35,301 nucleotides of DNA, taken from positions 1 to 35,301 of the IMG/VR virus record IMGVR_UViG_3300022591_000033; one strand, written 5' to 3'. Origin of the DNA: a virus. The position numbers and the translations under genes are program-made. The notes under the pieces are model-generated. The model was not told the origin of the DNA. It saw only the letters and a program-made list of their open reading frames with translations, and did not search any database. This document shows positions 1-35,301 of the stretch, one piece after another (the first letter of the stretch is position 1; each line of letters starts with the position of its first letter).

Positions 1-15
1 CGCCCTCACCACCAT
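1..15 (-). CDS. Start of a truncated gene at the left edge
   Basis: An ATG at 15-13 is preceded on the minus strand by GAGGGGGGGGCA, the same kind of G-run ribosome binding site that precedes many genes here. Only five codons (M-V-V-R-A) lie in the window, so nothing can be said about the product. It would continue the leftward operon after the gene ending at 34. Confidence 0.4.
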
Positions 16-33
16 TGCCCCCCCCTCGCTGAT

Positions 34-642
34 TTATTTCTTGGTCTTCCGTCCCGTCTTCTTCTTCTCTTTCCCTTTCAGCCCAGGCTGCGCAGCCGGC
101 TCTTCAGGTGCTTCGGGTGCGCTCCCTTCCTCATCGATGATCCGCTGATTGCGCGCATCCTGGGATTCCGGCGCGGCGTCTTCCAGCGGGAGTTCGCCTT
201 GAAGTTGTTCGAGCTGCATGAGCAGATCGTCCCCGAAATTCTTGACCGCCCAGGCGCCCGCATCATCGAGCGGAACGGTGAAGGCAAATTCCAGCTCGAC
301 GCCCGTCCCCCGATCTCTCTTGATCGTCCCGGCCTGGGTTGCCGTCTCGCGGTTGAGCGTGAATCCTGTCAGCTCTTTCGGGTTGAACAGCCGAACCGAC
401 CCCGTGCCCGAGCCCGCCTGAAACTGCACGCGGATGTTGACCAGCTTCTGCTCCGTGGTGATGGCATCCAGCGCCGTGTCTTCGGTCATCAGCTTGTATG
501 CCTGGAGCAGCGGAGGCTTCAGGCTTGCCTTCCCGTCCAGCTTCATTGTGAGAACGAGCGTGGCCCACTTGCCACCCTCGGAATCCGTCTTGAGCCGGAC
601 CTTTCCCAACCTCACACTGAGTTGCGTGTTCATCGCGAGCAT
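34..642 (-). CDS. Phage protein of unknown function with a charged, Lys-rich tail
   Basis: This 202-residue protein is not one I recognise. Residues 1-140 look like a compact beta-rich domain. The last 60 residues are low in complexity, first acidic (Glu/Asp/Pro/Ala) and then strongly basic, ending in Lys and Arg. This pattern suits a protein that touches nucleic acid or a protein partner. The ATG at 642 has a strong site, GAGGAGG with AAATC spacing; a second ATG three codons later is less well placed. It follows dnaB by 27 bp in the same direction, so a role in replication or recombination is possible from context only. Confidence 0.75.
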   Translation of the reverse strand: MLAMNTQLSVRLGKVRLKTDSEGGKWATLVLTMKLDGKASLKPPLLQAYKLMTEDTALDAITTEQKLVNIRVQFQAGSGTGSVRLFNPKELTGFTLNRETATQAGTIKRDRGTGVELEFAFTVPLDDAGAWAVKNFGDDLLMQLEQLQGELPLEDAAPESQDARNQRIIDEEGSAPEAPEEPAAQPGLKGKEKKKTGRKTKK

Positions 643-669
643 GATTTCCTCCTCAGGTCCGGCCGCCTT

Positions 670-2061
670 CTAACGATCAGGCCCGGCAGCCGCGGCCTTC
701 GCATCGTAATCGAATCCCTGCACCGCCTTGTTCTCGAACTTGACGTAGGGCCTCAAGAACACGAGCGACAGCTCCCCGGTCGGCCCGTTGCGCTGCTTGG
801 CGAGCAGCAAGCCCATGACATCCCCCTCCGCTCCTTCGCCGTCTTCCGCATCCGCTCGGCGTGGAACGCGAAAGATGAAGATCACGACATGGGCGTCCTG
901 CTCGATCGAGCCCGATTCCCGCAGGTCGGACAGTTGCGGCCTGCCCCCTGTTCGCTGCTCGATCAGACGGCTCATCTGGGACAGCGCCAGGACCGGGACT
1001 TTCAATTCCTTGGCAAGGGCCAGCAGGCTCCGCGAGACGAAGCTGACCTGCTGCTCCCGGCTGTCTCCCTCGCCCTTCACGAGCTGAAGGTAATCCACGA
1101 TGATCAAATCCACCGCGTGTTCCGCGACCAGTCGGCGCGCCTTGGCCCGGATCTCGCCCACGGTGAGCGCCGGCGAGTCGTCGATGTAAAGCCTCGCCTC
1201 GGCCAGCCGCCCCAAAGCTGCCGTCATGCGCCCCCAATCCTCTCGCGAGGCGAAGCCGGTGCGCAGCTTGTGCGTGTCAACTCGAGCCTCGGAGCAGAGC
1301 AGCCGCATGATGAGTTCCGCCTCGCACATTTCCAGCGAGAAGATTCCTGCCGCCTTTTTCTTCTGCACGGTCAAATGGGCGGCCGTGTTCAACGCGAAGG
1401 CCGTCTTGCCCATCGAAGGGCGCGCAGCCACGACGATGAATTGTCCCGGCTGGAATCCCCCGGTCAAGCTGTCGAGATCAACGAAGCCGGTTTCAACCCC
1501 CCCTCCCATTCCGCGCTCGAACAGGGTGTCGATGGTTCCGAGGCTGCGCTGCATCGCTTCCCGAACCGAAACGAATCCGCGCAGAGTGCGCTCGTCGGCC
1601 AGATCAAAGAATTGAGTCTGGCCCAGCTCGACGATGGTCTTGGCGTCGTCGGCGCCCTCCAAGGCCCGGGCGATGACGTTGTTGGCGGCGGTGATGGCCT
1701 TGCGGATCGTGGCCTTTTCTTGAACGATGTGGCAATACTCTTTGACGGCCGCTTGCGTCCCAATCGGCACGCCATCGGTCAGCGCGGCGATGTAAGCGCC
1801 GCCCCCGGCTTTTTCGAGAACGCCATCTCGGTTCAACTCTTCCGAAAGCGTCACCAGGTCGATGATGACATGGTGCTCGCCCAGGTCCAGCATCCGTTGC
1901 AGGATCAACTGGTGCGCTCCCGAGTACAGCTCCGCGGGCGAGATCCCTTCCTGCAGGATCAGGTCAAGGGCTTCGGAGTCCAATAAAATGGACCCGAGCA
2001 GCGCCCGCTCCGCTTCCAGGTTGTGTGGCACGTTTCTATCGCTTGCCGTTGCCGATGGCAT
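670..2061 (-). CDS. dnaB: Replicative DNA helicase, DnaB family
   Basis: This is a hexameric 5'-3' helicase that unwinds the phage replication fork using ATP. With the start at ATG 2061 it has 463 residues, the normal size for DnaB. The N-terminal domain begins with VPHNLEAERALLGSIL, the usual DnaB opening. The RecA-like C-terminal domain shows Walker A ARPSMGKT at about 213-220, Walker B LIIVDYLQL with Asp at about 324, SQMSR at about 361-365, and LSDLRESGSIEQDA after it, all typical family motifs. An in-frame TTG at 2130 would add 23 residues, but family alignment favours 2061. The start lies inside the end of the upstream helicase-loader-like gene (26 bp overlap), so the two are probably translationally coupled. 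Confidence 0.95.
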   Translation of the reverse strand: MPSATASDRNVPHNLEAERALLGSILLDSEALDLILQEGISPAELYSGAHQLILQRMLDLGEHHVIIDLVTLSEELNRDGVLEKAGGGAYIAALTDGVPIGTQAAVKEYCHIVQEKATIRKAITAANNVIARALEGADDAKTIVELGQTQFFDLADERTLRGFVSVREAMQRSLGTIDTLFERGMGGGVETGFVDLDSLTGGFQPGQFIVVAARPSMGKTAFALNTAAHLTVQKKKAAGIFSLEMCEAELIMRLLCSEARVDTHKLRTGFASREDWGRMTAALGRLAEARLYIDDSPALTVGEIRAKARRLVAEHAVDLIIVDYLQLVKGEGDSREQQVSFVSRSLLALAKELKVPVLALSQMSRLIEQRTGGRPQLSDLRESGSIEQDAHVVIFIFRVPRRADAEDGEGAEGDVMGLLLAKQRNGPTGELSLVFLRPYVKFENKAVQGFDYDAKAAAAGPDR

Positions 2062-2443
2062 CTTGAACCGGGCCGTCCTTCCCGGCGCGCCGAGCTTCTT
2101 CCTCGGCGTTCTGCTTTTTGTAGCGAGCAAAAAGTTTCTGCGCGGTGGGGGTCGTGCAGAGCTTCGGCTCGTTTCTCTGTTCTTCGGCGACTTCCAGGAT
2201 GTCGGCCACGGTTGGGAAAAAACGGCTTCGTTGCAGGTGGCCCTCGCAGGCTCGCTCGAATTGTTCTGTGTTCAGGCCGCAGCCCAGGATGCGCAGCCAA
2301 ATTTCAGGAAGCATCCCTCCGATCGCTTGGTTGTGGCAGTTCTGCGAGAAGATCGCCAGCCATTTGTTGATGGCGTTCACTTGCAGCTTTGAACACTTTG
2401 GCGTTATGCTCGGCTGCTTCGACGGCTTTGTTTTTGAATCCAT
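2036..2443 (-). CDS. Probable helicase loader/inhibitor, phage G39P-like
   Basis: This 135-residue protein is encoded directly before dnaB. The middle, WLRILGCGLNTEQFERA, followed by a segment ending in FFPTVADILE, resembles the phage SPP1 G39P-type 'loader and inhibitor of helicase' family, where a small helical protein brings the DnaB-like helicase to the initiator. That assignment rests on remembered family pattern and on position, not on a search. The ATG at 2443 has an upstream AAGGGGGCAGGGA, but this start overlaps the initiator gene by 140 bp in another frame. A later ATG at 2314 would cut the overlap to 11 bp but would lose part of the recognisable domain. The C-terminal third is charged and probably disordered. 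Confidence 0.7.
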   Translation of the reverse strand: MDSKTKPSKQPSITPKCSKLQVNAINKWLAIFSQNCHNQAIGGMLPEIWLRILGCGLNTEQFERACEGHLQRSRFFPTVADILEVAEEQRNEPKLCTTPTAQKLFARYKKQNAEEEARRAGKDGPVQDAIGNGKR

Positions 2444-3173
2444 TCCCTGCCCCCTTGATCGCGTTGATGAACACGTCGTAATGAGTAACGAAAAACTTTA
2501 ATGCTCCCCCCTGCTCCTGATGAAAGTGACTGCCGCTCTCAAGAAAGTTGCGATACCGAGACTCGAACTCGTTCGCCGTGGTCGCCGGCCGAACCTTAAG
2601 AAGCCGCGCAAGTTGCGTGTAATCTGCCCCTGTCCAGGTCGGCTTTGTCCCAAACTTCCCCTCAAATTGTCTTATGGCAAGGTCAGAAAGCTGTCTTTGT
2701 ATTGGAATCACCTTCGACTCTTCCAGAGGCAGCACAGGTTCTATTCTCTCTTCTATTCTCTTACTTAATTCTAAAGAAATAGATCGAGGTGCCGATTCGG
2801 ACTCTCCCGAAGTACCGTTTCGGACTCTCCCGAAGTACCGATCCGGCACTTCGGGAGAAGCCGTTAGAATCTCATCCAGTTTGTCGAGGTCAACGATCAT
2901 GTCCGTAACGTGTTCCAGGCGATGATGAACCGTCTTTAGAATCCCAAGCTCGGAGAGCCGCTTCTTCGCGGACTTAACTTCTTTCAGGCCGAGCCCCGTT
3001 TCTTCCTGGATTACTTTTTCTGTCTTCTGGATAACACCATCCTGAAAATCTCGATCCTTCCAGACTAGCGCGCAAAGCAGGACTGTGGCCTTCACAGAAC
3101 CAAGGGCTTTGGCAATTTCTGGATAATATGAAAATGGTTTGCCGACAGCTTTCATGTAATCAGACAGTTTCAT
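2304..3173 (-). CDS. Phage replication initiator (O-like), carrying internal repeats
   Basis: This 289-residue protein probably binds the origin and starts replication. The N-terminal third reads like a winged-helix unit (roughly 20-95, with VIQEETGLGLKEVKSAKKRL as a likely recognition region). The middle (about 105-150) is a low-complexity stretch encoded by iteron-like repeats. The C-terminal third is helical. Gene order initiator, loader, helicase copies that of many phages, which is the main ground for the call. The start at ATG 3173 is chosen because GGAGGG lies about 7 bases upstream; the open frame continues further with no better site. As in lambda O, the origin may lie inside this gene. 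Confidence 0.7.
   Translation of the reverse strand: MKLSDYMKAVGKPFSYYPEIAKALGSVKATVLLCALVWKDRDFQDGVIQKTEKVIQEETGLGLKEVKSAKKRLSELGILKTVHHRLEHVTDMIVDLDKLDEILTASPEVPDRYFGRVRNGTSGESESAPRSISLELSKRIEERIEPVLPLEESKVIPIQRQLSDLAIRQFEGKFGTKPTWTGADYTQLARLLKVRPATTANEFESRYRNFLESGSHFHQEQGGALKFFVTHYDVFINAIKGAGNGFKNKAVEAAEHNAKVFKAASERHQQMAGDLLAELPQPSDRRDAS
2739..2863. repeat. Iteron-like repeats with an adjacent AT-richer tract: candidate replication origin
   Basis: Two perfect 22-bp direct repeats lie at 2796-2817 and 2819-2840 (period 23; each begins TTCGGACTC and ends GTACCG). A third, diverged copy in inverted orientation covers about 2844-2865 around CACTTCGGGAGA. Beside them is an AT-richer tract with a tandem 12-mer (TTCTATTCTCTC at 2739-2750, TTCTATTCTCTT at 2751-2762) and ACTTAATTCTAAAGAAATAG. 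All are inside the initiator gene. Iterons plus an easily melted tract in the initiator gene is the known lambda ori layout; the function here is inferred. Confidence 0.55.
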
Positions 3174-3202
3174 CCGTCCGTCCCTCCAATCAGGGTAGGG
3201 GA

Positions 3203-3223
3203 GCCGGGGTGATTGGCCCCCGG
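3203..3223 (-). promoter_or_regulatory. Hairpin upstream of the initiator gene
   Basis: GCCGGGG (3203-3209) and CCCCGGC (3217-3223) form a 7-bp perfect stem with a 7-base loop, about 30 bases before the initiator start codon. There is no U-tract on either side, so it is not a classic terminator. The rest of the 150-bp spacer 3174-3323 shows no gene I can support. Confidence 0.45.
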
Positions 3224-3323
3224 CTTTGGTCCCCCTGGGCACGCCTTTTGGCCTGGCGACCTTGGACGCGCCCAAACCTTATATCCCGACTCCGAAGGCA
3301 AGTCCAGCCCTTTTTTGCCATCT

Positions 3324-3545
3324 TCACTTTCGGCATTTGTGGTCGCGCAACACATCGATCAGCGGTCGCTCCAGCGGAACGTTCCGGTATATCTCGATCA
3401 CCGTGTAATAGCAGCAATCGCAGAGGATCTCGATGAATCCCGGGCCCGCCGCGAACTGCACCCACAGGCGGAAGGCTGCGCTCTTGCCGGCCGCTTCAGC
3501 CAGGGCCGCTTTCTGCCTAACGTAAAGTTCCTTAGTATGTAACAC
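3324..3545 (-). CDS. Small phage protein of unknown function
   Basis: This 73-residue protein is not recognised. It starts with GTG at 3545, supported by GGGGAGG about 9 bases upstream, and overlaps the previous gene by 14 bp. It has a CDCCYY cluster near residue 43 that might bind a metal, and otherwise mixes hydrophobic and basic residues. It belongs to a run of five short genes (3324-4462) between the recombination and replication sets. Confidence 0.6.
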   Translation of the reverse strand: MLHTKELYVRQKAALAEAAGKSAAFRLWVQFAAGPGFIEILCDCCYYTVIEIYRNVPLERPLIDVLRDHKCRK

Positions 3546-3747
3546 GGCTCAAGACCTCCCCCACGGCTTGCTTCCGCCATTCGTTCAACTCGGGCTGCTC
3601 CATCACGTAGCGCACCAGGGCCGTGAAGACTTCAGCCTCAAGGAAGATCGTGTTGCTTGGATTGTCCTCTTCGCCGTTCTCCGTGGTGAGTCTGAGCCCT
3701 GGCGCATCCACATCCACATACACGCTATCCCCCAGGTAGGCTTTCAT
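3532..3747 (-). CDS. Small acidic phage protein of unknown function
   Basis: This 71-residue acidic protein has no family I recognise. The N-terminal half (MKAYLGDSVYVDVDAPGLRL) looks like short beta-strands. The rest is probably helical, with EVFTALVRYVMEQPELNEW. ATG 3747 has GGAGGG about 8 bases upstream. It overlaps both neighbours by 14-23 bp, so the set is likely co-translated. Confidence 0.65.
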   Translation of the reverse strand: MKAYLGDSVYVDVDAPGLRLTTENGEEDNPSNTIFLEAEVFTALVRYVMEQPELNEWRKQAVGEVLSRVTY

Positions 3748-3940
3748 CAGCGCGCCCTCCTTTCTCTCGCACCGGATACTTCGCCATCAACACCGTGAGC
3801 GCCGGCTTCACAATCTCGAAATTCTGCATGTCGGCGCACTGGCAGCAGGCAAGAAACGACCGGAGAAATGAGCCGGGGTTCTCGGCCAGCTTCTCGACGA
3901 CGTAATAGTGCATCTGCGGATACTGTTGTAGGTTTGCCAT
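3725..3940 (-). CDS. Small helical phage protein of unknown function
   Basis: This 71-residue protein is not recognised. It contains FLACCQCADM around residue 30, a CCxC cluster that could bind a metal, in an otherwise helical, mildly basic sequence. GAGGAG stands about 8 bases before ATG 3940. Its end overlaps the next gene by 23 bp. Confidence 0.65.
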   Translation of the reverse strand: MANLQQYPQMHYYVVEKLAENPGSFLRSFLACCQCADMQNFEIVKPALTVLMAKYPVREKGGRADESLPGG

Positions 3941-3941
3941 T

Positions 3942-4220
3942 TCAGAGCTCCTCTCTCAGCATCATGATCACTTTCGCCAGGAACTTCCCGTAGGCGGCCC
4001 CGAATTCGTCCGACAACCCAGCTTCCACGGGGAACTCCGCAGGGAAGGCATAGAAGGTTCTGCCCGTCCCTGTCACCGCGGCGCGCCAGTCGCTCTTGAC
4101 GCCGGCGACGCTCTTCTGAATCTTCCCGCACAGGAGGCAGGTCATCACCTCTCCCATGAACGCAAATGTTCCGCTGAGCTTACGCAGGTTGCCGTTGCCG
4201 CCCATCATCTCCCCCTTCAT
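3942..4220 (-). CDS. Phage protein of unknown function with one CxxC motif
   Basis: This protein of up to 92 residues has no recognised family. A single CLLCGK motif near residue 28 could be half of a zinc site or a redox pair. The ATG at 4220 gives an ATGA overlap with the upstream gene but has only a touching GAGG. In-frame ATGs at 4208 and 4205 follow AAGGGGGAG, the phage's usual binding site, so 4205 may be the true start (87 residues). Confidence 0.6.
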   Translation of the reverse strand: MKGEMMGGNGNLRKLSGTFAFMGEVMTCLLCGKIQKSVAGVKSDWRAAVTGTGRTFYAFPAEFPVEAGLSDEFGAAYGKFLAKVIMMLREEL

Positions 4221-4462
4221 CCTCGTCGCACCGCCACAAGCTGCGGCGTGACGGCAGAGCCTTTGCGAGACGAGGAGGGCTTGCCATCATAGAGGCATTC
4301 CTCGTCACCGCCCAGGCCCATGACTTTCGTGCGGTGAATGGATACCGTGTTGCGCAACTCGATGTCGAGCAAGCCCAGATCCTCCCCTTCGCCCGCATAG
4401 AGGAGGCGCCGCGCGCCCCCTCTGAGTTTCACTTCCCATTGTTGCAACCGGATGATCGCCAT
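4217..4462 (-). CDS. Small phage protein of unknown function
   Basis: This 81-residue basic protein is not recognised. The first 55 residues alternate hydrophobic and charged positions (IRLQQWEVKLRGGARRLLY), suggesting a small beta-barrel or sheet; the C-terminus is flexible. ATG 4462 has GAGAGG 7 bases upstream. It lies 12 bp after the large coiled-coil gene and shares ATGA with the next one. Confidence 0.55.
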   Translation of the reverse strand: MAIIRLQQWEVKLRGGARRLLYAGEGEDLGLLDIELRNTVSIHRTKVMGLGGDEECLYDGKPSSSRKGSAVTPQLVAVRRG

Positions 4463-4474
4463 CAATCGCCTCTC

Positions 4475-5821
4475 TTACCGTTGTGTGAGTTTGGATTCCG
4501 GAATGACCGTGATGCCCGGAACCTTCAAACTCATGCCTTCCGCCCGGGCGCGCGCCCGCAGCCGGACGTAAGCCTCGGGGTCGTACAGTTTATCGTCGGG
4601 CGGCAACAGTTCTTTGGCCGGAATCAGATCGGGACAATTGATCTGGATGGTGTAGTGCGTGGCTCGTCCCTGCCCCTTGGGTTTCGGAGCTTGACTTTGC
4701 GCCACGGTGGAAAAGACGGGCCGTAGGGGAGGCGGCTGTGGCGGAGCAGCCACGACAACCGGAGCGTTCGCCTGAGTCTCCAGCTCCGCGACGACTTCGG
4801 GCATGTCCAGCCCCTTCGCGGTCTCGATGGCCTCATCCAACTCCCTTTTCTGCTTCGCAGTTTCTTCCTCCACCAGCTTGTCCCGCAGCAAGCTCTCCAA
4901 CGTCTTGACTTCCTGCTCCGTCACTTCGTCGAGCGGGTGATCGAGCAGCGCCTGGCAAGCGCCGAGCGAATAGCCGTGGCCGACGAGCTGCTCAATCCAA
5001 TGCTTGGCCGCGTCCGTCCGAACGCACTGCGCCTGTTTGAGAGCTTCCAGCCGCTCCAACTCTTTCTTCTGGCGATCCTGCTCATCTTCCCAGGCCAGCG
5101 CGGCTCTTTCCAGGAGCTTCCGGGCCGCTTCGATCTGATCGCTCACCAAGCTGCGCCCCTGGGTCGTCGCCTTGTGCAGCTTGTCGAGCATCGTCGAGAG
5201 CGGGCCATAGAGGTCTTCCACCGAGCGGCTCCCGATGGTGGTTTCCGTAGCGATGGCGATCTTCTGGCCCGCCGCGTCCATGACGGCCATCGTGACGCGA
5301 ACCCGCATCCGGCCGGCATCGTTCAGATCTCCCTTCGTCGCGATCAGGCTGCGCAACTTCTTGCGATGCTCGCAAGCAGTGATGTAACTCGGCCCATCCG
5401 TCACGTTCTGGTAGTCGATGGCTTTCTCGATTGCCTCGTCGATCATGATGTGCAAGGGCATTCCGATGGACTTGGTGATGGCCCCGGCCAGCTCGGCCAG
5501 ATCCGCCGTCGAAATGAGAAGCGGCTCCTGCCCCGCAGGAACGATGGCCATCTTCGTCGTTTCTTCTTGGTTTGCGTTTGCCACAGTGGTTTCTCCCTCG
5601 GTTTGAATTTGAAGTTCTGCCTGCCTTTGTCGTCCGTTCAGCCTTTGTCGTGCCAACCCAATCGCTTTCTCCGCCTGATCTCTCTTCATGCGGGCCGCAT
5701 AGCCATCCGCCCCCGTGAAGCCGAAGGCGCGCCGCTCATCGTTCGTCAGTTGCGAGATCACGTCGAGCTGCGCATTATTGAAATATTGCTTGAACGAGTT
5801 GGGCAATTCATCTATTGCCAT
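4475..5821 (-). CDS. Coiled-coil phage protein linked to recombination genes, function unknown
   Basis: This 448-residue protein has several parts: an N-terminal helical region (1-90), a middle domain (about 95-200), a long coiled coil (about 205-260) rich in Glu, Lys, Arg and Gln, another charged helical stretch (290-345), a Pro-rich linker (about 350-375), and a C-terminal module (about 385-448) ending near IPAKELLPPD and VPGITVIPES. The coiled coil plus the short C-terminal module recalls a widespread phage family of unknown role next to recombinases (remembered pattern, not a search). The ATG at 5821 is preceded by AAAGGGGGAAGTG; an adjacent GTG at 5824 is less likely. It sits downstream of the nuclease and annealing genes, fitting a helper role in recombination. 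Confidence 0.65.
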   Translation of the reverse strand: MAIDELPNSFKQYFNNAQLDVISQLTNDERRAFGFTGADGYAARMKRDQAEKAIGLARQRLNGRQRQAELQIQTEGETTVANANQEETTKMAIVPAGQEPLLISTADLAELAGAITKSIGMPLHIMIDEAIEKAIDYQNVTDGPSYITACEHRKKLRSLIATKGDLNDAGRMRVRVTMAVMDAAGQKIAIATETTIGSRSVEDLYGPLSTMLDKLHKATTQGRSLVSDQIEAARKLLERAALAWEDEQDRQKKELERLEALKQAQCVRTDAAKHWIEQLVGHGYSLGACQALLDHPLDEVTEQEVKTLESLLRDKLVEEETAKQKRELDEAIETAKGLDMPEVVAELETQANAPVVVAAPPQPPPLRPVFSTVAQSQAPKPKGQGRATHYTIQINCPDLIPAKELLPPDDKLYDPEAYVRLRARARAEGMSLKVPGITVIPESKLTQR

Positions 5822-5919
5822 CACTTCCCCCTTTCACTCTTCATAGACACCAGCCGTCTGCGCCGCTGGTAGGCTTCGGACCGTGCTTGTCAACCTTTCT
5901 CCAGAAGCGCTCTTTCGGG

Positions 5920-6552
5920 TTAATTGCCATAATTATTCGCATTCCAAATCGCGATGTTCAGGCTCTGCCGGAAGATCACGAAATCTTGCGGGTCGGAATA
6001 CGGAATCAACTTGTACTTGCCGGTGGCGAAGAGCTGAGCGGCCCACCGTTGATAGCGGAACGGGCGAGCGGTCGGCGGCCCGAGGTTAGCAATGACGGCC
6101 AACTCCTGCCCGGCAAGCTGGATGCCCCAGTAGGGTTCGGCCGCTTTCGGGGTTTTCAGTTCGATGATGGCGGGCTCGCCACGGCGCAAGCCGACGCGAT
6201 CCACCGTGGTCGCGAAGTCTGATAGGTCCACCTTGGCGAACAAGCTGTGTTCGACCAACTTAACGACAATCTGCTCCTCGCGCTTGCACCGCTCCCAGGC
6301 AAGGCAGAAGCCCCGCACTTCCGGGCTCACCGCATCATAGGGTTCGATCCATTCCCGCGGTGCGTCATCCCATGTTTTATTGTTGCAATCCAGAATGGCA
6401 GCGGCGATATGAACGGCGCTCCCGATCCGTGCGCGCCGGTCCCAGGTCGTCTTGTTTCCGCTCCAGCGCCGCACTCGCGTTGCTGATAACGCCTCGGTGT
6501 TCGAGACGATATGAACCCCGTCGCGCCAGTATCCGTTTTCGGGCCGTGCCAT
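5920..6552 (-). CDS. PD-(D/E)XK nuclease, Cas4/RecB-like recombination exonuclease
   Basis: This 210-residue protein has the motif set of RecB/Cas4-type nucleases: GSAVH (His about 48), an Asp in TTVDRVG (about 118), then PAIIELKT with Glu about 131 and Lys about 133, and a Gln motif QLAGQE (about 145-150). These residues normally bind the metal and cut DNA. In phages such an exonuclease resects double-stranded ends for a partner annealing protein, and the gene just upstream (6629-7744) looks like that partner. The start at ATG 6552 has AAGGGGGAAAC directly before it. There is no four-Cys cluster, so no Fe-S cluster is expected. Catalysis is inferred from motifs. Confidence 0.8.
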   Translation of the reverse strand: MARPENGYWRDGVHIVSNTEALSATRVRRWSGNKTTWDRRARIGSAVHIAAAILDCNNKTWDDAPREWIEPYDAVSPEVRGFCLAWERCKREEQIVVKLVEHSLFAKVDLSDFATTVDRVGLRRGEPAIIELKTPKAAEPYWGIQLAGQELAVIANLGPPTARPFRYQRWAAQLFATGKYKLIPYSDPQDFVIFRQSLNIAIWNANNYGN

Positions 6553-6587
6553 GTTTCCCCCTTCGCTCTTCAGCCCAAGGATCGCGG

Positions 6588-6614
6588 CGGGCGGCCTCCG
6601 TCCGAAGCCGCCCG
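6588..6614 (-). promoter_or_regulatory. Hairpin between annealing protein and nuclease genes
   Basis: CGGGCGGC (6588-6595) pairs with GCCGCCCG (6607-6614): an 8-bp perfect GC stem with an 11-base loop in the 76-bp spacer, about 35 bases before the nuclease start. No U-tract follows on the minus strand. Confidence 0.5.
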
Positions 6615-6628
6615 ACCGCTCGATGTGC

Positions 6629-7744
6629 TCAGACGATGACGGGTTTGAACCCGTGCTTGTCCGGCCCTTCGGCCAGCGCGTTCAAGACGGCCTTGAGATC
6701 GGGCTCGCGAATTTCCGTCACCGAGTCGATGCCGTGCTTCTTCTTCAAGTATTGGTGCAACGGATCGTCCGGACTTCCCGACTTGACCGCCCATAGTTTC
6801 TTTCGGGCGATCTGCCAGACCAACCCCTTGTCGGCATCCGTGATCCTGCCCTTGCCGTTGCCCCCGGCTGGCTGACTGGCGCCCTGAACTTCTCCCGTAA
6901 CGTTGGTCGAGGATGCTGGCGCACCCTTCTTCTCTTTCTCCTTCGGCGCCGGAGCTTCCCCCTTGCCGCTGTATTCGGCCCAGGTTGAATTGCCGTCGTC
7001 GATCGACTTGTACATGCCGCGCAGCTTCTTGATCTCGGCGGGCGAAGCCGTGTCGATGGAATGCTTGAGATAGTCCTCCAGGTCGGCCACCTTCACGCCG
7101 ATGCTGTCGAACGCCGCGATGATCTTCTTCTTCTCCATGTCCGGGTCTTTCTTGGCCTCCGTCGCCAACGTCTTCTCCACTTCCAGCATGGCGTCGTCGA
7201 TGAAGTCAGCCGGCATGAGCTGGAGCAGCGAGTTGCGGATCAGAAACGCAGCGCGCCGGGAAGTCGTTTCCCGAAGCCCGCGCTCGTTCAGCGGTTTGTA
7301 GCCCGCCGCCCGCGTGTAGCCGATCTTCGTGAATGTGTCCTGCTGGCTCGGCCGCGTGTTGGTTTGCAAATCATAGGCCCAGCCCTCGATGGTTCGCGTG
7401 TCCTCTCCGTCCGCAATGACCGCGAATCCCCAACGCATGTTTCCCCACACTCGCGCCGCTTCGCGGGCCAGCTTGACGCTTGGCCCCGTTATGTCCACGT
7501 TCCGGCCTTCGTCCGAATCGAAACGTGGGAAGGAATACATCGCCTGCTCGGCAAAGCTGGTCCGCTGGCAGGCGTGAAGGAGCGCCTGATAGGCGGCGCT
7601 TTCATTCCGCGGGAACTTTCGCGCCACGATGATGGAGCTCTCGATGTCCGCCCGGGCTTCTTCTTGCAATCGCCCCGGCGCGACCTCTTCCGACGTCCTC
7701 GTCTGTTTGCCCAGGGCATCGTCTTTCGTCTCTTTCTTCGCCAT
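6629..7744 (-). CDS. Putative single-strand annealing (recombination) protein
   Basis: This 371-residue protein would pair complementary single strands during phage recombination or replication. The core (about 50-190) contains NVDITGPSVKLAREAARVWG, then EGWAYDLQTNTR and later ETTSRRAAFLIRNSLLQLMP. I recognise this as a phage family usually found with exonucleases. It continues with IIAAFDSIGVKVADLEDYL and LRGMYKSIDDG, the kind of tail seen in RecT/Sak-like annealing proteins. A disordered Lys/Pro/Gly linker (about 265-305) leads to a small C-terminal domain. The pairing with a PD-(D/E)XK nuclease supports the role; fold membership (Rad52, RecT or Erf) is not shown. ATG 7744 has AAGGGGGATCAC upstream; an earlier GTG at 7780 lacks such a site. 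Confidence 0.65.
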   Translation of the reverse strand: MAKKETKDDALGKQTRTSEEVAPGRLQEEARADIESSIIVARKFPRNESAAYQALLHACQRTSFAEQAMYSFPRFDSDEGRNVDITGPSVKLAREAARVWGNMRWGFAVIADGEDTRTIEGWAYDLQTNTRPSQQDTFTKIGYTRAAGYKPLNERGLRETTSRRAAFLIRNSLLQLMPADFIDDAMLEVEKTLATEAKKDPDMEKKKIIAAFDSIGVKVADLEDYLKHSIDTASPAEIKKLRGMYKSIDDGNSTWAEYSGKGEAPAPKEKEKKGAPASSTNVTGEVQGASQPAGGNGKGRITDADKGLVWQIARKKLWAVKSGSPDDPLHQYLKKKHGIDSVTEIREPDLKAVLNALAEGPDKHGFKPVIV

Positions 7745-7810
7745 GTGATCCCCCTTGTGCGAGACTGCCGGCGCTGTCACTCCGATTGAAGTTCAGCCTT
7801 CCGCCCGCAT

Positions 7811-7984
7811 CTAATTCTTCGTTTTGTGTTCAGCATATTGTCTAAGAGCGCGGCGCACCACGTCTTGCAGGTCGCGTTCCTCCGCTCGCGCGATCGCCCT
7901 TAATGACTCGATGAGACTTAATGGCAAGCGGAGGTGGTAGCTTCCCATCGATCCTTCCCGGAATTTCCTTGGTCGTCCTGCCAT
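7811..7984 (-). CDS. Ribbon-helix-helix DNA-binding regulator (CopG/Arc-like)
   Basis: This 57-residue protein has a basic start (MAGRPRKF), a strand YHLRLPLSL, and two helices (IESLRAIARAEE and LQDVVRRALRQYAEH). That is the ribbon-helix-helix plan: a dimer inserts its paired strands into the major groove. The start is set by AGGAGG 7 bases before ATG 7984; longer versions in the open frame run through the promoter. It is the first gene after a terminator. Two direct ACACGAT repeats lie immediately upstream over the probable promoter, so it likely represses its own unit, which includes the recombination and replication genes. Confidence 0.8.
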   Translation of the reverse strand: MAGRPRKFREGSMGSYHLRLPLSLIESLRAIARAEERDLQDVVRRALRQYAEHKTKN

Positions 7985-7997
7985 AAGATTCCTCCTA

Positions 7998-8032
7998 ACA
8001 CGATTAGACACGATAAATCATGAAATAGGCAA
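7998..8032 (-). promoter_or_regulatory. Probable promoter and operator of the replication/recombination unit
   Basis: On the minus strand, TTGCCT (8032-8027) and TCTAAT (8008-8003) are spaced by 18 bases and match a sigma-70 type promoter moderately well. ACACGAT occurs twice, at 7998-8004 and 8008-8014, in the same orientation with a 10-bp period, and overlaps the -10 element. One-turn-spaced direct repeats are what ribbon-helix-helix dimers commonly bind, and such a protein is encoded next. Binding is inferred. The remainder of the gap up to 8147 holds an orphan GAAAGGGGGAAAC at 8089-8101 followed by ATT, not a start codon, and no gene. Confidence 0.5.
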
Positions 8033-8147
8033 GTGATATTTTACTTGCAGCGGACCAAGGAATCTGTTATCACTGGATTCGTTGAATGTTTCCCCCTTTC
8101 GAGCGGCCGTCCGGCCCGTCCCCGGATGGCCGCTTTGGTTTGAAGAC

Positions 8148-8184
8148 AAAAAAAGAGGGGAGCAGGCAGAAGCCCACTCCCCTC
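8148..8184 (-). terminator. Rho-independent terminator of the 15-8.2 kb operon
   Basis: On the minus strand GAGGGGAG (8184-8177) pairs with CTCCCCTC (8162-8155), with an inner GGGC/GCCT pairing in the loop, followed at once by seven T (8154-8148). It starts 3 bases after the stop codon of the SWIM gene. This is a textbook intrinsic terminator and separates two transcription units. Confidence 0.9.
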
Positions 8185-8187
8185 TCG

Positions 8188-8457
8188 TTAATCCTTCCGA
8201 AGTTTTCGCTTTCCGAATTCTCCAAGCTGCGCGGGCGCGCCTGGCGGAGCCCGCTTCTGAATTTCAATCGGCTGCCGTGGCTTCACGGGCTCGACCCAGA
8301 CGAAACGTGAACTCTTCTCGTCTGTAAGTTTTCGCTGCACGAGAATGATGTGCCCGCACTTCCCGGCCCGCTTGTACAGCACACAGGTGCAAGAAAAACC
8401 TCCGGTGTTGGAAAGTGAAACCGTCTGGCTGCCCACGATGAATTGTTGCGACGACAT
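8188..8457 (-). CDS. Small SWIM-type zinc-finger protein
   Basis: This 89-residue protein contains CTCVLYKRAGKCGH at about residues 23-36, which fits the SWIM pattern CxCx(n)CxH with n = 8. SWIM fingers bind DNA or proteins and occur with recombination, ubiquitin-like and transposase factors. The rest is basic and Pro-rich, likely flexible. ATG 8457 is placed 6 bases after GAGGAGG; the GTG at 8472 lies in the binding site itself. It is the last gene before the terminator at 8148-8184 and follows the DUF3150-like gene without a gap, so it probably acts with the AAA+ module. Confidence 0.75.
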   Translation of the reverse strand: MSSQQFIVGSQTVSLSNTGGFSCTCVLYKRAGKCGHIILVQRKLTDEKSSRFVWVEPVKPRQPIEIQKRAPPGAPAQLGEFGKRKLRKD

Positions 8458-8458
8458 C

Positions 8459-9373
8459 TTACTCCTCCTCACTCCGCAACTTCCGAATCCCCTGGGTCAT
8501 CACGTCTAATGTGGCAGCCGCCTCCGCGATGCTCTTTCCCATCTTTTCTTTCAGCCGTTCAGATTCCCGCAGTTGTTCCACCGTAACGCCTGTCATGGCC
8601 ACCTTGAGTTCTTCGCAGACCTTCTCCAACTCCTCATCATTCGTGACGTTCCGGAAGCTGAAGGTTTGAAGGAAATCCTGCAACCGATTGACCGAGCTAT
8701 CCGTCAGCTTTCGGGTCTTGCCATCCGGCCCAGGCTGGAGGGATTCCCTCAGCCGCTTCACGAGGTCGGCCATGGCCACGCGCAGGATCGTCCGCCATTC
8801 TTCGTAGGACTCCTGCATCTTCTCCCCGATCTTCCGCCGCTCTTCCTGGAATAGTTTTGGCGAAAGCTCTTTCAACGATCCCGGCGTCGAAAGGCTCAGG
8901 TAATTCCACCGCATGCCGAAATAAGCTCGGGTTTCCTCGGCCGTGGGATAATCCCCGGCATCGAATAAGGCGCCCAGCGGCCGCCGCGCCTCGTTCAAGA
9001 GGTCATCGTACTCCGCCACGAACTGGTCGACCAGCCTATTGCGGTCGGCATCCCGCTCCCGGAGCGAGTCATCCACTTCCTCAATGAGCCCGTTCGGCAG
9101 GGCATGGATGCCTTTCTCGAAAGGCAGACAGCGGCTTTCGATGTAACGCATGGCTTCGTAATCCAGCCGTTGAATCTCTTGCAAGGTCTTCGACTCGAGA
9201 AGCTTTTTCGTAACTCCGATCCGCCGTTTGTCGGCGTCCACTTCCACCTGCGAGGTTTCAACCTTCCGGATATTGTAGAACCGCGAAAAGTGGATTGACA
9301 GGAAAACGGCCTTGTCGGAAATGCTCCCGATGGCCGTTCCGTTCTTCGTTGCCGTTGCCGTTGCCGTCGCCAT
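8459..9373 (-). CDS. DUF3150-like phage protein
   Basis: This 304-residue, mostly helical protein begins with an Ala/Thr repeat (MATATATATK). It contains KLLESKTLQEIQRLDYEAMR, then CLPFEKGIHALPNGLIEEVD, then ALFDAGDYPTAEETRAYFGM, and ends in a Glu/Lys-rich coiled coil. The order (early beta-strand, 'L..kkLl..k.L', 'lP', and 'YPt..e....F') matches my memory of DUF3150, a family found in phages and plasmids beside MoxR or other AAA+ ATPases; the biochemical role is unknown. The nearby AAA+ gene fits this. ATG 9373 is preceded by AAAGGGGAAATAAC. The family call needs a profile search. Confidence 0.6.
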   Translation of the reverse strand: MATATATATKNGTAIGSISDKAVFLSIHFSRFYNIRKVETSQVEVDADKRRIGVTKKLLESKTLQEIQRLDYEAMRYIESRCLPFEKGIHALPNGLIEEVDDSLRERDADRNRLVDQFVAEYDDLLNEARRPLGALFDAGDYPTAEETRAYFGMRWNYLSLSTPGSLKELSPKLFQEERRKIGEKMQESYEEWRTILRVAMADLVKRLRESLQPGPDGKTRKLTDSSVNRLQDFLQTFSFRNVTNDEELEKVCEELKVAMTGVTVEQLRESERLKEKMGKSIAEAAATLDVMTQGIRKLRSEEE

Positions 9374-9390
9374 GTTATTTCCCCTTTGGC

Positions 9391-9633
9391 CTAATGGCCC
9401 GCCTTCAGCACGTCGTGCCCGTGATCGTGAGCATGATCGTGGCCATGATGTTTGGTTCGCGCCATCGCCGCAGGGTCCGTCCGTGCGACCCGCGTCGTCT
9501 CGCCGCCCGCCAGGACCGACATCGCCTTGATGAATCTCTCGGCGGAATCGTGGTTCGCCGGCGAAACCGGATCGGTCGTCGTCTTGATGGTGCCGTCCGG
9601 TAGAATCTCAATGGTCATCGTGTCTGCGTTCAT
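9391..9633 (-). CDS. DUF2997-like small protein with a His-rich C-terminus
   Basis: This 80-residue protein opens with MTIEILPDGTIKTTTD, close to the DUF2997 pattern (a short beta-hairpin with PDG, then a helix ending near L..LG). DUF2997 is known to sit next to DUF1257 (Ycf35) and a Ycf46-type ATPase in cyanobacteria and other bacteria; here both neighbours look present. The tail KHHGHDHAHDHGHD alternates His and Asp and could bind Ni, Zn or Co. The start ATG 9633 has GGAGGG 6 bases upstream and forms an ATGA overlap with the gene before it. Metal binding is an inference from composition. Confidence 0.65.
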   Translation of the reverse strand: MNADTMTIEILPDGTIKTTTDPVSPANHDSAERFIKAMSVLAGGETTRVARTDPAAMARTKHHGHDHAHDHGHDVLKAGH

Positions 9634-9962
9634 GAAGCCCTCCGTCTGACGGTAGCCACTGCATTGCCAGCGGCGTTGGTTTTCCAATCGAATTTCCAGC
9701 CGAAGCGCTTTCCCTGGGACTCGACCACCAGCTTCGAGTAGGCCACCTTCATCTGGCCTTCGGTCCCGCCCTCCGCGTTTCGGATTCTCATCTGGCAGGT
9801 TTCGGTGTTGAAGTATCCCGAGACTCTGCCCTTTGAGAAGTTGATGATGTTGCCGTTTTGCTGCGCGAGATAGCCGGCCGCCTGCAACGATTCCACCAGG
9901 ATCGTGGGACTCGTTGTGCTGGCCCAGGCCATCTCCGCAGTAATTATCGTGTCACAAGGCAA
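9630..9962 (-). CDS. Ycf35/DUF1257-like protein
   Basis: This 110-residue protein, if read from TTG at 9962, begins MPCDTIITAEMAW, then PTILVESLQAAGY, and ends with a strand-rich stretch containing KLVVESQGKRFGWKFDWK and VATVRR. The plan (N-terminal strand, helix L..aL...G, C-terminal 'Y...vv.....G......' plus a last strand) resembles DUF1257/Ycf35, the partner of Ycf46 and DUF2997. Resemblance is by eye and moderate. TTG 9962 follows GGAAGGG with 7-base spacing; GTG at 9989 or ATG at 9932 are alternatives. Three 12-bp repeats and a 12-bp hairpin stand directly upstream. Confidence 0.6.
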   Translation of the reverse strand: MPCDTIITAEMAWASTTSPTILVESLQAAGYLAQQNGNIINFSKGRVSGYFNTETCQMRIRNAEGGTEGQMKVAYSKLVVESQGKRFGWKFDWKTNAAGNAVATVRRRAS

Positions 9963-10007
9963 ATTAATACCCTTCCCTTCCACCCGCACGGGCTTGCCGC
10001 CGTGCTT

Positions 10008-10043
10008 TTTCCTGGTAGGTTTCCTGTTAGGATTCCTATTAGG
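10008..10043. repeat. Three tandem 12-bp repeats before the Ycf35-like gene
   Basis: TTTCCTGGTAGG (10008-10019), TTTCCTGTTAGG (10020-10031) and ATTCCTATTAGG (10032-10043) follow each other with no spacer. Each contains CCT and AGG as a small inverted pair, so each unit could bind one protein dimer. They lie 46 bp upstream of the likely start at 9962. An operator or protein-binding mRNA element is possible. Confidence 0.6.
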
Positions 10044-10057
10044 AATTGCGGGTTACG

Positions 10058-10089
10058 TCCCGCCAGTCCGTTATATTGGACTGGCGGGA
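10058..10089 (-). promoter_or_regulatory. Perfect 12-bp hairpin in the spacer before the Ycf35-like gene
   Basis: TCCCGCCAGTCC (10058-10069) and GGACTGGCGGGA (10078-10089) pair perfectly around an 8-base loop. No U-tract follows on the minus strand. An eight-codon reading frame (GTG 10097 to TAA 10071, preceded by GAAAGGGGGCAAC) runs through the first arm and stops in the loop, which would suit a leader-peptide switch. That reading is speculative. Confidence 0.5.
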
Positions 10090-10110
10090 TGGCTCACCGT
10101 TGCCCCCTTT

Positions 10111-10701
10111 CTAAAAATCCGGCTCGATCGGTTCATCCACTTTCCTCATAAGCTCCCGCGCGACTTCCGGTGCGGGCGTGCGCTTGCCCAACTGCCAGAG
10201 ATATATCCAAATCCTATAATATAGCGATGAGCTGTCGAGTTGCGCCCGATAGACATCCTCAAGCGCCGAGTGGTTCGCCTGCTCCCGGAGGCTGTTGTAT
10301 TCCTCACAGCCGAAGAAAGCGCATCCGAATGGGGCCACTGGATGAATCGAGCACTGCCGCTCCCCCGTGAAGTGAATGCAGGCGCCGCTCTCCTGCCGAG
10401 CAGGAACCAGCGTGTGAATCCGGAAAGGTTTCCCGCCCTGCAATACCAGCGCGCCCGGCGAAGCCAGGAGGTTTGACTCCGCCCAGGTGCGCGGATCGCA
10501 AACGTGGATGAGCCCGCCACACTCACACGCGCCGTCACATGCCGTCGTTCCCCGCATCACACGATGGCAACGATTGCATTCGAGCGGAATCATCCGGCCC
10601 AGGTCTGCCGGGACCAGATACCCCGGCATGAACTCACAGAAACGCGCGCAGGACGGACACGCGCAAGACGTCCGAGCAACCCCGTACTCTGTTCGGTTCA
10701 T
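10111..10701 (-). CDS. Cys-rich metal-binding protein, YkgJ-like
   Basis: This 196-residue protein has 14 Cys in three groups: CACPSCARFC (13-22), CNRC with CDGACEC (42-61) plus Cys68, and a C-terminal set GACIHF, QCSIHPVAPFGCAFFGC (107-132). The last set matches the YkgJ family (putative zinc- or iron-chelating; 'C.f......C.iy..RP..Cr.f.C'). The earlier groups look like extra zinc ribbons. Role unknown; YkgJ proteins are thought to bind an Fe-S cluster or zinc. It overlaps the AAA+ ATPase gene by ATGA and starts at ATG 10701 after AAAGGGGGGAAAGC, so it is surely co-translated with that ATPase. Confidence 0.75.
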   Translation of the reverse strand: MNRTEYGVARTSCACPSCARFCEFMPGYLVPADLGRMIPLECNRCHRVMRGTTACDGACECGGLIHVCDPRTWAESNLLASPGALVLQGGKPFRIHTLVPARQESGACIHFTGERQCSIHPVAPFGCAFFGCEEYNSLREQANHSALEDVYRAQLDSSSLYYRIWIYLWQLGKRTPAPEVARELMRKVDEPIEPDF

Positions 10702-12233
10702 GCTTTCCCCCCTTTCTTCTGGAAGGTAATTGGGCCTTCGTCAACCTGTAGGCGGCGTTTTCCGCCCCCACTTGATTCAGCCTGCTCTTCCCAGCGATAG
10801 ACTCCCGGCTGCGAGGCCGAGACGTATTTTCCCGTCGCGAGCTGCCGGAGTGAACGAACCTTGTCTGCCGCCGCTCGGCAGACCGGCACGATGAACTTCG
10901 CTGCTTCCCGCAACGGTACTTGGAGCTGGTCGGCGAGCTTCGAGCACTCCTTGATTTCCCGGCCCGTCCAACCGTCATCGGCTGGAATCGGATCGTCTGT
11001 CGAGAGCGAATACTTCTTGCCGTAGAATTTCCAGCAGGCTTCCCGCTCATCCGCTCCCATCAGGTCAAAGAAGAACGTCCCGAGCGTGAACCGGCTCAGG
11101 ATTTCAGGAGGCATCTGCCCGATGGCGTTGCAGGTGCCGATGACCAGCGTGTTTCCCTGGGAGATGGCATCAACGGTTTTCAGCGCGGTGCGAAGCCGCT
11201 CTTCCGTCGAGCCGATGATACCGGACTGCATCCCGGCCAGGTCGAACATGATGGTGGGGATTCCCGCCACGCTGCCGGCCCACTTGGCGAGCAGCGTCTT
11301 TCCCCCTCCCGGAACGCCGATGCAGAGGATGCCGTCCGACTCCCGCTCCGTCGTCCAACTCAGCCACGTTCCGGTCATTCCCGTCTTCACGCCGGAGAGG
11401 TCTGTCCCGGTCCCGGCGAACGCCTTCTCGATCTCATCGATGAAGAGGATGCAGCGGTACTTTTTCCGTCCCGCCAGCACCTGCTTGAGAAAGGCGCGAA
11501 CGTTCTCCAAGCCGACCGGCTCAGGAGTCGAGCCCCGTGAAACCGTCATCCCGGCCTGCTGCTCGATCTGCTGGCGCTTGCGTTCCCACAAGCCCTCCAC
11601 GTCGATGCCGCGCTTCGAGGCGGACATGGCCATCGCCTGCTCTGCCGGAAAAGCAGCCAAGCCCGCAACCGCGTCGATCGCGGCCGCTTCTTGCTCCACT
11701 GTCAAGGTCTCGCAGCCCGCCGCCTGCACGATGTTCCGCAGAATGACGAGCAGCTCTTCCGAAGTCGGCAACGGCTCATCAATGACCAGCACATCCTCGG
11801 ACAGCTCCGGCGGAAGAACCGCCCCCGCCGTCGTCGTCATGACCAGCATCTGTCCGTTAACCTTGAACGGCTCGCGCAGGTTCCAGATGCCTTGCCTCAC
11901 CCCTTCGTTCGACCAGAACAGATGTGCGTTCACCATGACGATAATTGCATCCCCCTCGCGAATCTTGGGCAGCAGCATGAGAAAGTCTGTAGGTCGAGTG
12001 GAGACTTCCAGTGGATCTCCCCCGCCCATGATGTTCGCGGCAACCTCGCTTCCCGGCCGCGTCATTCCCTGGAGTCCGCGCATCAAATCCCAAATCAGGA
12101 TAGGCGTTTGATCGGCCTTGCCGTTCAGAGAGTCTTTGATTTCGTTGATGGCCGACCACGGGTCAGCCGTTCGCACCGCGACGAGCGGAGTCGCCGCCTT
12201 GCGAGCCGCCCGGAATTGCTGTTTGAATTCCAT
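10698..12233 (-). CDS. Ycf46-like AAA+ ATPase with permuted Walker motifs
   Basis: This 511-residue ATPase has an N-terminal domain (1-235) that follows the Ycf46 plan: PILIWDLMRGLQGM (44-57), DAIIVMVNAHLF (95-106) and LPPELSEDVLVIDEPLPTSE (140-159). The ATPase domain starts at VGLENVRAFLK (240-250). Next comes the Walker B block CILFIDEIEKAFAG (261-274) with LSWTTER, and only then Walker A GVPGGGKT (306-313). After GSTEERLRTALKTVDA it goes straight to the sensor-1 strand TLVIGTCNA (362-370) and LSRF (379-382). In ordinary AAA+ proteins Walker B lies between Walker A and sensor 1, so the beta3-alpha3 segment appears moved. I checked the order in the DNA (11285-11470): one frame, no stop. Substrate unknown. 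ATG 12233 follows GAGGGGGGAAACTACC. Confidence 0.85.
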   Translation of the reverse strand: MEFKQQFRAARKAATPLVAVRTADPWSAINEIKDSLNGKADQTPILIWDLMRGLQGMTRPGSEVAANIMGGGDPLEVSTRPTDFLMLLPKIREGDAIIVMVNAHLFWSNEGVRQGIWNLREPFKVNGQMLVMTTTAGAVLPPELSEDVLVIDEPLPTSEELLVILRNIVQAAGCETLTVEQEAAAIDAVAGLAAFPAEQAMAMSASKRGIDVEGLWERKRQQIEQQAGMTVSRGSTPEPVGLENVRAFLKQVLAGRKKYRCILFIDEIEKAFAGTGTDLSGVKTGMTGTWLSWTTERESDGILCIGVPGGGKTLLAKWAGSVAGIPTIMFDLAGMQSGIIGSTEERLRTALKTVDAISQGNTLVIGTCNAIGQMPPEILSRFTLGTFFFDLMGADEREACWKFYGKKYSLSTDDPIPADDGWTGREIKECSKLADQLQVPLREAAKFIVPVCRAAADKVRSLRQLATGKYVSASQPGVYRWEEQAESSGGGKRRLQVDEGPITFQKKGGKA

Positions 12234-12262
12234 GGTAGTTTCCCCCCCTCAAGTTGAAGTCT

Positions 12263-12326
12263 GCGCTCTCGCCAGCCCGTCCGGGCCTGAGCGCCTTTCC
12301 CTGTTTGCCGTGGATTCCGCCACGGC
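12263..12326 (-). promoter_or_regulatory. Two-hairpin element before the AAA+ ATPase gene (copy A)
   Basis: Read on the minus strand, hairpin 1 is GCCGTGG/CCACGGC (12326-12307, 6-base loop), then the linker AAACAGGGAAAG, then hairpin 2 with an outer GCGCTC/GAGCGC stem (12294-12263) and an inner GCCCG/CGGGC stem. The layout and linker match the element at 13021-13082. It fills the spacer between the small membrane protein gene and the ATPase start. Confidence 0.6.
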
Positions 12327-12334
12327 GCGGCATG

Positions 12335-12550
12335 CTAGTATTGCTTGCCCATCGGATAGCCACATACGACGCAGAATCGCGCGCCTGTGCAGCGATGCAC
12401 GAAAGGCACCGGAGGCCGGGCGGCCTTCGCTGCCTGCTCGCGGTTCACGGTGCGTGAAGCCATCTTGACGACGCGCACCATAAAGAAGATTGCGAGCACC
12501 ACACACAAAAAGAAGATGGTCCCGCTTGCCAAGAAGTTAATCACGTCCAT
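12335..12550 (-). CDS. Small single-span membrane protein with a Cys motif
   Basis: This 71-residue protein has one hydrophobic segment at about residues 5-26 (FLASGTIFFLCVVLAIFFMV), then a basic region (RVVKMASRTVNREQAAKAAR) that should stay in the cytoplasm, and a C-terminal CTGARFCVVCGYPMG that looks like half of a zinc ribbon. GGAGG lies 8 bases before ATG 12550. It could anchor or sense something at the membrane; no function is assigned. It sits between two hairpin-containing spacers just upstream of the AAA+ gene. Confidence 0.65.
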   Translation of the reverse strand: MDVINFLASGTIFFLCVVLAIFFMVRVVKMASRTVNREQAAKAARPPVPFVHRCTGARFCVVCGYPMGKQY

Positions 12551-12570
12551 TTGAGTTTCCTCCCTTTCTG

Positions 12571-12595
12571 CCCGCCTCGGTCCTGCCGAGGCGGG
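12571..12595 (-). promoter_or_regulatory. Perfect 10-bp hairpin before the small membrane protein gene
   Basis: CCCGCCTCGG (12571-12580) and CCGAGGCGGG (12586-12595) form a 10-bp stem with a 5-base loop. On the minus strand it is followed by CAGAAAGGGAGG, the ribosome binding site of the gene starting at 12550. No U-tract. Confidence 0.55.
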
Positions 12596-12608
12596 CGGCA
12601 GCCGCTGA

Positions 12609-12995
12609 TTACTTTCTGTGAACTATAATTTGATTACCGTTTGCATTAATGGCTCTTTCGAGCAGAACGAAGAATTGGTTGGTGCTTGCTCTTTTCATTA
12701 GTGGCGCTAGGTAGAGATCCCGTTTGCCACCAGTGACTTTCACGGTTACTCTGCTGCCGGTTCCTTCCGGCATGATGATGGTTTCAAGGCTGATTCCATT
12801 TCCGTGGAATTTTGCAGTCATGTGTTGTTCATCCAGTAAGTCAACAGCGTAGTTGATTTGTACAAGTGTTTTTTCTGCTTTCCACGTTTCAGAAGGAGTT
12901 GCGTTTATCGGTCTAGTGGAATCCTTTCCGAATGCCACTGTGGCAAAACCGAGCGACATCAAAAGCAGAACCATAATCGAAATAAATATTTTCAT
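12609..12995 (-). CDS. Exported phage protein of unknown function, AT-richer than its neighbours
   Basis: This 128-residue protein starts with a classic signal peptide: MK, a hydrophobic core IFISIMVLLLMSLGFATVAF and a likely cleavage near FG-K (about residue 23). The mature part is probably a small alpha/beta domain with strands around VTVKVTG and NQIIVHRK. No Cys remain after cleavage. ATG 12995 has AAGGAGG 8 bases upstream. The gene is visibly poorer in G and C than the genes around it and is flanked by hairpins on both sides, which suggests a recently acquired 'moron' acting at the host envelope. That role is inferred. Confidence 0.7.
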   Translation of the reverse strand: MKIFISIMVLLLMSLGFATVAFGKDSTRPINATPSETWKAEKTLVQINYAVDLLDEQHMTAKFHGNGISLETIIMPEGTGSRVTVKVTGGKRDLYLAPLMKRASTNQFFVLLERAINANGNQIIVHRK

Positions 12996-13020
12996 ATTGG
13001 ATTCCTCCTTATTTGATTCC

Positions 13021-13082
13021 CTGCCCTTGCCAGCGCCGAGCGCCTGGGCAGATTTCCTGTTTGCCGGAGATCGCGCTCCGGC
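13021..13082 (-). promoter_or_regulatory. Two-hairpin element before the exported protein gene (copy B)
   Basis: On the minus strand hairpin 1 is GCCGGAG/CTCCGGC (13082-13063, 6-base loop), then AAACAGGAAATC, then hairpin 2 with outer CTGCCC/GGGCAG and inner GCGC/GCGC stems (13051-13021). Compared with copy A at 12263-12326, stem bases differ but pairing is kept, and the linker is nearly identical. Confidence 0.6.
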
Positions 13083-13088
13083 AGCGGC

Positions 13089-13274
13089 CTACGCGAAGGC
13101 TTGCTTGTTTTCTGCCAGTCGCAACTTCACCATCTCTGCAGACAGCTCATCTTCCTGAACGACGAGCGTGCTTGGATCCGGCCCGATGGCGTTGAACCAA
13201 ACCATGCCTTCCACCGTCCCGAGATACTGTGCGCCAGCCAACACCACTATCCGCTCATGATCCGCATTAAACAT
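13089..13274 (-). CDS. Small phage protein of unknown function
   Basis: This 61-residue acidic protein is not recognised. It contains IVVLAGAQYLGTVEGMVW, probably two or three strands, and then an acidic helix. ATG 13274 follows AAAGGGGGAGGGGACC and overlaps the previous gene by 8 bp. Confidence 0.6.
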   Translation of the reverse strand: MFNADHERIVVLAGAQYLGTVEGMVWFNAIGPDPSTLVVQEDELSAEMVKLRLAENKQAFA

Positions 13275-13422
13275 GGTCCCCTCCCCCTTTAGAGTTTCGG
13301 GCGCGGCCGATCTCGATGCCGAACGCCTCGCATAAAATCACATTGAAGCATCCCAAAATGCCTTCCGTCTCATCTGCGTCCAGGTCCAGCGTGAGACTGC
13401 CTGCGTTCATGTCAGGATTCAT
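13267..13422 (-). CDS. Very small acidic phage protein of unknown function
   Basis: This 51-residue protein is read from ATG 13422, which has AAAGGTGG about 8 bases upstream; a longer open frame to 13473 would run through a perfect hairpin and lacks a binding site. The acidic segment TLDLDADETEGILG is followed by a hydrophobic stretch with two Cys and a polar Gly-rich end. Function unknown. Confidence 0.5.
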   Translation of the reverse strand: MNPDMNAGSLTLDLDADETEGILGCFNVILCEAFGIEIGRARNSKGGGDHV

Positions 13423-13459
13423 CTTATGTTCCACCTTTCTCAGATTCCAACCGTCCACT

Positions 13460-13487
13460 CGGCCCAGGACCATCGTGTCCTGGGCCG
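13460..13487 (-). promoter_or_regulatory. Perfect 11-bp hairpin in the spacer after the Lys/Ala-rich gene
   Basis: CGGCCCAGGAC (13460-13470) pairs with GTCCTGGGCCG (13477-13487) around CATCGT. It lies between the stop at 13508 and the start at 13422. No U-tract follows. Confidence 0.55.
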
Positions 13488-13507
13488 TAGCACCGCTGGA
13501 CTCCTTT

Positions 13508-14362
13508 CTAATTGCGCCGACGCAGAGGCGCGGGCGCCTCGCCGACCGAAACCACTTTGACGACCGGCACGGTGTAGCCCTGCTTCGCCATCGTGGCAGC
13601 GTCGCAGATAATGTGGGTCGCGATGACCTTGGGTTTTTCGTCCTTCTTCACATCGCGGCGACGTTGACCTTTGATCCGGCGATAGATCCCATCGTGCTCG
13701 CGTCCCGGATGAATATCGTCGCCCATGGTGCCAATCGAAGCCGTGGCTTTGGAGATGGACTCGAACGGACCTTTCGCGGTCTTGTTGCTGACATCCTCTT
13801 GAACGATGAACCATTGATTGGCGTGCTTCGCTTTGCGCTCGGCCTTTGCCTTCGCCTTCGACTCTTTCGCGGCGGCCCGGGCTTCGGCTTTCTTAACTTT
13901 CTTCTCAGCCTTGACCTTTGCCTTGGCTTCTTTCGCGGCAGCTTTCTTGACTTGCGACTCTTCCTTCTTGGCCTTGCGCTCGGCGGCCTTTGCAGCGGCC
14001 TTCGTCTTCACTTCGTCGCCCGAATTGGGTTTGAGATCGGCAACAGGTTTCACGTTCGCGGCAGCTTTCTTTGCAGCCTTTTTGACGTCGCCCTTGGAAT
14101 GCTTCAGGGGCTTAACTCCAGCAGTGATGGTTTGCGCTAGTTTCGACATGTTAGTCTCTCCCTCATCATTCTCTCGTCCGTGGCTGGCCGTCCATCGCGG
14201 AAGCGGTTGCCCCGGATCGAGTCTGTAGAACTTGTGTTTGAGTTGGCCGGCAGCGAGCGCGGCGGCCATTAACGACCGCAACTCCCCCGCCGACTTAATA
14301 GCGAAATCCGTGATGCACCGCCAGGGGTCATCATCGGAATCCCGCCAGGACACACGAACCAT
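13508..14362 (-). CDS. Lys/Ala-rich, histone H1-like phage protein
   Basis: Read from ATG 14362 the product has 284 residues. Residues 1-70 form a distinct small domain (VRVSWRDSDDDPWRCI, then SAGELRSLMAAALAAGQL). Residues about 80-185 are dominated by Ala and Lys with AKAKVKAEKKVKKAEA-type repeats, like bacterial histone H1 or other DNA-condensing tails. Residues about 190-284 form a C-terminal domain starting NQWFIVQEDV. A second ATG at 14149 has GGGAGAG 8 bases upstream and would give a 213-residue protein without the first domain. I prefer 14362 because it closes an otherwise 260-bp gap and has GGTGGGGTGG upstream. DNA binding is inferred from composition. Confidence 0.65.
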   Translation of the reverse strand: MVRVSWRDSDDDPWRCITDFAIKSAGELRSLMAAALAAGQLKHKFYRLDPGQPLPRWTASHGRENDEGETNMSKLAQTITAGVKPLKHSKGDVKKAAKKAAANVKPVADLKPNSGDEVKTKAAAKAAERKAKKEESQVKKAAAKEAKAKVKAEKKVKKAEARAAAKESKAKAKAERKAKHANQWFIVQEDVSNKTAKGPFESISKATASIGTMGDDIHPGREHDGIYRRIKGQRRRDVKKDEKPKVIATHIICDAATMAKQGYTVPVVKVVSVGEAPAPLRRRN

Positions 14363-14374
14363 TTCGTAATCCAC

Positions 14375-14398
14375 CCCACCCTCATCCTGCAGGGTGGG
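14375..14398 (-). promoter_or_regulatory. Hairpin overlapping the ribosome binding site of the Lys/Ala-rich gene
   Basis: CCCACCCT (14375-14382) and AGGGTGGG (14391-14398) form an 8-bp stem with an 8-base loop. The 14375-14382 arm read on the minus strand is part of the G-rich binding site for ATG 14362, so folding could hide it. Confidence 0.5.
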
Positions 14399-14409
14399 CT
14401 TGAAACCTT

Positions 14410-14640
14410 CTACCGTCCGATGAGCAAGGCTGCCATTTTCAGGTTGCGGAGATGATTGAAGAGGGCCACCATGCTGAGCTCTAAGCCCGAGGCGAGAAAG
14501 GCTTCCTCCCTCGGCATGTGTTGCTCGAGCTTCGACACGGTGCGCTGAACCATGCGTGCGGCGTCGTCGAGGCGAACAACTTCCTTCGCCAGCCGCCGCG
14601 TGAGATGCTTTCGGTTGTACGCTTTCCTGTTTGAGCACAT
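14410..14640 (-). CDS. Small basic helical phage protein of unknown function
   Basis: This 76-residue protein is basic and mostly helical (NRKHLTRRLAKEVVRLDDAA, later ELSMVALFNHLRNLKMAALL). It is not recognised. ATG 14640 is preceded by GGAAAGGGGAAAATA, one of the phage's G-run binding sites, with a compound hairpin 35 bases further upstream. Confidence 0.6.
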   Translation of the reverse strand: MCSNRKAYNRKHLTRRLAKEVVRLDDAARMVQRTVSKLEQHMPREEAFLASGLELSMVALFNHLRNLKMAALLIGR

Positions 14641-14673
14641 TATTTTCCCCTTTCCTTTTTGAAATCCCGTGGC

Positions 14674-14707
14674 GGCCCTCCGCTCGTCGAGCGAGAACGT
14701 GAGGGCC
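14674..14707 (-). promoter_or_regulatory. Compound hairpin between the first two early genes
   Basis: Outer arms GGCCCTC (14674-14680) and GAGGGCC (14701-14707) enclose an inner CGCTC/GAGCG stem (14681-14685, 14689-14693) with a 3-base loop. It sits in the spacer 14641-14724 and has no U-tract. Confidence 0.5.
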
Positions 14708-14724
14708 TCGGCGGTACCTCAACT

Positions 14725-15027
14725 TCAGAATTTCACCTTGTCGACCTCTTGCTCGATGAGCCGGTCGCTCAGCTCTTCAATCAGCTCAGCGATCTTCTCC
14801 CAGGCTTTCTTCTCGTCATGCGGAATCGATTCCGCTTCGGTCCCGAGCCCGTACTCGCCCGGATTCGCAATCTGCCGCATCGCCTCGAGGATCTGCAACG
14901 GCGTGCGGGTCGGTTTCGTTTCCTTGGGAAAGATCACGTCCATGAGCCTGCGATCGCCGATCCATCCCGTGGCCAGCTTGTCGTATCCTGCGTTAGTGGC
15001 CTCTTCCTCGGTTCTATTTTTGCTCAT
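14725..15027 (-). CDS. First gene of the leftward operon, unknown function
   Basis: This 100-residue acidic protein is not recognised. It contains PTRTPLQILEAMRQIANPGEYG in the middle and a helical, Glu-rich end (WEKIAELIEELSDRLIEQEV). The start ATG 15027 is fixed by AAGGAGG 6-7 bases upstream; the longer open frame to 15168 would pass through two large hairpins. Being first after the leader, it may be an early-expressed protein. Confidence 0.65.
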   Translation of the reverse strand: MSKNRTEEEATNAGYDKLATGWIGDRRLMDVIFPKETKPTRTPLQILEAMRQIANPGEYGLGTEAESIPHDEKKAWEKIAELIEELSDRLIEQEVDKVKF

Positions 15028-15051
15028 CACTTCCTCCTTGAGATTTGAAAT

Positions 15052-15088
15052 CAGATCACAGCCGATGACTCGCATCGGTTCTGATCTG
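15052..15088 (-). promoter_or_regulatory. Long leader hairpin next to the first ribosome binding site
   Basis: CAGATCA (15052-15058) pairs with TGATCTG (15082-15088) and CCGATG (15062-15067) with CATCGG (15073-15078); a symmetric 3-by-3 internal loop separates them and the top loop has 5 bases. It ends about 10 bases before the AAGGAGG of the gene starting at 15027. Confidence 0.55.
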
Positions 15089-15111
15089 CTTTGAATCCTC
15101 TTGACCTTGCG

Positions 15112-15156
15112 CTCCTGCAACCTTCGTCCCCGAAGGGCTCTTATCAGTTGCAGGAG
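15112..15156 (-). promoter_or_regulatory. Second leader hairpin with a nested stem
   Basis: CTCCTGCAAC (15112-15121) pairs with GTTGCAGGAG (15147-15156). Inside the loop CCTTCG/CGAAGG (15121-15126, 15131-15136) forms a second stem with a 4-base loop, sharing base 15121 with the outer arm. It precedes the hairpin at 15052-15088 on the transcript. Confidence 0.5.
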
Positions 15157-15484
15157 GTTTCGGCTCACAGGCGATTCCTGTGTCCGGAGGCTATAGGAGC
15201 CGGTCCATTTAATTCCCGCGCATGATGGAAGACCCGAGCAGGCTGGATTACCCTGCCATCAGTTCCCGGCGCTACCTTAGTTCGCGCCTTGCCGTACCGC
15301 GGAGCTGCTACCCTTGGCATCGTTTCCGTTGGGCTTTCGCGACTGTACGTCCATGCGCCCCATTGGATTTCGTTCCGCCAATTGACCACGCGGCACAACC
15401 GTATAAGTGGATGCCAGGGCCGCCTGCTTCCTTCCCCCGTCGCTTTGTGCTTGGCTCTTCATTTCAGCGTCCACTTACACTATA

Positions 15485-15512
15485 AGCATACCACGAAATA
15501 ACACGCCATCAA
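15485..15512 (-). promoter_or_regulatory. Candidate leftward promoter of the early operon
   Basis: On the minus strand TTGATG (15512-15507) and TATGCT (15490-15485) are 16 bases apart, a fair sigma-70 match in a locally AT-richer patch. Transcripts would begin near 15478 and carry a leader of about 450 bases before ATG 15027. No experimental support. Confidence 0.4.
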
Positions 15513-15642
15513 GAGAATTCTGCGCGTTTCGCACAGCTCAATTTCGTGTGGAATCAGTCGTTTACCAGGAAACTGTGTTTCTAGGCGGACTATTGTATGG
15601 AAGGAATTGAGGAAAACCCAGTGTTTCGATATGTCTTATCAG

Positions 15643-16011
15643 TTAATACGAGGCTGCTCCGCTCGTGCTGGTTGGAAGCGTTGCGCAAGCCTCGTTCGAG
15701 TGGTCGCTCACGGTCATTCCATCGGATGCGATGGCGACAACCGCATAGCACCATTTCTCGCCCGCAAGCACAGCCCCGTCGTTGAATCCCAACCCCTTGA
15801 TGATCGTGCCGTTCGCCAGCAGGTATGGGCCCCCCGAAGTCTTGCTTCGATATATCTTGTAGCCGACGATCCCCGGCGAGGTTGAAGCCGTCCAGTGCAG
15901 CTCCACCCAGTGATTGACGGCGAGCGTCAAGCGCGCCGTCACCGTTTGCTGCTGCGCCTGCATCAAGACGGCCCAGCACAGCAGCGCCGCACCGAGGAAT
16001 TTCAGGTTCAT
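15643..16011 (-). CDS. Exported fibronectin type III-like protein
   Basis: This 122-residue protein has a signal peptide (MNLKFLGAALLCWAVLMQAQ, cleavage near AQ-Q) and then one fibronectin type III-like domain (about 30-115): VELHWTASTSPGIVGYKIYR, followed by a GGPY turn and KWCYAVVAIASDGMTVS. One Cys pair may form a disulphide outside the cell. The start overlaps the previous gene by ATGA and has no binding site of its own, so translation is coupled. A role on the host surface or in adsorption is possible. FN3 domains are also common on virion proteins, but the signal peptide argues for export. Confidence 0.7.
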   Translation of the reverse strand: MNLKFLGAALLCWAVLMQAQQQTVTARLTLAVNHWVELHWTASTSPGIVGYKIYRSKTSGGPYLLANGTIIKGLGFNDGAVLAGEKWCYAVVAIASDGMTVSDHSNEACATLPTSTSGAASY

Positions 16012-16400
16012 TTTGAGGCTACCACATTGCTCGTCTTGATCTGCAGACTGGCGCTCGCGGTTCCTGAATCCGTCGCGGTGACTGAAAAAGTGAATGTGCC
16101 AGCCGTGGTGAGCGTTCCAGAAAGCAGCCCGGTGGTCGAAAGTGTGAGCCCGCCAGGAAGGGTCGAGCCCGAGGCCACAGACCAGGTGATCGGAGGCGCC
16201 CCGCCCGTGGACGTGAATTGGATGCTGTACGGTTGGCCGATGTATCCGGGGGGCAGGGTGGGATTGGTCGCAATAGCCAGGGCAGCGGTGACGGTCAAGC
16301 TCATCTGCTTCGTCGCTTTTTGCTGCTGCGCCATTGCGCAGGGCACAACCATGAACGAGGCAAGGACCAGAAATACGAGGGTGGCAAGAGTCTTTTTCAT
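16008..16400 (-). CDS. Exported protein with a putative Ig (He_PIG) domain
   Basis: This 130-residue protein has a signal peptide (MKKTLATLVFLVLASFMVVP, cleavage near AMA-Q) and then one He_PIG-type domain: LPPGYIGQPYSIQFTSTGG, PITWSVASG, LPGGLTLSTTGLLSGTLT, and FTFSVTATDSGTA. This is almost the textbook consensus, in a style very common in soil Acidobacteriota and related bacteria. ATG 16400 follows AAGGAG with 7-base spacing. It is paired with the FN3-like exported protein and may have come from a host surface protein. Function unknown. Confidence 0.75.
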   Translation of the reverse strand: MKKTLATLVFLVLASFMVVPCAMAQQQKATKQMSLTVTAALAIATNPTLPPGYIGQPYSIQFTSTGGAPPITWSVASGSTLPGGLTLSTTGLLSGTLTTAGTFTFSVTATDSGTASASLQIKTSNVVASK

Positions 16401-16489
16401 GTGATTCTCCTTCATCGTGGGATTGAGAGCAGGGCCGCAGAAGCGCTAGGGCACTCCCGCGGCCGGCACAATATTTGGGCTTGCGGCCG

Positions 16490-16648
16490 TTAGCCAGCCT
16501 TCACCAGCACCGAGAGAACCCAGAACATGAGCCCAACTGCGATGATCTTGAGCCGATACGTCTCAAACGGCACTGGCCAAGCGAAGGCCCCGAGGGCGAA
16601 AAAAACGAACGCGAGAACCAGACAGATGAAACTCCAGGGTGCGTTCAT
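16490..16648 (-). CDS. 52-residue membrane protein, two predicted spans
   Basis: The product begins MNAPWSFICLVLAFVFF and has hydrophobic segments at about 5-24 and 35-49, a short loop between them with FETYRLK, and ends VKAG. ATG 16648 has AAGGAGG about 8 bases upstream. The small size, two spans and position near a DUF5675 gene and other membrane genes make a holin-like or anti-holin role possible. A hairpin (CGGCCG at 16460-16465 and 16484-16489) lies after its stop. Confidence 0.65.
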   Translation of the reverse strand: MNAPWSFICLVLAFVFFALGAFAWPVPFETYRLKIIAVGLMFWVLSVLVKAG

Positions 16649-16738
16649 GCGTGAATCCTCCTTGCAAGGATTTGTCCCCGTCTCTCCGGAGCGTCACGGC
16701 TGGATCTCGCGTGCCGTTTCGCGGTAAGGGAAACTCGA

Positions 16739-17365
16739 TTAACTCTGGACCGCAGCCTTCTGCGCAGCAGTCGGAGCAATGGCAGCCTTTGCACCAGCAA
16801 TCGCCACGTTGTCGGAGCTGCTCGTTAGCGGCGTGGCAGTTCCAAACAGGATACCAGCCTTGCGGCCACCCTCATTCGTGATCTCGGCCGTGTCACTGAC
16901 GGAGGCATCGACCGTACCATCCGCCAAACTGAACGTCGCCGTAATGTTGATCGGAACATTCGGCTGGGCCGGAGGATTTTTCACGATGACGCTTCCACTG
17001 GTCACGGTGGGCGGAGCGCCGGGGTCAGGGTCTTGCACCGAATAGGTGTCAATCGTGAAATCGACGGTCGCCGGGTCATCCGAAACCACGGCCACGACTT
17101 CTCCAGGGTCCAGAGCTGAAAGGTAATTTCCTGCCGCATCCATCAGCGTCAGGTAGAATTTTTCATTTGTCGTACCAACAGGAAGTTTAACGGGCATGTT
17201 ACTTGTTCCTCCACCGAAACGGATCATGGCAATTCTGTTTGGCCCGGTCAGAGCCTTCAGGATGGCCTTGTTAACTTCGAGAGTTTCATGTGCGAGATTG
17301 GCGAGTCTGTCGAGTCGGGCGAGAAGACGCCGCCATTGCTCATGACTTATCACGGCGATCACCAT
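16739..17365 (-). CDS. Phage protein with an Ig-like region, function unknown
   Basis: This 208-residue protein starts with a helical segment (WRRLLARLDRLANLAHETLE) and continues with an Ig-like beta region (about 55-165: KFYLTLMDAAGNYLSALDPG, VVAVVSDDPATVDFTID, INITATFSLADGTVDASVSD). The end is Ala-rich. Such bacterial Ig-like folds decorate virions or bind surfaces. AAGGAG lies 10 bases before ATG 17365. A second possible start, ATG 17197 after GGAGG, would encode only the Ig-like part. Confidence 0.6.
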   Translation of the reverse strand: MVIAVISHEQWRRLLARLDRLANLAHETLEVNKAILKALTGPNRIAMIRFGGGTSNMPVKLPVGTTNEKFYLTLMDAAGNYLSALDPGEVVAVVSDDPATVDFTIDTYSVQDPDPGAPPTVTSGSVIVKNPPAQPNVPINITATFSLADGTVDASVSDTAEITNEGGRKAGILFGTATPLTSSSDNVAIAGAKAAIAPTAAQKAAVQS

Positions 17366-17413
17366 GGTTCTTGGCTCCTTCTTCCGTTCTTCAACGCTTG
17401 CACGCGCAGCGAA

Positions 17414-18190
17414 TCATCTCAGGACGAACGCGATGGTGGCCCCGATGCCGGCGCCCACTCCGTACAGGAACCAACGGATCTTTCCCTTGCGCGCGTCTGC
17501 CTTCGCTTGGTCTAGGTCGGCTTTCAGGGTGTTCTTGTCTGCCGTGCAGGCAGCCTTGTCGGAAAAATGGGCGGCCTGTTCTTTGCCGAGCGCCGCTCCG
17601 TCGTTTGAGATCACCTGCGCGTCCTTGTCGAGTGACGCTTGCAGATCTCGCTTATCCTGTTGAAGCACCGGTACCAGCTCGAGAGCGATCACGCTCTTCT
17701 GTGCCAAAGGAAGCGGCACCAGGGCGTTGCCCGATGTGTCCACCACGGGAGCCGGTTCACTGGCTGCCTTGCCCCACTCGATGGCCAGGGCGGGTGGCGC
17801 GAGCGTCGGAACCGCCGCAGCGTGCGTCTGGAACGTGGCGTCGCGCTTCGCGACGGCGGAAGCCAGCGATGAAACCTCACCTTGCAGGGCGGCGTTCTGG
17901 CGGGCAAACTGCGCTTGCTGGTCGGCGTTCGTCTTCTGAAGCGCGGCGTTGTCTTTGTCCTTCTGAGCCGACAATGCCTGGGCCAGGGCGGCCCGGGCAT
18001 CTGCCCGATCCGCGGCCTTACTGTCCCAGAGATAAATTGCACCCAACAGCGCGGCCGCCAAACAGGCGATCAGCACAAGATGCGAAGCGCCAAACGCCCA
18101 GGCTGCCTTAACCTTTTTCTCGACAACCTGCAGCTCGTTGGTAGGCCCGGTGGCGGGGGGGGTCGAAGGAAAACTTCCCGTGGTGCTCAT
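17414..18190 (-). CDS. Coiled-coil protein with N- and C-terminal membrane segments, spanin-like
   Basis: This 258-residue protein has a cytoplasmic-looking start, a membrane span at about 33-55 (ASHLVLIACLAAALLGAIYL), a long Ala/Gln/Asp-rich coiled coil (60-130), a Pro-rich piece, a second coiled coil (165-230) and a hydrophobic end (WFLYGVGAGIGATIAFVL). The architecture recalls unimolecular or inner-membrane spanins that join both membranes during lysis, but the order and length are not typical. ATG 18190 is preceded by TTTGAGGC. It follows the DUF5675 gene by 8 bp, supporting a place in a lysis-associated set. Confidence 0.6.
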   Translation of the reverse strand: MSTTGSFPSTPPATGPTNELQVVEKKVKAAWAFGASHLVLIACLAAALLGAIYLWDSKAADRADARAALAQALSAQKDKDNAALQKTNADQQAQFARQNAALQGEVSSLASAVAKRDATFQTHAAAVPTLAPPALAIEWGKAASEPAPVVDTSGNALVPLPLAQKSVIALELVPVLQQDKRDLQASLDKDAQVISNDGAALGKEQAAHFSDKAACTADKNTLKADLDQAKADARKGKIRWFLYGVGAGIGATIAFVLR

Positions 18191-18198
18191 GGCTTGCC

Positions 18199-18702
18199 TC
18201 AAACCGTCAATTCATTCGTGATCGAGATCGCCACATCCTGCGGCGGTCTGACTTGGTCATACTCTAGCACAAAGCCGTCCGCATTCACAATGCGCCGCTC
18301 CAAGCCCAAGACCAGCTCAATCTTTCGCGTCAGAGCATCGAGCGCCAAGCGCGAACTGCCGATGAAATCCATGTGAGCCGGGTGTACTTGACCGACCAGC
18401 ACACATCCCTCCGTGTCCGTGTCCCGATTGCCAGAGTGGATGCGCACGCCGGTGAAGTCTGGCACGTTCAGGATGTGCAGCATCATGCGTTGGAACTTCG
18501 CGGAGAAGTCGATCACGACCGGAAAGATTCCGCTGGGAATCGCCGTCACTCCAGGGATTTTCCACGTCTCTACCGGCTGGGCCATTACCTCACGTACCTT
18601 GTCTTCCAGCGAGAAACATTCCCAACTCGCATCAATGAAAAGGTTGCCGATCGTGGCCTTATCATCGGAGCTCTTCTCATACCGCTTGATCTCGATCAGC
18701 AT
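18199..18702 (-). CDS. DUF5675 family protein, lysis-associated
   Basis: This 167-residue protein carries the family's marks in order: an N-terminal strand (MLIEIKRYE), FSLEDKVRE, IPSGIFPVVIDFSAKFQRMM, LNVPDFTGVRIHSGNRDTDT and EGCVLVGQ, then SRLALDAL. The RIHSGN.....EGC core resembles the active region of L,D-transpeptidase-like folds. DUF5675 genes are common in phage lysis regions, so a cell-wall role is plausible though not proven. ATG 18702 has GAGGGGAAATTGCC upstream. No other soluble endolysin is visible in the window, so this could be the candidate. Confidence 0.8.
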   Translation of the reverse strand: MLIEIKRYEKSSDDKATIGNLFIDASWECFSLEDKVREVMAQPVETWKIPGVTAIPSGIFPVVIDFSAKFQRMMLHILNVPDFTGVRIHSGNRDTDTEGCVLVGQVHPAHMDFIGSSRLALDALTRKIELVLGLERRIVNADGFVLEYDQVRPPQDVAISITNELTV

Positions 18703-18745
18703 GGCAATTTCCCCTCTTGCTGGATTTCATGGTGGACGAGCACGT

Positions 18746-18997
18746 TTATTGTGCGGGTGGCTGGCCGCTCTGGTCGGGCCGTTGCCCGCTGTCCGTCATC
18801 TTAGCGGCCTGCACGTCGTCCTTGATCGAGTGGCCCAGGACGTATCCCATGAACAGGCCGAAAAACGTCAGGTAAGTCGCATCCAATCGCTTCTCCCATT
18901 GGAGAATGTTTCCAGTGATGAAGAAGCAGATCAGGAAGGCCGTGGTCTTGCCTTGCAGAATGGTAACCATGGAATCAGTGAATTTCTTCAGCCACAT
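18746..18997 (-). CDS. Small membrane protein, holin candidate
   Basis: This 83-residue protein has two hydrophobic segments, about 13-32 (ILQGKTTAFLICFFITGNIL) and 41-58 (ATYLTFFGLFMGYVLGHS), with a charged loop between them and a polar, Pro/Gln-rich cytoplasmic tail. This suits class II or III holins, which open the inner membrane at the end of infection. ATG 18997 follows GAGGAGG with good spacing. Neighbouring DUF5675 and coiled-coil membrane genes support a lysis cassette. Confidence 0.65.
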   Translation of the reverse strand: MWLKKFTDSMVTILQGKTTAFLICFFITGNILQWEKRLDATYLTFFGLFMGYVLGHSIKDDVQAAKMTDSGQRPDQSGQPPAQ

Positions 18998-19008
18998 GAA
19001 TCACCTCC

Positions 19009-19695
19009 TCACTGCACCATTGAGATGCGTTTCTTCTCCCGGTCAGATGCCATCATGGTGAGGATCTGGTTCACCTTGTTGTCCAAGCTCAGCAACCGAT
19101 CATTCGTTTCCTTCTCGTGCATTTCTAGGGAGAGACGGACGGCCTGAAATTCTTTTTCGCTGACCTGGCCCTCGGCGGAATGAGCCAGCAGATCAAGGCG
19201 TTTCACGTCTTGTGCCATCTCGAACAGGGAGTGATTGCTCGCGACCATTGCGGACTGAGTCGTCGCGATGGCTTCCGTCGTGTTTTCTAGCTTCGTCAAG
19301 CGACCATTCGTAAATTCCAAGGTTGCCACAGCCCTCGCCGTTTGCTGCGCGAGCGCTGAACCGTTCTGTTCGAGCGAATCTAGGCGCTGCGTGTTGACTT
19401 CAACCTGCCTCTGGCTTCCCCCGGAACCTTGGAACGCTGCTTCAAGTTTCTCAATCCGCACATCGACTCGCCTTACAATTTGAGTCAGGTCATATATGGC
19501 CGTTTCGTTCGAGGTCGTCCTGTGCTCAACCGCAATACGATCCCAGAACATGGAAGCTGAGATGCCGAGGCCGAACATCAACAGCCCCATGCCAAGCGTC
19601 CACAGTCTTCCATTCAACCGGCTCGTTGTCTTTCCAGGTACGGAATGGTCCACCATGTATTGCTCCGATCTCAAAACGAAGGATGCTGTGCTCAT
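19009..19695 (-). CDS. Single-span membrane protein with a long coiled coil
   Basis: This 228-residue protein has a transmembrane segment at about 32-50 (WTLGMGLLMFGLGISASMF) and then a coiled coil of about 160 residues with heptad spacing (IVRRVDVRIEKLEAAF, later LTKLENTTEAIATTQ). It may be a membrane-anchored fibre, a spanin-related part or a superinfection factor; nothing specific is recognised. GAGGATAGA stands before ATG 19695; ATG 19656 (MVDHSVPGK) is an alternative start. It follows the glycosyltransferase after a 72-bp spacer. Confidence 0.6.
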   Translation of the reverse strand: MSTASFVLRSEQYMVDHSVPGKTTSRLNGRLWTLGMGLLMFGLGISASMFWDRIAVEHRTTSNETAIYDLTQIVRRVDVRIEKLEAAFQGSGGSQRQVEVNTQRLDSLEQNGSALAQQTARAVATLEFTNGRLTKLENTTEAIATTQSAMVASNHSLFEMAQDVKRLDLLAHSAEGQVSEKEFQAVRLSLEMHEKETNDRLLSLDNKVNQILTMMASDREKKRISMVQ

Positions 19696-19767
19696 TCTAT
19701 CCTCGAAACAGTGGATTTTAGCATGTCAACCGCTTCGTATGATAAGTGAGGCGCGGCGCGCCACGCC

Positions 19768-20961
19768 CTAAATTCCGGTCGCGGGGACCTCCCCCGGCGC
19801 AACACCCTTTGGAGATTCCGGAAGGCCCAATTTCGGCGACGTGGGGGCCCCAGCACGCTCCATAACGAGCAACCGATCGCGCAGCCGGTCCTCGGCAAAC
19901 TTCAGGTTTTGGGTGATTCGCCCACGCTCACTCTCCGGAGCAATCCCTTTCAAAAGTGTTCGGCACGTCTCCGCCGATAATTGATGGAGTCCTGACCAGT
20001 AGGCGTTGATGGAGAACTCGTCCAGCGCTCGCCACTGGTAAACATTTTCATCCACGAACAGCCGGTCATCCGGCTGCTTGATCTGGATGGCCTGCTGCGA
20101 GAACAGCAGCGCCGCGTGGTGCATCCCGCCCACGCGACAGAAGCGGGCCGCCTGCACCAGCGGTTCCGCCCGGGTCGGCCGCCGCTCATAGCAGGAGAGG
20201 TAAGACATGAGCACCGCCTCGACGGGACGATGCAGCAACTCGCGGAGAATCGCCGCCTCGTATTGCGCCCACCAAGTTTCTTCTTCCCACCCCGGCATCT
20301 GCATTCGCGCTTCGTAATCATGCAGTGCCTCTTCGCGCCGGCCCAGGTCCTTGTAGGTCTGCGCCAGGTAGAACCGAGAGCGCCCGTCTGACGGTGAGAT
20401 GAGCACAGCTTCCGTCAGGATGGCCAGATCTCTCTCAAGCTTGGCGCGGCATTGCTCGGGTGTCTTGGTTCCCCGTTGGCGATAGATGCCCTGCAACCGC
20501 TCAGTCCGCCGCGCCGCATCACAGCAGAGGCATTCGTGGGTCTTCCCCACCCAGCGCCACGGCAGGCTGGCACGCACGATGCACGGCCTCCAAAATCGCA
20601 GGTTCTGATCATGCTCCTCGATCTCGTAGCAGTCGGCTCCTGAACCGCGCGTGAACACCGGCTGCGGATCGGCGCTGACCAGCACGTCGTCCGCATCCTG
20701 AAACAGAATGTAGTCATCCGGCCCGGCGAACGCTTTCGCGTGTGCAAGCGCCTCATTTCTGTTCGTCTCGAAATCTTGCCACGGCTCTTCGTAAAGCGCA
20801 CCGGGCAGATCCGCCAGCAATTTTGCAACGAGCGCCGGGGTTCCATCCGTCGAGCCCGTGTCGCAGATGACCCAGCCGTCGATGAGTGGACGGACGGATT
20901 CCAGGCAGCGGGCGATCCGCGGAGCTTCATTTTTCACGATCATATTCAAACAAATCCCCAT
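19768..20961 (-). CDS. Family 2-like glycosyltransferase with TPR-like C-terminus
   Basis: This 397-residue enzyme transfers a sugar from a nucleotide donor. The N-terminal GT-A domain (1-170) shows LNMIVKNEAPRIARCLES, DTGSTDGT (about 35-42), NRNEALAHAKAF and FQDADD (about 86-91), where the Asp residues bind nucleotide and metal. The rest (about 180-370) is helical and TPR-like (SRFYLAQTYKDLGRREEALH), a common partner of such domains for binding protein acceptors. It starts 9 bp after the collagen-like fibre gene, so the fibre, with its many Thr in Gly-Pro-Thr units, is the obvious candidate acceptor (inference). ATG 20961 follows TTAGGAGAGTGAT. Confidence 0.85.
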   Translation of the reverse strand: MGICLNMIVKNEAPRIARCLESVRPLIDGWVICDTGSTDGTPALVAKLLADLPGALYEEPWQDFETNRNEALAHAKAFAGPDDYILFQDADDVLVSADPQPVFTRGSGADCYEIEEHDQNLRFWRPCIVRASLPWRWVGKTHECLCCDAARRTERLQGIYRQRGTKTPEQCRAKLERDLAILTEAVLISPSDGRSRFYLAQTYKDLGRREEALHDYEARMQMPGWEEETWWAQYEAAILRELLHRPVEAVLMSYLSCYERRPTRAEPLVQAARFCRVGGMHHAALLFSQQAIQIKQPDDRLFVDENVYQWRALDEFSINAYWSGLHQLSAETCRTLLKGIAPESERGRITQNLKFAEDRLRDRLLVMERAGAPTSPKLGLPESPKGVAPGEVPATGI

Positions 20962-20970
20962 ATCACTCTC

Positions 20971-23049
<2,079 letters not shown>

Positions 23050-23065
23050 CACGCACCTCCCGTAG

Positions 23066-23071
23066 TATAAT
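23066..23071 (+). promoter_or_regulatory. Candidate -10 element for the HNH gene
   Basis: A perfect TATAAT on the plus strand, 71 bases before the HNH start codon. No good -35 sequence is visible. The HNH gene runs against all its neighbours and needs its own promoter. Confidence 0.35.
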
Positions 23072-23075
23072 GAAT

Positions 23076-23110
23076 GGGCCGCAGGGACGTTCTAGCGCCC
23101 CGTGCGGCCC
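23076..23110. promoter_or_regulatory. Hairpin between HNH and fibre genes
   Basis: GGGCCGCA (23076-23083) pairs with TGCGGCCC (23103-23110), with GGG/CCC as a further inner pairing. On the minus strand it lies 27 bases before the fibre start; on the plus strand it lies in the HNH leader. Confidence 0.5.
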
Positions 23111-23141
23111 AGGACATCATCGACTCACAGGAGGAGCCGAC

Positions 23142-23660
23142 ATGCCACCCCATTCTAAACCACCCGAATCTCGTTTTTGGGCAAAAGTAAATAAGAACGG
23201 TACAATCCCTCAACACTGTCCTGAACTCGGCCCATGCTGGATTTATGCAGGCTGCACAGACAAAAACGGATATGGGATTTTCGAACTTCACGCGAAGAAG
23301 GCCATCAAGGCTCATCGGTACGCTTATTCTCTTGCGCACGGCGAGATCCCACATGGCAAAGATATTCTTCATCATTGTGATAATCCGCCATGTGTCAATG
23401 ACCGGCACCTCTACGTTGGAACGCAAGCCGATAACTCCAGAGACATGGTGCTTCGCGGAAGAGAATCGCACGCTGGGCCTACCCATCCGTCGCGGGGAGA
23501 GTCGCATCGCAGAGCGACCACTACAGAACAGACGGTGCTTGAACTTCGCAAGCTCTCGCATGAGGGTGCAAGCTCTCGACACTTGGCTAGGAAATTCAAT
23601 CTCACTCGCAGTTGCGTTCAACATATTTTGCGCCACCGAAGCTGGAAGCATGTCACCTAA
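23142..23660 (+). CDS. HNH homing-type endonuclease
   Basis: This 172-residue protein is the only supported plus-strand gene. The HNH_3-type core runs about 20-105: RFWAKV, CWIYAGCTDKNGYG, KAHRYAYSLAHGEIP, HHCDNPPCVNDRHLYVGT. A C-terminal helix-turn-helix (ELRKLSHEGASSRHLARKF) likely reads DNA. Such genes are mobile and spread by cutting genomes that lack them. ATG 23142 has AGGAGGAG upstream. Its stop overlaps the stop of the J-like gene by 3-4 bp, so it fits between two tail genes without breaking either. Free-standing homing is inferred. Confidence 0.9.
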   Translation: MPPHSKPPESRFWAKVNKNGTIPQHCPELGPCWIYAGCTDKNGYGIFELHAKKAIKAHRYAYSLAHGEIPHGKDILHHCDNPPCVNDRHLYVGTQADNSRDMVLRGRESHAGPTHPSRGESHRRATTTEQTVLELRKLSHEGASSRHLARKFNLTRSCVQHILRHRSWKHVT

Positions 23661-26600
23661 GCACCTTCTACTAGAAAACCTGATGGGATGGGGAACCCTC
23701 CGGGGATGACATTGCTCCCTCCACCCCCAGGCAGGGCTTGAATTGCACCGATGAAGATATATCCAGTCACCCCCACTTTTGCCTGACTGGTTTCGCAGTA
23801 ACTTGGCAGCGGGCTCACACTGCCTGCATCTCCTACATAACCGGCGTCCGCCACAGTAATGTAGTAAGTCGTCGGAATGGCGGGCGCGCCGATCGCGAAG
23901 CTGCGCCCCTGATAGCTTGCGGTATTGGTCGGGAAAGCTTCCGCCACGGCCGCCATCACGATGGATGTTGACGTGGGGTTGGTCAGAGCGCTAGCTGGCG
24001 TCTGCGTGTAGCTCAGGGCATTCAAGTTCGCGGAGTTGCCGGTGCCCACCGGAGCGTAGGAGTAAGGCGTGGCATCGCCCAGGGATTGTACTCCGCCCCC
24101 GAACGTATTGAACGAGGGGAATTTGAAATACAGGGTCTTGCCGATCCAGTTCGGGTCCATCGCAACTTTGAGGATTCCTTCGGGCGCGCCCAGGAAGGCG
24201 AAGCGTGAACCCGGAGGGTGGTCCACGCCCGCCGCTCCGGGAGCACCGAAGACGGCACGCCGCAGTTTGTTCGTGCCTCCGCCAGTGGCCGCCAGGGTGT
24301 AGTTGTAGGAGCTGGTCAGCGTCCAGGCTGCATAGGTCATCAGCTCGTAGGGTGTGAGTGCCGAACCGGCCTCGACATAGCATGGGTAGGTGAAGTTGTC
24401 TTCATCGCTCACGGCATAAGTCAGGAGTGCTCCAAGTGATTCGGTTAGATTGACAGGCAGATCATTCGTCGTGTCAGGATCGGCCGCAGCCGGCCAATCG
24501 AGCGTTGTAACGCCCGTCGTGGCATTTCCTTGGCAGACGCCAAGCAGATTGTAGGATGCCCCTCCGTCCGTTGAAACATAGACCTGGCAGCCGCCGTATT
24601 CGGCACTTGGTGAAGAGATGACGAACCAAATCTGGTTGAGGTTGCTCGACAGGCGGGCGACCGGCTCGAAGATGACCGGCGTATTGACGTTTCCGGCGCT
24701 GGCGTCCGTGGAAGGCGAATAAGGGTTGGGTGCCGTAACCGTGATTGCCTGCGGCGCGTTGATGCCATAGACGAAAGGCTCGGCCTCGCAATCTATTTCC
24801 GTCTGATCGTTCTGCTCGGCCTTCATCAGCCGAACCGGCAGCAGATTGATGCTCATAAGCGGATCGCTGATCGTGACCAGGTCCATCGCTTCGAGCAGTT
24901 GCCAGCGCGCGTTCAGGGTAAACTTGTAGAGTACATTCTCAACATACCCCTGCCTCCGCACGGCGATGCGCAGCAGGCTTCGGGCCACGGAGACATCCTG
25001 CACGGCATTATTCACTATCGGATCACCCTTGCGCACGCCATAAAGGGCGATGCCGGCCGCGTCCGGCTCTGCCGTCGTCATCTGCGCATAGTCCGAGCTG
25101 CGGTTGATGTGCTGCATTTGCAGGACCGTCTTGACGTCGGTGCGCGCCGCTCGCACCAGGGTGATGGGACTCTCTCCGCTTGCGGCGATGAAATCTCCAT
25201 TCTCCGTGCTCAGGTTCGCCACGGGCCCCGATGCGGTCGGCGAGTAATAAATTCCTCCGTTGCCTGCCGCCGACACTTCGCTGCGGGGTACAAGTTTCAA
25301 CTTGAACCCTGACCAGACCGGCGCGCAGTTTGCCGCCGCGCAGAGCGTATCGACCCAGTCGCGGGCCACCTGTTGTGAATCCATGGTGAGCGATCCCCAC
25401 AGGCCCCCGGCCCGGCATTGTTGGCGAGTCAGATCAAGCATCGTGCGGTCAATGATGTCCGGCAGAGCCTTCGCGTAGGTCGGCGGAACTGTGGCCTTGA
25501 ACGCGATCAAGATGAGCATGGAATGCGCATCAGACATCGCGCTTGGCCACTGCATGGCATAAGTTCCTGGCGTCGTCACGGTCCGCTGCTGCACCAGAGG
25601 GCAGGGCCACCCCGCGGTGTATTGCTGGTCGAAGATGCTCACGATCAAGGGCCAGGTATCCAGGGCAGCGAGCGAATAGGCGTAGGGGTCCCCCTGAAGA
25701 GAGACGGAAAACATGAGCGAGACTTTCCCCGGATCATTTGTCGTCGTGAGTGAAACGGTGGGCTGCACGCCGGAGGCAGATGCCACAGCATCGAATGTGT
25801 CCGCTCCGGCTATCTCCAATATCGCGGTCCATGAAACACCCTTCCCTCCCCCGATCAGGGGGTCTATGGTCACGCTGTTCGCTCCAGGCAGGCAGTTTTC
25901 ACAGTACCAGACGGACATCGACCCGATGTCCGTTCCAGCGGGAGCAACGTTTGCCGCCAGAGTCCATCCGGTGTTGCCCAGCGAGTCCGTGACGCTGGTC
26001 ACGTCTCCCCCATAGCAGTTGGCAACGAGCAGGAGCAGGTTTCCGGCAGTGTTGGGCTGATCGAAGGCGTAGGTCTTTGAGGCCAGATTACGGCCGTCCA
26101 ACACCAACTTTTTCTGGATGGCTCCCGGAAAGTTGTAGCAGTTAACGCCGCGCTGCACCGGCGAGACTCCGGTCGCTCCGCCGATGGCCGCCTGGCTCTG
26201 TCCAGACTTTATGATGTCCGCGATCATGTCCACGAAGTCGCCGTCGCCAGAGGGATAGACTGCCCACTTGCCGAGGATCTCTGCCTTGATTGACGGTATG
26301 GCGCCGGATGATCCGAGGTCGATGTTCGGGGAACCGGCGCCCGCGTACCAGGGATATAGAATCTGCTCGCTGGAATAGCCCGCGTATTCATCTCCCGAGC
26401 CCAGGATGTTTTCAAACGAAAGGCGCAGCTTCGCGGCGGGCAACTGGTAGCTGGTCGCCGCATTCGTGCGGGCATAATAAATCTTAAGCCGGCCCGTACC
26501 GATGGCGGTTCCGTAGAGTGCCGGATCGACGTAGAACGTGTTGCCGTAGCTGGGCTGCCAGCGATAGACGAAAGGCCAGCATCGGTACCCCATGCCATCC

Positions 26601-27088
26601 ATGGGGTCCGGGCCAGCCTGCAATTCGTTCCACATGGGCACCCATAGATCAGCGTCAGGAGAAACATGGGGGCTCCCCCCGTAGTCGTCGAACGCGATGT
26701 AACCAGCAATCCTGGCCGTCACAGCGATCAACGCCACGAAATTGGCATCCGCAATCGTGTAGGACGCAGGAGCAAACCCGCCATAGTCTACCTCAACGAA
26801 ATCCAACCCGTACTTCGTCGAGTTCGCCCAAATCTGAAGCATGTCCATGATCGGGTTATGGCCCAACAGGAAATCAATCGCTTCGACGTAGTCGGGCGGC
26901 CCGCCCTTTTTCGACGCCTTGCCCTTCTTGCCGCTCCCTCCCTGCCGCAGGTTGTTCGCCCAGATGGCCAGGAACGGCGAGCGCGTCATCCCGTAAATCT
27001 GCGGGATCGTTAACCCATAGGTCGATGCCTGGAGCATCGTTCCAAGGGCTGTGGGCCGCGTGCTTGCCTGGTTTTTCCCGCCAAACAT
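23657..27088 (-). CDS. Large tail-tip protein, lambda J / GTA Rcc01698-like
   Basis: This 1143-residue protein is the host-contacting hub of the tail tip. The first 330 residues form the N-terminal region. Residues about 339-533 look like an inserted beta-sandwich (TAGNLLLLVANCYGG, VTDSLGNTGWTL, LPGANSVTI), similar to the middle domain of the collagen-like fibre. From about 540 the phage-tail_3 region follows (DIIDRTMLDLTRQQCRAGG, ARTDVKTVLQMQHINRSSDY, RIAVRRQGYVENVLYKFTL). The C-terminal 350 residues are FN3- and beta-rich. The order DUF2460, DUF2163, NlpC/P60, large J-like is that of gene-transfer-agent tails. ATG 27088 (TGATG overlap) has TTGGAG upstream. Confidence 0.85.
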   Translation of the reverse strand: MFGGKNQASTRPTALGTMLQASTYGLTIPQIYGMTRSPFLAIWANNLRQGGSGKKGKASKKGGPPDYVEAIDFLLGHNPIMDMLQIWANSTKYGLDFVEVDYGGFAPASYTIADANFVALIAVTARIAGYIAFDDYGGSPHVSPDADLWVPMWNELQAGPDPMDGMGYRCWPFVYRWQPSYGNTFYVDPALYGTAIGTGRLKIYYARTNAATSYQLPAAKLRLSFENILGSGDEYAGYSSEQILYPWYAGAGSPNIDLGSSGAIPSIKAEILGKWAVYPSGDGDFVDMIADIIKSGQSQAAIGGATGVSPVQRGVNCYNFPGAIQKKLVLDGRNLASKTYAFDQPNTAGNLLLLVANCYGGDVTSVTDSLGNTGWTLAANVAPAGTDIGSMSVWYCENCLPGANSVTIDPLIGGGKGVSWTAILEIAGADTFDAVASASGVQPTVSLTTTNDPGKVSLMFSVSLQGDPYAYSLAALDTWPLIVSIFDQQYTAGWPCPLVQQRTVTTPGTYAMQWPSAMSDAHSMLILIAFKATVPPTYAKALPDIIDRTMLDLTRQQCRAGGLWGSLTMDSQQVARDWVDTLCAAANCAPVWSGFKLKLVPRSEVSAAGNGGIYYSPTASGPVANLSTENGDFIAASGESPITLVRAARTDVKTVLQMQHINRSSDYAQMTTAEPDAAGIALYGVRKGDPIVNNAVQDVSVARSLLRIAVRRQGYVENVLYKFTLNARWQLLEAMDLVTISDPLMSINLLPVRLMKAEQNDQTEIDCEAEPFVYGINAPQAITVTAPNPYSPSTDASAGNVNTPVIFEPVARLSSNLNQIWFVISSPSAEYGGCQVYVSTDGGASYNLLGVCQGNATTGVTTLDWPAAADPDTTNDLPVNLTESLGALLTYAVSDEDNFTYPCYVEAGSALTPYELMTYAAWTLTSSYNYTLAATGGGTNKLRRAVFGAPGAAGVDHPPGSRFAFLGAPEGILKVAMDPNWIGKTLYFKFPSFNTFGGGVQSLGDATPYSYAPVGTGNSANLNALSYTQTPASALTNPTSTSIVMAAVAEAFPTNTASYQGRSFAIGAPAIPTTYYITVADAGYVGDAGSVSPLPSYCETSQAKVGVTGYIFIGAIQALPGGGGSNVIPGGFPIPSGFLVEGA

Positions 27089-27537
27089 CAATCGCTCCAA
27101 GGCGTGAATATCACCATTTCCGTGTGCGCCAGCGCCGCATGCAACACCAGGTTGACCTCGGCCACGGTGCGGTCAAAAGCGTGAACTCCGTGCGGCCAAG
27201 CCGTCACGATTGCGCCGTGATTGTAAATCCAGCTGCGCGCCACCTTGAACAGAATCAGGTCGCCCGGCCGGGCTTCCGGCGTCCCCCGGCAGATCGTCTC
27301 GACCACCTGCCGGGCGTGCTTCAGAAGAGCATACTTGTAACGCTCCTCCGTCGCGTGATGAAACCAGTCATGAGAATACACCGACAAAGGCTCCCGCTCG
27401 GACGCGCCGATTTCAATCAGGTACTCGGCGATCAACGTCGCACAGTCCACCCCGGCGCCTTTCAGGCGGCCGCCCAGGACGTAATGCGTCCCGATCCATG
27501 TTCGGGCCACGGCAACGGCTTGTTCTCGCGTCATCAT
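27088..27537 (-). CDS. NlpC/P60 family tail-associated peptidase
   Basis: This 149-residue protein is a papain-like cysteine peptidase that cuts peptidoglycan stems during DNA entry or is used in tail assembly (lambda K role). The catalytic Cys is at about 32 in GAGVDCATLIAEYL; the His is at about 107 in YNHGAIVTAW, and His119 in PHGVH may be the third residue. RPGDLILFK is the usual strand between them. The start is taken at ATG 27537, with another ATG directly after. GGAGG is 12 bases upstream, rather far, and coupling to the previous gene (stop at 27539) is likely. Confidence 0.9.
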   Translation of the reverse strand: MMTREQAVAVARTWIGTHYVLGGRLKGAGVDCATLIAEYLIEIGASEREPLSVYSHDWFHHATEERYKYALLKHARQVVETICRGTPEARPGDLILFKVARSWIYNHGAIVTAWPHGVHAFDRTVAEVNLVLHAALAHTEMVIFTPWSD

Positions 27538-27538
27538 T

Positions 27539-28450
27539 TCAGAGCGCAGCCTCCGGGGCCGGAACGCTTGGGAATCCGTAGAAGTCCCCGTCCGCCTGGT
27601 CAATCGGGCTCTGTGCGCTCACATAGAACTTGTCTCCGATGGTCGGAACCCAGGGGAGCGGCGAATAGATTTGGAAGCTGTTGTATTGGTGTCCGCCGCT
27701 CGTGTAGTTTGAGTTCTTCGCGACGACGCTGAAGAGTCCGGCCAGGGTAGAGTCGCCGGCGAAGACGATGTAGCCACCGTCGAAAACATCGTGTGTGAAG
27801 ATGTGCGTCGGCGTGCTCGTGCAGTCGGCGTTGATGGCGGTCGTCGTGCTGGCGTCGGCGACGATGAACTCCGGGATCGAGGAGAAGCCCGCGGGCGGAG
27901 TCCCCCCGATGTAGCTGGCCAGGGAATTGGTCACTTCGATCACGCCCTGCGGCACTTTCTGATCGAGCACATAGAGATAACTTTGGACGTTGAACTTGAT
28001 CTCGCCGCGCGTGGGCTGCGTCGTGCCGATCACGCCTCCGAACAGCTCATAGGCTCCCCAGGTGTTCGCATCTCCGGGCGTGGGCATGAGGCAGCGCCAC
28101 AGGCGGAAGCGCCGGTTATCGTAGAATCCCAGGCGGGCCAACTCGTAAGGGCTGGTCGTAGGAATCGAGGACGTGAAGGTTTGGTTTGCGGGTGCCCAGG
28201 AAACATCAAGTTGTTTCGAATCCAGGCCAACGTCACTCGCGACCGAGCCGCGCTTGACGACGGCCGGCAGGAACGTTCCCCACAAGGACCAGAGGAGCGG
28301 CGATTCCCAGTTCGAGAGCCAGAGCGCTTGAGGATCATCTGCCTCGCCGATGAGGTAGAGATCGGCCTGCCAGAGCTGGTTGCTGGCTTTGAGCGCCGCA
28401 AGAACCGTGGCGGTTGTGTCCGTTCCATTGCCAGAGAGAACTTTGCGCAT
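27539..28450 (-). CDS. Tail-tip protein, DUF2163/BR0599-like
   Basis: This 303-residue protein probably forms part of the distal tail or baseplate hub, as in gene transfer agents. It begins MRKVLSGNGTDTTATVLAAL, has WQADLYLIG early and FNVQSYLYVLDQKVPQGVIE in the middle, and ends DGDFYGFPSVPAPEAAL, close to the 'GFP.vPg' ending of this family. Family members often have a Cys pair before the end; here the Cys positions differ. It starts at ATG 28450 in a TGATG overlap with the DUF2460 gene and has no Shine-Dalgarno, which points to coupled translation. Confidence 0.75.
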   Translation of the reverse strand: MRKVLSGNGTDTTATVLAALKASNQLWQADLYLIGEADDPQALWLSNWESPLLWSLWGTFLPAVVKRGSVASDVGLDSKQLDVSWAPANQTFTSSIPTTSPYELARLGFYDNRRFRLWRCLMPTPGDANTWGAYELFGGVIGTTQPTRGEIKFNVQSYLYVLDQKVPQGVIEVTNSLASYIGGTPPAGFSSIPEFIVADASTTTAINADCTSTPTHIFTHDVFDGGYIVFAGDSTLAGLFSVVAKNSNYTSGGHQYNSFQIYSPLPWVPTIGDKFYVSAQSPIDQADGDFYGFPSVPAPEAAL

Positions 28451-29391
28451 CAGACGGTTGGAGGACGGTCGGAGACGAGCGTGATGGCTCCGGCGCCACC
28501 CTTCCCTTCCGACCCGCCCACGGTCCACATATCGCTCACGAACTTCTCGAAGTCGATGGCGTCAGTCTCGAAGCGCACACGGAAATAGAATTTGAACGAG
28601 GCGGTGACGGGCGCGGTCGGCACATAGCTTGCAGTCCATGCGATGTACTGGCCCATGTAGGAGGCTCCCGGGATGGCGAGGCCCGGGACCGTCGATAGCG
28701 TTCCGGCATAGTACCCCGTGAGCACGGCGCCGTTGCCGTACAGCGTGACCGCGCCGTTCAGGTCGGTGACGTCCTCCGCGAAGCCGCCCAGGTTTCTTTG
28801 CAGGGGCGAATAGTACAGGCCCGTTGACGTGTCCATGACCAGCGGAAGCTCCGCGAACAAATTAGGCACCGCCGAGAAGCCCGAGCCCTGGTCGTCCCAG
28901 CGCAATTGCGGAGAGCTGGGGCCTTCTGACACATGCCCCCCGGCGGTCGAGAATGCGGGAGCGCTGCTGCCGGAGATTCCGGCCACGGTCGCCTTTTGCC
29001 AGTGTGTCGCGACGAGCAGGCTCGCGTCCACCGGATAATAGGTGCTTGCTTTCCAGCCCGCCGTCGTGATGCCAGGCCCAACCGAGTCGTCATCCGGGTC
29101 GTCGAACAGGAACGGCGCCTGCTGGCCGTATTTGTCCATGAAAAAGCCCATGAGAGCTTGCAAGTCCGTCCAGGGCGCGTTGCCATTCGCGATGTTGCCA
29201 GGGTCGTTATACAGCACTTCATAGTTCAGCGTCCACCGCCAGAATGGGTTGCGGGTCTGCGCGATGCGGGTGCAGTAGAAGTTCGGAGCGTCCTGCACGA
29301 TGGTGTTGAACAGCGGGCGCTTGATCACCGTGAAGGCCAGGCCGCGGATCGCGCTCGAGGCCGAACTCGCAGGATATATTTGCATGCTCAT
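28450..29391 (-). CDS. Tail protein, DUF2460-like (distal tail)
   Basis: This 313-residue protein matches the DUF2460 plan of GTA-type tails. Near the start it has FNTIVQDAPNFYCTRIAQTRN and FWRWTLNYEVLYND, then LQALMGFFMDKYGQQAPFLF and DDPDDD, where the family has 'l.ffF..r.G....F.f.D..D'. The middle (110-220) is an insertion with Ig-like character. The end, FYFRVRFETDAIDFEKFVSD, is typical of distal tail proteins. GGAGAG precedes ATG 29391, which overlaps the tape measure stop by ATGA. Confidence 0.8.
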   Translation of the reverse strand: MSMQIYPASSASSAIRGLAFTVIKRPLFNTIVQDAPNFYCTRIAQTRNPFWRWTLNYEVLYNDPGNIANGNAPWTDLQALMGFFMDKYGQQAPFLFDDPDDDSVGPGITTAGWKASTYYPVDASLLVATHWQKATVAGISGSSAPAFSTAGGHVSEGPSSPQLRWDDQGSGFSAVPNLFAELPLVMDTSTGLYYSPLQRNLGGFAEDVTDLNGAVTLYGNGAVLTGYYAGTLSTVPGLAIPGASYMGQYIAWTASYVPTAPVTASFKFYFRVRFETDAIDFEKFVSDMWTVGGSEGKGGAGAITLVSDRPPTV

Positions 29392-31748
29392 CCAGCCAAC
29401 TCTCCGCGCCGCTGCGCCTGCCGGATCATCGGGACCAGTTGCGTTTCGAGGACTTCCTTCGCGTCCGGCCCGTTGTGGTGGAGGTTGAACGTCGTGTGAT
29501 GGTGAACGGTGCGCCCCCCGCCGACAGGGCCGCCGGCCGCCATCGACCGGAATGCCGTGGAGACTTCCGGTGGCATCGCAATCTCGCCTTGCTTCACCAT
29601 CGCCAGCCCGGTCTTCTGGGCGAGCCCGCCCTCATCAAACGAGCCGAAGGCCATCGTCTGCGTGAACGCGCTTGCGGCGACGGCCGGAGCCAGGGAGACG
29701 TTTGCCGGGAATGGAACGGCCAGCATCACCGATGCGAATCCCCCGGCCGCTGCCAAGCCCGCTTGGGTTGTCACGCCCGTCTCAGCGAAAAACTTCTTCA
29801 TGATGAAGCTCAAGAGGTATTGCTCCGCCTCTTTCAAGAAGTAATTGATCAGGGCGGTCGCCATCTCGTCCGCGATGCTGATTACCATTCTACCGAAAGT
29901 CTCATGCCCGGTGATCCAGGACGCGATGTTGTGGTTCACGATGCCCGTAATCATGCTGTACGTTTTGACGAAGTTCTGTTCAACCTGGGCGTTCACCTTT
30001 TGAGACTTCACGGCGCGGTCCTGGTCGAGCGCTTCCATGCGCGCCACCACGCGCATGTAGTCTGTGGTTCCAACTCCATAGATCCGTTCTGCGTCCGCCA
30101 ATTCCAGTTCCAGCAACCTGTGCTGTTCGGAGTACCACTTGTTGATCGAGGCGGTTTCATCTGCGGCCCACGTCTTCAAACTCTCCTGGTGCGCGCGCAG
30201 GCGCTCGGTGTTTGCCCCCTCTTCCACCCGCAGCGTGCGGCTGGCGATCATCTCGGCGAAGGAAACACGCTCCTCATCTTCGCGCATGATCTCTTCGTCG
30301 CCCCGGCGCTGAGACTCGGCAGCCTCGCCGGACGCTTTCATCTGTTTCTCGAACCCGGCCACGATGGCCCGCTGCACCGCGTCCGAGTCTGCCATCAGAT
30401 GCTTGGTGCCTTCCGTGCTGATGGAGTCGAGTTTCATCTGATGCTTGATGGCCAGCGCTTCGATCTCACCGTTGATCGTCGCCGCTTCCGCTGCCCCGCT
30501 CTTGCTATGCAGCGCCGCCTCTTGCGCCGCGATTTCCTTCTTGCGGTTAAGTGCGTTGACGGCAACCACATACATCTCATCCTCGGCCGTGCGCTCTGCG
30601 GCGATCATCTGCGGCCACTTGCCCTTGTCGATCTCGACGGCTTCCCGGGCCAGGGCAAGCTGCTGCGCGATGATGGCATCGGCCACGCTCTTGTGAGCGT
30701 CAACCTCGGCCTTGGCCAGCGCGCCCGCCTCCCCCTCCCCTTTTATCTCCGCCTTCTTTCCTGCCCCTTCCCGCTCGACGCGGTACTTTTCATTGAGCAG
30801 CGCAATCTGCCGCTCCGTGAGCTTGCCCTCGCTGCTCAGGGCGTACTCGTCCGCGTTTTGCTTGATCCGCAGCAGCTCGGTTTGAAGCCGCGTTAATTCC
30901 GCACCCTTGGCGCCGATCATCTGAAGTTGGATTTCCGCTTCCTGCTGCTTGTAGGCATCTTCATGGGCCTTCCGTTGCAACTCTGCTTGCGTGGTGAGCT
31001 GAACAATCTGCGCGTTGCTCGCTTTCGTCGCCGCATCGGAAGACAGGCCGAAAGCCGCTCTCAGCGCGCTGACCGTCTCCAGCACTCCTTTGAGCGGGCC
31101 CCACCAGTTCGACGTTGCCTCTGCTGACTCTTTGAATCCCGTAACGAGCCGCTCTGAAAATGTCTGGCGTGCCAAGATGCCCAAGGCAGCCACGGACTGC
31201 GAGAGGGCAAGGGTGGCCTGCTCCAAGGTCTTCGCGTGCTCGAAAGCCTCGCTTGACCCTTTGACCGCTTCCGCGAAGGCTTCCTTCTGCGCCTTGCCAA
31301 AGCCCATGATCGCGTCGGATGCCTTGCTGATCGCGGCGGGGATCTTGGCCAGCCACTCGACCACTCCGATGATGGCGACGGGCAGGAACGCAGCCGCCAT
31401 GATCCCGGCCACGGGTCCGACGCTCGTCAGGAAGGAGCGCACGAAGCGCGGCAGCGCAACGCCCATCTCCTGCCCCATCCCCATCATGGCCATGCGCGCC
31501 TGCATCGCAGAGGAGCCCGCACGAGCCATGGCTGGTGGGATGGTATCGACGGCGGGCGGGATCTTGGCGATTTCAGGCACGGAAAGCGCGAAGCCCCTGC
31601 CGAACCCCAGCGATGCCTGTGCCGGTCCGGCAAACGACATGGTCATCTGCTGGCAGGTGCCTTCCGTTTTCGCCCCAAGGGTATCCAGCCCGGGCAGGAT
31701 TTGCCCCAGGTTGATGACCGCCCCGACTTCAAGGATGTCTGTCGCCAT
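29388..31748 (-). CDS. Tail tape measure protein
   Basis: This 786-residue protein sets tail length and later helps DNA passage. It has a mostly helical build with a hydrophobic patch at about 108-135 (TSVGPVAGIMAAAFLPVAII), long coiled-coil regions (about 255-560, rich in Glu, Lys, Ala), a second hydrophobic stretch (about 680-720) and a Gly/His-rich end (TVHHHTTFNLHHNG). At the usual rise of about 1.5 angstrom per residue the tail would be near 120 nm (estimate from a known rule). ATG 31748 follows the chaperone genes directly, the normal position, with little Shine-Dalgarno. Confidence 0.9.
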   Translation of the reverse strand: MATDILEVGAVINLGQILPGLDTLGAKTEGTCQQMTMSFAGPAQASLGFGRGFALSVPEIAKIPPAVDTIPPAMARAGSSAMQARMAMMGMGQEMGVALPRFVRSFLTSVGPVAGIMAAAFLPVAIIGVVEWLAKIPAAISKASDAIMGFGKAQKEAFAEAVKGSSEAFEHAKTLEQATLALSQSVAALGILARQTFSERLVTGFKESAEATSNWWGPLKGVLETVSALRAAFGLSSDAATKASNAQIVQLTTQAELQRKAHEDAYKQQEAEIQLQMIGAKGAELTRLQTELLRIKQNADEYALSSEGKLTERQIALLNEKYRVEREGAGKKAEIKGEGEAGALAKAEVDAHKSVADAIIAQQLALAREAVEIDKGKWPQMIAAERTAEDEMYVVAVNALNRKKEIAAQEAALHSKSGAAEAATINGEIEALAIKHQMKLDSISTEGTKHLMADSDAVQRAIVAGFEKQMKASGEAAESQRRGDEEIMREDEERVSFAEMIASRTLRVEEGANTERLRAHQESLKTWAADETASINKWYSEQHRLLELELADAERIYGVGTTDYMRVVARMEALDQDRAVKSQKVNAQVEQNFVKTYSMITGIVNHNIASWITGHETFGRMVISIADEMATALINYFLKEAEQYLLSFIMKKFFAETGVTTQAGLAAAGGFASVMLAVPFPANVSLAPAVAASAFTQTMAFGSFDEGGLAQKTGLAMVKQGEIAMPPEVSTAFRSMAAGGPVGGGRTVHHHTTFNLHHNGPDAKEVLETQLVPMIRQAQRRGELAG

Positions 31749-31749
31749 T

Positions 31750-32073
31750 TCAGTTCATGCCCCGCTTACTCTTCTCTGCCTCAGCCCAGGCGATGGCCTC
31801 ACGAAGCTGCGGCGGTATTCCCGAGACGCCCGGCATCACGACTTGCAGGGCCGAGAACTTCTGCACCGCCTCTTGTTCATTCACCGGTTCCCAGGCGTTC
31901 GGATTCCTTTCCTTTCCCAGCGCCATGCGCAGCGCCGGCGTGCGCCCCAGGAAGTCCATCAACTCGAGCGCGCGGCACAGGCTCAGGTCGTCAAGGTATT
32001 CGTAGGTCCAGCCGGTGCGGGTGATGATGGTTCCGTAGAGATCGGCCCAGTTGACGACGCCTGAGCCGTTTCC
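31750..32073 (-). CDS. Tail assembly chaperone, T-like extension (-1 frame)
   Basis: In the -1 frame relative to the G-like gene an open frame runs to 31750 and encodes a convincing T-like domain: NWADLYGTIITRTGWTYEYL, LCRALELMDFLGR, then a helical end. It has no start codon before TTG 31962 or ATG 31959, which lies inside the domain, so it is most likely made as a G-T fusion by programmed frameshifting, as in lambda. The 5' limit given is where the shift could have taken place at the latest, not an initiation codon. No canonical slippery heptamer is in phase: GGGAAAC at 32074-32068 is in the wrong phase, but GGGG runs at 32088-32091 and 32103-32106 could allow slippage. Confidence 0.65.
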   Translation of the reverse strand, partial: GNGSGVVNWADLYGTIITRTGWTYEYLDDLSLCRALELMDFLGRTPALRMALGKERNPNAWEPVNEQEAVQKFSALQVVMPGVSGIPPQLREAIAWAEAEKSKRGMN

Positions 32074-32396
32074 CCGACCGGCCCGGACCCCGGGACCGTG
32101 AGCCCCGACAGCCCGGACACGACCAGCAGCAGCTTGCGCATGTTGTTCATGTCCACCAGGTCTTCCGCTTCTTCAAACGTCATGGACGGATAGTTGCGCG
32201 AGAGCGCCGCATGGATCACTTCCACGGCGTCGTGCTGTTTGTCCGGCAGGCTGTCTTCCGTGATGCCTTTGTTCAGCCCCCGGATTTTCTCCCATAGCTG
32301 GCGAGTCTGTTTCACCGAGAGCGACGGCAGCACATACTCCCGGCCGCCCAGGCGAACCTTCTCACCGTCAAACTTCGGAGTTAATGTCTCGGTCAC
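31983..32396 (-). CDS. Tail assembly chaperone, G-like
   Basis: This 137-residue protein has an N-terminal beta-strand unit (VRLGGREYVLPSLSVKQTRQ), a helical core (LPDKQHDAVEVIHAALSRN, MTFEEAEDLVDMNNMRKLLL) and, from about 100, a low-complexity Ser/Pro/Thr/Gly tail. This is the usual plan of a G-type chaperone that coats the tape measure. The start is GTG 32396 after AAGAAGGGAAT. The poor tail in this frame, against the well-formed domain in the -1 frame, supports a frameshift near residues 95-107. It lies between the major tail protein and tape measure genes. Confidence 0.8.
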   Translation of the reverse strand: MTETLTPKFDGEKVRLGGREYVLPSLSVKQTRQLWEKIRGLNKGITEDSLPDKQHDAVEVIHAALSRNYPSMTFEEAEDLVDMNNMRKLLLVVSGLSGLTVPGSGPVGETAQASSTGPISTEPSSPAPAGPTNTLTT

Positions 32397-32412
32397 ATTC
32401 CCTTCTTTCTTG

Positions 32413-32444
32413 CGGGCGGCAGGATGTGCACATCCTGCCGCCCG
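32413..32444 (-). promoter_or_regulatory. 32-bp perfect palindrome between major tail and chaperone genes
   Basis: All 32 bases are self-complementary, with centre GGATGTGCACATCC and GC-rich arms. On the minus-strand transcript it forms a very stable hairpin between the major tail gene stop (32470) and the chaperone start (32396). No U-tract follows, so it more likely shields or processes mRNA, or weakens transcription, than ends it. Confidence 0.7.
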
Positions 32445-32469
32445 TCTTGCGCTTTGCTGCGGAGTGGTC

Positions 32470-33225
32470 TTAATAACTGTCCATCATGAGCAGGCCGAGC
32501 GTGTTCGTGGAATCGGCATTGGCGCTGCCGTCGAAATCCGCGATCCAGAAATCTTCCAGCTTCGTCGGGATGTTGATCGAGCCCAGCGTGACATCGTTCA
32601 ACTGCAGGGCCATGTACTTGCTCCGGAAACGGTTGTAAAGCAGCATCTCGATTTCCGGCGCATAACCCATCAGTTGGTTCGCGATAGTGATCGTGGCGCC
32701 CGAGTTGACGGCGTAAGTGTAACTGATCTTCACGGCCCGCGCAGCTGTTCCATCCGCGCCCGAGAAAGCGTAAACCCCGGTCGCGACGTTGGGGCAGTAC
32801 TCTCCGGCCACCGTCACCGCCGCCGCGTTCGGCATGCAAGTGAACGGCTGTCCGGTCGTGGCGTCGATGACGCCCCAATCCGCGATGGCTCCGGTGTTCG
32901 TCACGGTTGCCGAATTCGTGTTGCTCACCGTGTGGGGCTCGCCATCCACGATCAGCGAATACCCGGCCGTGCTGGCCTGCGCGAAATAGAGTTGGTTGAG
33001 CATGGCCGGGTCGAAGACGGCCAGCTTGCCCTTGAGCGTGACGTCCAACTTGCCGCGTGCCGTGGCAACGGCAAGTTGATATTGGCCGTAAAGCTTCTTC
33101 AGGTCGGCCTTGAAGTCCACCGTGACCTCTTGCAGCACGCCGAACTTGAACGGGGTGGGGTCCGTCGGCTGATTGCCGGCCACGGGCTTAGCGAATAACA
33201 CACCAGATCCGAATTCGATGACCAT
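32470..33225 (-). CDS. Major tail tube protein
   Basis: This 251-residue protein builds the tail tube. Position just before the chaperones and tape measure is diagnostic, and the sequence is beta-rich: VLQEVTVDFKADLKKLYGQ, ATARGKLDVTLKGKLAVFD, YAVNSGATITIANQLMG, then LQLNDVTLGSINIPTKLEDF. The LKKLYGQYQ..VA.ARGK stretch is common among tail tube proteins. Residues about 90-160 form an inserted loop domain. ATG 33225 follows AAGGAGAGAGG. A small hairpin (ACCGG 33245-33249, CCGGT 33258-33262) precedes it, and a 32-bp palindrome follows it. Confidence 0.85.
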   Translation of the reverse strand: MVIEFGSGVLFAKPVAGNQPTDPTPFKFGVLQEVTVDFKADLKKLYGQYQLAVATARGKLDVTLKGKLAVFDPAMLNQLYFAQASTAGYSLIVDGEPHTVSNTNSATVTNTGAIADWGVIDATTGQPFTCMPNAAAVTVAGEYCPNVATGVYAFSGADGTAARAVKISYTYAVNSGATITIANQLMGYAPEIEMLLYNRFRSKYMALQLNDVTLGSINIPTKLEDFWIADFDGSANADSTNTLGLLMMDSY

Positions 33226-33270
33226 ATTTTACCTCTCTCCTTGTACCGGGGCCGGGTCCGGTCCTTGATC

Positions 33271-33753
33271 TCAATTCACGGGGCCTGCAAGCATGTAGAT
33301 GGGCACCGTGATCAAAATCTGTTCATTTGCGACGTCGGGAAAAACCTCTCCCTCGATCCATGCATGATAGACAAGCCCGCCCAGCGTTTGCTTCTGGTAC
33401 GGCGGCTTCGTCTCGAAAACGTTCTTGATGCCCCATATCAAGTAATTCGCCTGCGTCACCGACAGGGGATTCTGGTCGGGCGGGGCCGTTCCTTCGGCGC
33501 GCACGTAGATCGCCGCAACCGCCGTGAACGTCCACTTGGCCACGCTGAAAAGGTCCTTCTGTTCCACGGGAAGCGACCCCTGCACAAGGATCAAGGCGGG
33601 CTGATCGGCGGGAGGAACCAAATCTGGAACCATGAAGGCCCGCCGAACGCTCTTCAGGGTCACGCCCGCGGCGAACGTGGCGCCCGCAAGCAGCGTGGCC
33701 AGGGCCGCATAGACTTCCTCGAGATAGGTTGGATCTGTGAATGCCGTGCTCAT
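33271..33753 (-). CDS. Tail terminator/completion-like protein
   Basis: This 160-residue alpha/beta protein has an N-terminal helix (TYLEEVYAALATLLAG), PALILVQGSLPVEQKDL in the middle and the strand WTFTAVAAIYVRA. The end, QILITVPIYMLAG, is a last strand. Size and location between the gp10-like protein and the tail tube fit the tail terminator (lambda U, gpFII neighbours), which caps the finished tail and joins it to the head. The call is mainly by order. ATG 33753 shares ATGA with the gene before it and has AGGTG upstream. Confidence 0.65.
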   Translation of the reverse strand: MSTAFTDPTYLEEVYAALATLLAGATFAAGVTLKSVRRAFMVPDLVPPADQPALILVQGSLPVEQKDLFSVAKWTFTAVAAIYVRAEGTAPPDQNPLSVTQANYLIWGIKNVFETKPPYQKQTLGGLVYHAWIEGEVFPDVANEQILITVPIYMLAGPVN

Positions 33754-34361
33754 CGCATCACCTGGGCGGCCGTCTCATAAACTCGCTGGATGATCCGGCC
33801 GCGCAACTCTTCCAGCGAACTCGCCATGAACGATCTGCGTTTCAGCGGGGGATGAATCACCTTCCTCACCACGATGCCGCCCGCTGCACCGAAAGCCTTG
33901 ACTTGCCCAGGGCGCAACGATCCAGCCCGTTTGCCCAACCTAAAACGCAACTTGGTCGTGGCGGTGCGCCCGAAGCTTGCCCCGGCTGATCCGGCCGGGA
34001 AGAAAGCCAGGGCTTGCTTGTCGGATTTGCCCGTCAGCGCGCCTGGTAGGATTTCATATTCCTTCTCGCCCCCCCGCTCATGCACCGCAGCCCACCAGAA
34101 CAGCCCGCCACCTGCCTGCACGCCTCCGTGAAGCATGGCCCCAGATAGCGTGGTCGGCTGCTTGCGAACTGTGCCCAGGAGCCCTCCGCCCCCGGCGTGT
34201 GATTGTAGGACTTCTCCCGAGAGCTTCCGCTGAATGCGCGCCTGCAGTTCCAGCATCAGCTCTTCGATCGTCCTTTTCTCGGCCGCGAGGATCTTCGGCC
34301 CTCGCGCCCGGAGAGCCAGCATGACGCGCTGATCCGAATTGTCGAACGAAAGCCTGATCAC
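33750..34361 (-). CDS. HK97 gp10-like neck/tail component
   Basis: This 203-residue protein is a neck protein acting between head connector and tail. It begins RLSFDNSDQRVMLALRARGP, has a helical stretch (RTIEELMLELQARIQRKL), and ends with VIHPPLKRRSFMASSLEELR and IIQRVYETAAQVM; the HPP..RRSFM..... ending is the gp10-like family mark. The start is taken as GTG 34361, which has AGGAAGG 7 bases before it and overlaps the upstream stop by GTGA. An upstream ATG at 34403 would overlap the connector gene by 46 bp and has no binding site. Confidence 0.8.
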   Translation of the reverse strand: MIRLSFDNSDQRVMLALRARGPKILAAEKRTIEELMLELQARIQRKLSGEVLQSHAGGGGLLGTVRKQPTTLSGAMLHGGVQAGGGLFWWAAVHERGGEKEYEILPGALTGKSDKQALAFFPAGSAGASFGRTATTKLRFRLGKRAGSLRPGQVKAFGAAGGIVVRKVIHPPLKRRSFMASSLEELRGRIIQRVYETAAQVMR

Positions 34362-35227
34362 CGGATTGCCTTCCTCTGGTAGTACTCGAAAACCTTCATG
34401 CATTCAGGCGGGGCATCCCAATCCCTGTACGTCGTGGTGGCTGAACCGCCTTGGGTGGTCACGGAGCGTGATTTCTGATCTTGCCATCCCTTGCGCTTGT
34501 AATTGAGCGCCACAACGCAGCGCACCGCATATTCCAGGTCGAAGGGCGCCTGATTGATCTGGTAACTTGCCGCGACAAGTTGCCCTTCATCGGCCGCGCT
34601 GAAAACGTAGAGGCCGTTCGATACGGCATACTCGCCCACCGTGGGCCCGCTCGACACCTTGGCCATCACGTTCAAGGATGGATAGTAAGTCACGCCCGCA
34701 TCCGCAACCCAGGGCGCAGCCTCCAAGGTGATCGTTCCCGCCGTCACGTTCTCGACATCATTCTGCACCAAGACCGGAAGGTAGCCCGCGCTATAAACAA
34801 CCTCGATGTTGCCCTGCCCGCGCAGGAATACGGGCCCGCGCTCGCGATAGGTCAGAGGGGTTGGGTAAGGGAACGTCGTGTAGCTGCCCACGCCTCCGCG
34901 CAGCCCGAGCGACTTCTTGGACTGCTCGATGTAATATCCCCAAACGTTCGCGGCCGATGACGCTGGAACGCTTGCCCCGCCCATCGTCACGCTCTGGACG
35001 TTCAGCACCGGATAGTTGTTCAGCATGAGCCGAGCGTTGCCGTTGCCGTCGTAAACATCGTCATGGGCCGCGACGGAGTTGAGCGAGCCCTGCCCGGTGA
35101 AGTCCAACAGCCATTGGGAAAACGCCGTGATGGCCGACTGGATCTCCGCGTCGGCGGTGCTGGACAGCACCTCGGCCCGGCTCTTGACCGCGTTCAGGGT
35201 CGTGAGATCAATCGTGTTGGGGCCCAT
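34358..35227 (-). CDS. Head-tail connector (gp6/gp15-like) with an inserted domain
   Basis: This 289-residue protein likely forms the ring under the portal. The N-terminus has LNAVKSRAEVLSSTADAEIQ and SQWLLDFTG, like gp6-type adaptors. RLMLNNYPVLNVQSVTMGG is a standard connector motif, and the C-terminal helices (DLEYAVRCVVALNYKRKGWQ, then YRDWDAPPECMKVFEYYQR) complete the fold. About 60 residues in the middle (VENVTAGTITLEAAPWV and after) look like an extra beta domain. ATG 35227 has GAGAGAGG upstream at slightly long spacing. Confidence 0.8.
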   Translation of the reverse strand: MGPNTIDLTTLNAVKSRAEVLSSTADAEIQSAITAFSQWLLDFTGQGSLNSVAAHDDVYDGNGNARLMLNNYPVLNVQSVTMGGASVPASSAANVWGYYIEQSKKSLGLRGGVGSYTTFPYPTPLTYRERGPVFLRGQGNIEVVYSAGYLPVLVQNDVENVTAGTITLEAAPWVADAGVTYYPSLNVMAKVSSGPTVGEYAVSNGLYVFSAADEGQLVAASYQINQAPFDLEYAVRCVVALNYKRKGWQDQKSRSVTTQGGSATTTYRDWDAPPECMKVFEYYQRKAIR

Positions 35228-35249
35228 GATATCTCTGCCTCTCTCGGGG

Positions 35250-35301
35250 TTACGGGACGACCGTCGTCTCGCCGCCGGCCGCCCCGCCCTCCCTCCTGGA
35301 T
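35250..35301 (-). CDS. C-terminal end of a gene cut by the right window edge
   Basis: In the frame ending at TAA 35252-35250 the last codons read Gly/Ala-rich and then GGETTVVP. Only about 16 codons are present, so the product cannot be named. By order it would be a head or neck gene upstream of the connector. Confidence 0.4.
   Translation of the reverse strand, partial: SRREGGAAGGETTVVP

Follow-up and report, generated by a model that had tools for sequence, protein, structure and literature searches.

A repeated two-hairpin RNA ahead of phage ribosome-binding sites as a candidate class of self-cleaving ribozyme

Introduction

To our knowledge, only about ten classes of natural small self-cleaving ribozymes have been described. 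Pseudoknots are present in many small ribozymes. The hatchet and twister-sister classes were discovered by genomic association with hammerhead, twister and certain phage genes, and hatchet is mostly known from metagenomes. In the accounts given in PMC4604425 (citing Weinberg et al. 2015) and PMC6154101, pistol likewise came to light through its association with other ribozymes and phage genes. This ribozyme has three stems and 10 highly conserved nucleotides (PMC4604425). Short repeats just upstream of start codons, at a subset of genes, have been reported as SAS and ESAS in cluster K mycobacteriophages (PMC3203893). SAS always has the same 13-bp sequence, GGGATAGGAGCCC, whereas ESAS is a 17-bp inverted repeat; both belong to one phage cluster. 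Here we describe a repeated RNA element of environmental phages that is comparable with these systems in several respects. Self-cleaving ribozymes in phages are already known; the RNA class itself would be new.

Results and discussion

Two copies of the element in one phage sequence

The window is the whole 35,301-nt stretch that was analysed (IMG/VR record IMGVR_UViG_3300022591_000033). Its initial annotation, made from the sequence alone, described two copies, A and B, of a two-hairpin element with a common order on the minus strand, and both were confirmed where it had placed them. The copies belong to a minus-strand gene series that leads from tail genes to replication genes. The features of the region are as follows (R1 and R2 are covariance models).

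10698..12233, minus strand: 511-aa AAA ATPase gene (PF00004), downstream of copy A, which ends 29 nt before the ATG
12263..12326, minus strand: copy A, 64 nt, 5′ end at 12326; R1 67.5 bits, R2 71.8 bits
12307..12326, minus strand: stem 1 hairpin of copy A, GCCGTGG-CGGAAT-CCACGGC
12295..12306, minus strand: conserved linker of copy A, AAACAGGGAAAG, 12 nt, including an extra base found in no other copy
12263..12294, minus strand: hairpin 2 of copy A; outer stem GCGCTC/GAGCGC, internal loop A / GGCGA, inner stem GGCCC/GGGCT
12335..12550, minus strand: 71-aa gene, stop codon 8 nt before copy A
12609..12995, minus strand: 128-aa gene, downstream of copy B, which ends 25 nt before the ATG
13021..13082, minus strand: copy B, 62 nt, 5′ end at 13082; R1 70.2 bits, R2 70.2 bits
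13063..13082, minus strand: stem 1 hairpin of copy B, GCCGGAG-CGCGAT-CTCCGGC
13052..13062, minus strand: conserved linker of copy B, AAACAGGAAAT, 11 nt
13021..13051, minus strand: hairpin 2 of copy B; outer stem CTGCCC/GGGCAG, internal loop A / GGCAA, inner stem GGCGC/GCGCT
13089..13274, minus strand: 61-aa gene, stop codon 6 nt before copy B

Paired positions of stem 1 had been said to change together, and two pairs indeed differ on both sides between the copies. The same holds for the claim that the inner stems of hairpin 2 differ and still pair, and each copy lies upstream of a ribosome-binding site, as had been noted. The linker, given as 12 bases in both copies, has this length in copy A, but 11 nt in copy B. 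The additional G of copy A is absent from the other 32 distinct copies of the family, including the same element in the near-identical phage L001. The linker length is otherwise invariant, and copy A may be impaired. The pattern of letters shared by A and B occurs twice in the window, against 0.01 occurrences expected in shuffled sequences. The folding energies of the copies are ordinary for their composition (z about −1), and the case for structure thus rests on comparison, that is, on covariation.

The 128-aa gene, which sits between copy B and the 71-aa gene, is missing from the relatives L001 and L003, where B directly precedes a 71/72-aa gene. Its product has a signal-peptide-like start and no match in Pfam, PHROGs or PDB. 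The window also contains perfect GC-rich hairpins of 11–14 bp at 12570–12596, 13460–13487, 32413–32444 and 10058–10089 (all on the minus strand); a ribosome-binding site follows at least the first three, and the hairpins may be further processing or stability elements.

A family with covarying stems and a conserved core

Copies were first sought by pattern scans of viral contigs. A loose first pattern gave mostly chance matches, which disappeared once the stems were required. Model R1, built from eleven pattern-found copies, recovered the remaining ones and others on the same contigs that the patterns had missed, bringing L141, L173, L319, L322, L083 and L003 to two or three copies per record. 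Pattern and covariance-model searches together gave 36 copies in 22 phage records, with up to six in one phage. All counted copies scored at least 34 bits, whereas control DNA (2.4 Mb) reached at most 20.5 bits. The six copies in the record of L315 (G013) include one of 24.6 bits, left uncounted; this remnant (L315 4475–4522, plus strand) retains stem 1 and the linker and lacks hairpin 2. In 386 Acidobacteriota and 388 Pseudomonadota genomes, the patterns matched three times, and the model scored these matches as chance, so that the element was found only in phage records. None of the genome-contig pattern matches listed and examined was accepted by the models, and an R2 search of bacterial genomes, in which 150 candidates each were scored, carries little weight. 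No copy occurs in Tunturiibacter phage Tunturi_3, whose terminase is distantly related to that of G009.

Across the 33 distinct aligned copies, 93% of the stem cells hold standard pairs, and 16 of the 18 pairs show changes on both sides. The covariation score was 0.707, whereas shuffles scored 0.152 and slid pairings no more than 0.112; the alignment was fitted to the model, which somewhat favours the structure, but the contrast is nevertheless large. Covariation is present in all three helices and absent from the slid pairings. The initial annotation had proposed selection for RNA structure and looked to further copies and covariation in related phages; the proposal is upheld by this strong covariation and by the copies in 21 other phage records.

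The element consists of stem 1 (5–8 bp; P1), the linker AHACAGKAWNG and hairpin 2, in which an internal loop separates the outer stem (P2) from the inner one (P3). The outer stem has about 6 bp and ends in a C-G pair; it is followed by the 1 × 5 internal loop A / GGCRA and a variable inner stem and loop. The pair closing the inner stem is G·U in 31 of the 33 copies and otherwise G-C. In alignment columns, the unpaired A39, A41, G44, A47, A57, G76, G77, C78 and A80 are identical in 33/33 copies, whereas C42 and A43 are identical in 32/33. The core therefore comprises about ten unpaired positions in two places, invariant or nearly so, and the stems vary freely. Its conservation is somewhat overstated because the search patterns fixed part of the core letters; the model-found copies, unlike the pattern-found ones, were free to differ there. 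A pseudoknot was sought in the alignment and no partner was found; complementarity of the P1 loop to the linker, the P3 loop or the 3′ junction was no better than in shuffled sequences. A CsrA site was rejected, as AGU replaces AGG in three copies.

Scans of the element against Rfam (release 15) at permissive thresholds matched no family. Full-text searches of the literature turned up no account of the motif, although it may be listed, undescribed, among published candidate RNAs of phages.

Genomic slot and carrier phages

The copies are intergenic: a stop codon precedes them, and the ribosome-binding site of the following gene comes after. Of the 36 copies, 34 end ≤ 35 nt (9–32 nt) ahead of a start codon that has a ribosome-binding site. 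The downstream gene is usually small and of unassigned function, and several adjacent genes within one phage each have their own copy. The carriers include several groups without similar proteins. No protein common to all carriers was found, profile searches included, and no family occurs in more than 5 of 20 carriers, the records being incomplete. The lack of a widely common protein suits an RNA that needs no dedicated phage partner.

Known ribozymes in the same phages

Several carriers contain twister-P5, twister-P1, hammerhead and HDV-like ribozymes on the same strand and in the same slot as the element, mostly in the same gene cluster. Twister-P5 scored above the Rfam cut-off in G015, G014, G817 and G009, as did hammerhead II and the HDV-like ribozyme in G015. 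Below the cut-off were twister-P1 in G014, G817 and G006, and hammerheads in G006 and, in other carrier groups, G002, G012 and G013. The hammerhead cores of the latter three are recognisable and changed at U4 or U7, and G007 has a hammerhead-type match with a non-consensus core. Both the known ribozymes and the weaker hammerhead-type matches share the order stop codon, RNA, SD, ATG. G015 carries, in succession within 2.7 kb of one strand, an HDV-like ribozyme, a twister, a hammerhead and two copies of the element.

At the strict threshold, 136 kb of DNA from other carriers gave no Rfam match, and neither did control viral contigs (144 kb). The strong association is thus confined, at the Rfam cut-off, to one phage group, and the hammerheads found outside it score below that cut-off. 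A relaxed hammerhead scan of 0.93 Mb of carrier DNA yielded candidates in L003, L315 and L417 (G012 was found separately), compared to one independent match in 1.86 Mb of control viral DNA. The RNA of L003, a close relative of the window phage, is hammerhead III-like (3897–3950, plus strand; 32.4 bits), has C at U4 and directly precedes a ribosome-binding site. That of L315 resembles a permuted type II hammerhead (3787–3850, plus strand; 23.6 bits) with C at U7; it precedes a 135-aa gene and belongs to the gene series that carries the copies of the element. Hammerhead-like RNAs also precede start codons in phages without the element (L323 4221, plus strand; L321 3360, minus strand), which suggests that ribozymes may use the slot more widely.

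Exchange at the same gene

The RNA upstream of one gene, encoding a 57-aa protein, is twister-P5 (55.3 bits) in L319 and the element in L173 and L141; the 57-aa proteins are 60% identical (E 1e-25). A weaker second exchange concerns a 54–56-aa gene, which is preceded by the element in G015 and by a twister-P1-like RNA (25 bits) in G006. At another gene of that cluster, two phages have twister-P5 and one has twister-P1. We discarded a further candidate exchange, at a gene whose protein begins FELTP, as the proteins are dissimilar beyond the start. It is mainly this replacement of ribozyme classes at the same gene, with the element taking part, that leads us to read the element as a ribozyme; the reading draws on a genomic context that the sequence of the window alone could not show. 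Association and interchange with known ribozymes are a discovery criterion and not a proof.

Comparison with known classes

Like small ribozymes, the element has a compact conserved core held by covarying stems. It resembles pistol in the succession of a P1 hairpin, linker, P2, internal loop and P3, and in its approximately ten highly conserved nucleotides (PMC4604425, PMC6154101). However, pistol needs a pseudoknot between the P1 loop and the P2–P3 junction, with six base pairs in the crystal structures, whereas the corresponding junction of the element has a single nucleotide and the search revealed no pseudoknot; the Rfam pistol model does not match it. As in hatchet, conserved nucleotides lie in the segment that joins P1 to P2 and in bulges separating P2 from P3 (PMC6154101), but hatchet has four major stems (P1–P4) and an optional fifth, in contrast to the three in the alignment of the element, and its Rfam model gave no match either.

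One HDV-like ribozyme (HDV-F-prausnitzii) occurs in the same gene cluster of G015 as the element. Its P4 and the following joint, CAG-stem-CUGGCUAA, are close to CAG-stem-CUGGCRAG of the element, as judged by eye. Nevertheless, the nested double pseudoknot of this class (P1, P2, P3, P1.1 and P4) is impossible for the simple nested hairpin of the element, whose covarying pairs form only nested hairpins; the P1 loop is ~6 nt, P3 of the HDV-like fold is absent, and the Rfam model did not match. Twister and hammerhead ribozymes share with the element the phages, the strand and the slot between stop codon and ribosome-binding site, but differ in sequence and helix order. The hammerhead core CUGANGA ... 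GAAA around its three-way junction is absent from all copies, which have no Rfam hammerhead match, and the twister models match neighbouring RNAs and none of the tested copies. With SAS/ESAS, the element has in common its position just upstream of start codons at a subset of genes. The stems of the element vary freely, however, and its conserved core is another one; the 13-bp SAS sequence was absent from the examined upstream and downstream flanks of the copies.

Interpretation and rival explanations

The element thus shows the association by which pistol was discovered and a core of similar size, and lacks the tested features of the known classes. On these grounds, we consider it probable (roughly 0.6) that the element represents a new class of intergenic self-cleaving ribozyme, not contained in Rfam. 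We also lean, on balance, towards this class being an interchangeable device of unrelated environmental phages, which would cut polycistronic mRNA ahead of ribosome-binding sites. In the proposed mechanism, the element would be transcribed between two phage genes and fold into the P1 hairpin, the conserved linker and the P2/P3 hairpin with its asymmetric internal loop. The linker, together with the internal loop beside the G·U pair, would form a putative active site that cuts the RNA backbone and splits the polycistronic message. After the cut, the mRNA of the downstream gene would begin just ahead of its own ribosome-binding site. The conserved sequence and structure, the genomic position and the exchange with known ribozymes at one gene are observations; from them we infer that the RNA is catalytic, where its active site lies and how it affects expression. 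Several points argue against a ribozyme: no pseudoknot was detected, common as these are in small ribozymes; the strict-threshold association is limited to one phage group; and the conservation of the core is somewhat overstated.

The principal competing explanation is a signal without catalytic activity that serves translation or processing. The element could be a cis-regulatory RNA that tunes translation of the downstream gene when bound by a phage protein or a conserved host factor (the ribosome, a ribosomal protein or another RNA-binding protein). The constant placement before start codons, the copies at several adjacent genes of one phage and the invariant unpaired core suit such a signal; however, no protein family is common to all carriers, and neither the exchange with twister nor the co-occurrence with hammerhead and HDV-like ribozymes is predicted by it, so that we regard it as possible, yet doubtful. 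Alternatively, a host ribonuclease might cut the element as a processing or stability signal, doing what the neighbouring ribozymes do unaided. Such a signal could well occupy the same slots as ribozymes, and plain GC hairpins also precede ribosome-binding sites in the window. We nevertheless find this rather improbable, because stems of about 7 and 6 + 5 bp are short for an RNase III substrate, the linker is unlike the AU-rich type preferred by RNase E, and an invariant two-part core exceeds the usual needs of a nuclease.

Two hairpins in a phage RNA also recall the put RNA of phage HK022, a processive antitermination site that acts on RNA polymerase without a phage protein. Antitermination is very unlikely here, since a copy precedes each of several consecutive genes, always beside the ribosome-binding site, and an 11-nt linker separates hairpins that are nearly adjacent in put. 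Chance inverted repeats or a recent functionless duplication would fit the ordinary folding energies, but are refuted by the covariation and the model searches: the copies occur in many phages without close similarity, and the controls stay far below the counted copies, which leaves this explanation practically no weight.

If the ribozyme reading is correct, the element would notably extend the short list of classes and provide a new active site for investigation. The context is also relevant to the question of what purpose self-cleaving ribozymes serve in phages. Different classes occupy the same slot, in related phages even at the same gene, which suggests that their job is to separate the messages of neighbouring genes. 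Both the class and this role can be addressed with short RNAs in vitro.

Two further observations concern the surroundings of these RNAs. In related phages, the element and a twister-P5 are both immediately preceded by a small hairpin, YCCATTATYYGGAC, which is possibly a module shared by the two; it was located in the upstream flanks of the following intervals.

L173 98–159: hairpin YCCATTATYYGGAC in the upstream flank
L322 2336–2402: hairpin YCCATTATYYGGAC in the upstream flank
L141 867–928: hairpin YCCATTATYYGGAC in the upstream flank
L173 2916–2973: hairpin YCCATTATYYGGAC in the upstream flank

Large tRNA arrays were observed in the ribozyme-rich phages (L416 9085–14743, L385 7909–12493, L383 14936–17217 and L427 342–2520).
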